Below the pieces are notes generated by a model. The model saw only the letters and a program-made list of their open reading frames with translations. It had not been told where the DNA came from and ran no database searches. DNA of 61,276 bases. Origin: Bacillota bacterium. GTDB lineage: Bacteria; Bacillota; Sulfobacillia; JAJZYS01; JAJZLH01. Location of the stretch: NCBI GenBank assembly GCA_021803575.1, contig JAJZLH010000019.1, forward strand, positions 1 through 61,276, read 5' to 3'. Below, piece by piece: positions 1 to 61,276 of this stretch. A program made the translations under genes and the position numbers. How positions within the stretch are numbered: position 1 is the stretch's first letter; every line of letters starts with the position of its first letter.

Positions 1-248
1 TCGGCTTTGGCCGCCTGCTGTCAGACGGCGTCTACCAGTGCTTCGTCTGCGACATGATCGTGCTGCCAGACGCCCAGGGCCAAGGCATCGGCCAGGCGAT
101 CCTAGAGCGCCTCGTGGCGCACGCCCATGACTCCGGCATCAAGTGGCTGCAACTCACATGCGCTCTCGGCAAACAGGGCTTCTACACGAAGTCGGGCTTC
201 TCTCCCAGGCCAGAGGGTGCACCCGGCATGGAGCGCTGGCTCGCCTGA
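1..248 (+). CDS. GNAT family N-acetyltransferase, C-terminal part (5' end outside window)
   Basis: Frame is open from the window edge (GFGRLLSDGVYQCFVCDMIVLPDAQGQGIGQAILERL); QGxGIG acetyl-CoA motif. Confidence 0.8.
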   Translation, partial: GFGRLLSDGVYQCFVCDMIVLPDAQGQGIGQAILERLVAHAHDSGIKWLQLTCALGKQGFYTKSGFSPRPEGAPGMERWLA

Positions 249-449
249 CGCCCGTCTGGCCATCCCAGCCGGGCGCTCTGGCGTCTCAGTTGAGCTTCGC
301 CTGCCCGCCGCCTGCCAACCGGCGTGCGGCCGGGCGGGGCCTCCACTCCCTCTTGCTCCTGGTCTAGCTTGCGAGACTTGGCCCGGCGGTGACCGGCGGC
401 TAAAGAGCGTGCCTCCGGGGCCGTGTTGACACCCTGGCGGGAGCCGCTC

Positions 450-869
450 TCAGGCGTCGTGCCAGGGGTCGATCACCTTGATGGCGGTGCCCTCGAAGTC
501 CTTCCCGTTGCGGGTCGCCAACTGAGCGTTATGGGCCCGGCAGATGGCGGCAATCTGGGCGTCCATGGCATCGGTCGCCAGCCCCTGTCGCTCCCGGCTG
601 ACCACCACCGACGAATAGCACCGTGCCGCCTCGCCGTCAAAGGGAAGCACATAGCCCGGGAAGGCGGCGAACACCTCCTCGGCTGTCATACGCAGAAGCT
701 CCTTGCGTTCTCCGTCAGGCAACCGCTCGATGCCGCATAGAATCTCTGCCAGGGTGATGGAGGTCGTGTATAGCTCGCCGGCGGCGCCAGCCAGAGCCCA
801 GCGCCTGACCGCGGCGGAGGGGTCTCGTTTCATGAGCTCCGACACGACATTGGTATCGACGACGGTCAC
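450..869 (-). CDS. PIN-domain toxin, VapC/FitB-like
   Basis: MTVVDTNVVSELMK start, TLAEILCGI, DAMDAQIAA, LATRNGKDFEG PIN motifs; overlaps the upstream antitoxin. Confidence 0.88.
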   Translation of the reverse strand: MTVVDTNVVSELMKRDPSAAVRRWALAGAAGELYTTSITLAEILCGIERLPDGERKELLRMTAEEVFAAFPGYVLPFDGEAARCYSSVVVSRERQGLATDAMDAQIAAICRAHNAQLATRNGKDFEGTAIKVIDPWHDA

Positions 870-1111
870 TGTGAGAAGTCCGCCGGGCGCGCCGGCCTTG
901 ACCGCATGGGGAGCTCGAGTTCCACTCCGCCGATGGCGCTGAAGCGATCCGCCAAGGCGGTCAGCAGACTACTCGACTCCGCTGGCTCGCTGACGGCCTG
1001 CGTCAGAATGGCCCGAATTTCGGCCTCCACCGACCTCCCATGTGCCGCAGCCAGAATCCGCAGGCGGCTCCTGACGCCATCGTCCAGATTCCGGATGCTC
1101 ACTGCAGCCAT
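866..1111 (-). CDS. FitA/VapB-like ribbon-helix-helix antitoxin
   Basis: MAAVSIRNLDDGVRSRLRILAAAHGRSVEAEIRAIL; RBS AAGGAGGTGAGCGG before ATG at 1111; ORF track starts further upstream at 1144. Confidence 0.85.
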   Translation of the reverse strand: MAAVSIRNLDDGVRSRLRILAAAHGRSVEAEIRAILTQAVSEPAESSSLLTALADRFSAIGGVELELPMRSRPARPADFSQ

Positions 1112-1124
1112 CCGCTCACCTCCT

Positions 1125-1145
1125 TGTGATATCAATGCTATCACA
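1125..1145. promoter_or_regulatory. Inverted repeat upstream of the toxin-antitoxin pair (putative operator)
   Basis: TGTGATA-tcaatgc-TATCACA, 7-bp perfect arms, just upstream of the antitoxin RBS. Confidence 0.65.
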
Positions 1146-1223
1146 GAGCGGCTGGCGCCGGAATCCTAGGTCCGACTTGGCAGGACCGCCTTCGCCCCAA
1201 GTGGCAGCGGGCCTCTGGCCCCC

Positions 1224-1973
1224 TCACTCCGCAGCCCCACCGGGCAGCGGTTCGAAGGCATCCAGTGCCTCTTCAGCGCTCGGTGGGTTGAGCACGGCCT
1301 CTGCGAAATCTGCCGCACCAAGCCAGCCACTGTGGCGGATCACCTCTCTGGCCGCCCTGCGGTCGTACTGGGTGGTCATGGGGCGCACCGCCGGCCCCAG
1401 CAGCAGCCAGTGCGCTCCCGGCGCCCCGTAGGGCATGCCAACACTGCCGGCATTGAGGACGCGCTGGGCGCCGATCGTCCGCTCGAACCGCATGTGGGTG
1501 TGACCGCAGACCACGATCGCCTCTGGTACGCCGTGCAAGGCCGCAGCCAGCCGGCTTTCTGGCGTGCGCACCGTCAGCATCTCGCTGTCGCTGCGGGGTG
1601 AGCCGTGGCAAAAGTGCACCCGGCCCAGACCGACCACCTCCACCACCACGTTCTTGGGCCAGTGCGCCATGCGGTCTCTGGCCGCCCGGTCCAGGCAGCT
1701 GGCCGACCAGGTGTCCATGGCGTGACGGCTCGGATCCCGGACGCCGTCAAAGGCTTCGACCATCGCCCGCTCGCAATTTCCCTGCAGCCAGCTCACGGCG
1801 GTCGGGAGCTCCTCAAGCCGCCCGAGCGTCGCGAGCGGACACGGCCCGGAGAGGGCGTCCCCGCCGATCACGATCAGGTCCGGCTGGTGAGCCGCCAGCG
1901 CCTCCAGCACCGCCTCCAGGGCGGGCAGGTTGCCATGGATGTCGTAGAGGGCGGCGACCCGGCGAAACGGCAC
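1224..1973 (-). CDS. Calcineurin-like metallophosphoesterase (YfcE/MJ0936-like)
   Basis: LYDIHGNLPALEAVL, IGGDALSGP, GNCERAM, VCGHTHMRFER, NAGSVGMP motifs. Confidence 0.9.
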   Translation of the reverse strand: MPFRRVAALYDIHGNLPALEAVLEALAAHQPDLIVIGGDALSGPCPLATLGRLEELPTAVSWLQGNCERAMVEAFDGVRDPSRHAMDTWSASCLDRAARDRMAHWPKNVVVEVVGLGRVHFCHGSPRSDSEMLTVRTPESRLAAALHGVPEAIVVCGHTHMRFERTIGAQRVLNAGSVGMPYGAPGAHWLLLGPAVRPMTTQYDRRAAREVIRHSGWLGAADFAEAVLNPPSAEEALDAFEPLPGGAAE

Positions 1974-1993
1974 GGACTACCCTTCCGCCTCTG

Positions 1994-3025
1994 TCAGCGG
2001 TGCAGCTGGCGCGCCGTCATGTAGGTGGGGTCCTCCCTGCGCAGGAGGTCCGGGTTGGTTCGGCGCTGGTTGGCCGCACCCAGTGTGATCAGGTGCATGG
2101 CGTAGAGGCCAAGCCAGGGGAAGAGGATTTCCGCCTGGCTGTCGGTGCCCAGTCCCACCGCCTCTTTATCTACCACCTTGCCCTGGAAGCCGACCGTGCG
2201 CCGCACCAGCTCGAACTCCGCCGCCCGCCGCTCGTCGCTGCGCGGGCTGAGCAGGGCCACCACCGCCGTCCGGGGGTTGGTGAGCGGAATATAGCCGTGG
2301 AAGAAGGTTTCAAAGGGCACGGCCAGCGCTGGCAGGTAGGTCGCCTCCGCCAGCTTCAAGGAGCCCTCCTCGGCCACCGGCCACACCCCCTTGGCGGCGA
2401 GGAGGAGGGCGTGCGAGACCTCTCCCCACGCGATCCAGCCCTCAATCTCCTTCCGTCTGGCGTAGAGCGCCCTAAGGTACTCGGCCAGCCGCACCCGCTC
2501 CGGCTGGACCACCCGGCCCGAGGTGCCGCGCCGCCGGTCGCTGCTGGCCGCCACCTCCAGCGCCAGGAGGCCGAGCACCATCACACTCACGGTGTGACAC
2601 AGCGACTGGTCCTGGGTGAAGCCGCTGCCAATCACCACGTCGGCCAGGCCGGCTGCCTCCGACTCCGGGTGGCCAGTGATCAGCACCATCTGATCCCCCT
2701 GGCGCTGGCGGCGCCGCATCAGCTCGAGCACCGTCTTGGTCTCGCCGCTCTGGCTGAGCAGCACCAGGAGATCTTCGCTGGACAGGGGCACGGCCTCGGT
2801 CAGGAGGTCCCCTGCCTCGTGGCAGCCCACCGGAAAGCCCTGGGCCTCCAGCTGGGTCGCCGCCAGGTGGGCGGCGAAGTAGGAGCTGCCGCAGCCGGAC
2901 AGCACCAGCCTCCGAAATGGGCGCAGCCCCTGGTCGCGCAGCTGCGTCCTGACCCGCTCCGGCGCCGCCAGGGCCTCGACCAGGTCGGGGGTCATGCCCA
3001 GTTCCGTCTCCATCCGGCTGGCCAT
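1994..3025 (-). CDS. Double-SIS domain sugar isomerase/deaminase-like protein (GlmS isomerase-domain-like, no glutaminase domain)
   Basis: LSGCGSSYFAAHLA, LLSQSGETKTVLE, EEGSLKLAEATY; N-terminal amidotransferase domain absent. Confidence 0.85.
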   Translation of the reverse strand: MASRMETELGMTPDLVEALAAPERVRTQLRDQGLRPFRRLVLSGCGSSYFAAHLAATQLEAQGFPVGCHEAGDLLTEAVPLSSEDLLVLLSQSGETKTVLELMRRRQRQGDQMVLITGHPESEAAGLADVVIGSGFTQDQSLCHTVSVMVLGLLALEVAASSDRRRGTSGRVVQPERVRLAEYLRALYARRKEIEGWIAWGEVSHALLLAAKGVWPVAEEGSLKLAEATYLPALAVPFETFFHGYIPLTNPRTAVVALLSPRSDERRAAEFELVRRTVGFQGKVVDKEAVGLGTDSQAEILFPWLGLYAMHLITLGAANQRRTNPDLLRREDPTYMTARQLHR

Positions 3026-3027
3026 GT

Positions 3028-3477
3028 TCAGCTCTCCCCCTTCACGCTCAGGAACTTGCCATCGGCCTCAGCCAAAAGGTCTTGACCCAGGTGCAGCTGG
3101 GCCCGGGCCTCCCCGAACCGGCGGTGCAGGCGCAGCCGCTCGGCCGTGAGCCGGAGCGCCACACCGGTGGGCACCGGCCGCAGGAAGCGCACCGTCATCT
3201 CGGCGGTCATCCCCCGCCAGCCCTCTCCGGCCAGGGCGTAGAACATGGCCTCGTCGAGCAGGGCGCTGACCGCGCCGCCATGCGCCACCTGGCGCCAGCC
3301 CTGCACCAGCTCCGGCAGCACCACGCTCGCCTCGGCCCGCCCGCCCTCCACTGTAAAACGCAGACCCAGACTGATCGGGTTGTCCCGCCCGCAGACCAGA
3401 CAGCCGTGATCGTCAACCAGCGGCACCGCCGGCACCCCCTCTCCAGAATCCGCGGTAGATGGCTGGGAAGTAGGCAC
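3028..3477 (-). CDS. PaaI/hotdog-fold thioesterase family protein (start may be nearer 3432)
   Basis: CLVCGRDNPISLGLRF, QGWRQVAHGGAVSALLDEAM hotdog signature. Confidence 0.8.
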   Translation of the reverse strand: MPTSQPSTADSGEGVPAVPLVDDHGCLVCGRDNPISLGLRFTVEGGRAEASVVLPELVQGWRQVAHGGAVSALLDEAMFYALAGEGWRGMTAEMTVRFLRPVPTGVALRLTAERLRLHRRFGEARAQLHLGQDLLAEADGKFLSVKGES

Positions 3478-4480
3478 GGATGAAGGCGGGGTTGGCCCGG
3501 ATCAAAGGCTCCTGACGGAAGGCGCGCAGCGCATCCATGTCCAGGTCCGCCAGCACGATCTCCTCGTCGTCGGACAGCGCCTGGGCCAGCACGCCGTCAC
3601 CCTCGGGCGTCAGCTCCATCGGCGCGTAGATGCCGCTGCGGCCGGTGAAGACCAGATCGAGGGCGCCCCCCACCATGCAGGACTGGATGCCGTAGACCGA
3701 ACTCTCCTGGACCCTGGGCCACAGGCCGCGCAGCGACTTGAAGGGGTTGCCGGAGGGATCGGGGTCGGCCACCGGCAGGCAGACCACCTCCGCACCCTGG
3801 GCGGAGAGGATGCGAAAGGTCTCGAAGTAGGTGGCGTCCATGCAGACGGGCTGGGCGAGGCGGCCAATCGGCGTCTCCAGCACGGTCAGCTCGTCGCCGG
3901 CAGCGAAGCCCCAGCCGGCCTCCATCGGCAAGAGGTGGCACTTGGCCTGCGTCCCCATCAGCTGGCCGCGCGGCCCGAATAGGTAGGCGGTGTTGTAGAC
4001 CCGGCCCTCGCGGCTCATCACCGGCATGGAGCCGGCCTGGATCAGAAGCCCGTAGTCGCGGGCCAGCCGGCTGAACACCGAGAGGTAGATACGGAGCGCC
4101 GAACTGCCCACCAGCTCCACGATCGAGGACACGCTCAGATCCGGCCCGATCCGGTTCAGCGCCTCTTCCATCGAGCCGGTGGCTGCGATCCGCTCGAAGC
4201 GGGGCAGGATGCCGAACAGCATCATGCCCACGTCCTCGGGGAAGACCACCAGCTCGGCGCCGCCGGCCGCCGCCTGCTGCACCAGCTGGGAGACGGCGCG
4301 GGCGAAGGCGGCGGCCGACGGCATAAATCGAAAGCGCATCTGCACCGCCGCCACCCGCACCACTCCGACCCGGGGCGTGGCGATGGCTCCCTTCTTTGGC
4401 CGGCCCAGGGCCCGGTGCGCCTTACCCGGCCGTGATGCCAGCCACAGGCGCAGCCGCATCAGCCAGAGGTCGAGGCTCAT
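3413..4480 (-). CDS. Carbon-nitrogen hydrolase (nitrilase superfamily), catalytic triad intact
   Basis: ELVVFPED (Glu), GTQAKCHLLP (Lys), QPVCMDATYFE (Cys). Confidence 0.85.
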   Translation of the reverse strand: MSLDLWLMRLRLWLASRPGKAHRALGRPKKGAIATPRVGVVRVAAVQMRFRFMPSAAAFARAVSQLVQQAAAGGAELVVFPEDVGMMLFGILPRFERIAATGSMEEALNRIGPDLSVSSIVELVGSSALRIYLSVFSRLARDYGLLIQAGSMPVMSREGRVYNTAYLFGPRGQLMGTQAKCHLLPMEAGWGFAAGDELTVLETPIGRLAQPVCMDATYFETFRILSAQGAEVVCLPVADPDPSGNPFKSLRGLWPRVQESSVYGIQSCMVGGALDLVFTGRSGIYAPMELTPEGDGVLAQALSDDEEIVLADLDMDALRAFRQEPLIRANPAFIRAYFPAIYRGFWRGGAGGAAG

Positions 4481-5358
4481 GTCCGGCCCTCCACCCGCGG
4501 CTGCCAGTGGCGCCGGTAGAGGTCCGGGTTGAGGTGGCGCAGCAGCGGGTAGCGGACGCGCAGGCTGCTCAGGTCGGCCGGCTCCAGCCGGGCGGCGCGG
4601 GCCTGCTGGCTGATCACGTAGCCGGCCTCGCCGAAGAAGCCGGTCTCGCCTGGCGTCAGCTCACAGGGCGCTAACACGGCCAGCTTGCCGTCCACGCCCA
4701 GGTCGAAGAAGGGGCCAATCAGGCCGCTCTCCAGACCGAACACCTGGTTCTGCTGCACCTCCTGCCACAGCCCCGCCATCGCCCGGGTGGCGCTGTAGGG
4801 GGCGATCGGGGCCAGGGGCGCCAGAAGCAGGTCCGCACCCTGCAGGGTGAGCACCCGGGCCACCTCCGGCACCCAGGGGTCGGCTCCCAAGAGCATGCCG
4901 ACGCGCAGCGGCCCCACCTGCCACACCGCCACCTCGGCGGAGGGGATCAGCTCTGCCTCCCAGGCATAGGCGTGCGTCTGCTCCTGCCAGCCCAATAGCC
5001 GTCCATCCGGGCCGAACAGGGCGGCCCGATGCGTGTAGCCGATCGGGGCTGGCAGCCAGACCGAGCCCGGCACCAGGTAGACGCCCAGCTCCCGGGCCAG
5101 TTCCTCGCCCACGGCCAGATAGGCGGCCTCCAGGTCGCCGGCCGCCAGGCGCAACCGCTCGGAAAGCCCCACCGGCAGCATCGAAAAGTCGCCTGGCAGC
5201 AGGCCCATGGCGATCAGGCCGGGAAACACCACCAACGCCTCCGGCTGAACGCCAGAGGTCGAGATCTGGGTGTGCAGATAGGCCTTTAGCTCGGGGGGGC
5301 CGGAGAAGTGGCGGAAGGGGAGGCGGAAGCCGACCACCGTCAACTCGGATGCGCTCAC
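4477..5358 (-). CDS. Nitrilase-superfamily paralogue lacking the catalytic triad
   Basis: ALVVFPGL, GWQEQTHAYAWEAE, LRVGMLLGADPWVPEVARVL align with the nitrilase motifs, but Glu, Lys and Cys are replaced. Confidence 0.75.
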   Translation of the reverse strand: MSASELTVVGFRLPFRHFSGPPELKAYLHTQISTSGVQPEALVVFPGLIAMGLLPGDFSMLPVGLSERLRLAAGDLEAAYLAVGEELARELGVYLVPGSVWLPAPIGYTHRAALFGPDGRLLGWQEQTHAYAWEAELIPSAEVAVWQVGPLRVGMLLGADPWVPEVARVLTLQGADLLLAPLAPIAPYSATRAMAGLWQEVQQNQVFGLESGLIGPFFDLGVDGKLAVLAPCELTPGETGFFGEAGYVISQQARAARLEPADLSSLRVRYPLLRHLNPDLYRRHWQPRVEGRT

Positions 5359-5427
5359 CGTCGTCCTCCTCGTCCAAGGGACCAGATCTCAGCGCTCGGT
5401 CGCACGCCCGATGAGGGGAGGCGCAGC

Positions 5428-6768
5428 TTGCTGGGGACCGCCGCCGCCACACTGCCGCCGGATGCCTTTGACTCCCTGTTCCCGCCCTCGCTCCGGCTGA
5501 TCGGCGAGGATTACCTGGGCCTTGGCCGGCTGAGTTATCTGATGGTGGCCGGCTCCCGGATCGCCGGCGCCGTAGCCGGCCATCGCCACGACTACTGGGT
5601 GGTGCTGAGCCCGAACAGTGTTCGCTGCTCGCACTGCAGCCGTCCGTGCCGGCACGGGGCTGCTCTGGCCGCGGCCTGGCGATCGGGCAACGGGGCGTTC
5701 ATAGACGTCGCCGCCCTGGTCGACCGGCTGATGGCCAGTCAAGATCCAGCCCCGCTGGTCGCCGGATTGCTTGAGGATCAGGTGCTGGACGCCCTTTTAG
5801 CCTTCACCGACCTGCCCTTCATTCCTCCTTGCGACCCAGACCAGGACTTGCTCCGGCTACCGGCGCTGGCCCCGGCCGACCAGGTGGCCGCGCTCGCTCG
5901 CCTCGTCCGCCTCTTCCCGGCTCGCCCCGCTCTCCTGGCCAGAGCCCTCAAAGAGGTCCCTGGCCTGCCGCTCACCGACCTGATCGACTTGACCCTGGCC
6001 GCGCATCAGCAGCAGGAGGAGCCAGCCGACCCCTTCGCCACCCTTCTGGCCAGCCGCCTGGACGAGACCGACCTGCCGGTCTTCCTCGGCCGCTTGCTCG
6101 CCCTCTACTATGACCGCACCTCGCGGGGGCTGGAGGTTGGGAGTCTCCTCCTCCGGGCTGGGCGCATCCTCGCCCTTCGGCCGCATGGCGACCTGGCCCT
6201 GGCCTATCTGGCTGGCCTGCCGGAGGCGCCGCTCGCTACCGCCCTGATGGCGGCCGACCTGGCGGTGCTGGCCGGCCGGCCGCGCCAGGCCCTGTCTGTG
6301 CTCGACCAGGCGCTGATCGGAGCCGGCGACAGAGAGCGCCTGGCCCTCACCGTCCGCCAGGCTGAGATCGCCCAGGCCTCCGGCAGCGCCCGGGAGGCGC
6401 CGCTCTGGCTGGCCGCGTTGGCTGAGGGCAGCCCTCAGGCGCTCGATCAGCTGGTGCGGCGCTTTCCGCGGGCGCTCCGGGCAGCTGACGGCGAACTCGC
6501 CACCCGCCTGGCCGAACGGGACCCCGACCTGGCCTGCCGCTTCGCCCTGGCCGTGAAAGATGTACCCAGAGCCGCCCAGCTCGCCCAGACGCGCGCCCTG
6601 GCCCTCACCACCCTCCGCCGCCTGGTACCGGTGGCGAAGCGTCAGGGCTACGATCCCACCTCGTTTTCCACCAGCCATCTCAGCCCCCGCCAGCGCCAGC
6701 AGTTCCGGTCCCTGCTCAGCCGCCCGCTCACACCCCGGACCAGGGCCAGGAAGAAGGTGGAGCCATGA
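5428..6768 (+). CDS. SWIM zinc-finger domain protein
   Basis: VRCSHCSRPCRHGAALAAAW matches a CxxC...CxH SWIM-like motif; TTG start at 5428 preceded by GGGGAGG (ORF track starts at 5308). Confidence 0.65.
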   Translation: MLGTAAATLPPDAFDSLFPPSLRLIGEDYLGLGRLSYLMVAGSRIAGAVAGHRHDYWVVLSPNSVRCSHCSRPCRHGAALAAAWRSGNGAFIDVAALVDRLMASQDPAPLVAGLLEDQVLDALLAFTDLPFIPPCDPDQDLLRLPALAPADQVAALARLVRLFPARPALLARALKEVPGLPLTDLIDLTLAAHQQQEEPADPFATLLASRLDETDLPVFLGRLLALYYDRTSRGLEVGSLLLRAGRILALRPHGDLALAYLAGLPEAPLATALMAADLAVLAGRPRQALSVLDQALIGAGDRERLALTVRQAEIAQASGSAREAPLWLAALAEGSPQALDQLVRRFPRALRAADGELATRLAERDPDLACRFALAVKDVPRAAQLAQTRALALTTLRRLVPVAKRQGYDPTSFSTSHLSPRQRQQFRSLLSRPLTPRTRARKKVEP

Positions 6769-7595
6769 CGGCGGATGAGCCGGAGCTGGACCAGCTCTTG
6801 GCGCCAGTGGGGAGACTCCTGGCCGAGGCCTCCCTTCTGCTGAAGAGGACCTGGCAGGCAGGCGCCAGCGTCCGGCACAAGGGCCCGGCCGACCTGGTCA
6901 CCGACGCCGACCTGGCCGTACAGCGCTTCCTGGTTCCCAGCCTGGTCGGCCTCCTGCCCGGCAGCAGCGCCCTGGCCGAAGAGGACGGTCAGGTGCCGGC
7001 CGAGCCCACCGCCCCCTGCTGGGTGATCGACCCGGTCGATGGCACCTCCAACCTGGTGCACGGCGTGCGTTATGTCGCCATCTCGGTGGCGCTGGCCGTG
7101 GGCGGCCAGCCGGTTCTGGCCTGGGTCCAGGATGTCTTCGGCGATCACCTCTACACCGCTGGGCGAGGACGCGGCGCCTGGAGAGATGGCACGCGCATCC
7201 ACTGCTCGGCCCGCACCTCCCTGGCCGACGCCATGGTCGCCTGCGGCACCCCGTATGAGAAGGAGCGGGCGGACCTGGTCTTCGCGCCACTAGCCCGGGT
7301 CTGGCTGGCCTGCCACGGCCTGCGCATGCTGGGGGCGGCGGCCCTGGAGCTGGCCGAGGTGGCGGCCGGGCAGCTCGACGCCTTTTTCGAGGCCAGCCTC
7401 AACCCCTGGGACTTCGCGGCGGGCTGGCTGTTGGTGAGCGAGTCGGGCGGCGTGATCAGCGACCTTAAGGGCGCCCCGCTCAGCCTGGCGGCCGGCAGCG
7501 TGCTGGGAGCCAGTGCCGGCCTGCACCGTGAACTCCTGACGATCCTCGCCGACGCTCCGCCGCTGCCTGGCAGGGAGGCGGGCCAGCGGGGCTGA
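6765..7595 (+). CDS. Inositol monophosphatase family protein
   Basis: LAEEDG, WVIDPVDGTSNLVHG, NPWDFAAGWLLVSESGG motifs. Confidence 0.92.
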   Translation: MTADEPELDQLLAPVGRLLAEASLLLKRTWQAGASVRHKGPADLVTDADLAVQRFLVPSLVGLLPGSSALAEEDGQVPAEPTAPCWVIDPVDGTSNLVHGVRYVAISVALAVGGQPVLAWVQDVFGDHLYTAGRGRGAWRDGTRIHCSARTSLADAMVACGTPYEKERADLVFAPLARVWLACHGLRMLGAAALELAEVAAGQLDAFFEASLNPWDFAAGWLLVSESGGVISDLKGAPLSLAAGSVLGASAGLHRELLTILADAPPLPGREAGQRG

Positions 7596-7619
7596 ACTCC
7601 AGGGGGTCTGCGATGGGGG

Positions 7620-8114
7620 GTGGACGCCATGCGCCGGGCACTTGATCGCCTGCAGGCCAGTCTGGATGCGCCGTCCTTCGCCCGCCTCCTGGCGCTCACC
7701 GATCAGGGCAGACGCTGGCCCTTCGGCCAGGACGGCGAAGAGTGTTGCGACGCGCTGTTGCTGGAGGCGGACGAGGACACGGTGGAGCTCCTCTTGCGCT
7801 GCCAGCTGATCCTGGGCGAGAGCGAGCCGGCCGCCGTCTCGCTGGACGTGTCCGAGCCGGCCGCCACCACCGAGCAGCTGCGCTACGAGTTCGACGGGGC
7901 CGGGCCGCTGGTGGACCATTTTCTCGGATCTCTGCGCCAGAACGGCCTGCCCGCCGTCGCGGTGGAGCAGGGCGGCGTGCAGGTGATCGTCAGCGTGACC
8001 AGCACCAGCTGCTACGAGGCGTTTCAGCTCCGCCAGATGGTGCAGGAGCTGCATCGGGTGTCCAAGCTGGCAGTGGGCCGGCCCGTGCGCGGCCGCCGCC
8101 TGCCGTCGGCCTGA
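7620..8114 (+). CDS. Hypothetical protein
   Basis: 164-aa ORF in line with the IMPase gene; no recognised family. Confidence 0.6.
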   Translation: MDAMRRALDRLQASLDAPSFARLLALTDQGRRWPFGQDGEECCDALLLEADEDTVELLLRCQLILGESEPAAVSLDVSEPAATTEQLRYEFDGAGPLVDHFLGSLRQNGLPAVAVEQGGVQVIVSVTSTSCYEAFQLRQMVQELHRVSKLAVGRPVRGRRLPSA

Positions 8115-8120
8115 GGCCGC

Positions 8121-10061
8121 TCAGATCAAATAGGCGAGCCACCCTGCCCATGGCAGGCGCCCGCCCAAAAAGCGCCGGAGGTCCTGGCGGGCCGGGCCGA
8201 AGGCGGGGCGTGCCGTCCCCGCCGGGGCATACAGGGTCATCTCCACCCACTCGGCCAGGCGGGGGGCGCCCGCGCCCAGCCACTGCCGTGCGGTGTCCTC
8301 CCAGCGCCAGGGCTGGCGGGCCAGCCAGGCGACCGCCCGTAGCCGTCTGAGCCGCCCCGCCCCGATCCAGGCCAAGAGCACGGCCACCGCCAGCCCCATC
8401 GCCGTCTGGGCAATGGGGAGCGGGCGGCCACGGGCGGATGTGACAACGCCGCTCGCCGCGTTCAGGACGGGGTGGATCTCCACCACCTTGGTGGGCTTTG
8501 CGGCGGGGGTGAGGCCGGTCCCGGCGGCGGCGGCCGATGCCACAAAGGCGGGCACGGACTGGCCCGTCTCAGGCAGGCTGATGCCAAAGCCGGGGGTCGG
8601 ATCGAAGGGCAGCCAGCCGAAGTGCGGGATCTCGACCTCAACCCAGGTGTGGGCGTCGGTGCCGCGCACCACGTCCAGGTTGCCGGTCTCTTGCCCGGCG
8701 GTGAAGCCCACCACAAAGCGGCTCGGGATGCCGACTGCCCTGGCCATCACGGCCAGGGCCGAGGCGAAGGCGGTGCAGTCGCCCTGGTGAGAGACGAACA
8801 GGAAGTAGTAGACGAAGTCCTGGCCGCCATCGGAGGGATAGGTCAGACTGTAGCGCTCGTGCGCTTTCAGGTAGCTGGCGATGGCCAGCACGTCCTGGTA
8901 GGAGCCGCCGTGCACCTTGCCTACGATCTGGCGGGCGAGGCGGCTGACCTGGGCCGGCAGGGTGGACGGCAGCTGGAGGTACAGCGACGTCTTGGCCGAG
9001 CCGGAGGGGCTGGGACCGCCGTCGGCCAGGAGGGCGGCCGCCGACGTCTCCGGCACCTGGACGGTGACAGTGTAGGCGTTGCCAAGGCCGCCGGCGGCGT
9101 GCTGCTGCGGGTACCAGAACCAGTCCGGAGTGCCGGCCACATCGACCGGCTTGCCCTGCACCGGGGCGTAGGGCAAGGGCGCCAGGACGTGGACCGTCTC
9201 CTGGACGGTGAGATGCGGCTGGGAGATGCCGAGCAGCGCCTCGGCGTTCGGGTAGAAGGTCGCCGGCTGCTCCGGCGGCGGCGCCGGCGGGTAGGCGGCC
9301 GGCGGCGGCAGGTTGTTCGTCCAGCCCTGGCCCGTGTAGTAGGCGTCCGTGTAAAGCGACCAGTAGAGCGGCAGCGCGCCCTGGGCGGTGAAGAGGACGG
9401 CGTGGCTGAGCACGGGCTGCTCGGAGAGTCGGCGGACACGGAACTCTGTGGCGGCCGGTCCCCGGCCTCCGGCCAGGGCGCCCAGGGCCTGCGGCGACGG
9501 GGAGGCGAACAGGGTGACCAGGATCAGGGCCGTGACCGCCACCGCCGCCCAGGGCCAGTTCTGGCCGCCCCGGTGCGCCGTGAGGTCGGCGCGGCGAAGC
9601 GGCAGCCACAGCGCCAGGGTGACGAACAGGGCCCAGACCACGTGGCCGCCGATCTCTTTGGCCAGGGCCAGGGCAGCGACGTTGACCAGGAGTTCCAAGA
9701 GCCTGACGCCGAGCCCGGCGGGGGCTTCTTCCACCGCCACCAGCACGGTGGCGGCACCCTCGAACAGCACGGTGGCGGCACCCGGCGACAGCGCGCCCCA
9801 GCTGCCCCGCCCCAGGTGGCGGAAGAGGTCCGCCACGGCCGGTCCCAGGCTGTGCGGCGCCAGGCCGACCCCCAGCCCCAGGAACAGGGCAAGCCAGCCC
9901 AGCCGGGCCAGAAGCCGCCACCAGATGACCGGCAGCGCCGCCAGGGCCACAGCACCGGCGGCGAACACGACCAGGATCGGCCCGTTTACCGCACCTCCCG
10001 CCGAGAGCAGGGCGAGGAGCGCCGGCAGCGGCCACACGGCGCCCAGAAGCCGCCGGCTCAC
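8121..10061 (-). CDS. Transglutaminase-like membrane protein (TgpA/DUF3488-like)
   Basis: Multiple TM segments, GDCTAFASALAVMARAVGIPSRFVVGF and DAHTWVEVEIPHFGWLPFDPTPG transglutaminase core; GTG start overlapping the DUF58 stop. Confidence 0.88.
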   Translation of the reverse strand: MSRRLLGAVWPLPALLALLSAGGAVNGPILVVFAAGAVALAALPVIWWRLLARLGWLALFLGLGVGLAPHSLGPAVADLFRHLGRGSWGALSPGAATVLFEGAATVLVAVEEAPAGLGVRLLELLVNVAALALAKEIGGHVVWALFVTLALWLPLRRADLTAHRGGQNWPWAAVAVTALILVTLFASPSPQALGALAGGRGPAATEFRVRRLSEQPVLSHAVLFTAQGALPLYWSLYTDAYYTGQGWTNNLPPPAAYPPAPPPEQPATFYPNAEALLGISQPHLTVQETVHVLAPLPYAPVQGKPVDVAGTPDWFWYPQQHAAGGLGNAYTVTVQVPETSAAALLADGGPSPSGSAKTSLYLQLPSTLPAQVSRLARQIVGKVHGGSYQDVLAIASYLKAHERYSLTYPSDGGQDFVYYFLFVSHQGDCTAFASALAVMARAVGIPSRFVVGFTAGQETGNLDVVRGTDAHTWVEVEIPHFGWLPFDPTPGFGISLPETGQSVPAFVASAAAAGTGLTPAAKPTKVVEIHPVLNAASGVVTSARGRPLPIAQTAMGLAVAVLLAWIGAGRLRRLRAVAWLARQPWRWEDTARQWLGAGAPRLAEWVEMTLYAPAGTARPAFGPARQDLRRFLGGRLPWAGWLAYLI

Positions 10062-11104
10062 AGCGCCCACCGCTGGCGCTGGCTCTGGTCGATGAGGTCG
10101 GCCAGGCTCGCCACCTCGACGGCACCGGCCGGGCCCCCGGGCTCGGTGCACCACAGCCGGAAGCGGCTGGTGTGCTCCCCGATCCTGCTGCCGCTGATCA
10201 GTAGCGGCAGGCTGCCCCTCGCCACCTCCGGCAGCGGCTCGCCGCTCAGCTCCGGTCCCAGCCGGATGAACAGGTTCCACAGCGCCTGTTCCTGCAGCTC
10301 CTGCACCGGGACCTGGCGGCCGCCCACGAACAGGGAGAGCGCCAGGCGGCGGCGGACCATGGCGAAGGTGACCGAGGCGGCCAGCGACACCGCCAGCTCG
10401 AAGCCGTCGCTGGTGGCGTAGGAGGATCTGCGCGTGTCCAGGGCGACCAGGCAGGGCAGGCTGGTCCTGTGCCAGGACTCGCGCACCTGGACATCCCCCA
10501 GTCGAGCCGTCTGCGGCCAGTGGATGCGGGAGAGCCGATCACCAGGCCGCCACGGCCGCGCCCCCGCCGGGTCGTCGTCGGCGGCGCTGACGCTGGAGCC
10601 CAGCACAGCGAGCGGCCCGAACACCCTCAGCGGGTCGACGTCCACGGTGGCGGGCCGTACCCGCAGGGGCACCCGGCCATCCTTGGAAAGGTCGCGCTCG
10701 ACCAGACCGAAGGGGTCGCGGTAGCGCGCCCGAAGACGCAGGGTGTGCTCACCCCGCCTCAGGCTGGACAGCGGCAGCTCCAGGCTGGCCTGCCGGCTCC
10801 AGGCCCAGCCTGCCCCGGTCGCCGTCTGGTCGAAGGCTTGGACGGATACCTGGTAGTAGCCTGGCACTCTGGCCGGCACCTCGCCCTGCATCCGAAACGG
10901 CCGGCCGGCCGCCGGCAGGGCCGGCTCGACCTTGAGGCGGGGCGGCACGTGCGGCTGGAGCAGGTGGCACAGACCGGCCAGACCGACCGAGACCGCCACC
11001 ACCCGCAGGAGGTCGGTCCAGACGGTGCCCGGAAACACACGGCTCAACACCACGGCCAGCACCACGGCAGCGGCGGCGAGCCAGCCCTGGAGGCCGGCTT
11101 TCAT
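10058..11104 (-). CDS. DUF58 domain protein
   Basis: RPWRPGDRLSRIHWPQTARLGDVQVRE (DUF58 core), two N-terminal TM helices; between MoxR and TgpA-like genes. Confidence 0.88.
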   Translation of the reverse strand: MKAGLQGWLAAAAVVLAVVLSRVFPGTVWTDLLRVVAVSVGLAGLCHLLQPHVPPRLKVEPALPAAGRPFRMQGEVPARVPGYYQVSVQAFDQTATGAGWAWSRQASLELPLSSLRRGEHTLRLRARYRDPFGLVERDLSKDGRVPLRVRPATVDVDPLRVFGPLAVLGSSVSAADDDPAGARPWRPGDRLSRIHWPQTARLGDVQVRESWHRTSLPCLVALDTRRSSYATSDGFELAVSLAASVTFAMVRRRLALSLFVGGRQVPVQELQEQALWNLFIRLGPELSGEPLPEVARGSLPLLISGSRIGEHTSRFRLWCTEPGGPAGAVEVASLADLIDQSQRQRWAL

Positions 11105-12060
11105 CCCAGGCGCCGTGCCGCTCCCGGAAGCGGCACCGCATTCACCACCTGTGCCACCACGTCGGCTGCGGTCAGGCCCTGCGCGATCGGCTCCGGCCTG
11201 AGCAGGAGGCGGTGAGCCAAGGCTTCCACCGCCAGGTCACGCAGATGGTCCGGGGTGACGAACGCCGCCTGGCGCAGATAGGCCAGGGCCCGGCTGGCCC
11301 GGATCCAGGCGATGGCGCCCCTGGGGCTCACGCCCAGGCGCAAGGACGGGTGCTGGCGGGTGGCGGCGACCACCGCCTGGGCGTAGCTCACCACCTGATC
11401 GGAAATCGGCACCTCGGCGCTCTCGGCGGCCGCTTCGGCCAGGGCGTCTGCGCCCATCACCGCCCCCAGACTGGGCGGACGCTGCAACTCACCGGGCGCC
11501 TGCATGGCGGCCCGTTCGTCCTCGACTGCCGGGTAGCCGACCCGGATGCGCAGCAAGAAGCGGTCGAGCTGGGCCTCAGGCAGGGCGAAGGTGCCCTCGT
11601 ACTCGATCGGGTTCTGGGTGGCCACCACCATGAAGGGGCGCGGCAAGGCATAGACCTGGCCGTCGACGGTGACCTGGCGCTCCTCCATCGCCTCCAGCAG
11701 GCTGGACTGGGTCTTGGGCGAGGTGCGGTTGATTTCGTCCGCCAACAGGAGGTTGCAGAAGACCGGGCCGGGCCGGAACTGGAAGCTCTGCAGCTTGGCG
11801 TCGTAGTAAGTGAAGCCGGTCACGTCCGAGGGCAGCACGTCCGGCGTGAACTGCAGGCGGCGATGGGTCAGATCCAGGCTCTGGGCCAGGCCCCGCACCA
11901 AGGTGGTCTTGCCGACCCCGGGCACGTCGTCGATCAGAAGGTGCCCTTCCGCCAATAGCACCACCAGGAGCCGCTCGACCACAGCCTGGCGTCCCCAGGC
12001 CACCTTGGACAGGGCTTGGGACAGATCGCTCAGCGCCACGCGACGGCCCCCTTGCGCCAC
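11101..12060 (-). CDS. MoxR-family AAA ATPase
   Basis: LLIDDVPGVGKTTLVRGLA Walker A, LLADEINRTSPKTQSSLLEAMEERQVT, VVATQNPIEYEGTFALPEAQLDRF. Confidence 0.95.
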   Translation of the reverse strand: MAQGGRRVALSDLSQALSKVAWGRQAVVERLLVVLLAEGHLLIDDVPGVGKTTLVRGLAQSLDLTHRRLQFTPDVLPSDVTGFTYYDAKLQSFQFRPGPVFCNLLLADEINRTSPKTQSSLLEAMEERQVTVDGQVYALPRPFMVVATQNPIEYEGTFALPEAQLDRFLLRIRVGYPAVEDERAAMQAPGELQRPPSLGAVMGADALAEAAAESAEVPISDQVVSYAQAVVAATRQHPSLRLGVSPRGAIAWIRASRALAYLRQAAFVTPDHLRDLAVEALAHRLLLRPEPIAQGLTAADVVAQVVNAVPLPGAARRLG

Positions 12061-12067
12061 TGCTCAA

Positions 12068-12084
12068 ATCTCACACCGTGAGAT
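12068..12084. promoter_or_regulatory. Inverted repeat upstream of the moxR operon
   Basis: ATCTCAC-acc-GTGAGAT between the MFS stop and the moxR start. Confidence 0.4.
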
Positions 12085-12111
12085 CGAGCTGGATAGGGTG
12101 AAGGTTCCACC

Positions 12112-13326
12112 TCAAGGACCAGATGCCTCCGCCAGCGCTTCCGGCTGGCTGCGGGTGGAACGGGCCAGGTAGCCGGCCAGGCCCACCGCCGCGAACAGGG
12201 CACCAGACAGCACCACCGCCGGGGCCACGCCGATGGCCAGCGCCAGCGGCCCGGCCAGCAGGGTGGACACCAAGAGGGAGAGGCTGGTCAGGGCGGCATA
12301 GATGGCCATGGCCCGACCGCGCACCGCACCGTCCACGCTCTGCTGATACCAGGTCAGGAGCGGCACCAAAAAGGCGATGTTGCAGAAGCCGAGCATGAAG
12401 TACAGCCCGAGTGCTGCCCCGAAGGACGGCACCACGCCGAGCAGCCCGGTCATCAGGCCACTGCCGGCCAGGCCGATGTTGATCAGGTGGCGGCGCCCCA
12501 CCCGGTTGGGGTAGCGGGTCATCAGCATGCCGCCCAGCACCATCGACACGCCCTGCACGGCGGGCAGGTAGGGGTAGAGCGTGGCGGAGACGTGAAACAC
12601 ATCGGGCAGGAGCAGGATGAGGAGGGCGTTGAAGGCGCCGATCGGCAGGCAGGCCGTGGCGATCTGCACGAGCAGGGTACGGCTCACCGGCTGGCCGATG
12701 GCGGCGCGCATGCCCTCTTTCAGTTCGGTCAGGTAGCCCGGTCCCGGGGCCTGGCCCGGCGCCTTCACCCGCACCGGGAAGACGGAGATGAGCAGGGCCG
12801 AGGCGAGGAAGGTGGCGGCGTCGATCAGGAAGGCCGGCCGCACGCCGGCCACCAGGATGAAGAGGCCGACCAGCAGGTACCCCACCACGTCGATGCCGTT
12901 GGCCAGGCTCTGGTCCAGGCCGTTGGCCCGGGTCAGTTCCTGGCCGGTGCCCACCACCACTGGCACCACGGCCTGGTAGGCCGCCCGGTAGAACTCCCAG
13001 ACGGCGTTGGTCAAAAAGGCCAGCACGATCAGGGTGAGCAGATTCGGCGCCCAGAACATGAGGCCCACGGTCAAAAAGCGCGCCCAGTCGGCGAACAGCA
13101 TCGAGGTCCGCCGCTCCAGGCGGTCGACCAGGGGACCGATGAACCAGCCGAGCAGGGCGGAGGGCGCCAGCGAAGCTGCGGAGATCAGGGCGACGTCGAC
13201 CGGTGAGCCGTGGCTCATCTCCACCACCAGGATGAGGAGGGCGGCCAGGGTGAACCGGTCGCCGAAACGGGAGATGTTGCGCGAGAGGGTGAGCAGGAGG
13301 AAGTTGCGGTTACGGAAGAGGTCCAC
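12112..13326 (-). CDS. MFS transporter
   Basis: About 400 aa with about 12 hydrophobic segments; NRNFLLLTLSRNISRFGDRFT start typical of MFS_3-type permeases. Confidence 0.9.
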   Translation of the reverse strand: MDLFRNRNFLLLTLSRNISRFGDRFTLAALLILVVEMSHGSPVDVALISAASLAPSALLGWFIGPLVDRLERRTSMLFADWARFLTVGLMFWAPNLLTLIVLAFLTNAVWEFYRAAYQAVVPVVVGTGQELTRANGLDQSLANGIDVVGYLLVGLFILVAGVRPAFLIDAATFLASALLISVFPVRVKAPGQAPGPGYLTELKEGMRAAIGQPVSRTLLVQIATACLPIGAFNALLILLLPDVFHVSATLYPYLPAVQGVSMVLGGMLMTRYPNRVGRRHLINIGLAGSGLMTGLLGVVPSFGAALGLYFMLGFCNIAFLVPLLTWYQQSVDGAVRGRAMAIYAALTSLSLLVSTLLAGPLALAIGVAPAVVLSGALFAAVGLAGYLARSTRSQPEALAEASGP

Positions 13327-13411
13327 CTAGCTCGCTCCTTACCGGATCGACCCGTCTTGGCTGGGGTGAAGTGGGGACGATTTCCAGATGGCGGCCCGTT
13401 TCCCTCCCGCC

Positions 13412-14119
13412 CTAGGCCGGGCGGAGGCTCTGGGACAGCCTCATGCCGAGACTGTCCAGCGCCTGGCGATAGGCCACGCCCGGCGGGTGGCCCATCGCCA
13501 GCTGTCCATCGAGCGGCAGATCGACGCCGAGCCTGAGCACGACCTGGCCCCGCTCCGCTGCTCCTGCCCCGGCCACCTCCACCGGGCCCAGCAGCCGCAC
13601 TGTCTGTGCCACGGAAAAGAGAGCGGACTGCATGGCTGCCACCTCCGGCAGGTCCGGCAGGTCGACCAAAAGCACGTCGAGGCCGGCCCACAGGGCGTCG
13701 TCGCGGAAGGTCGTGCACATCCGCTCCAGGTCCGGTCCCCGCGCCACCAGCGGCCGCTCGCCCGGCAAAAAGGCGGCGAGTGACAGGAGGCGGACGCCGT
13801 CCTTGGCTCTCGGCACGATGGCCCGGCCCAGCGTTGCCGGCCTGCCGGACAGGCCGGCCACCTGAAACAGGCCCGGACAGCGCACGTTCAGGTCCAGCAC
13901 GCCGGCCCGCCGGCCCGCCTCCTGCCAGTGCCTGGCCAGCTGCCAGGCCAGGGTGGTGGCGCCGGTGCCTCGGCCCCAGATCCCGATCACGGGGCAGCGC
14001 ACGCCACCCCGGAGCTCCCTCAGCCGCTCGCCCAGGGCGGCTGGGGCCGGCGGGGGCTCGATCCGGCAGTCGATGCCTCGAGCGGCCAGGGCGGCCATGT
14101 AATCACGGGTCTCAGGCAA
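13412..14119 (-). CDS. Divergent Mrp/ParA-like protein with a degenerate P-loop
   Basis: GIWGRGTGATTLAWQLA, GVLDLNVRCPGLFQVAGLSGRP, LPGERPLVARGPDLERM, DVLLVDLPDLPEV resemble the Mrp/NBP35 layout. Confidence 0.6.
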   Translation of the reverse strand: MPETRDYMAALAARGIDCRIEPPPAPAALGERLRELRGGVRCPVIGIWGRGTGATTLAWQLARHWQEAGRRAGVLDLNVRCPGLFQVAGLSGRPATLGRAIVPRAKDGVRLLSLAAFLPGERPLVARGPDLERMCTTFRDDALWAGLDVLLVDLPDLPEVAAMQSALFSVAQTVRLLGPVEVAGAGAAERGQVVLRLGVDLPLDGQLAMGHPPGVAYRQALDSLGMRLSQSLRPA

Positions 14120-14270
14120 CTCCGTCTCGGGCCAGGCGAAGACCAGGGGCAGCCGGTCAGGGACGATCAGGCCCAGCGTCGCCGGCGAGCAGCCCAGGCC
14201 GGCGTGTTCAACCTCTTGCCAATTCAGCGCCGAACCCCCCCTCCGCCTCCACCCCAGGCCCCAGATCCGG

Positions 14271-14276
14271 TATACT
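14271..14276 (+). promoter_or_regulatory. Candidate -10 element (TATACT) for the ABC exporter operon
   Basis: TATACT 58 nt upstream of the likely TTG start; no good -35. Confidence 0.35.
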
Positions 14277-14333
14277 ATCGAACGCTGACGAGGTTTGGTT
14301 TCCCACCTTTGGTCACTGGAGAGGAAGGCCGTT

Positions 14334-16103
14334 TTGCGTCATTTTCGAGCCCTGATCCCGTACTTTCGCCGCCATCGCTGGTTTTACGTATTCGGGGTAG
14401 GAGCCCTGCTGGGCGCCGACATCGCCCAGTTGATCCTGCCCCAGGTGCTCGAGCGCTTCGTCAACACCGTGCAGCGCGCTGGCGCCGTCCAGAGCGACCT
14501 TCTGCCCTATGCGCTCGCCCTCCTGGCGCTCGGCATCATCATCTTCGCCACCCGCTTCCTCTGGCGCAACTTCGTGCAAGGCGCCGCCCGCCTCATCGAC
14601 TACGAACTGAGGCGCGACCTGTTCCACCAGTTCACGCTGCTCTCTCCGAACTACTTCAACCACCACAAGACGGGCGACCTGATGGCGCACGCCACCAACG
14701 ACCTGCAGGCCGTGCGCATGGCGCTCAGCATGGGCGTCGTGATGATCGCCGACACCGCCTTCCTGATCACCTCCACCCTGATCATCATGTTCTCCACCAT
14801 CTCCCCGTCCCTGGCCACCTTCGCCCTGTTGCCGCTGCCCCTGGCTGCAGTCGTGACCGGCCTCTTGGGCCGCCAGATCCACCTGCGCTTTCGCGCTGTG
14901 CAGGACCAGTTCTCCACCCTCTCCGAGCATGTCCAGGAGAACTTCTCCGGCATCCGGGTGGTGAAGAGCTTCGTCCAGGAGCAGCCTGAGCTGGAGCGCC
15001 TGATGGGGCACAGCCGCGAGTACTTCGACCGCAACATGCGCCTGGTCCGCATCTGGGCCCTGATCCAGCCCCTGGTCCAGTTCATCCAGGGCCTCGCCTT
15101 CGTGGTCGCCCTGGTCTACGGCGGCATCCTGGTGGTGCGAGGCACCATCACGCTGGGCGCCTTCGTCGCCTTCACCAGCTACCTGGGGCTCCTGAACTGG
15201 CCGATGCAGTCGATCGGCCAGCTGGTCAACCTGATCCAGCGCTCGGGCGCCTCTCTGCAGAGGCTGGATGCCATCTTCTCCGAGCGCCCCGAGATCACCG
15301 ACCGGCCAGGCGCCGTCGCCCCTGCCAAACCGCTGGAGGGGGCGCTTCAGGTCCGCCATCTCACCTTCACCTATCCGGACAGCACCCGCCCCGCCACCTC
15401 CGACGTCTCCATCGACCTGCCGGCCGGGCGCACCCTGGCCCTGATCGGCCGCACCGGCGCCGGCAAGTCGACCATCATCAGCCTCCTGCTGCGCGTCTTC
15501 GATCCCCCGCCCGGAACTATCTTCCTGGACGGCATCGACATCCTGGACCTGCCCCTGGCCACGCTGCGGGAGACGGTCGCCTACGTGCCGCCAGACAACT
15601 TCCTGTTCTCCGAAACGATCGCCCAGAACATCGCCTTCGCCGACTCCGAACTGGGCCGGGACGTGATCGAGGAGGCGGCGGCCAGAGCGGCCGTGAAGGG
15701 CGAGATCCTGCAGTTTCCAGACGGTTTCGAGACCCTGCTCGGCGAGCGCGGGGTCACCCTGTCCGGCGGCCAGAAGCAGCGCGTCTCCCTGGCCCGGGCG
15801 CTGGCCAAGACCGCGCCGATCCTGATCCTGGACGACAGCTTCTCGGCGGTCGACACCTACACCGAGGAGCTGATCCTGGGCGGCCTGCTTGACCTCCGGC
15901 AGAACCGCACCACCATCCTGGTGGCGCACCGCGTCTCGACCATCAAGCACGCCGACCTGATCCTGGTGCTGGAGGACGGCCGGGTGATCGAGAGCGGCAA
16001 CCACCAGAGCCTGCTGGCCGAGCGCGGCTTCTACTCCCGCCTCCACCAGCGTCAGCTACTCGAGGACCGCCTGGGCGGCTCGCCAGAGGGGCGGGGCGCA
16101 TGA
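14334..16103 (+). CDS. ABC exporter half-transporter 1 (permease-ATPase fusion)
   Basis: GRTGAGKSTIISLLL, LSGGQKQRVSLARAL, ILILDDSFSAVD; TTG start at 14334 with upstream AGAGGAAGG (ORF track starts at 14295). Confidence 0.92.
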   Translation: MRHFRALIPYFRRHRWFYVFGVGALLGADIAQLILPQVLERFVNTVQRAGAVQSDLLPYALALLALGIIIFATRFLWRNFVQGAARLIDYELRRDLFHQFTLLSPNYFNHHKTGDLMAHATNDLQAVRMALSMGVVMIADTAFLITSTLIIMFSTISPSLATFALLPLPLAAVVTGLLGRQIHLRFRAVQDQFSTLSEHVQENFSGIRVVKSFVQEQPELERLMGHSREYFDRNMRLVRIWALIQPLVQFIQGLAFVVALVYGGILVVRGTITLGAFVAFTSYLGLLNWPMQSIGQLVNLIQRSGASLQRLDAIFSERPEITDRPGAVAPAKPLEGALQVRHLTFTYPDSTRPATSDVSIDLPAGRTLALIGRTGAGKSTIISLLLRVFDPPPGTIFLDGIDILDLPLATLRETVAYVPPDNFLFSETIAQNIAFADSELGRDVIEEAAARAAVKGEILQFPDGFETLLGERGVTLSGGQKQRVSLARALAKTAPILILDDSFSAVDTYTEELILGGLLDLRQNRTTILVAHRVSTIKHADLILVLEDGRVIESGNHQSLLAERGFYSRLHQRQLLEDRLGGSPEGRGA

Positions 16104-18160
16104 TCCGCGAGGAGGAGGCGCTCGGCAAAGCCTACGACGCCCGCCTGATGCGCCGCCTGCTCGGTTATGCCCGCCCCCAGTTCTGGTGGATCCTCCTGGC
16201 CCTGGGGCTGACCGTGATCGTCACGGCCTCCACCATCGCCCAGCCCTACCTGGTCAAGATCGCCATCGACAACGACATCAACACGGTGTCCTTGCCGATG
16301 GTCACCTACCCGATCGGCCAGGCGCCGGCCGGGGTGCCGGCCGTGCCCTTCGACGGCCGCCTGTTCGTGCGGGTGAAGGCGCTGCCGACGCCGCCGGCCT
16401 CCACGACACCGGTCTACACCATCCTGGCCCAGGGCGGCCAGACCGCCATGATCCAAGGACCGATGCCACACCAGGCATTCACGATCAAGAACGGCGGCCA
16501 CGCCGTCCAGATCGGCACCAGGTTGCTGCCGGCCGTTCCGGTCCCGGTTGCGGTCATGTCCCGCTTCCGCCAGCAGGACGTCAGGGGCCTGGAGCTGATC
16601 GGCATCCTGTTCCTGGGCGCGCTGCTGCTGGCCTTTCTGGCCAACTACCTGCAGGCCTACATTCTGCAGTGGGTGGCGCAGAGCGCCATCTTCTCCATCC
16701 GCAAGGACGTGATCACCAAGATCGAGGGCATGCCCGCCGCCTTCTTCGACAAGAATCCGACCGGCCGTCTGGTCACCCGCGCCACCAACGACGTGGAGGC
16801 CCTGGAGGAGATGTACTCCAGCGTGATGGTGAACATGATCCGGGACGGCCTGCTCCTGGTCGGGGTGGTGGTGATCATGTTCCAGATGAACACCTATCTG
16901 GCGTTCGTCTCGATCGCCGTCCTACCGGTCGTGTTCATCGCCGCCAACATCTACCGCAACAAGGCCCGCATGGCCTACCGCAATGTGCGCCTGGCGCTGG
17001 CCCGCATCAACGCCTTTTTGGCCGAGAACATCTCAGGCATGCGCGTGGTGCAGACCTTCCAGCGCCAGAGCGCCCAGGAGGAGAAGTTCCGCTCCGCCAA
17101 CGGCGCCTACCGGGATGCCGGCATCCGAGAGATCCGGCTGTTCGCCATCTTCCGCCCCTTCATGGACTTCCTCTACACCGGCATGGTGGCGGTTCTGGTC
17201 TGGTTCGGCGGCGGCTCGATCCTGGACAGCGCCCTCACCTTCGGCGTGGTCTACGCCTTCATCCAGTACATCCAGCTCCTCTTCCAGCCGATCAACGACG
17301 TCACCCAGAACTACTCCATCCTGCAGTCGGCGATGGCGGCGTCGGAGCGGCTGTTCGTGCTGTTGGACCACCCTGCGGAGCTAACCGACCCGCCGGCTCC
17401 CAGGGCGCTGCCAGCGGCGGAGGGCCGGGTGGCCTTCGACCACGTCTCCTTCGCCTACACCGCCGACAACTGGGTGCTGCGTGACGTGTCGTTTGAGATC
17501 GAGCCAGGCCAGACCGTGGCCTTCGTCGGCGCCACCGGCGCCGGCAAGACCTCGATCATGAGCCTGCTTGCCCGGTTCTACGATGCCCAGCAGGGGCGCA
17601 TCCTGGTCGACGGGGTGGACATCCGCGATGTGAAGCAGGCGGAGCTGCGCCGGCGCATCGCCGTGGTGCACCAGGAGGTTTTCATCTTCGCCGGCACCAT
17701 TCGTCAGAACATCGCCCTCAACCAGCCCCTGTCCGACCAGGAGATCGTCCGGGCGGCTCAGCTGGTCGGCGCCGACCGCTTCATCACCCGCCTGCCGCAC
17801 GGCTACGACGAGCCGGTGCAGGAGCGGGGATCCACCTTCTCCACCGGCCAGCGCCAGCTTCTGTCGCTGGCTCGGGCCGTGGCGGCCGATCCGGCCATCC
17901 TGGTCCTGGACGAGGCCACCTCCAACATCGACACCGAGAGCGAGCAGCAGATCCAGATGGCCCTGGAGAATCTGGCCGGCACCCGCACCATGATCGTGGT
18001 CGCCCACCGCCTGTCCACCATCCAGGGCGCCGACCGCATCTTCGTGATGGCCCAGGGCCAGATCCGGGAGTCTGGATCCCACCAGGAGCTCCTGGCCCAG
18101 GGCGGTCTCTACTACGACCTCTACCGCCTGCAGTACAAGGAGGACTTCAAGCTGACCTGA
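16100..18160 (+). CDS. ABC exporter half-transporter 2 (permease-ATPase fusion)
   Basis: GATGAGKTSIMSLLARFYD, FSTGQRQLLSLARAV, ILVLDEATSNID; overlaps gene 1 (ATGA). Confidence 0.92.
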   Translation: MIREEEALGKAYDARLMRRLLGYARPQFWWILLALGLTVIVTASTIAQPYLVKIAIDNDINTVSLPMVTYPIGQAPAGVPAVPFDGRLFVRVKALPTPPASTTPVYTILAQGGQTAMIQGPMPHQAFTIKNGGHAVQIGTRLLPAVPVPVAVMSRFRQQDVRGLELIGILFLGALLLAFLANYLQAYILQWVAQSAIFSIRKDVITKIEGMPAAFFDKNPTGRLVTRATNDVEALEEMYSSVMVNMIRDGLLLVGVVVIMFQMNTYLAFVSIAVLPVVFIAANIYRNKARMAYRNVRLALARINAFLAENISGMRVVQTFQRQSAQEEKFRSANGAYRDAGIREIRLFAIFRPFMDFLYTGMVAVLVWFGGGSILDSALTFGVVYAFIQYIQLLFQPINDVTQNYSILQSAMAASERLFVLLDHPAELTDPPAPRALPAAEGRVAFDHVSFAYTADNWVLRDVSFEIEPGQTVAFVGATGAGKTSIMSLLARFYDAQQGRILVDGVDIRDVKQAELRRRIAVVHQEVFIFAGTIRQNIALNQPLSDQEIVRAAQLVGADRFITRLPHGYDEPVQERGSTFSTGQRQLLSLARAVAADPAILVLDEATSNIDTESEQQIQMALENLAGTRTMIVVAHRLSTIQGADRIFVMAQGQIRESGSHQELLAQGGLYYDLYRLQYKEDFKLT

Positions 18161-18225
18161 CCCGGGGCACCCAACAGCGGGTGCACCTGCCCCCGGGGAC
18201 CCGGTCCGACCAGGAGGTGACAGCA

Positions 18226-18891
18226 GTGCCCCGCCTTGGCTCTCACCGCCGGCGGCTGCCGGAGATCCTCCGTCTCCTGGCCCTGGCCTACCCGGACGCC
18301 CACTGCGAGCTGGACTTCCAGACACCCTTCGAGCTCCTGGTGGCGACCGTGCTCTCCGCCCAGTGCACCGACCGCCGAGTGAACATGGTCACATCCCGGC
18401 TCTTCCCCCGCCTCACCGGCCCGAAGTCCCTGGTCGAGATGGGTGTGGACCGGCTGGCTGAGGAGATCCGTGACGTCGGCCTCTTTCGGGCCAAGGCCCG
18501 CGCCCTTGTCTCTCTGAGCGAGGACCTGATCCGGCTTCACGGCGGCCAGGTGCCGGCCGATCGGCAGGCCCTGGAGGCGCTGGCCGGCGTCGGCAAAAAG
18601 ACGGCATCGGTGGTGCTGGCCAATGCCTTCGCCATCCCAGCCCTGGCCGTGGACACCCACGTGTTCCGGGTGAGCCACCGCCTGGGCCTGGCCAGCGCCA
18701 AGAGCCCCGAGAAGACGGCGGCGGAGCTGATGGAGATCGTGCCGCCTGACGACTGGATCTCCTTCCACCACCAGCTGATCGCCCACGGCCGGCAGGTCTG
18801 CCACGCCCGGTCACCGGCCTGCGCCACCTGCACCCTGCTCCCGCTCTGTCCGGACGGGAGGCGCCGCACTGCTAGTCCGGCAGTGCGCTGA
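18226..18891 (+). CDS. nth: Endonuclease III
   Basis: FELLVATVLSAQCTDRRVN, LAGVGKKTASVVLANAF, VDTHVFRVSHRLGL, CHARSPACATCTLLPLC FeS loop; GTG start with AGGAGGTGACAGCA. Confidence 0.92.
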   Translation: MPRLGSHRRRLPEILRLLALAYPDAHCELDFQTPFELLVATVLSAQCTDRRVNMVTSRLFPRLTGPKSLVEMGVDRLAEEIRDVGLFRAKARALVSLSEDLIRLHGGQVPADRQALEALAGVGKKTASVVLANAFAIPALAVDTHVFRVSHRLGLASAKSPEKTAAELMEIVPPDDWISFHHQLIAHGRQVCHARSPACATCTLLPLCPDGRRRTASPAVR

Positions 18892-20656
18892 GCACCCCCG
18901 TGAGCACCTTTAGCCCCGCCTCCCAGTCCGCCACCATACCCAGGTCGGCGGCCTGGAAGATCGGCGCCTCGCCGTCGGTGTTGACCGCCACCACCACATC
19001 GGCCCTACGGATGCCGACCAGGTGCTCGAAGGCGCCAGAGATGCCGAGCGCCACGTAGACGCGGGGCGCCACCGTCCGCCCGGTCAAGCCGACCTGGAAG
19101 GCCTTGGGCAGCCGGCCGGCGTCGGTGACAGCCCGTGACGCCCCCAGACCGAAGCCGTGGCGGCGGGCCAGTTCGGCCACCTCGGCCACTCGCACCTCTG
19201 GCACGCCCATACCGACGGAGAGCACCACGGGACGGGGTGCGAGCAACTGCGCGTCCAGCGCATAGGGCGTGACGGCGCCCACCGTCATGCCGTCCGCCGC
19301 TGCCGGCAGCGGCCGCTGCACCACCTGGACGGTGCCCTGGCGCGGCACTGTGAGCGGCAGGCACACGCCGGGGCGGATGGTGGCGAGGTCGGGTCTGGTG
19401 CGGGAGACGATCGGCGCCACCATCAGTCCGCCGAACGACGGCTTGTCCATGACCAGCCCGCCCTCGTCGGCCACGGCAAAGGCGACGGCGTCGCCGGTCA
19501 GGCCGAGTTCCAGCCTGGCCGCCAGCCGGCCAGCCCACTCCCGGCCGTGGGTGGTGGAGGGGAAGAGGACGGCCGCTGGGCGACGCTCCGCGATGAGCTC
19601 GGCCAGAGCGGTGGCCGCCCGCCCGGAGTGAAAGGGCGGGTCGTCCTGGTCCTCGAGCACGTAGATGACGCTGGCACCTGCCTCGCCCAACAGCTGGCGA
19701 TGGGCGGCGCTGAGGCTGCCCCAGACCACGGCCGCTGCCGTACCGCCCGCCGGCTCTGTCAGACGGTGGGCGTCGCCCAGGAGCTCACGGGCCAGCTGCT
19801 GGCCGGAGTCGTCCAATCGGGGCAGAGCCACCCACAGCTGGCCGGGCAGACCCCGTCGCACGACCCTTTCCGGCCGGGGGGGCACCTTGGCCAAGTGGGA
19901 CCGAAGCGCGTCCTCAACGGCGCTCGGATCGCCTGGATCCACCATCTGGCGGCGGCGGTCCACGCTCTCCTGGCGGAGCGGCAGGACGCGGGTCGGCGAG
20001 CCCGCCTGCCCATAGCGGGCGAGATCGCCGCCCAGCTGGCTCACCGTGAGCTGGCCAACCGGCAGTTCCTCCGCTGCCGCCACCTTCTTGCGGGAGATGT
20101 ACACCTCTTCGGCCAGCTCCTCGGCGGCGGTGACCACGGCGGGCAGTGTAGAGACGATGGACTCCTGGCCGCCCTCCAAGGCGCGCCGAAGGTCCAGGCG
20201 GCCGTCCGGCCGCAGGGTGAGGCTGGTGACGGCTGTGATGAGAGGCCAGCCCAGCAGCTCGGCGATCATCGGGCCCACCTGGCCGGTCTCGGCGTCCAGG
20301 CTGTGCCTGCCCAGCATGACCAGGTCCGGGCCCTGAAGGCGGATGGCGTCGGCCAGGGCGTGGGCGGTGGCCAGGGTGTCGGATCCGGCCAGGGCGCGGT
20401 CGGAGATGAGCCAGGCCTGATCGGCGCCGCCGAGCAGGGCCGCCTTCAGCACGTCCTTGGCGGACGGCGGTCCCATGCTGAGCGCCACCACCTCGCCGCC
20501 GGCCTCGGCCCTGAGGGCCAGGGCGGCGCCCAGGGCCACCATGTCCAGCGAGTTCGGCTCTAGCGCCACGCCCTCCCGCACCATCCGCCGTTCCCCGCTG
20601 TCAAAGCGCATCTCCCCGGGCGACGGGATCTGCTTGATCAGGACCGCGATCTTCAT
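18872..20656 (-). CDS. Fused electron transfer flavoprotein beta-alpha subunits
   Basis: N-terminal MKIAVLIKQIPSPGE...DAETGQVGPMIAELLGWP (EtfB-like); C-terminal QVGLTGRTVAPRVYVALGISGAFEHLVGI...NTDGEAPIFQAADLGMVAD (EtfA FAD domain) in a single frame. Confidence 0.88.
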   Translation of the reverse strand: MKIAVLIKQIPSPGEMRFDSGERRMVREGVALEPNSLDMVALGAALALRAEAGGEVVALSMGPPSAKDVLKAALLGGADQAWLISDRALAGSDTLATAHALADAIRLQGPDLVMLGRHSLDAETGQVGPMIAELLGWPLITAVTSLTLRPDGRLDLRRALEGGQESIVSTLPAVVTAAEELAEEVYISRKKVAAAEELPVGQLTVSQLGGDLARYGQAGSPTRVLPLRQESVDRRRQMVDPGDPSAVEDALRSHLAKVPPRPERVVRRGLPGQLWVALPRLDDSGQQLARELLGDAHRLTEPAGGTAAAVVWGSLSAAHRQLLGEAGASVIYVLEDQDDPPFHSGRAATALAELIAERRPAAVLFPSTTHGREWAGRLAARLELGLTGDAVAFAVADEGGLVMDKPSFGGLMVAPIVSRTRPDLATIRPGVCLPLTVPRQGTVQVVQRPLPAAADGMTVGAVTPYALDAQLLAPRPVVLSVGMGVPEVRVAEVAELARRHGFGLGASRAVTDAGRLPKAFQVGLTGRTVAPRVYVALGISGAFEHLVGIRRADVVVAVNTDGEAPIFQAADLGMVADWEAGLKVLTGVLSALPD

Positions 20657-20710
20657 CGGCGCCGCCTCCCGCATCCAGTCTGCCTAGCCATGTTTCTCTG
20701 CCGGCCGCCC

Positions 20711-20944
20711 TCAGCCCTTGATCGCCCGCAGGGCGGCTACCACCGCCACCGCCAGGACGGCCAGCCAGTAGAGGCGCAGCACCCAGAACAGGACGGTCTG
20801 CCAGCCGACCACAGCGCGCCGCCCGAAGTGGTGGCGCTTGGCGCTGACCAGCTGGTCAGGCTCGAGCAGGGACAGCACATCGGCCGGGCTCAGCCGGTCA
20901 GCTGCCCCGGGATCAGGCTCTTTGGCACTGGGTGACTCTGCCAC
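20711..20944 (-). CDS. Small single-TM hypothetical protein
   Basis: 77 aa with TM segment VLFWVLRLYWLAVLAVAVVAAL; between the Nramp-like and ETF genes. Confidence 0.6.
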   Translation of the reverse strand: MAESPSAKEPDPGAADRLSPADVLSLLEPDQLVSAKRHHFGRRAVVGWQTVLFWVLRLYWLAVLAVAVVAALRAIKG

Positions 20945-20957
20945 CAGGCGGCCTCCT

Positions 20958-22298
20958 CTAGATCAGGCGCGGGTCCAGCACCGAGACGGCGAACAGGACC
21001 CCGGCCAGGGTGATCAGGGCTCCGACCACACACGCCGCCCAGTTCTGCCAGGGGCGATTGACCCACTCGCCCATCACCTGGCGGTCATTGGCCAGGAGCA
21101 ACAGGAACAGGAAGATGGGCGGGGTGGACAGCACGGCCACCACGTTGACCAAGAGCACCACCAGCTCCAGCGGGATGTGCGGGATCAGCACCACCGCACC
21201 GGCCACCAGGGCGACGCCGATCAGGGTCAGGTAGAAGCCGGCCGCCTCCCGGGGGGGCCGGTTCAGGCTGCGCGAGGCGCCGGTCACCTCGGCCAGGGCG
21301 TAGGCAGAGGCGGTGGAGATGGCAACCGCCGCCACCAGGCCGGCCTCCACGATGCCGAGGGCGAACAGGGAGGCGCCGATGCGGCCGACAAAGGGCACCA
21401 GGGCGCGTGCGAAGTCCGCCGTCTGGTAGTTATGTGGACTCATGCCGTGGCGGAACAGGGTGCTGGTGGCGATCACCGCCGCCATGCCGAAGGCGGCGGC
21501 CAGGAGCGCTCCCAGCACGGTGTCCCAGCGGCCTCGGTGCACATCCGCCGGTGTCAGGCCCTTGTCTGCGACGGCCGCCTGCTGGAAGAAGATCATCCAG
21601 GGCGTGACCGTCGCTCCGATGTCGGCGACCAGAATCAGCACGGTGTTGGTGCTCCACGCTGGCAGCGGTGTGAAGGTGAGGAGGGCACTTCCGACCTGGG
21701 CCCAGGGCGGGTGGGAGAGGATCGCCACCGGCACGAAGACGGCATTGAGGATGGCGAGCGCCATGATCAGCCGCTCCCAGGTCCAGTAGCGGCCGGTGGT
21801 GACCGCCACCGCCAGCACGGCGATGGTGCCGGACACCGCCGCCAGCGGCGGCACGCCGAAGTAGCCGAGGCCCGCCCGGATGCCGATGAACTCGGTGACC
21901 AGGGTGAGCAGGTTGCCGAAGAGCAGATCCACCAAGAGGAGGCCGCCCCACATGCCACCGAAGCGGTCTGCCATCAGCTCGGAGAAGCCGCGGTGCGAGA
22001 CGGCGCCGAGGCGCATCGCCATCTCCTGTACCACCACCGCCATGGCGAAGGTGAGCAGGATGAACGGCAGGAAAAAGCCGATGCCAAACTGGCTGCCGGT
22101 CGCCGCATAGGACAGCATGCTGGGTGCGTCGTTCTCGCCCAGCATGACCAGAATGCCCGGCCCGATGGTCAGCCAGAGCAACCACACCCAGCGGCGCGGG
22201 CCCCGTGTCTGATAGGCGCGGCGCAGGCTGAGACGGTCCCGGGCCCGATCCCGGTCCTCGTGGGTGACGCCTTGTGGCTCCGCCGGGTGCCGCATCAA
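20958..22298 (-). CDS. Nramp-like divalent metal transporter with altered metal-site motifs
   Basis: GPGILVMLGENDAPSMLSYAATGSQFG (TM1) and IGATVTPWMIFFQQAAVADKG (TM6) align with Nramp TM1/TM6. Confidence 0.85.
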   Translation of the reverse strand: MMRHPAEPQGVTHEDRDRARDRLSLRRAYQTRGPRRWVWLLWLTIGPGILVMLGENDAPSMLSYAATGSQFGIGFFLPFILLTFAMAVVVQEMAMRLGAVSHRGFSELMADRFGGMWGGLLLVDLLFGNLLTLVTEFIGIRAGLGYFGVPPLAAVSGTIAVLAVAVTTGRYWTWERLIMALAILNAVFVPVAILSHPPWAQVGSALLTFTPLPAWSTNTVLILVADIGATVTPWMIFFQQAAVADKGLTPADVHRGRWDTVLGALLAAAFGMAAVIATSTLFRHGMSPHNYQTADFARALVPFVGRIGASLFALGIVEAGLVAAVAISTASAYALAEVTGASRSLNRPPREAAGFYLTLIGVALVAGAVVLIPHIPLELVVLLVNVVAVLSTPPIFLFLLLLANDRQVMGEWVNRPWQNWAACVVGALITLAGVLFAVSVLDPRLI

Positions 22299-22963
22299 CT
22301 GGCCCGATCCTGGGGCTCCACCGCCACCGCAGCCAAGAGCCGGCGGTCGAGGCGGGCCGCCCGGCGGCCGCCCACCTCGACCCGGCGTTCGGCAGCGCCT
22401 GGCTCACCGGAAACCACCCGCAGGCTGGCCCCCGGCACCAGGCCGCGGCGCTCCAGGTCGGCCAGGAGGGTGGCATCTTCCTCGCTCACCCAGGCCACCT
22501 GGCCTCGGGCGCCAACGTCCATTTCCGTCAGGGGTATCGTCTCGCGAGCTGCCACCTCGCCAGACCTGGATGGGATCGGGTAGCCATGCGGGCAGGCCGC
22601 GGCGTCGGCCAGGACGCGGGCGAAGGACTCGGTGACCTCCTCGGGCAGGGCGTGCTCCATCTGGTCCGCCACCCGGTCCACGCGCTCCCAGCCGATGCCG
22701 AGCATGTCAGTCAGGAAGCGTTCGGTCAGACGATGCCGGCGCACCACCTGCATCGCCGCCAGCCGGCCCCGGGCCGTGAGGCTGACGCCGAGATATTCAC
22801 GGTAGCGGACCAGCCCCGCCAGCGCCATCTTGTGAAACATGGCGCTGGCGGAGGCCGCCGACACACCCAGCCGCCTGGCCACGGCGCTGGTGGTGGCACG
22901 CTGGGCTGGCGTCTCCACCCGGTAGATGGCGGCCAGGTAGTCCTCCATGGTGCGCGAGATCAT
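22295..22963 (-). CDS. DtxR/IdeR-family metal-dependent transcriptional regulator
   Basis: MEDYLAAIYRVE, VARRLGVSAASASAMFHKMALAGLV HTH, CPHGYPIPSRSGE, C-terminal FeoA/SH3-like tail; ATGA overlap with the transporter. Confidence 0.9.
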   Translation of the reverse strand: MISRTMEDYLAAIYRVETPAQRATTSAVARRLGVSAASASAMFHKMALAGLVRYREYLGVSLTARGRLAAMQVVRRHRLTERFLTDMLGIGWERVDRVADQMEHALPEEVTESFARVLADAAACPHGYPIPSRSGEVAARETIPLTEMDVGARGQVAWVSEEDATLLADLERRGLVPGASLRVVSGEPGAAERRVEVGGRRAARLDRRLLAAVAVEPQDRAS

Positions 22964-22989
22964 GTCCGCGGCCCCCCCGATCGGGACAA

Positions 22990-23009
22990 GGTTTAGTCGT
23001 CTCTAAACC
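22990..23009. promoter_or_regulatory. Putative DtxR-type operator
   Basis: GGTTTAG-tcgtct-CTAAACC in the divergent intergenic region upstream of the regulator. Confidence 0.65.
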
Positions 23010-23074
23010 ATGTTCCTGCCGATCACCGCCTCGGACCGCCCTATACTGGGGTGAATCGGACGGGGGGGTCGCAC

Positions 23075-23962
23075 ATGGAGGTCTTCGTCACCGGCGGCAC
23101 CGGCTACGTGGGTCAGCCCGTGGTCACAGCCCTACTGGCCGCTGGTCATCGGGTGCGGCTTCTGACTCGCCGGATGCCTGCCCCCTGGCCGGCCACAAGC
23201 TGGCTCTCGCCCATTCCCGGCACGCTCACTGACCAAGAGGCGCTGCGCGAAGGAACAAGCGGCGCCCATGCCGTGGTTCACCTGGTCGGCATCATCCGCC
23301 AGGATCTCTCCTCCGGCACCACCTTCGCCGCTGTCCACAGCGAGGGGACGCGCCGCCTCCTGGAGGTTGCGGCCGGGGCCGGCGTCCGCCGCTGGCTGCA
23401 GATGAGCGCCCTGGGCGTGGATCCGCGCTCGCCTTCCGCCTACTTCCGCACCAAGGCCGAGGCGGAGGCGGCGGTGCGGGCCAGCGGCCTGGACTGGACC
23501 ATCTTCCGCCCCTCGCTGGTGTTTGGGCCAGGCGGCCCGGGGGCGCAGTTTCTGAGCGAGATCCGCGACCGGCTCCTCACACTGCCCCTGCACCCGATGA
23601 TCGACGGCGGCCACCAGCGCCTGCAGCCGGTGGCGGTCGGCACCGTGGCCGAGGCCTTCGCCCGCGCTCTGGACGCCCCTTCCACCATCGGCGCCACCTA
23701 CGACCTGGCCGGACCCGAGGTGCTCACCTTCCGGCAGATGGTGAATGCTGTGGCCCAAGCCCTGGGCCGGCCCTTCCGGCCGGTGTGGGTGCCGTCCTGG
23801 CTGGTCCAGGCCATGCTGCCGGTTCTGGATCGCAGCGGCCGCTTCCCCTTGACCCGCGACCAGCTGCTGATGCTGCGGGCAGGCAACACCTCTGACACCT
23901 GGCAGGAGGCGTATCAGGCACTTGCCCTTAATCCGGTGGGCTTCAGCGCCGAGGGTCTGTGA
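23075..23962 (+). CDS. NAD(P)-dependent epimerase/NmrA-like (NDUFA9-type) SDR
   Basis: MEVFVTGGTGYVGQPVV Rossmann motif, AVVHLVGII, FRTKAEAEAAVRASGLDWTIFRPSLVFGPGG. Confidence 0.88.
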   Translation: MEVFVTGGTGYVGQPVVTALLAAGHRVRLLTRRMPAPWPATSWLSPIPGTLTDQEALREGTSGAHAVVHLVGIIRQDLSSGTTFAAVHSEGTRRLLEVAAGAGVRRWLQMSALGVDPRSPSAYFRTKAEAEAAVRASGLDWTIFRPSLVFGPGGPGAQFLSEIRDRLLTLPLHPMIDGGHQRLQPVAVGTVAEAFARALDAPSTIGATYDLAGPEVLTFRQMVNAVAQALGRPFRPVWVPSWLVQAMLPVLDRSGRFPLTRDQLLMLRAGNTSDTWQEAYQALALNPVGFSAEGL

Positions 23963-23984
23963 GATCCCGCCAGGCGGGGCAGCG

Positions 23985-24779
23985 CTAGTCTCCCGCTTGC
24001 CGCCGCCGGCCGCCAGTCTCCGCAAGCGGCACCGCCCTGGCGGTGACCAGTTGCAGCACCTTGGTGATGGCGGCCAGCTGCAGTCGGGTGCGCACCGCCA
24101 GGGGCTGCAACACCGGCGTCTCGATCGTCATGGCGTGGCCGCTGAGCTGGAACATCAAGAAGGCCAGCGGCCACAGCCGGCGCTTCTCCAGCCGCTGGCG
24201 GAGCGGCTCGGCGGCTCTGCCCCGCGGCACCAGGCCGCGGCGCACGGTCGGCTCGTCGGCCCGCTCGCAGACCGGCCCCACCCTGGCCATGGCGTCTCGC
24301 ACCTGGCGGCGGAACCAGGGCGGGCGGTCCGTCGTCTCATAGATGTAGAAGCCCTTAAAGTCGGAGTCCTCGTGCAGGTCCAGCCCGAAGTCGTAGCGGA
24401 GCTCCCCCAGCGCCGCCCACATCAGGCTAGCCAAGGGATCCTCGGGATTGCGGAACTGGCGGTTGGGGTCGACGCCCTGGCCGTTGTGGCGCTCTTCGCG
24501 GATGTAGCCGTACGGGTTGAGGCACGGCCAGACGTCGAACTCCACCCGCTCCTGCCAGCTCTCGGCCAGGCTCTCCAGGAAGGTGACGCAACCTTCGACG
24601 CCGCCCGGCTCCTCGCCGTGGATGCCCGCTGCCAACAGGACGCGCACGCCCCTCCCAAAGCGCAGCCGGAAGATCTCCTCACCGTCCACCTGGCCGACAG
24701 TCTCGAGGGTCGTGCCCAGGCGGGCGCTGGCATCTACCAGCCTCTGCTGAATGATCGGCCACGGGGTGCGTTCGTCCAT
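23985..24779 (-). CDS. M14-family zinc carboxypeptidase-like protein
   Basis: GIHGEEPGGVEG, LNPYGYIREERHNGQGVDPNRQF, DLHEDSDFKGFYIYE. Confidence 0.82.
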   Translation of the reverse strand: MDERTPWPIIQQRLVDASARLGTTLETVGQVDGEEIFRLRFGRGVRVLLAAGIHGEEPGGVEGCVTFLESLAESWQERVEFDVWPCLNPYGYIREERHNGQGVDPNRQFRNPEDPLASLMWAALGELRYDFGLDLHEDSDFKGFYIYETTDRPPWFRRQVRDAMARVGPVCERADEPTVRRGLVPRGRAAEPLRQRLEKRRLWPLAFLMFQLSGHAMTIETPVLQPLAVRTRLQLAAITKVLQLVTARAVPLAETGGRRRQAGD

Positions 24780-24808
24780 GGGGGACCTCCTCCCGGCGGT
24801 GAGCAAAA

Positions 24809-24827
24809 CGCCCGCACGAAGCGGGCG
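24809..24827 (-). terminator. Intrinsic terminator downstream of tRNA-Arg
   Basis: CGCCCGC-TTCGT-GCGGGCG followed by TTTT on the minus strand. Confidence 0.75.
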
Positions 24828-24834
24828 TCAAGCT

Positions 24835-24910
24835 TGGCGCGCCTAGCAGGACTCGAACCTGCGCTCCTGGCTTCGGAGGCCAGTACTCTATCCACCTGAG
24901 CTATAGGCGC
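24835..24910 (-). tRNA. tRNA-Arg (anticodon CCG)
   Basis: GCGCCTATAGCTCAGGTGGATAGAGTACTGGCCTCCGAAGCCAGGAGCGCAGGTTCGAGTCCTGCTAGGCGCGCCA; cloverleaf arms close, loop CTCCGAA, CCA encoded. Confidence 0.96.
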
Positions 24911-25019
24911 TTACGATCGGATTCTAGCACAGTGGGCCGGCGCCCTTCCAGCCCAGGTACCCGCCCCCAAGCCGCCGCTTCCCTGTACACTGCCCTGAGA
25001 ACATCCGAGAGGAGCTGCC

Positions 25020-25586
25020 ATGCCACCCGCCCTTCTGATCGCCCTGGTGCTCGCCCTCGGCCTGGACACGCTCAGTGTGTCGGCCGCCCTCGCCCCTCGC
25101 TTCCCGGAGCATCGCCTGCGCATCGCCATCACTTTCGCCCTGTTCGAAGCGGTGATGCCGCTGATCGGCATCGGCATCGGCCACCTCTTGGGCCGGGCGC
25201 TGGGACCGACCGGAGCGACGGTCGGCGCCGTGCTGCTGGTGGCTCTGGGCGGCTATTTCCTGGTGGCCAGACACGAGCAGGCACCGGCCTCCGGCCCGGC
25301 CGGCTCGGTCCCGGCCCAGGACTTCGCCGGCTGGCTTCTGGTCGGGCTGGGGCTGGCCATCTCCCTCGATGAGGTGGCGGTTGGCATCTCCTTCGCCCTG
25401 CTCGGCGTGCCCGTGCTTCCCGCTGTGCTGGCCATCCTGGCCCAGGCCTTCGCCTTCTCCCTGATCGGCTCCTCACTTGGCAAGGGCCTCGCCGACCGCT
25501 TCGGCGCCGTCGCCGAGCGCCTGGCCGGAGTCGTGCTGATCGGCCTGGGCGTGGTACAGCTGGGCCGCATCTTCCTCGGCTGGTGA
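25020..25586 (+). CDS. MntP-like putative manganese efflux protein
   Basis: LGLDTLSVSAAL and LDEVAVGISFALLG repeat motifs, six TM-like segments. Confidence 0.75.
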   Translation: MPPALLIALVLALGLDTLSVSAALAPRFPEHRLRIAITFALFEAVMPLIGIGIGHLLGRALGPTGATVGAVLLVALGGYFLVARHEQAPASGPAGSVPAQDFAGWLLVGLGLAISLDEVAVGISFALLGVPVLPAVLAILAQAFAFSLIGSSLGKGLADRFGAVAERLAGVVLIGLGVVQLGRIFLGW

Positions 25587-25590
25587 GGAA

Positions 25591-26106
25591 ATGAGCACAC
25601 TCGTCACGGAGCGCCTGCAACTCGTACCGTGGAGCGCTCGGCTCTGCCAGCTGGCTCTCGAGGACCGGCCGGCCCTGGCCGAGGCGATCGCCGCCAGAGT
25701 GCCCGAGGAGTGGCCGCAGGCAGACTTTGGCCGGATACTGCCCATGATCCGTGAGCTGGCCGAGAGCGTACCGGGACACGAACTCCCCAACTTCCTCACC
25801 ATCCACCGCCAGGACCGCTGTCTGATCGGCGGTATCGGCTTCACCCGGCCGCCGGCCGATGGCGACGGTGAGTTCGGCTACGATGTGATCCCGTCGTATC
25901 AGAACCAGGGTTACGCCACGGAGATGGGCCGGGCCGTGGTCGGCTGGGCATTTGGAGAACTCGCCCTCTCCGACCTCCGGGCCACCTGCCAGCCGGACAA
26001 TCTGGCGTCGGTCCGGGTCCTGGAAAAGATCGGCTTGCGACGGGTCGAGGAGACGGCGGACCTCGTCAGCTGGCTGCTGACGAGGTCCGAGTGGCTCTCT
26101 TCGTAA
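25591..26106 (+). CDS. GNAT family N-acetyltransferase (RimJ/RimL-like)
   Basis: IGGIGFTRPPADGDGEFGYDVIPSYQNQGYATEMGRAVVGWAF, NLASVRVLEKIGLRRVEE. Confidence 0.88.
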   Translation: MSTLVTERLQLVPWSARLCQLALEDRPALAEAIAARVPEEWPQADFGRILPMIRELAESVPGHELPNFLTIHRQDRCLIGGIGFTRPPADGDGEFGYDVIPSYQNQGYATEMGRAVVGWAFGELALSDLRATCQPDNLASVRVLEKIGLRRVEETADLVSWLLTRSEWLSS

Positions 26107-26123
26107 TCGCTTCGGAGCCTGAC

Positions 26124-26543
26124 TCAGGACTCGCTGCGGTCGCCTTGCACCACTTTCTCCAGTCCCAGGTCCTTCAGCAGCGCCTGGTGGTGGAGGGTCA
26201 GTTCGCGGGCCAAAGACTCCAGTTTCTTGCCGAGCGCATCGTGCTGCCGCTTCATTTTGTCGTACTGCTGGCTGAGGGTGCGCACCCGGCGCACTCTGGC
26301 CGTGGTCGTCATGTCGCCGACCGTCTTGCGTGAGCGTCGCTTGCTCGGAGCGGCACTGGGCTTGCCGCTGACCCGGTTGGCCAGCCGACCCAGATACAGC
26401 TTGATGCTGACCGCAGAGCGGTCCAGATCTGAGACCGCCTTCTCCACCGCCTCTGTGAACGGCAGTATCTGGGCATCGATTTGCTTTGCCAGGCCGGTCA
26501 GATATTCTCTTTCCTTCGGTTCAAACTTCCCTTTTGTCGCCAC
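26124..26543 (-). CDS. Hypothetical coiled-coil/basic protein
   Basis: 139 aa, Lys/Arg/Glu rich; GTG start with RBS TAGGAGG and an upstream promoter-like element. Confidence 0.65.
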   Translation of the reverse strand: MATKGKFEPKEREYLTGLAKQIDAQILPFTEAVEKAVSDLDRSAVSIKLYLGRLANRVSGKPSAAPSKRRSRKTVGDMTTTARVRRVRTLSQQYDKMKRQHDALGKKLESLARELTLHHQALLKDLGLEKVVQGDRSES

Positions 26544-26574
26544 TCCGCCCGCCTCCTATAGGTTGCATTCCAGT

Positions 26575-26593
26575 GCCAAGTATAACACTTGGC
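26575..26593. promoter_or_regulatory. Palindrome overlapping a -10 element upstream of the coiled-coil protein
   Basis: GCCAAGT-ataac-ACTTGGC; minus strand reads TGTTATACT (extended -10). Confidence 0.6.
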
Positions 26594-26745
26594 CGCACCC
26601 AAATTCGGCCATGTTCGCGATATATCCCGACCAGACCGATTCCCGATGGCGGCCGATCTTCGCCGACCCTTCGCCGCACCAGAGCTCGGCCGCCGGGCCT
26701 AGCGCCCCGCCGCCAAACTGCTGCAGAGGCCACGCAGCACGTACA

Positions 26746-27339
26746 CTAGAGGAGATCGGGGTCGTGCTGAATGAACAGCTCTCCATTGCCGATCGGGACC
26801 AGTACCTGCCGGCTGCCTGGGGTGGCGGCCACCAGGCTGCGGAAGCCTGCCAGCTCGCCCGCCTTGTCCACAGCGTTGTCGACCACCAGCAGGCCGTCCT
26901 GGGCCAGGATGCGGAACAGGTCCGGCCACCAGTTCACATAACGCTTGCGGTCGGCGTCCAGGAAGATCAGGTCCCAGTCTCGGGCCCGCGCCGTCTTCAG
27001 AAATTCCGTCGCATCGCCTGGCACCAGCTCGATCCCCCCTGCGAGGCCAGCCTCCTGGAAGTTCGCCCGGGCCATGGCCAGCTTTTGCTGATCGGCTTCC
27101 AGCGTCACCAGGCGTGCGCCGTCGGGGACGGCATCGGCCCACCAGATCGTCGAGTAGCCGTTGGAGGTTCCCACCTCCAGGACGCTCCGGGGCGCCATCG
27201 CCCGGATCAGCATCCACAGCATCAGCCCGGTGTCGGCCGTGATGTTCAGCATCTTCTCGGCGTGCGCCGTGGCAGCGCGGTCGCTCTTCTCGCCAAACTG
27301 CTTCAGGTGGCGCAACAGCGCCTCGCGCTCCGGCCTCAC
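26746..27339 (-). CDS. SAM-dependent O-methyltransferase (caffeoyl-CoA/COMT-like)
   Basis: VLEVGTSNGYSTIWWADAV, WDLIFLDADRKRYVNWWPDLFRILAQDGLLVVDNAV. Confidence 0.9.
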   Translation of the reverse strand: MRPEREALLRHLKQFGEKSDRAATAHAEKMLNITADTGLMLWMLIRAMAPRSVLEVGTSNGYSTIWWADAVPDGARLVTLEADQQKLAMARANFQEAGLAGGIELVPGDATEFLKTARARDWDLIFLDADRKRYVNWWPDLFRILAQDGLLVVDNAVDKAGELAGFRSLVAATPGSRQVLVPIGNGELFIQHDPDLL

Positions 27340-27350
27340 CCGGCCACCCC

Positions 27351-28250
27351 CTACAGGATCACCTTGCCCAGGGCCGAGGCGATCAGCCCAGCCGCCATCT
27401 GGCCCGTCCGGTTATGGTCGTCCAGGATCGGATTCACCTCGACCACGCTCAGCGAGCCCAGCCTGCCGCTTTTGGCCACCAGCTCCATGGCCAGATGCGC
27501 CTCCCGGTAGGTGATGCCTCCCGGCACCGGTGTGCCGACGCCCGGCGCCTCTTTGGGATCGATCACGTCGAGGTCGAGGCTGACATGCAGGTGGTCGACG
27601 TCGGCCAGGGCGTCCAGCGCCTGCTCCATCACGGTCTGCATGCGCAGGCGGTCGAGGTCGGTCATGGTCGCCACGTTGAGTCCGGACTCCCGGATCGCCT
27701 GGCGCTCCTCAAGGTCGAGATCGCGGGCACCGATCAGCCAGACGTCCGGCTCGGCCACGAAAGGCGCGTCCGGCCAGGCGGCCAACAGGTCGGCGTGGCC
27801 GCGGCCCACTGCCGCTGCCAGCGCCATGCCGTGGATGTTGCCGCTCGGTGTGGTTCGGTCGGTGTTGAAGTCGCCGTGGGCGTCCAGCCAGATCAGGCCG
27901 ACCCGGCGGCCGAGCAGGGAGGCTCCGGCCAGGGCGCCGATGCCGATGGAGTGGTCGCCGCCCAGCACGACCGGCAGGGCGCCGCCCTGACCCAAGGAGG
28001 CCACGGCTTGGGCCAGTTCCCGGTTGACCCGCACCACCTCGGCCAGGTAGTGCAGGCGGGGGCTCTCGCCGCGCTCAAGGCGCGAGGCGTGGCGGACCTC
28101 CAGGTCGCCGTGGTCGGTCACGGCGAGGCCAAGCTGCTCCAGCTCCTGCTGGAGCCCGGCGTAGCGAATGGCGGAGGGCCCCATGTCGACGCCCCTTCGC
28201 CCGGCGCCGAGATCCATCGGCACACCCAGCACGGCCACCCGGTTCCTCAT
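27351..28250 (-). CDS. rocF: Arginase
   Basis: VVLGGDHSIGIGALAG, GLIWLDAHGDFNTDRTTPSGNIHGMALA, HVSLDLDVIDPKEAPGVGTPVPGGITYREAH metal-binding motifs. Confidence 0.92.
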   Translation of the reverse strand: MRNRVAVLGVPMDLGAGRRGVDMGPSAIRYAGLQQELEQLGLAVTDHGDLEVRHASRLERGESPRLHYLAEVVRVNRELAQAVASLGQGGALPVVLGGDHSIGIGALAGASLLGRRVGLIWLDAHGDFNTDRTTPSGNIHGMALAAAVGRGHADLLAAWPDAPFVAEPDVWLIGARDLDLEERQAIRESGLNVATMTDLDRLRMQTVMEQALDALADVDHLHVSLDLDVIDPKEAPGVGTPVPGGITYREAHLAMELVAKSGRLGSLSVVEVNPILDDHNRTGQMAAGLIASALGKVIL

Positions 28251-28266
28251 CGCCGACCCTCCCATA

Positions 28267-29424
28267 TCACTCCGCGCTCTGCCGCCACTCGGCCAGCGCC
28301 TTCGTGAGCCCGGATGGCGAGTTCAGGGCAGGGTCCTGCCACACCCGCTGCCAGAGCCACTCCTGGCACGGCCCCAGCCACGGCCCGGGCGGCCGCTCAC
28401 AGATCCGGGCGATGGCACTGGGCCGAAGCGCCAGACACCGCTGGACGCCCTCGGCCTGGGCCCGCTGCCACACACCCTGGTAACGCTCTGGCTGAACCGC
28501 CGCCAGCCAGCCCAGCTCGCCCTCCGTACACCAGCTGGCGAGGCGGCGCTCGGCCGGCGCCGAGTGCGGCAGATCGCTGCTCAAGAGCGCCGCCAGCTGG
28601 ACCAGCCTGCCGTGGCGCCGGTCCCCCAGGCGTCCCTTCAGCCAGGCCAGACCCGCCTCCAGATCGCCGCCCGATGCGGCCAGGGAGAGGACGGCCAGGG
28701 CTGGATCAGGCGGAACCTCCTGCCAGGTGGGCAGGCCCGCCCATGGCCAGAGCGGGCGGAGCAATGGCTGATAGTGCTTCCACGCCGCGGCGGCCGCCTC
28801 CCCCTGGATGAGGCGCCACAGTTCGTCGTCAGCGCGACTTCTGGGACAGCCGGAGAGGGCGTCCGGCTGCCACAGGGCGGCTTCGGTCGCTGGCTCGGCG
28901 CTAAGGCGGTGGGAACTGACCAGCCGGATGCCGCGCAGGATGCGCAAGGGGTCCTCGCCAAGGCGCGCCCGAGCGGGGGGAAGCGCCCGCAGCGTCCCGG
29001 CCGTCAGATCGACACGGCCGCCGAACGGGTCGATCCAGCCTCCCTCTGGGGTGAGGGCGATGGCGTTCACCGTGTAGTCGCGGCGGGCGAGGTCGGCCTG
29101 CACTGTGTTTACGTAATGCACGGTGGCGGGGTGACGGCGATCCTGGTAATCCGCCTCCTGGCGCAGGCGTGCCAGGTGGTAGATGGCGCCGGGCCGCCGG
29201 AGCTGCACCACCCCGAAGCCGAGATCCCGCACCCGCCCCAGGGCAGCGAGCAGAGGCCTGAGCTCCTCCGGCGCAGCGCTGGTCGCCAGGTCAATCTCCC
29301 GCCATGGTCTGCCCAGAAGGGCGTCGCGCACACCGCCGCCCACCAGCACCACGGAGTGCCCGGCGGCTTCCAGAGCGCCCGTCACCGGCGCCGCCTCAGC
29401 CAAGAGCGACTCGACTCGGTCCAC
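28267..29424 (-). CDS. CCA tRNA nucleotidyltransferase/poly(A) polymerase family protein
   Basis: VVLVGGGVRDALLGRPWREIDLATSAAPEEL, RRDYTVNAIALTPEGGWIDPFGGRVDL, LGEDPLRILRGIRLVS. Confidence 0.9.
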   Translation of the reverse strand: MDRVESLLAEAAPVTGALEAAGHSVVLVGGGVRDALLGRPWREIDLATSAAPEELRPLLAALGRVRDLGFGVVQLRRPGAIYHLARLRQEADYQDRRHPATVHYVNTVQADLARRDYTVNAIALTPEGGWIDPFGGRVDLTAGTLRALPPARARLGEDPLRILRGIRLVSSHRLSAEPATEAALWQPDALSGCPRSRADDELWRLIQGEAAAAAWKHYQPLLRPLWPWAGLPTWQEVPPDPALAVLSLAASGGDLEAGLAWLKGRLGDRRHGRLVQLAALLSSDLPHSAPAERRLASWCTEGELGWLAAVQPERYQGVWQRAQAEGVQRCLALRPSAIARICERPPGPWLGPCQEWLWQRVWQDPALNSPSGLTKALAEWRQSAE

Positions 29425-29463
29425 CGGCGCCCCTCCTTGGCCGGGCGGCTCCCAGCAACCAGG

Positions 29464-29487
29464 CGGCGGGGCCGTCTGGCCCCGCCG
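29464..29487 (-). terminator. Strong GC hairpin downstream of rpsI, no U-tract
   Basis: CGGCGGGGCC-AGAC-GGCCCCGCCG, 10-bp perfect stem, on the minus strand between rpsI and the nucleotidyltransferase gene. Confidence 0.55.
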
Positions 29488-29492
29488 GTCGA

Positions 29493-29891
29493 TCAGCGCT
29501 TGGAGAACTGCGACGCCTTTCGGGCCTTCTTCAGTCCGTACTTGCGGCGCTCCTTGACCCGGGAGTCACGGGTGAGGAGGCCGGCCTGCTTCAGCTGGGG
29601 GTGGAAGTTGGAGTCGATGCGCAGGAGCACCCTGGCCAAGGCGTGGCGGACGGCGCCGGCCTGGCCGCTCACACCGCCGCCCTTGACGGTGGCGGTGATG
29701 TCGAAGCTGGACTGGGTGCCGGTCAGGATCAGGGGTACCTGGGCATAGGCACGCATGGTGGTGACAGGAAAGTACTCCTCGAGCGGGCGGTTATTGACCT
29801 CAATCTTGCCATGGCCCGGCCGCACGTAGACGCGCGCCACGGCCTCCTTCCGCCTGCCGACTGCGAACACGGCGTCAGTCGCCATTGGCAA
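29493..29891 (-). CDS. rpsI: 30S ribosomal protein S9
   Basis: [32 protein letters not shown] ... [24 protein letters not shown]. Confidence 0.98.
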
Positions 29892-30318
29892 CCTCCCTCA
29901 GAACTGGCTGCTGGGCCTGGTGCGGGTGGTCCGGCCCCGGGTACACCTTGAGTTTGGTGAACAACTGGCGGCCCAGTTTGTTCTTGGGCAGCATGCCCCT
30001 CACCGCTCTCTCCAGGACGCGTTCCGGGTGGCGGGCCAGCGCCTGGGACACCGTCTCCTGGCGGAGGCCGCCGGGGTAGCCGGTGTGGCGGCTGTACACC
30101 TTATCGGTCAGCTTCTTGCCGCTCAGTCTCACCTCGGCCGCATTGACCACCACCACGAAATCGCCCATGTCCACGGACGGCGTGAAGGTGGGCTTGGTCT
30201 TGCCCCTCAGGATCGATGCCACCTCGACTGCCACGCGGCCCAAGATCTGATCCTTGGCGTCGATCAGAACCCAGTTGCGCTGGGCGGTCTGGGTGGTCAC
30301 CATCGGCGTGTCGGTCAC
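29875..30318 (-). CDS. rplM: 50S ribosomal protein L13
   Basis: [48 protein letters not shown] start at 30318 after GGAGGATCACCT. Confidence 0.97.
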
Positions 30319-30354
30319 AGGTGATCCTCCTTGGAGGCCAGGAGCGGCCAACGC

Positions 30355-31134
30355 TTAGTGTCTCCCAGGGTCAGGGGCGGTGTCAAGGAAGGGCGGGCCG
30401 GCGTAGTGCACCTGGACTAGGGTCAGCCCCCTGGCCTTGGCCGTGTGTCCGGCCAGAGCCCGGTCCCTGCCGCTCAGCACGGCTGCCATGCTGTCGGCCG
30501 GCCGCTTGCCCAGCCCCACTTCCATGAGCGTGCCAGCGATGTTGCGGGCCATGTGGTAGAGGAAGCCGCTGGCCGTCATCTCGATCAGGAGCAACTGCTC
30601 GGGAAGCGTTGCCACTCTGAGTTGCCACATCCGCCGGCTGGCGTCCAGGTGCTGGCGGCCCGAGAAGCTCCGGAAGTCGTGCTCGCCGATGAGGGCGGCC
30701 GCTGCGGCGGACATGGCCGGGACGTCCAGTGGCAGGGCGAGGTGTAGCGTGAACCGGCGGTAGATCGGCCTCGCCCCGCTGGCCGTGTCCACCAGGTATC
30801 GGTAGGTCTTGGCCACCGCCTGCCGGCGGGGGTCGAAGCCGGGGGCCGCCTCCTCTGCCGTGAGCACCGTGAGGTCCGGCGGCAGGTGGGCGTTCAGGGC
30901 CATCGGCCAGCGCCCTGGGTCGAGGGCGAAGCCGGTGTCGAAGCTCACCACCTGACCGAGGGCGTGCACCCCCTGGTCGGTGCGGCCAGCGCCCTGCAGT
31001 TGTACGGATTGGCCGGTGAGGCGGCTGGCTGCCGCCTCCAGGGTGCCCTGCACGGTGCGGCCCTTGTCCGGGCTCTGGCGCTGGAAGCCAGCGAAATCAG
31101 TGCCCTCGTAGGCCACGACCAGTTTCAGGCGCAC
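30355..31134 (-). CDS. truA: tRNA pseudouridine(38-40) synthase
   Basis: YEGTDFAGFQRQ, GAGRTDQGVHALGQV, SGFLYHMARNIAGTLMEVG. Confidence 0.95.
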   Translation of the reverse strand: MRLKLVVAYEGTDFAGFQRQSPDKGRTVQGTLEAAASRLTGQSVQLQGAGRTDQGVHALGQVVSFDTGFALDPGRWPMALNAHLPPDLTVLTAEEAAPGFDPRRQAVAKTYRYLVDTASGARPIYRRFTLHLALPLDVPAMSAAAAALIGEHDFRSFSGRQHLDASRRMWQLRVATLPEQLLLIEMTASGFLYHMARNIAGTLMEVGLGKRPADSMAAVLSGRDRALAGHTAKARGLTLVQVHYAGPPFLDTAPDPGRH

Positions 31135-31138
31135 CTGT

Positions 31139-31477
31139 TCAGACCAGCTCGAGCATCACCATCGGCGCACTGTCACCGCGCCGCTCGCCCATCTTCAGGA
31201 TGCGGGTGTAGCCGCCCGGCCGGTCCTTGTACTTGGGGGCGATGGCCTCGAACAGCTTGGTCACCGTGTCCTCGTCGAACAGGTAGCTGGCGACCTTGCG
31301 GCGGTTGGTGAGGTTGTCCTGCTTGGCGGTGGTGATCAGCTTCTCGGCGATCGACGACACCTCTTCGGCCCTGGCCGCCGTGGTGATGATCTTGCCGCTC
31401 TTGAAGAAGGAGGTGACCTGGCTGCGGAACATGGCCCGCTGGGCCTGCCAGCTTCGTCTCAGTCGTCGCTCCGGCAT
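31139..31477 (-). CDS. rplQ: 50S ribosomal protein L17
   Basis: AQRAMFRSQVTSFFKSGKIITTAARAEEVSSIAEKLIT...GGYTRILKMGERRGDSAPMVMLELV; start at 31477. Confidence 0.95.
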   Translation of the reverse strand: MPERRLRRSWQAQRAMFRSQVTSFFKSGKIITTAARAEEVSSIAEKLITTAKQDNLTNRRKVASYLFDEDTVTKLFEAIAPKYKDRPGGYTRILKMGERRGDSAPMVMLELV

Positions 31478-31479
31478 CG

Positions 31480-32445
31480 CTATCCCTCCACCTGGCGAAA
31501 GCCCAGTCCCAGCTGCGCCAGTTTGGCACGCACTTCGTCCAGGGACTTGGTGCCCAGATTGCGCACCTTCTTGATCTCGTCCTCGTCCTTCTGCACCAGC
31601 TCGTACACCGAGTTGATGCCGGCCCGCTTCAGGCAGTTGTAGGAGCGCACCGAGAGGTCCAGCTCCTCCACCGGCATCTCGCGCAGGCGGTCTTCGGCGC
31701 TGCTGGCGTGGGCGGTGCCGGTGGCACCCTCGCTCACACCGCCGAGGTCCATGAACAGCCGGAGGTGGTCGGTCAGGATGCCGGCCGAGGTGGCCACCGC
31801 GTGCTCCGGCGAGACGGCGCCGTTGGTCCACAGCTCGAGCTCCAGACGGTCGTAGTCGGTGACCTGGCCGACCCGGGTGTCACCGATCGTGTAGTTGACG
31901 CGGCGCACCGGCGAGAACATGGCGTCGACCGGGATGAGGCCGATCGGCGCATCCGGGTGCTTCAGCTTGTCGGCGCTGACGTAGCCGCGGCCCCGCTCCA
32001 CCGTGATCTCCATCTCCAGCTTGGCCCCCTTGGTCAAGGTGGCCAGCACCTGGTCCGGGTTGAGCACGTCCAGGTCCGGGTCCTTGATCACATCGCCGGC
32101 CCGGATGGCACCGGGGCCCTTGGCCTCGATGCGGATGGTCTTCGCCTCTTCGGTGTGCAGGCGGACGTTCAGCGACTTCAGGTTGAGCACGATGTCGGTG
32201 GTGTCCTCCACCACACCGGGCACGGTGGAGAACTCGTGCAGCACGCCTTCGATCTTGAGCGCCGTCACGGCGGCGCCTGGGATCGATCCGAGCAGGATGC
32301 GCCTCAGCGAGTTGCCCAGCGTGATGCCGTAGCCCCGCTCCAGCGGCTCGACGACAAACCGCCCGTAGGTACCGGTTGCGTCCAGCTCCGCCACGGAAAT
32401 GGTCGGGACGGTGGTGTCGGTCACGCTCACAGCCCCCTCGCTCAC
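31480..32445 (-). CDS. rpoA: RNA polymerase subunit alpha
   Basis: [61 protein letters not shown]; alpha-[19 protein letters not shown]. Confidence 0.99.
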
Positions 32446-33068
32446 CTTGAGTAAAGCTCCACGATCATGTGCTCCTCGACCGGCGTGTCGATCTCAGCCC
32501 GCTCCGGAAGGCGCAGCAGCGTTCCCTCCAGCTTCTCCATATCGACCTCCAGCCACTCCGGCACCGTCCGGCCCTGGGCCACCTGACGCAGATCCTCGTA
32601 GCGGGGGTTCTTGCGGCTCGACTCCGCCACGCTGATCTTGTCGCCGGGCCGGACCAGGATGGAGGGAATCGACGCCTTCTTGCCATTCAGCAAGAAGTGG
32701 CCGTGGCGCACCATCTGCCTGGCCTCTGGACGCGATCCGCCCAGCCCCATCCGGTAGACCACGTTGTCCAGCCGCCGTTCCAGGAGCTGCAGCATGCGCT
32801 CACCGGTGGCCCCGGTGGAGCGCTGCGCCCGCTCGAAGGTGTTGCGGAACTGGGACTCCATCAGGCCGTAGAAGCGCTTGGCCTTTTGCTTCTCGCGCAG
32901 CTGCAGCCCGTACCCGGAGAGTTTGCGCCTGCCCAGCCCATGCTGGCCTGGCGGCACGCCCCGCTTCTTCACAGGGCACTTGTCGGTGTAACACTTCTCG
33001 GCCTTCAGGAAGAGCTTCGTGCCCTCCCGCCGGCACAGCCGGCAGACCGGTCCAGTCTCTCTCGCCAT
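32442..33068 (-). CDS. rpsD: 30S ribosomal protein S4 (zinc-binding type)
   Basis: [28 protein letters not shown]...[19 protein letters not shown]. Confidence 0.98.
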
Positions 33069-33082
33069 GATGTCTGTGCCCC

Positions 33083-33478
33083 CTACACCCGCCGCCGCTT
33101 GGGCGGACGGCAGCCGTTGTGCGGAATCGGCGTCACGTCGCGGATCATGGTGACCTCCAGCCCGGCCGTCTGCAGGGAGCGGATGGCCGCTTCACGGCCC
33201 GCGCCCGGACCCTTCACCCACACTTCAACCTCGCGCATGCCCTGGTCCATGGCCTGCTTGGCGGCGGCCTCAGCGGCCACCTGAGCGGCAAAGGGCGTGG
33301 ACTTCCTCGAGCCCTTGAACCCCTGCATGCCGGAGGAGGCCCAGGCCAGGGAATTGCCGGTGGGGTCGGTGATGGTGACCAGCGTGTTGTTGAAGGTGCT
33401 CTTGACGTGGGCGATGCCGCGCTCGACGTGGCGGCGCTCCCGCTTCCTGGGTCGAGTCCCGGTTCGCTTAGGCACCAA
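33083..33478 (-). CDS. rpsK: 30S ribosomal protein S11
   Basis: [46 protein letters not shown]. Confidence 0.98.
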
Positions 33479-33520
33479 GGGGCCCCCTCTCGTTGTTCGG
33501 GCTCAGACTCATGCAGATAC

Positions 33521-33895
33521 TCATGCCTTCTTCCGCTTCACGCCGACGGTGCGGCGGGGCCCCTTACGGGTGCGGGCATTGGTGTGGGTGCGCTGCCCGT
33601 GCACGGGCAGGCCGCGGCGGTGACGCACGCCCCGGTAGGCCGAGATCTCGACCAGCCGCCGGATGTTCATCGCCGTCTCCCGCTGCAGATCGCCCTCCAC
33701 CCGGTAGCCCTTTTCCACGGCGTCACGCAGCCGGGTCACCTGGTCCTCGGTCAGGTCGCGCACCCGGACATCCGGGTCCACCGCTGTGTCGGCCAGGATC
33801 TTCCGGGCCAGGCTGGGGCCAATGCCGAAAATGTAAGGCAACGCTGCTTCGATCCGCTTTTCCCTGGGCAGGTCAACGCCTGCAATACGTGCCAT
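33521..33895 (-). CDS. rpsM: 30S ribosomal protein S13
   Basis: [26 protein letters not shown]...[31 protein letters not shown]. Confidence 0.98.
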
Positions 33896-33906
33896 GTGAT
33901 CCCTCC

Positions 33907-34020
33907 TTAGCCTTGGGCCTGCTTGTGCTTCGGGTTCTCGCAGATGACGAAGACCCGGCCCTGGCGGCGCACGATCTTGCACTTCTCGCACATCTTCTTG
34001 ACGGACGGCCGGACCTTCAT
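33907..34020 (-). CDS. rpmJ: 50S ribosomal protein L36 (not in ORF track)
   Basis: [37 protein letters not shown] read directly from the sequence. Confidence 0.97.
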
Positions 34021-34036
34021 GTCATAAGCCTCCTGC

Positions 34037-34255
34037 TCACTTCAATCGGTAGGTGATGCGACCGCGGGTCAGGTCGTAGGGTGAAAGTTCAATCGTCACC
34101 CGGTCGCCGGGCAGGATGCGGATGAAGTGCATCCGAAGTTTGCCCGAGATATGGGCCAGCACCTTGTGGCCGTTGTCCAGCTCGACCCGGAACATGGCAT
34201 TGGGCAAGGGTTCAACCACCCGGCCCTCCACCTCGATCGTGTCCTCTTTGGGCAT
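34037..34255 (-). CDS. infA: Translation initiation factor IF-1
   Basis: [72 protein letters not shown]. Confidence 0.98.
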
Positions 34256-34547
34256 CCTCCGCACCTCCTCCCCCGTCCGCCTGGGTCTCGATCGCTTCCA
34301 GCTCCCGAGCGAGCTCGTGGTCGTCCGGCTGGTAGGACCGCTCTCGCCACTCCTCGAGCCGCTCGGTGGTAGCGTCTACCACCTGGAGATGGCGGGGGTT
34401 CTTCCGCTTCGGACGCGCCATTGCATGGAGCTTGCCATCGGCGATCAGGCACCGGCCCTCGGCGTGACCGACCACCAGGAACAGGCGGCTGTGGTCACGG
34501 CCACGGGTCGACCTCACCAACGCACCGACGGCTGGCTCTTCCGCCAT
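34212..34547 (-). CDS. KOW/L14e-like RNA-binding protein
   Basis: [21 protein letters not shown]...KNPRHLQVV; between map and infA; overlaps the infA start by 44 nt. Confidence 0.75.
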
Positions 34548-34548
34548 T

Positions 34549-35292
34549 TTACACCACCGTCAGCACGAGCGGTTCCTCGGCGACCGCCACCGTGTGCTCA
34601 AAGTGGGCTGACGGCCGCCGGTCGCGGGTGCGAATCGTCCAGCCATCGGCGTCAATCTCAATCTCGGCGCTGCCCAGATTGATCATCGGCTCGATGGCCA
34701 GGGTCATGCCCTCGCGCAGGACGAGCCCCTGTCCCGGCGGGCCGTAGTTCACGACCATCGGGTCCTCGTGCATCTGGCGGCCGATGCCGTGGCCGGCCAG
34801 TTCGCGCACAATGCCGTAGCCGTGCGCCCGCACGGTCTCCTCGACCGCGTTCGAGATGTCGGAGAGGTGGTGGCCCGGTACCGCCTGCCGGATCGCCCGG
34901 GTGAGCGAGTCCTCCGTCACCTGGAGCAGGCGGGCCAGGTCCTCTCGCACCTCACCCACCGCCACCGTGGTGGCCGTGTCGGAGTGCCAGCCATCCAGGA
35001 TGACGCCGAGGTCGATCGAGACGATGTCCCCCTCCTTGAGGCGGCGGTCGCTGGGGATGCCGTGCACGACCTCCTCGTTGACGCTGGCGCAGATGCTGGC
35101 CGGGAAACCCTCGTATCCCTTGAAGGACGGGGTGCCGCCGGCTTCCACAATCCGCTGTTCGGCCAGGCGGTCCAGCTCCAAGAGGCTGACCCCGGGCCGC
35201 ACCGCCTGGCGCAGCGACTCGCGCACCTCGGCCGCCACCCGGCCGGAGCGCCGCATGGTGGCGAGTTCGTCCGCACGCTTGATCACGACCAT
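34549..35292 (-). CDS. map: Methionine aminopeptidase type I
   Basis: SICASVNEEVVHGIPSDRRLKEGDIVSIDLGVILDGWHSDTATT, GHGIGRQMHEDPMV. Confidence 0.97.
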   Translation of the reverse strand: MVVIKRADELATMRRSGRVAAEVRESLRQAVRPGVSLLELDRLAEQRIVEAGGTPSFKGYEGFPASICASVNEEVVHGIPSDRRLKEGDIVSIDLGVILDGWHSDTATTVAVGEVREDLARLLQVTEDSLTRAIRQAVPGHHLSDISNAVEETVRAHGYGIVRELAGHGIGRQMHEDPMVVNYGPPGQGLVLREGMTLAIEPMINLGSAEIEIDADGWTIRTRDRRPSAHFEHTVAVAEEPLVLTVV

Positions 35293-35939
35293 GCGATCGC
35301 CTCCTTGAGCCGGCCCGCCACCTCAGCCGGGGTGCCCAGGCCATCCACCGCCGTGAGGCGGTGACCGGCTCGGTAGAAGGCGATCAGGGGGGCGGTCTTC
35401 TCCTGGTAGACCGCAAGCCGCCGCTGGACCGTCTCCGGCTGGTCATCGCTGCGCTGGGCCAGCTGGCCGCCGCACACATCGCAGATGCCGGCCTGGCGGG
35501 GCGCCCTGGTCTCGAGGTGATAGACCTCCTGGCAGCTCTGGCAGGTCAGGCGGCCGGAGAGGCGCCTCACCAGCTGGTCCGGCGCCACCTCCAGGGACAC
35601 CGCCGCCGCCGGCTCCCGGCCCAGCCGGATGAGGAGTTCATCCAGCATGTCCGCCTGGGCCGGGGTGCGGGGAAAGCCGTCCAGCAGCACGCCGCCCTGG
35701 GCGTCCGGGGCGGCCATGCGCTCGGCGATCAGCTCGACGATCAGCTGGTCGGGCACGTAGTCGCCGCGGTCCATATACCCCTTGGCAGCCTGGCCGAGGG
35801 CGCTGCCCGCGGCCACGGCAGCCCGGAGCATGTCGCCGGTCGAGATGTGGGCCCAGCCGGTGGCGCGGGCCAGGGCGGCCGCCTGCGTGCCCTTGCCCGC
35901 TCCGGGTGGCCCGAGCAGCACCACGGTCTGGGCGCTCAT
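35283..35939 (-). CDS. adk: Adenylate kinase (zinc-type LID)
   Basis: VVLLGPPGAGKGTQAAAL, GFPRTPAQAD, LTCQSCQEVYH...CDVCGGQL. Confidence 0.98.
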   Translation of the reverse strand: MSAQTVVLLGPPGAGKGTQAAALARATGWAHISTGDMLRAAVAAGSALGQAAKGYMDRGDYVPDQLIVELIAERMAAPDAQGGVLLDGFPRTPAQADMLDELLIRLGREPAAAVSLEVAPDQLVRRLSGRLTCQSCQEVYHLETRAPRQAGICDVCGGQLAQRSDDQPETVQRRLAVYQEKTAPLIAFYRAGHRLTAVDGLGTPAEVAGRLKEAIAWS

Positions 35940-37210
35940 CGCAAGAACCCCTGGTAGTTGCGCATGATCAGCTGGGCCTGGATCTGCTTGATGGTCTCCA
36001 CCGTGACCATCACCACGATCAGAAGCGCCGTGCCGCCGAAGTAGATGTTGGGGATGTTGGTCAGCCCCACCATCAGGGTCGGCATGATGGCGATCACACC
36101 GAGGAAGAGGGCGCCCATCACCACCAGGCGCGAGGCCACCCGGGTCAGGTACTCGGCGGTGGGCTTGCCGGGCCGGATGCCCGGGATGAAGCCGCCGTAC
36201 TTCTTCAGGTTGTCCGCCACGTCATCCGGCTTGAAGACGATGAAGGTGTAGAAGAACGTGAAGGCGACCACCAGGCAGAACTGCAGCACCAGGTTGAGGG
36301 GCTGGCCGAAGGCGATGGCGGCCACGATGGTGTGGAGGACGGCGTTGTTCCAGTAGGAGGACAGGGTCTGGGGCAGGATCAAGAGCGCGATGGCGAAGAT
36401 GACCGGGATCACGCCGGCCGGATTCATCTTGATCGGCAGATGCGTGGTGGTGCCCTGGTACATCTTGCGGCCGACCATCCGCTTGGCGTACTGCACAGGT
36501 ATTCGTCTCTCCGCCTCGGTAAAGGCCACCACCCCGGCGATCACGGCCGCCCCCACCACCACCAGGAACAGCACGCTGAAGATGCTGACCGTGCCAGCCT
36601 GCAGGTAGCTGAACAGGGTGCCGACGCCGCCCGGCAGCTGGGCCACGATGCCGGCGACGATGATCAGGGAGATGCCGTTGCCGATTCCGTACTCGGTGAT
36701 CAGCTCGCCGATCCACATCAGCAGCACGCTGCCCACAGTCAGGGTGAGGGCGATGATCACGATCGTGCCCAGCCCTGGCGTCTTCACCACCCCGGCCAGC
36801 CGGGACAGCGTGATGGTGGTGCCGAACGACTGGATCAGGGCCAGCGCCACCGTCAGGTAGCGGGTGTACTGGGTGATCTTCTTCTGGCCCTCCTGGCCCT
36901 CTTTGGACAGCTCCTCCAGCGACGGGATGACCGTGGTCAGGAGCTGCATGATGATAGAGGCGTTGATGTACGGGAAGATGGACATGGCGAAGATGGAGAA
37001 CGTGAAGAAGGCGCCGCCGGAGAAGAGGTTGAGCAGCCCGAACAGGCTGACCTGACTGGTCTGCAGCGCCGTCTGCAGGGTGGCGGCATCAACTCCCGGC
37101 ACCGGGATCCACACGCCCAGGCGGAAGATCAAAAACATGAGCAGGGTGAACAGCAGCCGGCGTCTCAGGTCGCCGGTGACGTGCACTGCCTGGTTCATCC
37201 CCTGCAGCAT
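35936..37210 (-). CDS. secY: Preprotein translocase subunit SecY
   Basis: FSGGAFFTFSIFAMSIFPYINASIIMQLL, AERRIPVQYAKRMVGRKMYQGTTTHLPIKMNPAGVIPVIFA. Confidence 0.98.
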   Translation of the reverse strand: MLQGMNQAVHVTGDLRRRLLFTLLMFLIFRLGVWIPVPGVDAATLQTALQTSQVSLFGLLNLFSGGAFFTFSIFAMSIFPYINASIIMQLLTTVIPSLEELSKEGQEGQKKITQYTRYLTVALALIQSFGTTITLSRLAGVVKTPGLGTIVIIALTLTVGSVLLMWIGELITEYGIGNGISLIIVAGIVAQLPGGVGTLFSYLQAGTVSIFSVLFLVVVGAAVIAGVVAFTEAERRIPVQYAKRMVGRKMYQGTTTHLPIKMNPAGVIPVIFAIALLILPQTLSSYWNNAVLHTIVAAIAFGQPLNLVLQFCLVVAFTFFYTFIVFKPDDVADNLKKYGGFIPGIRPGKPTAEYLTRVASRLVVMGALFLGVIAIMPTLMVGLTNIPNIYFGGTALLIVVMVTVETIKQIQAQLIMRNYQGFLR

Positions 37211-37644
37211 CAGAGAACCTCGCAGCTGCCGCCGGCGGCCTCGATCTTGGCTCTGGCGGAGGCAGAAAAGGCGTGGGCGCGCACGGTCAGCTTTCTTCCG
37301 AGCTCACCGTTGCCCAGCACCTTGATCGGGCCCGGCCGGCGCACCAGGCGCCGCTGGCGCAGGAGCTCCGGCGTGATCTCGCTCGCGTCCAGCTCAGCCA
37401 GGGCCCCGATGTTCACCACGTTCACCGTCTTCGGGTCGAGCGGCGTGAAGCCGCGCATCGGCATCCGGCGCTGCAGCGGCATCTGGCCGCCCTCAAAGCC
37501 GGGTCTGATGCTGCCCCCGGCCCGGGCCTTCTGCCCCTTGTGGCCGCGGGTCGACGTCTTGCCATGACCGGAGCCGATACCCCGCCCGATCCGCTTTCTG
37601 GGGTGGCGGGCCCCTTCAGCCGCATGCAGGTCTCCCAGATTCAT
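37210..37644 (-). CDS. rplO: 50S ribosomal protein L15
   Basis: RIGRGIGSGHGKTSTRGHKGQKARAG. Confidence 0.97.
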   Translation of the reverse strand: MNLGDLHAAEGARHPRKRIGRGIGSGHGKTSTRGHKGQKARAGGSIRPGFEGGQMPLQRRMPMRGFTPLDPKTVNVVNIGALAELDASEITPELLRQRRLVRRPGPIKVLGNGELGRKLTVRAHAFSASARAKIEAAGGSCEVL

Positions 37645-38198
37645 TTGGCCTTGGGCTCCCTTCCCGATTTGGACGTAGGAGAGGCTTTTGGAGACTTGGC
37701 GGCCTTGGCCGGCGTCTTCGTCGGCGCCTTGACCGGCGCCTTGGCCGGAGCCTTGGCGGTCTTCGCCCGGGCCGGCTGCTTCGGGCCCCCCTGGGCTGCC
37801 GTCTTGGCCGGAGCCCTGGAGCGGTGGGCGGCGGGCCGGGACGGCTCTGCGGCTGGCGACTCGGCCACCTTGGAACTGACTTCGGCTTTGGCCGCCTGCC
37901 GCTTGACCGGCGCCGGCGGCTTGGCCAGGGAGGGCTGTTGGGCTGCGGACCTTGGCGCCGATGCAACACCCGGGCGGCGGTGGCGGCGGAAAGTGGGCGT
38001 GATCTCCTGGCCACTCACGGTCTCGGTCACGACCAGGTGGGTGATCTTGCGCACCAGGCCGCGCAGGGACGGCGTGTCCTCGCGGACGACGGACTGATGC
38101 AGCCGGCGCAGGCCCAGCGCTCGGGCCGTATCCATCTGGTCGGACTCGTAGCCGTGGGCGCTTCTCACCAGCGTGATGCGCAACAGTGGCTGTGCCAT
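37641..38198 (-). CDS. rpmD: 50S ribosomal protein L30 with long Ala/Lys/Pro-rich C-terminal extension
   Basis: [55 protein letters not shown] is a full L30 core; the frame continues for ~120 residues. Confidence 0.93.
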
Positions 38199-38199
38199 G

Positions 38200-38727
38200 T
38201 CAGCCGATCAGCTCCTCGACCGCATCCTCGCGCCGACGCAGCCTGGCCACGTCCTCGCGGCTGCGGAGCTGCTTCAGGGCGTCCACCGTGGCACTGACCA
38301 CATTGTGCGGCGTGTTCGAGCCCAGTGATTTGGTGACGATGTCGCGCAGCCCCACCATCTCCATCACGGCGCGCACCGAGCCGCCGGCGATGATGCCGGT
38401 GCCCTCGCGGGCCGGCTTGATCAGCACCTGACCGGCGCCGTGGTGGCCCAGCACCTCGTGCGGGATGGTGGTCGCCACCATCGGCACGGTGAAGAGGTGC
38501 TTCTTGCCCTTGTCGATGCCCTTGCGGATCGCCTCCGGAATCTCCTGAGCCTTGCCCAGGCCGACGCCGACCCGCCCCTTCTGGTCGCCGACCACAACCA
38601 GGGCCGAGAAGGAAAAGCGCCGTCCGCCCTTCACCACCTTGGCCACCCGGTTGATCGACACCACCCGCTCCTGGAATTCGGAGTCCCGCTCGGAGCGGCG
38701 GTCTCGCTCACGATCTCTGCGTGCCAG
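38200..38727 (-). CDS. rpsE: 30S ribosomal protein S5 (apparent CTG start)
   Basis: [51 protein letters not shown]; no ATG/GTG/TTG between the L18 stop and the conserved EFQERVV. Confidence 0.85.
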
Positions 38728-38754
38728 TTGGAAGACCTCCTTTCGTCGTTCGGA

Positions 38755-39120
38755 TCAGAACTTGAGTCCGGCGGCGCGAGCCGCCTCGGCTAGGGCAGCC
38801 ACTCGGCCATGGTACAGGTAGCCGCCGCGGTCGAACACCACCTGGTCGATGCCCTTGGCCAGCGTCCGCTCGGCGACCAGCTGGCCCACCTCCTTGGCAC
38901 CGTCGATGTTGCCACCGGCGGCCTTGGCCCGTAGCCGCGCATCCAGCGAACTGGCCGACACCAGGGTGTGTCCGCTCTGGTCGTCCACCACCTGGGCGTA
39001 GATGTGTTTGAGGCTGCGGTAGACGACCAGCCTGGGCCGGCCGGTGCTACCGGACACCTTTCCCCTCACCCGGCGGTGGCGAATCTGCCGCCGCTCACTG
39101 CGATCCTCTCGCTTGTGCAT
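38755..39120 (-). CDS. rplR: 50S ribosomal protein L18
   Basis: [38 protein letters not shown]...[26 protein letters not shown]. Confidence 0.98.
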
Positions 39121-39129
39121 GGGTGCCTC

Positions 39130-39669
39130 CTACTTCTTTCCGGCCTTGCCGACCTTGCGTTTGACCCGCTCGCCCTGGTAGCGGATGCCCTTGCCCTGAT
39201 AGGGCTCTGGCGGGCGGACTGAGCGGATCTGGGCCGCCACCTCGCCGACCGTCTCCCGGTTGGCGCCCTTGACGACGACCACCACCGGCTGCGGCACCTC
39301 GAACTGGATGCCGGCTGGCGGCACGATCTCCACCGGGTGGCTGTAGCCGACGGTTAGGGTCAGGTTCTGGCCGCTGACGGCGGCCCGGTAGCCCACTCCC
39401 TGCAGCTCCAGCCGCCGCTCGAAGCCCGTCGACACGCCGGTCACCATGTTGGCGACCAGGGCCCGGTGCAGGCCGTGCATGGCCCGCACCTCCGGCGTGT
39501 CCAAAGACCGCGTCAGCTGCAGCACCCCATCCTGCTGCGAGATGCCGAGGCGGCGGTCGATGGTGCGGGAGAGCTGGCCCTTCGGTCCCTTGACGGAGAC
39601 CGAACTCCCCTTGAGCTCGATCTCCACACCCACCGGCACCGGGATGGGACGCTCACCTACGCGCGACAT
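39130..39669 (-). CDS. rplF: 50S ribosomal protein L6
   Basis: MSRVGERPIPVPVGVEIELKGSSVSVKGPKGQLS...EPYQGKGIRYQGERVKRKVGKAGKK. Confidence 0.98.
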   Translation of the reverse strand: MSRVGERPIPVPVGVEIELKGSSVSVKGPKGQLSRTIDRRLGISQQDGVLQLTRSLDTPEVRAMHGLHRALVANMVTGVSTGFERRLELQGVGYRAAVSGQNLTLTVGYSHPVEIVPPAGIQFEVPQPVVVVVKGANRETVGEVAAQIRSVRPPEPYQGKGIRYQGERVKRKVGKAGKK

Positions 39670-39681
39670 GGCTTCAACTCC

Positions 39682-40077
39682 TCACCAGATGTAGGCCAGG
39701 ATCTCGCCGCCCAGTCCCAGGCGGCGCGCCTCCTGGTCGGTGACGATGCCCTTGGAGGTGGACACGATGGCCACGCCCAACCCGCCCAGCACCTTCGGTA
39801 TCTCGTCCTTGCCGGCGTAGACGCGCAGCCCGGGGTGGCTGATCCGCCGGAGCCCCTGCACCACTCGGCTCTTGTTGGGGCCGTACTTGAGGTGCAGGCG
39901 CAGGTAGGGGTGGCCCTCCTTGGTGGTGCGCTCGTAGCGGCGGATGAAGCCCTCGCTCTGCAGGATGTGGGCGATCGCCTCCTTGACGTGCGACGTCGGC
40001 ATCTCCACCAGCTCGTGGCGGGCGCCGCTGGCGTTGCGGATGCGGGTCAGCATGTCTGCGATGGGATCAGTCATCAT
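39682..40077 (-). CDS. rpsH: 30S ribosomal protein S8
   Basis: [17 protein letters not shown]...RPGLRVY-type core and [33 protein letters not shown]. Confidence 0.98.
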
Positions 40078-40090
40078 TGGCCATCACCTC

Positions 40091-40276
40091 CTACCAGCTG
40101 GACTTGGTCACGCCGGGAAGCTCGCCGCGCTGCGCCCTCTGCCGGAAGCAGTGGCGGCAGAGGCCGAACCGGCGCATGAAGGCCCGGGCCCGCCCGCAGC
40201 CGAGGCAGCGGTTGTAGTTCTGGACCCGGAACTTGTGCGGCCGGCCGGAGCGGATCACCTGCGACTTCTTTGCCAT
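40091..40276 (-). CDS. rpsN: 30S ribosomal protein S14, zinc type
   Basis: 61 aa, [38 protein letters not shown]. Confidence 0.97.
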
Positions 40277-40289
40277 GCTCCTCCACCTC

Positions 40290-40829
40290 TCAGTGTCTGA
40301 ACGGGAGACCGAGACTGGCCAACAGCTCCCGGCCCTCTTCGTCGGTGCGGGCGGTGGTGACGACCGTCACGTCCATACCCCGCACCTGGTCGACCTTGTC
40401 GTACTCGATCTCCGGGAACAGGAGCTGCTCCTTGAGGCCCAGAGAGTAGTTGCCCCGCCCGTCGAAGCCGCTCTCCGAGAGTCCCCGGAAGTCTCGCACC
40501 CGGGGCAAGGCCGTGGACACCAGCCGGTCCAGAAAGTCGTACATGCGCTCGCCGCGCAGCGTGACCTTGACCCCGATCGCCATCCCCGCCCGCACCTTGA
40601 AGGCGGAGATGGAGTGCTTGGCCTTGGTGATCACCGGCTTCTGGCCGGTGATGATGGCCATGTCGGAGGCTGCCGAGTCGAGCAGCTTGGAGTTCTGGAT
40701 GGCTGCCCCCACCCCCATGTTGACCACGATCTTCTCCAGGCGCGGCACCTGGTGAAAGTTGGTGTAGCCGAAGCGCTTGGTGAGCGCCGGTACAGACTCC
40801 TTGCGCCACTTGTCGCCGAGACGTGCCAC
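40290..40829 (-). CDS. rplE: 50S ribosomal protein L5
   Basis: [23 protein letters not shown]...[32 protein letters not shown] start at 40829. Confidence 0.97.
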
Positions 40830-40842
40830 CGTTGCTCCCCCT

Positions 40843-41157
40843 TCAGTCGAGAACGGTGTCACAGCTGGCGCATAGGCGCTGGCTGTGGCCGTCCTCTTTC
40901 ATCTGGCGCTTCACCCGGACCGGCTGGTGGCAGTGGATGCAGTAGAGCATCACGTTGGAGGCGTCGATCGGGCCCTCCTTGGTGATGATGCCGCCCTGCA
41001 TGATCTTCTGGGTCGGCTTCTGGTGGTGCTTTTGCTTGTGCACGCCCTCCACCACCAGCCGGCCCTTGTCGGCCAGCACCCGGAGCACCTTGCCGCGGCT
41101 GCCCCGGTCCTTGCCGGAGATCACCACCACGGTGTCGCCCTTCTTGATGTTTGCCAT
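40843..41157 (-). CDS. rplX: 50S ribosomal protein L24
   Basis: [25 protein letters not shown]...[33 protein letters not shown]. Confidence 0.97.
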
Positions 41158-41158
41158 C

Positions 41159-41527
41159 TCACATCACCTCCGGAGCCAGGGAGACGATCTTCATGAACTC
41201 CCGCTCCCGCAGCTCCCGGGCCACCGGTCCGAAGATGCGGGTGCCGCGCGGCTCCCGGTCGTCGCGCAGGATGACGGCGGCGTTGTCGTCGAAGCGGATG
41301 TGCGAGCCGTCTGAGCGCTGCTGGGCCCGCCTGGTGCGCACCACCACGGCGTGCACCACATCGCCCTTCTTGACCTGGCCGCCGGGCGCCGCCTCCTTGA
41401 CCGAGGCCACGATCACGTCGCCGATGCGGGCGTAGCGGCGAGTGGAGCCGCCCAGCACCTGGATGCACATCAGCTCCTTGGCGCCGGTGTTGTCGGCGAC
41501 GTTGAGCCTGGTTTGGGACTGGATCAC
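41159..41527 (-). CDS. rplN: 50S ribosomal protein L14
   Basis: [46 protein letters not shown]. Confidence 0.98.
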
Positions 41528-41538
41528 GGCCTAACCTC

Positions 41539-41808
41539 CTATCCCTTGCGAGCGGCCACGATGTGGGCCACCCGCCAGCGCTTGTCATGGGACATGGGCC
41601 GTGCCTCGACGATCTCGACCAGGTCGCCGACCTTGGCCTGGTTGGCCTCGTCGTGGGCCTTGAGGCGGGTGGTCTTGCGGATGCGGCGGCCGAACACCGG
41701 GTGTTCGGTCAGCCGTTCCACCTCCACCACCACCGTCTTGTCCATCTTGTCGGACACCACCAGGCCGGTGCGCGCCTTGCGCTGGTTGCGCACGGGTTGG
41801 TCGCTCAT
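41539..41808 (-). CDS. rpsQ: 30S ribosomal protein S17
   Basis: [45 protein letters not shown]. Confidence 0.97.
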
Positions 41809-42011
41809 GCCCTCTCCTCCTCAGCCAGTTGGCGCTCGTTCCAGATGGTGGCGACCCGGGCGATGTCCTTGCGCACCTGCCGGATGCGGGAGGGGTTCTC
41901 AAGGCGGCTGGTGGCCGCCTGGAAGCGCAGGTTGAACAGCTCGGTCTTGAGCTGGCTGAGCTTTCCGGTCAGTTCGCTGTCGCTCAGCGCTCGCACCTCA
42001 GATGCTTTCAT
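41805..42011 (-). CDS. rpmC: 50S ribosomal protein L29
   Basis: [56 protein letters not shown]. Confidence 0.97.
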
Positions 42012-42435
42012 GGGCCACCTCCCCGCCCGTCTCGCGGGCCACGAACTTGGTGGCGATCGGCAGCTTGTGGCCGGCCAGGCGCATCGCTTCCTTGGCCGTC
42101 GCCTCGTCCACGCCGGCCATCTCGAACATCACCAGGCCCGGCTTGACCACGGCCACGTAGTACTCGATCGGGCCCTTGCCCGAGCCCATCCGCACCTCGG
42201 CCGGCTTCTTGGTGTAGGGCTTGTCCGGGAAGATGCGGATCCACACCTTGCCCACCCGCTTGATGTGCCGGGTCAGCGCCACCCGCGCCGACTCGATCTG
42301 GCGGTCGGTGATCCAGGCCGGCTCCATCGCCATCAGCCCGTAGTCCCCGAAATGCACGGTGTCGCCGCGGGTGGCCCGGCCGGCCCGCCGGCCGCGCTGC
42401 TGCTTGCGGTACTTGCTGCGCTTGGGCGCCAGCAT
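41998..42435 (-). CDS. rplP: 50S ribosomal protein L16
   Basis: [65 protein letters not shown] overlap with rpsC. Confidence 0.97.
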
Positions 42436-43163
42436 CAGGCACCACCTCCCGGCACGGTCTGAGCCACCGGCGGCTGAAAGGCCGGCTGCCCCTCGGTCCC
42501 GGCCGCCTGGCTGGCCTGCGCCGGCGCAGGCGCCTGGCCTGGGTAGACCTCGCCCTTGTTGATCCACACCTTGACGCCGATCTGGCCGTAGGTGGTCTTG
42601 GCCTCGGCGAACCCGTAGTCGATGTCGGCGCGCAGAGTGTGCAGCGGCACGGAGCCCTCCCAGTACCACTCACGGCGGTGCATCTCGGCGCCGCCCAGGC
42701 GCCCGGAGACCATCACCTTGACGCCCTTGGCGTTCTGGCGCATCGCCCGCTGCACCGCCTGGCGCATCGCCCGCCGGAAGGCCACCCGCCGCTCCAGGGC
42801 GGTCGCCACCGACTCTGCCACCAGCTGCGCCTCCACGTCCGGCGTCTTGATCTCGATGATGTTGACGAAGGTCTGCTTGTCGGTCAGGGCCTCCAGCCGC
42901 CGGCGCAGCGCCTCCACGCCCTGGCCGCCCTTGCCGATCACGACGCCCGGCTTGGCGGTGTGGATGTAGAGCCGGAGCCGGTTGGTGGCCCGCTCGATCT
43001 CGATCTTGGAGATGCCGGCGTTGGCCAGCTGGCGCTTCACCGTCTTGCGCAGGAGGTCGTCTTCGACCAGATTGGCCACGTAGCTCTTGCGCCCGAACCA
43101 CCTGGAGTCCCAGGTGTAGATGACGCCGATCCGCATCGACTTGGGATTGACCTTCTGACCCAT
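42435..43163 (-). CDS. rpsC: 30S ribosomal protein S3
   Basis: [36 protein letters not shown]...[53 protein letters not shown]. Confidence 0.98.
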
Positions 43164-43167
43164 CTGG

Positions 43168-43527
43168 CTATCCCTCCCTCTCTGAGACGACGATGGTGAT
43201 GTGCGACGTGCGCTTCAGGATGGCGAACATCTGGCCGCGAAAGCGGGGATGGGCCCGCTTCAGGGTCGGCCCCTCGTCCACCATGGCCTCGGCCACCACC
43301 AGCTCCTCGCGGTCCAGCTGGAAGTTGTTCTCGGCGTTGGCAACCGCCGACTTCAACACCTTGGCCACCTCCGGCGAGGCGGCCTTGGGCGTGAAGTTGA
43401 GGATGGCCAGGGCCTGGTCGACCTGCTTGCCGCGGATCTGGTCGATCACGATCCGCACCTTGCGCGGCGCGATCCTGACGTGACGGGCGACGGCCTTGGC
43501 GCTGGCGCCGACTGCGCTCGCCATCAC
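43168..43527 (-). CDS. rplV: 50S ribosomal protein L22
   Basis: [55 protein letters not shown]. Confidence 0.98.
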
Positions 43528-43808
43528 TTCAGCGCCGAGGAGCGCTCGGTGTGCGCTCCATGCCCCTTGAAGGTGCGGGTGGGGGCGAACTCACCGAGGC
43601 GATGGCCGACCATCTCCTCGGTCAGGAAGACTGGCACGTGCTTCCTGCCGTCGTGCACGGCCAGGGTGTGGCCGACCATCTCCGGCATGATCACGGCCGC
43701 CCTGGCCCAGGTCTTGATGATGCGCCGCTCGCCCTGGCGGTTCATGCTCACCACCTTGGCCATCAGCGAGGCCGGTACGTACGGTCCCTTCTTGGTGGAG
43801 CGTCCCAT
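43524..43808 (-). CDS. rpsS: 30S ribosomal protein S19
   Basis: [19 protein letters not shown]...[51 protein letters not shown]. Confidence 0.98.
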
Positions 43809-43818
43809 GGCTACCTCC

Positions 43819-44652
<834 letters not shown>

Positions 44653-44655
44653 CTC

Positions 44656-44940
44656 CTACACCCCCTCGAAGAACTCGATGGTCTTGCCGGGAGCGAGCTG
44701 GACGACGGCTTTCTTCCAGTCCGACTGGTAGCCCGAGGTCTTGCCCTGGCGGCGGAGCTTGCCGTGCACCCGGCTGGTGCGCACCGCCGTCACCGGCACC
44801 TTGAAGAAGGTCTCGACGGCGTGGCGGATCTCCGGCTTGGTGGCCTTGGGGTGGACGCGGAAGGTGTAGACACCCGCCGCCATCTGGGCGTTCGTCTTCT
44901 CCGTGACCAGGGGGCGGATCAGCACCTGCTCCACATTCAT
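44656..44940 (-). CDS. rplW: 50S ribosomal protein L23
   Basis: MNVEQVLIRPLVTEKTNAQMAAGVYTFRVHPKATKPEIRHAVETFFKVPVTAVRT. Confidence 0.97.
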   Translation of the reverse strand: MNVEQVLIRPLVTEKTNAQMAAGVYTFRVHPKATKPEIRHAVETFFKVPVTAVRTSRVHGKLRRQGKTSGYQSDWKKAVVQLAPGKTIEFFEGV

Positions 44941-45554
44941 CGCCCGCTCGCCTCCCCCAGCGCTGCCAAGGCGTCGTCGGTCAGGACCAGACAGGGGTGG
45001 GAGACCACCGCGTAGGCGTTCAGGTCGCGCACCATCATCGCCGACGCACCGGGCAGGTTGCGGATGGACAGCACGGCGTGGCGCTCCAGCTGGCCGGTCA
45101 CCAAGAGGGCGCCATTGGCGCCCACGGCCTCCAGCAAGGCAGCCATCTGCTGGGTCTTCGGCGCCTCGAAGGCCAGCTCCGACACCACCCGCACCTGGCC
45201 CTCGTTCGCCCGCTGGGCGAGGGCCGCGGCCAGTGCCTGCCGCTTCAGGCGGGCCGGGATGGCCAGCCGGTAGTCGCGCGGGCTGGGCCCGAACACGATG
45301 CCGCCCTTCCGCCAGTGCGGCGAGCGGATGGAGCCCTGGCGGGCCCGGCCGGTGTGCTTCTGGCGCCACGGCTTGCGGCCGCCGCCGCGCACCTGGGCCC
45401 TGGTCTTGACCGCCGATGTGCCCTGGCGCTGGTTGGCCATATAGGCCACCACCGCTTGGTGCAGGAGCGCCTCGTTCACGGCGGACTCGAACACCTCGGG
45501 CAAGGTGGCCTCGCCCAGAGCCTCGCCAACAGCGCTGTACCTGGGCGCCTTCAC
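44937..45554 (-). CDS. rplD: 50S ribosomal protein L4
   Basis: QRQGTSAVKTRAQVRGGGRKPWRQKHTGRARQGSIRSPHWRKGGIVFGPSPRDY. Confidence 0.98.
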   Translation of the reverse strand: MKAPRYSAVGEALGEATLPEVFESAVNEALLHQAVVAYMANQRQGTSAVKTRAQVRGGGRKPWRQKHTGRARQGSIRSPHWRKGGIVFGPSPRDYRLAIPARLKRQALAAALAQRANEGQVRVVSELAFEAPKTQQMAALLEAVGANGALLVTGQLERHAVLSIRNLPGASAMMVRDLNAYAVVSHPCLVLTDDALAALGEASGR

Positions 45555-46186
45555 GACTTCACCCGCCCCTTGATCGCATCGGTGACGCGGAGCAGGGTCC
45601 CTGCCGGTCCCGGCACCGCGCCCTTGACCAGAAGCAGCTGCTGGTCCGGGTGGACCGCCACCACCGTCAGGTTCTGGACCGTGACCTGCTCGTGCCCGTA
45701 GCGGCCGGGCATCTTGCGGCCGCGAAAGACCTTGCCGCCGCCGCCCGACATGCGCGGTCCCAGCGACCCGGTGCGGCGGTGGTACTTGGAGCCGTGGGCC
45801 ATCGGCCCGCGCTGGAAGTTCCAGCGCTTGATCACGCCGCTGAACCCCTTGCCCCGGGTCAGGCCGCTGACGTCGACCACGGCGCCGGCCTCAAACTGGT
45901 CGACACCGAGTTCGTCTCCGGCGCCAATCGCCGGGTCCAGCCCGCGCAGCTCCCGGAGCCGCTCCGGGGTGAGTCCCAGCGCCTTGGTCTGGCCGGCCAC
46001 CGGGCGGGTGACCTTCTTGCGCTGGCCGATGGCCACCACTGCCGCCTCATAGCCGTCCTTGGCCTCGGTCTTGACTCTCACCACCCGGCAGGATGGGGCC
46101 AGCAGCACCGTCACCGGCACCGCCTTGCCGGCGTCGGTGAACACCTGCGTCATGCCCAGCTTCTTGGCGAAGATTGCCCGGCTCAT
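45551..46186 (-). CDS. rplC: 50S ribosomal protein L3
   Basis: [28 protein letters not shown]...[36 protein letters not shown]; start at 46186. Confidence 0.98.
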
Positions 46187-46196
46187 GGCTGCCTCC

Positions 46197-46505
46197 TCAG
46201 AGCTTGATCTCGATGTCCACACCGGCCGGCATGTCGAGCCGCATCAGGGCGTCGACCGTCTTCGGCGTGGGCTCCAGGATGTCGATCAGGCGCTTGTGGG
46301 TGCGGATCTCGTACTGCTCGCGGATGTCCTTCTCGCCGTTGGGGGCGGTGAGGATGGTGAACAGGCTGCGGTCGGTCGGCAGCGGGATCGGTCCCACCAC
46401 GGTCGACCCGTGCCGCCTGACGGTGTCCACGATGCGCTCGGCCGACTGGTCGAGCACGCGGTGGTCGTAGGCCTTCAGCCGGATCCGGATCTTCTGCTTC
46501 GCCAC
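46197..46505 (-). CDS. rpsJ: 30S ribosomal protein S10
   Basis: [41 protein letters not shown]. Confidence 0.98.
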
Positions 46506-46518
46506 CTCAGATCGCCGC

Positions 46519-47721
<1,203 letters not shown>

Positions 47722-47768
47722 GACTCTTCTCTGCCTCCTCCCCGCTAGGGGTCAGCTTAAGGAATCCC

Positions 47769-49880
47769 TCACTTGGACTCGCCGCGGCTCTTGACCACGG
47801 CTTCGGTGATGTGCCGGGGCACCGGGTCGTACTGGGCGAACTGCATGGTGTAGGTGCCGCGGCCCTGGGTGCGCGAGCGCAGGTCGGTGGCATACCCGAA
47901 CATCTCGCCCAAGGGCACCGTGCCCCGGATCACCTGCATCTTGCCTCTGGCCTCCATGCCCTGGATCTGGCCGCGCCGGCTGTTCAGGTCGCCGATCACG
48001 TCTCCCATGTACTCCTCCGGTACGATCACCTCCACCATCATCACCGGCTCGAGCAGCGTGGGGCCAGCCTTGGCTGCGGCTGACTTGATCGCCATCGAGC
48101 CGGCAATCTTGAACGCCATCTCGGAAGAGTCCACCTCGTGGTAGGAGCCGTCGACCAGGGCGACCTTGAGGTCGATGGTCGGATAGCCAGCCACCACACC
48201 GGTCAGGAGCGCCTCCCTGACGCCGGCTTCCACTGGCGCCACGTACTCCCGGGGCACCACGCCGCCGACGATCTTCGACTCGAACACCACCCCGGCGCCC
48301 CGCTCCAGGGGCTCCACCTCCAGGTAGACGTGGCCGTACTGGCCGCGCCCGCCGGTCTGGCGGATGTACTTGCCCTCCGCCTTGGCCGGCTGGGTGATGG
48401 TCTCCTTGTAGGCGACCTGCGGCTGGCCGACGTTGGCGGCCACCTTGAACTCGCGCAAGAGGCGGTCGACGATGATTTCGAGGTGCAGCTCACCCATGCC
48501 CGAGATGATGGTCTGGCCGGTCTCCTGGTCGGTCATCATGCGGAAGGTGGGGTCCTCCTCGGCCAGCTTGACCAGGCTCTGGCCCATCTTGTCTTGGTCG
48601 GCCTTTGTCTTGGGCTCGATGGCGACCGAGATCACCGGCTCCGGGAACTGCATCGACTCCAGCACGATCGGCTTGTCTTCGATGGTCAAGGTGTCGCCGG
48701 TGGTGGTGTCCTTCAGCCCGACTGCCGCCACGATGTCGCCGGTCGCCACCTCGTGCACCTCTTCGCGGTGGTTGGCGTGCATGCGAAGTAGGCGGCTGAT
48801 CCGCTCGCGCCGCCCCTTCGAGCTGTTGTACACATAGGAGCCGGCGGCCAGCTTTCCGGAGTACACCCGGAAGAAGCACAGCTTGCCGACGAAGGGGTCG
48901 GTGGCGATCTTGAAGGCGAGGGCGGCGAAGGGCTCGTCATCGGAGGCGGCCCGCATCGCCGGCTCCTCGCTGCCCGGCAGCACACCGCTCACCGGCGGCA
49001 CGTCGAGCGGTGAGGGCAGGTAGTCGACCACGGCGTCGAGCAGGCGCTGGACGCCCTTGTTGCGGTAGGAGGCGCCGGCCAGGACCGGGGTCAGGGTGTT
49101 GTTCAGGCAACCCTTGCGCAAGGCAGCCTTGAGCTCGTCCGGCGAGATCTCCAGGCCGTCCAGGTAGCGCTCCATCAGCACGTCGTCGTACTCGGCCGCC
49201 GCTTCCAGCATCACCTCGCGCCAGTGCAGCGCCTCTTCCACCATCTCCTCGGGAATCGGTACAATCTCGCTCTTCTGGCCCAGGTCGTCCAGGAAAATCA
49301 CAGCCTGCATCGCCACTAGGTCGACCAGGCCGCGGAAGGTGTCCTCCTTGCCGATCGGCAGCTGCACCGGGATGGCCCGGGTGCCCAGGCGGTCCTCCAT
49401 CATGGCCACCGAGTGGAAGAAGTCGGCGCCCACCGAGTCCATCTTGTTCATGTAGGCGATGCGCGGCACCTGGTAGCGGTCGGCCTGCCGCCAGACCGTC
49501 TCCGACTGCGGCTCCACACCGCCCTTGGCATCGAAGACGGCGATGGCGCCGTCCAGCACGCGCAGGCTCCGCTCCACCTCGACGGTGAAGTCCACGTGCC
49601 CGGGCGTATCAATGATGTTGATGCGGTGATCGCCCCACGAACAGGTGGTGGCCGCAGAGGTGATGGTGATGCCGCGCTCCTGCTCCTGCACCATCCAGTC
49701 CATGGTGGCCGTGCCCTCGTGCACCTCGCCCAGCCGATGGACGCGCCCTGTGTAGAACAGCATGCGCTCGGTGGTGGTGGTCTTCCCGGCGTCGATGTGG
49801 GCCATGATGCCGATGTTGCGGAGATGGGCGATCTCGTCCAGGCGCTCCGGACTCATGCGCTGATCCACTGCCTGTGCCAT
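47769..49880 (-). CDS. fusA: Elongation factor G
   Basis: [57 protein letters not shown]. Confidence 0.99.
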
Positions 49881-49885
49881 CCCGC

Positions 49886-50356
49886 TCACCACCTGTAGTG
49901 GGCGAACGGCCGGTTGGCCTCCGCCATGCGGTGGACGTCCTCGCGCCGCCTGACGGCGCCGCCCTGTCCGATGAAGGCGTCAGCCAGCTCGCCGGCCAGC
50001 CGCTCGACCATGGTCCGCTCCGAGCGCTGCCGGGCGAACTGCACCAGCCAGCGCAGGCCCAGGGAGAGCCGGCGCTCAGGGCGCACCTCCACCGGCACCT
50101 GATAGGTTGACCCGCCGACCCGGCGGGGACGGACTTCCAGGACCGGCATGATGTTCTTGAGGGCGCCGTCCAGGAGTTCCGGCGCCGGCTGCCCCACCTT
50201 CTGGCCGGCCAGGGTGAAGGCGCCATACACGATCTTCTCAGCCTGGGTCTTGTCGCCGGAGTGCATGACCTTGTTGGTGAGGCGCGTCACCACCTCTGAC
50301 CCGTACAGGGGGTCAGGAGCGAAGTGGCGGTCCGGAATGTGGCCTCTCCTGGGCAA
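49886..50356 (-). CDS. rpsG: 30S ribosomal protein S7
   Basis: [47 protein letters not shown]. Confidence 0.98.
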
Positions 50357-50380
50357 GTTGGGTCCTCCTCGTGGCGGTCG

Positions 50381-50758
50381 TTACTTGGCCTGGGGCTTCT
50401 TGGCACCGTATCGGGAGCGCCCTTGCAGGCGCTGGCCGACACCGGCGGCGTCGAGGGTGCCTCGCACGATGTGGTAGCGGACGCCCGGCAGGTCCGGTAC
50501 GGCGCCGCCCCTGACCAGCACCACCGAGTGCTCCTGCAGGTTGTGGCCGATGCCGGGGATGTAGGCGGTGATCTCCATGCCGTTGGTGAGACGCACCCTG
50601 GCGATCTTGCGGAGCGCCGAGTTCGGTTTGCGGGGCGTGGTGGTCCTGACCTGCAGGCACACCCCCCGCCGCTGCGGCGAGCCCTTGAGGGCAGGCGAGG
50701 CCGACTTCACGGTCAGCCGCTTCCTGCCATGCCTCACCAGCTGGTTAATCGTCGGCAC
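50381..50758 (-). CDS. rpsL: 30S ribosomal protein S12
   Basis: [15 protein letters not shown]...[59 protein letters not shown]. Confidence 0.99.
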
Positions 50759-51014
50759 CGATCGAGCCCTCCTTGATCAGGGCGGCGCAGGCCGCTCCCA
50801 CTTCGATCCCCACTGCCCGGCCGAGGTCGGCCATGGTCGGCACCTGGACGATCTCGCATCCCTTCTGCCGAGCCATCTCGGCCAGAGGAGCGATCAGGCC
50901 GACATCGGCATCCTGGGCCAGGTACAGCACCTGGACCCGGTCCTGCCTCAGTCGCTTCGTGGTTTCCCTGAGGCCCACCACCTGGCCGCTCCGGTGTTTT
51001 CCGAGGCGATTCAA
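50745..51014 (-). CDS. L7Ae/YbxF-like RNA-binding protein
   Basis: L7Ae-like fold pattern ([51 protein letters not shown]) directly upstream of rpsL; TTG start with AGGAGGG. Confidence 0.82.
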
Positions 51015-51044
51015 GGGCTGGCCCTCCTGGCAGACACGCAGGCT

Positions 51045-51073
51045 ATTCTACCGTCCGCCCCGAGCACTGTCAA
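51045..51073 (-). promoter_or_regulatory. Sigma70-type promoter for the L7Ae-rpsL-rpsG-fusA-tuf transcript
   Basis: TTGACA (51073-51068), 17-nt spacer, TAGAAT (51050-51045), between the rpoC stop and the L7Ae-like start. Confidence 0.8.
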
Positions 51074-51080
51074 ACCAATC

Positions 51081-54566
<3,486 letters not shown>

Positions 54567-54581
54567 CTCTTCGGCCTCCTC

Positions 54582-58106
<3,525 letters not shown>

Positions 58107-58177
58107 CGGCAGGGTCCCTCCTTCAATTGCCGACAGGTATGCCCCGCCGGTCCGAAGCAAAGCAACATCAACTGCGA

Positions 58178-58206
58178 AGTATAACAAACCCACAAGGGGC
58201 GGTCAA
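58178..58206 (-). promoter_or_regulatory. Sigma70-type promoter for rpoBC
   Basis: TTGACC (58206-58201), 17-nt spacer, TATACT (58183-58178) with upstream TGT (extended -10). Confidence 0.8.
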
Positions 58207-58223
58207 TGCGCTGACCGCCCCTT
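58194..58223 (-). terminator. rplL-rpoB intergenic hairpin (terminator/attenuator or processing site), no U-tract
   Basis: AAGGGGCGGTCA-GCGCAT-TGACCGCCCCTT: 12-bp perfect stem, 6-nt loop. Confidence 0.7.
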
Positions 58224-58236
58224 ATCGTTGACGACC

Positions 58237-58653
58237 CTACTTGATGACAGCGACGGCGCCGACTTCCTCCAGCTTGGCCTTGGCGACCTCCGCCTCGTCC
58301 TTGGTCACCTTCTCGCGCACCGTCTTGGGAGCCGCGTCCACCAGGTCCTTGGCCTCCTTGAGGCCGAGGTTGGTCAGCTCGCGCACCACCTTGATCACCT
58401 GGACCTTCTTGTCGCCGACCTCGGTCAGGACAACGTCGAAGGCGGTCTGCTCCTCCTCGGCCTCCGGTGCCTGGGCACTGGCGCCGCCCCCAGCGGCTGG
58501 CGCAGCCTGGGCGACCGCCACCGGGGCTGCCGACACCCCGAACGTCTCCTCGAATCCCTTGACCAGATCTGAGAGTTCGAGCACGCTCAGGCCCTTGATC
58601 GACTCCAGGATGTCCTCCACCTTGGATCCCTTCTCCGCCGTCTTCGCCATCAT
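58237..58653 (-). CDS. rplL: 50S ribosomal protein L7/L12
   Basis: [68 protein letters not shown]. Confidence 0.98.
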
Positions 58654-58713
58654 CGATCCTCCTCGTCGTCTTCGATCCGCATCCGGAACGGGACCGGTAC
58701 CATGTCGAGGCGC

Positions 58714-59229
58714 CTAGGCGGCCTTCGCCGCCAGCTGGCCGAGGGCACGGGCGAGGCGGCTGACCGGCGCCTCCAGATCCTGGGCCAGGCGGGTCAGCGG
58801 TGCCTGCAAGGTCCCGGCCAGCTGGGCCAGCAGCACCTCCCGGCTCGGCAGGGAGGCCACCCGGCGGATGTCCTCCTCGCCCAGGACCCGGCCGTCAATA
58901 ATGCCGGCCTTGGCCTGGATCTCCCGCACCTCACGCCGGAAATCCGCCACCAGTCTGGCCGGCTCCACCGCATCGGCGAAACCGAACAGCACTCCGGTGG
59001 TTCCGGTCAGGAAGGGCTCCAGGCCCTCCACTCCTGCCGCCTCCGCCGCCCGTCTGAGCAGCGTGTTCTTGACCACCCGGAACTCCAGGCCCTGGGCGCG
59101 CACCTGGCTGCGCAGCCGGGTGGCCTGCGCCACGGTCAGGCCCTGGAAGGAGACCAGTACGGAGCCCTTGGCCCTTCCCAGCCGGTCGGCCAGATGCTGG
59201 ACCTCAGCCACCTTCTCGGCACGGGGCAC
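58714..59229 (-). CDS. rplJ: 50S ribosomal protein L10
   Basis: VPRAEKVAEVQHLADRLGRAKGSVLVSFQGLTVAQATRLRSQVRAQGLEFRVVKNTLLRRA; GTG start at 59229 after GGAGGTGGAGAT. Confidence 0.96.
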   Translation of the reverse strand: MPRAEKVAEVQHLADRLGRAKGSVLVSFQGLTVAQATRLRSQVRAQGLEFRVVKNTLLRRAAEAAGVEGLEPFLTGTTGVLFGFADAVEPARLVADFRREVREIQAKAGIIDGRVLGEEDIRRVASLPSREVLLAQLAGTLQAPLTRLAQDLEAPVSRLARALGQLAAKAA

Positions 59230-59340
59230 ATCTCCACCTCCAACAAAAACACCTTGGCCACAGCCAAGGCGAACAGTGCTCGCCTCGGCGGGGTTTACGG
59301 GGATTGCCCCCACCCGCTGTCTCGGGCCAGATAGCCTGAT
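59230..59340 (-). ncRNA. Ribosomal protein L10 leader-like cis-regulatory RNA
   Basis: CCGAGACAGCGGGTGGGGGCAATCCCCGTAAACCCCGCCGAGG followed by a terminator hairpin before the rplJ RBS. Confidence 0.7.
59242..59269 (-). terminator. Intrinsic terminator within the rplJ leader
   Basis: CCTTGGC-TGTG-GCCAAGG followed by TGTTTTTGTT. Confidence 0.75.
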
Positions 59341-59341
59341 T

Positions 59342-59370
59342 ACTTCATCACAGGCGAGGCGGGGTGTCAA
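59342..59370 (-). promoter_or_regulatory. Candidate promoter for rplJL
   Basis: TTGACA (59370-59365), 17-nt spacer, TGAAGT with upstream TGA (extended -10); weak -10. Confidence 0.5.
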
Positions 59371-59447
59371 GGACCTCGTCCTTGCTCAGCTCCCAGGTCG
59401 CCTGGCCTCTGCTGGACTCGGGTCGCCTGCAGGTGCTAAAACTTCTC

Positions 59448-60266
59448 ATGGACAAGAACGCACGAGAGACCAACCGGCGGAACTGGGATGCGCGCGCCCG
59501 GGTGCACGGCCAGGACCGCCTCTATGACTCTGCCCAGCTGGTGGCGGGCGCCTCCTCGCTGACTGACGTCGAGCTGGAAGGGCTTCGGCGTGCGGTGGGC
59601 CAGGTGGCTGGTTTGGACGTGATCCACCTGCAGTGCCACATCGGTTTCGACTCGATCAGCCTGGCACGACTCGGCGGCCGGGTCACAGGGCTGGACTTCT
59701 CGCCGGTCGCCTTGGCCAAGGCGGCGGCGCTGGCTGGTCAGTGCGGCGTTGAGGTGGCGTGGGTGGCGGCCGACGTCTGCGACCCGCCGGCCAGCCTGTT
59801 CGGCCGGTTCGACCTGGTCTATGCCACGATCGGCGTGCTCTGCTGGATCGAGGACATCGACGCCTGGATGAGCGCCGCCCACCACCTGTTGCGGCCGGGA
59901 GGCACCCTCTTGCTGGTGGAGCTGCATCCGTTTCAGTTCATGATCGACACGACCGATCCCCTGGTGTTCGACTTCCCGTACAGCTTCGACGGGCCCCATC
60001 GGCTGGACAGTGCGGGCAGCTACACAGACCCAAGCGCCGACATCAAGGCCACTCAGACGGTTCAGTACGCCCACAGCGTGGGTGAGGTGGTCACCGCCGC
60101 CATCGAAGCCGGTCTGGTCGTGCGATGGCTGGCTGAGCGCACCAATGCCCCCCGTGATTTCCGGGGCGACCTTGTCGGTCCAGAGGCGGACGGCAGGTAC
60201 CGGCTGCGCCTCGGCGCCGAGGCTGCTCCCATGCTGTACACGGTGGTGGCGGACCGCCCGGTCTAA
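59448..60266 (+). CDS. Class I SAM-dependent methyltransferase
   Basis: NRRNWDARARVH, VIHLQCHIGFDSISLARLGGRVTGLDFSPVAL, LLRPGGTLLLVELHPFQ. Confidence 0.9.
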   Translation: MDKNARETNRRNWDARARVHGQDRLYDSAQLVAGASSLTDVELEGLRRAVGQVAGLDVIHLQCHIGFDSISLARLGGRVTGLDFSPVALAKAAALAGQCGVEVAWVAADVCDPPASLFGRFDLVYATIGVLCWIEDIDAWMSAAHHLLRPGGTLLLVELHPFQFMIDTTDPLVFDFPYSFDGPHRLDSAGSYTDPSADIKATQTVQYAHSVGEVVTAAIEAGLVVRWLAERTNAPRDFRGDLVGPEADGRYRLRLGAEAAPMLYTVVADRPV

Positions 60267-60332
60267 GTCGCAGACCTCCAGGCTGGTGGATCGGCATCAC
60301 TGCCGCTGCGGGCCAAGCCTGCGCCTTTGCGA

Positions 60333-61276
60333 TCAGGCGTGCGCTAGGAGCATGCCCAAGCCAAACGTGATCCCACCTTCGATGGCCCCGACCAGCGTCA
60401 TCTCGAATCCGGAGGCTGCCCAGTGGCGGGCAGTCACCAGCGTCTTCAGCGCCCCGACTGCAAAGTGGGCGGCCAGGGAGACGACTGCCGCCACCAGCAC
60501 GGCTGGAATGCCGGAGAGGAAGAAGAAGGGGATCACCGGGATGATGGCTCCCACCGCTGTGGCGGCCGATGAACTGATCGCCGACCGGATCGGGTTGATC
60601 GGACTCTCCCGGCTGAGACCTAACTCCTCTTGGACTAAGGTGGCCAGCATGACGTCTGGCTGGGTTGCCAGTCTGGCCACCAACTCGTGCGACTCCGCTT
60701 CAGTGAGGCCCTTGAGTTGATAGAAGAGGGCCAGCTCCTCTTGTTCTTCTTGCGGCGACTCTTCCAGTTCGCGCTTCTCACGAGCGATCTCCGCCTCGTT
60801 CACCTCGGTTTGCGCTTTGGCCGCCAGATAGGCACCGGACCCCATCGACAGGGCTGAGGCGAACATGCCGGCCAGGCCGGAAATGACCACAAAGTGGCCG
60901 CTGCCGCCGGTGTAGCCGGCGACGCCGGAAACGATCCCGAAGATGGCTCCCAACCCGTCGTTGGCACCGTAAATCGCATCGCCCACCCACCCGCTGGAGC
61001 GGGTCACGTGCCAGCGCTCGCGGCCAAGCAGGCGATCTAGTGCCGAAGCTGGACCTTGGGCGCCAACCAGTGCGGACAAACTCTCAGCGTGACCTGCCTC
61101 CTCTTTGGCCATCTGAGCGACCGACTGACGCAACTCGCCCGTGGGCAGCCAAGCCAACAGGTCCCGGTACTTGCCAACGTCCTGTTGCTCGTCCGCCTCC
61201 AGCCGCTTCAGCCACTCGCTGCTGGTCATGGTCCGGCGCTCGGCTGCCAGCTTGCTGAGGACGTCGTGGCGACTGG
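60333..61276 (-). CDS. VIT1/CCC1-family iron/manganese transporter with N-terminal ferritin-like segment; 5' end possibly beyond window
   Basis: AIYGANDGLGAIFGIVSGVAGYTGGSG, SMGSGAYLAAKAQTEVNEAEIAREKRELEE (VIT/CCC1); EEAGHAESL; frame stays open to the window edge upstream of the ATG at 61229. Confidence 0.82.
   Translation of the reverse strand, partial: SRHDVLSKLAAERRTMTSSEWLKRLEADEQQDVGKYRDLLAWLPTGELRQSVAQMAKEEAGHAESLSALVGAQGPASALDRLLGRERWHVTRSSGWVGDAIYGANDGLGAIFGIVSGVAGYTGGSGHFVVISGLAGMFASALSMGSGAYLAAKAQTEVNEAEIAREKRELEESPQEEQEELALFYQLKGLTEAESHELVARLATQPDVMLATLVQEELGLSRESPINPIRSAISSSAATAVGAIIPVIPFFFLSGIPAVLVAAVVSLAAHFAVGALKTLVTARHWAASGFEMTLVGAIEGGITFGLGMLLAHA

Follow-up and report, generated by a model that had tools for sequence, protein, structure and literature searches.

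The 130-nt gap between rplL and rpoB in the stretch of DNA analysed here (61,276 nucleotides from a Bacillota bacterium, hereafter the window) contains a perfect hairpin and a housekeeping-type promoter that share bases. This fused anatomy is conserved in the genus and recurs in about 10 of the 47 families of the class that were surveyed. On balance, the arrangement is probably a 3'-end signal (an attenuator or a processing site) merged with the promoter of rpoBC, which would separate rpoBC from the L10-regulated rplJL; from the sequence we infer promoter activity, termination or processing of upstream RNA, and mutual interference between them.

Hairpin and promoter between rplL and rpoB

The genome comprises 1.52 Mb, and its nearest named relatives are the Bacillota MAGs MAS3.bin149 and YP3.bin27. 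On the minus strand the order is an L10-leader-like RNA, rplJ, rplL, the 130-nt gap, rpoB and rpoC, with the following features:

59235..59344, minus strand: L10-leader-like RNA 5' of rplJ (Rfam RF00557, 40.5 bits, E 0.00078, just below the gathering score of 44 bits)
58714..59229, minus strand: rplJ (L10), from the ORF list, with a tblastn match of the same protein in the genus-mates; putative GTG start at 59229 from a reading of the N-terminus, the ORF running from 59370
58237..58653, minus strand: rplL (L7/L12), matched in 59 of 61 relatives
58212..58223, minus strand: hairpin 5' arm AAGGGGCGGTCA, from the sequence, its core kept in G001 and G002
58206..58211, minus strand: hairpin loop GCGCAT, from the sequence
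58194..58205, minus strand: hairpin 3' arm TGACCGCCCCTT, from the sequence and the fold (z = -4.15)
58201..58206, minus strand: -35 element TTGACC, from a consensus scan, at the same place in the genus-mates
58178..58186, minus strand: extended -10 element TGT-TATACT, from a consensus scan; TGT-TACACT in the genus-mates
58171..58173, minus strand: predicted transcription start region, placed from the -10 position
58107..58170, minus strand: rpoB 5' leader, short and strongly conserved, with AGGAGG, from the three-species alignment
54582..58106, minus strand: rpoB from TTG 58106, a TTG conserved in the genus, with an in-frame stop upstream in G001
51081..54566, minus strand: rpoC, from the ORF list, named from inspection of the sequence

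The original prediction was of a 12-bp perfect stem between rplL and rpoB, and this stem is present at 58223-58194 (minus strand). The 71-nt region around it folds at -31.6 kcal/mol against -19.5 ± 2.9 in shuffles (z = -4.15), and none of 200 shuffles folds as well; a chance inverted repeat is ruled out by this score together with the family chimera tests given below. The genome has a single copy of the core stem, which rules out a repeated genomic element, and no known RNA family in Rfam was matched at the hairpin site. The stem has the stability and GC-richness of a canonical intrinsic terminator, and a U-tract directly after it is absent, the tail reading GTGGGTTTGTTA in the window and ATCGGTTT and AGATCCGT in the genus-mates. 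A lax terminator scan (5 T in 8) listed the hairpin by counting the last stem bases. Because the tail lacks a U-tract, the element was not filed as a canonical intrinsic terminator, an assignment that is doubtful. The genome background, formed by 20 stretches (L199-L218) plus the window (308.6 kb), contained 20 perfect stems of at least 10 bp against 4-9 in simple shuffles. These strong hairpins, many of which may sit in coding sequence, are mostly devoid of a T-tract on either side, so that 3'-end formation in this genome may deviate from the usual U-tract rule.

The promoter lies in the hairpin as had been proposed: the first T of the -35 TTGACC is the last loop base, the other five bases belong to the 3' arm, and a 17-nt spacer leads to TGT and TATACT (58183-58178). 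It had also been ranked among the best promoter matches of the window, and with its TG extension it scores 10/12, the second-best of four consensus hits. Since about three such hits are found in shuffles, a consensus match is by itself weak evidence. The hexamers, a spacing within 16-18 nt and conservation in relatives are those of a sigma-70/sigma-A promoter. The 308.6 kb contain nine further promoter-like sites, none of which lies inside a perfect long hairpin, and nesting is not seen there as a general property of the genome's promoters. The best match in the window, at 51073-51045 (minus strand; TTGACA-17-TAGAAT, 11/12), begins 8 nt past the rpoC stop and folds with rpoC coding sequence, forming no clean hairpin.

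Both genus-mates keep a 10-bp core stem, the -35 element, the spacing and the extended -10 element (TACACT for TATACT), and hairpin and promoter are thereby conserved together, in agreement with the idea of one element. The short stretch from the rplL stop to the stem is nearly unalignable among the genus-mates. The 5' arm lies outside the promoter and yet is conserved, which indicates selection on the hairpin; no core-stem pair has changed on both sides among the three species of the genus. As for rpoB itself, AGGAGG stands about 10 nt before TTG 58106, and the TTG is conserved in the genus. In G001 an in-frame stop at codon -23 lies downstream of the equivalent of 58193 (codon -29) and closes the longer frame, which in the window would begin upstream of the predicted transcription start. 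TTG 58106 is the likely start of rpoB, as had been argued against 58193. All 16 third positions in the first 48 nt of rpoB (58106-58059) are identical in the three species, against an identity of roughly 0.25-0.75 in later 48-nt blocks of the gene, and the conserved leader together with these 48 nt may represent a second constraint at the nucleotide level. A possible pairing between the rpoB start codon and the conserved bases at the beginning of the transcript was assessed by eye and set aside as inconsistent.

Distribution of the fused hairpin in the class

Upstream regions of rpoB were collected across the class (134 with an rpoB match), giving 132 usable promoters from 82 genera and 47 families, with the promoter anchor picked by a score that also rewarded a downstream TTGC-like motif. 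A TTGACN-17-TANNNT-like promoter precedes rpoB in nearly all 132 regions. This distribution bears on the reading that the hairpin is mainly a cleavage site for a double-strand RNase in a continuous rplJL-rpoBC transcript, the promoter being minor. The long perfect stem and the poor U-tail would suit such a site, and the E. coli rplJL-rpoBC RNA is both attenuated and processed, going by the title of Barry et al. 1980 as cited in PMC5371410; however, a promoter that stands before rpoB across 47 families, even where rplL is not adjacent, makes this reading very unlikely.

The fusion of hairpin and promoter was measured by a chimera test, in which the fold interaction of the native upstream and promoter halves was compared with that of halves taken from other families. 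The window's family (f1) gave z = -7.6, none of 81 chimeras being as good as the native pair, and the family means of f4, f7, f9, f10, f13, f46 and f47 lay between -3.2 and -5.2. Means were -2.2 for f15 and only -1.1 for f14; one genus of f27 reached -3.0, and the remaining families showed nothing. In all, the -35 element and/or the spacer lies inside a hairpin of family-specific sequence in about 10 of the 47 families, strongly so in the first eight of those named and weakly in f14 and f15. At the family level the test over all 47 families was not significant (p = 0.38), and so the fusion is a minority trait and is rejected as a class-wide rule. Conservation in relatives, put forward as a check of the original prediction, therefore extends to the genus-mates and these families, while most of the 47 lack the fusion.

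Mapped on the RpoB tree, and with f14 and f15 included, the trait has undergone at least eight changes, a rough number given that the tree was quick and has many weak forks; f10, f46 and f47 form one clade. The register also differs among families. The -35 element is in the 3' arm in f1, f4, f10, f46 and f47; it is in the loop, with the spacer as 3' arm, in f7, f13, f14 and f15; and in f9 it forms part of the 5' arm, with the spacer again as 3' arm. Elsewhere a separate hairpin was found no more than 110 nt upstream of the promoter in 47 of 55 genera, 17 of them with the hairpin within 15 nt, by a search with a cut-off of -12 kcal/mol and no shuffle control, some of whose hairpins lie in coding sequence. 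Since separate hairpins often end near the -35 element, the fusion appears to be one extreme of a continuum, the f9 register excepted.

Such a continuum might reflect passive compaction, hairpin and promoter sharing bases in a 130-nt gap without any effect on each other, and the 17 genera with hairpins ending within 15 nt of the -35 element speak for it. Against this stand the f9 register, which is unlike a simple slide, and changes in f10, f46 and f47, where several pairs have changed on both sides, -35 bases among them (TTGATC with GATC in f47; TTGACT with AGTC in f46 g66). The first spacer position shows five pair types in these three families, and native pairing exceeds cross-genus pairing (p = 0.003 by genus). 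These compensatory changes keep the stem even in -35 bases and argue that the hairpin is functional, without speaking for cross-talk; passive compaction is accordingly quite improbable. In f9 the stem is paired in 92% of cells, compared with 31-52% after sliding, and three changes on both sides are seen. Chimera tests within f9 and within f4 gave no consistent native advantage, and covariation in these two families thus rests on few changes.

The hairpin-promoter need not follow rplL. Most f9 genomes, and all six of the f4 genomes examined, have a different co-directional gene upstream of it, which looks dapA-like or DUF402-like from its translation and ends about 40-150 nt before the -35 element; the hairpin-promoter nevertheless stays with rpoB.

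Two further elements were observed in the class. In most families (e.g. L100, L014 and L068) a TTGC motif, frequently in the form YTGCYRT, starts exactly 6 nt past the -10 element, the anchor score having favoured a downstream TTGC-like motif but not the exact 6-nt distance. Long rpoB leaders (about 190-440 nt; f6, f21, f22, f27, f32, f36 and others) share a terminator-like element before rpoB, approximately CCAAAAGYG..GGCTTATAG..CRCTTTTGG followed by a T-rich stretch (e.g. L014, L053, L055 and L047), and good folding was seen in five examples (z -3.2 to -5.9). At E <= 0.5 the loci searched matched nothing in Rfam except L10_leader. The shared element is a candidate rpoBC leader attenuator and is absent from the window's genus.

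RNA hairpin or DNA operator

An inverted repeat over a -35 element could also be a DNA operator, the dyad being bound by a dimeric regulator that controls rpoBC. The overlap with the -35 element agrees with this, as do the fixed arm spacing within f9 and the fact that in f9 and f4 the dyad accompanies the rpoB promoter regardless of the upstream gene. Fixed half-site spacing and half-site sequence shared among relatives, as expected of an operator, were nevertheless not found. The arms differ in sequence, and the loops in length (3 to over 15 nt), from family to family and, within f10, from genus to genus; the position of the dyad centre with respect to the promoter is not constant; and the genome holds no second copy. 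Two comparisons also point to RNA. With symmetric scoring, G-U pairs outnumber A-C pairs 17 to 1, an excess that stands at about p = 0.05 once G/T-rich 3' arms are corrected for by hand. Folding energy favours the sense over the antisense RNA by 5.1 kcal/mol in 27 hairpin genera and by 1.35 in 55 others. Because related genera are not independent, both results are to be taken as leanings. An operator is an improbable explanation, and we favour, from the variable loops and these patterns of pairing, an RNA hairpin formed in upstream transcripts.

Known systems and a proposed mechanism

How ribosomal proteins and RNA polymerase are kept in balance has long been asked, and E. coli relies for this in part on a hairpin between rplL and rpoB. 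That hairpin is described in PMC4670729 as an attenuator. The window likewise has a hairpin between rplL and rpoB, at the position of the E. coli attenuator, where it would set ribosomal-protein expression apart from that of the polymerase subunits; unlike the E. coli element, as far as it is described there, it holds a nested promoter with the -35 element in the stem and is followed by a poor U-tract. Terminators that overlap or adjoin the promoter region of a neighbouring gene are known from the E. coli frd terminator/ampC attenuator and the B. thailandensis-type nlpD1-penA pair, and a promoter placed near a terminator disturbed termination (PMC6045580). In those two cases the promoter precedes the terminator, so that the latter turns into an attenuator within the leader, whereas in the window the predicted transcript starts past the hairpin and excludes it. 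Closer to the window are other families of the class (e.g. f8, f11, f21, f32 and f45), with the same succession of rplL, hairpin, TTGACN-17-TANNNT and rpoB; they differ in that the hairpin ends before the -35 element and, in several, is followed by a better T-tract. In the part of the literature covered, no promoter nested in a terminator at rpoB was found.

Under the proposed fusion of a 3'-end signal with a promoter, rplJL RNA entering the gap would fold into the strong hairpin, which would end the upstream transcript, attenuate it or mark it for processing. The DNA of the 3' arm and tail would carry a housekeeping promoter from which a separate rpoBC transcript starts just past the hairpin. 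In this way rpoBC would be separated from the rplJL unit autoregulated by L10, and the L10-leader-like element before rplJ provides a reason for such a separation. Polymerases arriving from upstream would have to stop on the rpoBC promoter or pass over it. Interference between the two processes is plausible in view of the E. coli attenuator and of the case of a promoter near a terminator (PMC6045580). It is conceivable, though unlikely, that the influence runs both ways, hairpin folding and upstream polymerase traffic setting access to the nested promoter and promoter occupancy setting termination, and that such a device arose several times. If so, the transcription of ribosomal proteins would have a built-in link to the synthesis of RNA polymerase.

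The hairpin and the rpoBC promoter share bases, and in the clade of f10, f46 and f47 the pairing survives changes in the -35 element. If the hairpin acts on upstream RNA, these loci would offer a clean system in which to test whether termination and initiation collide or exclude each other.
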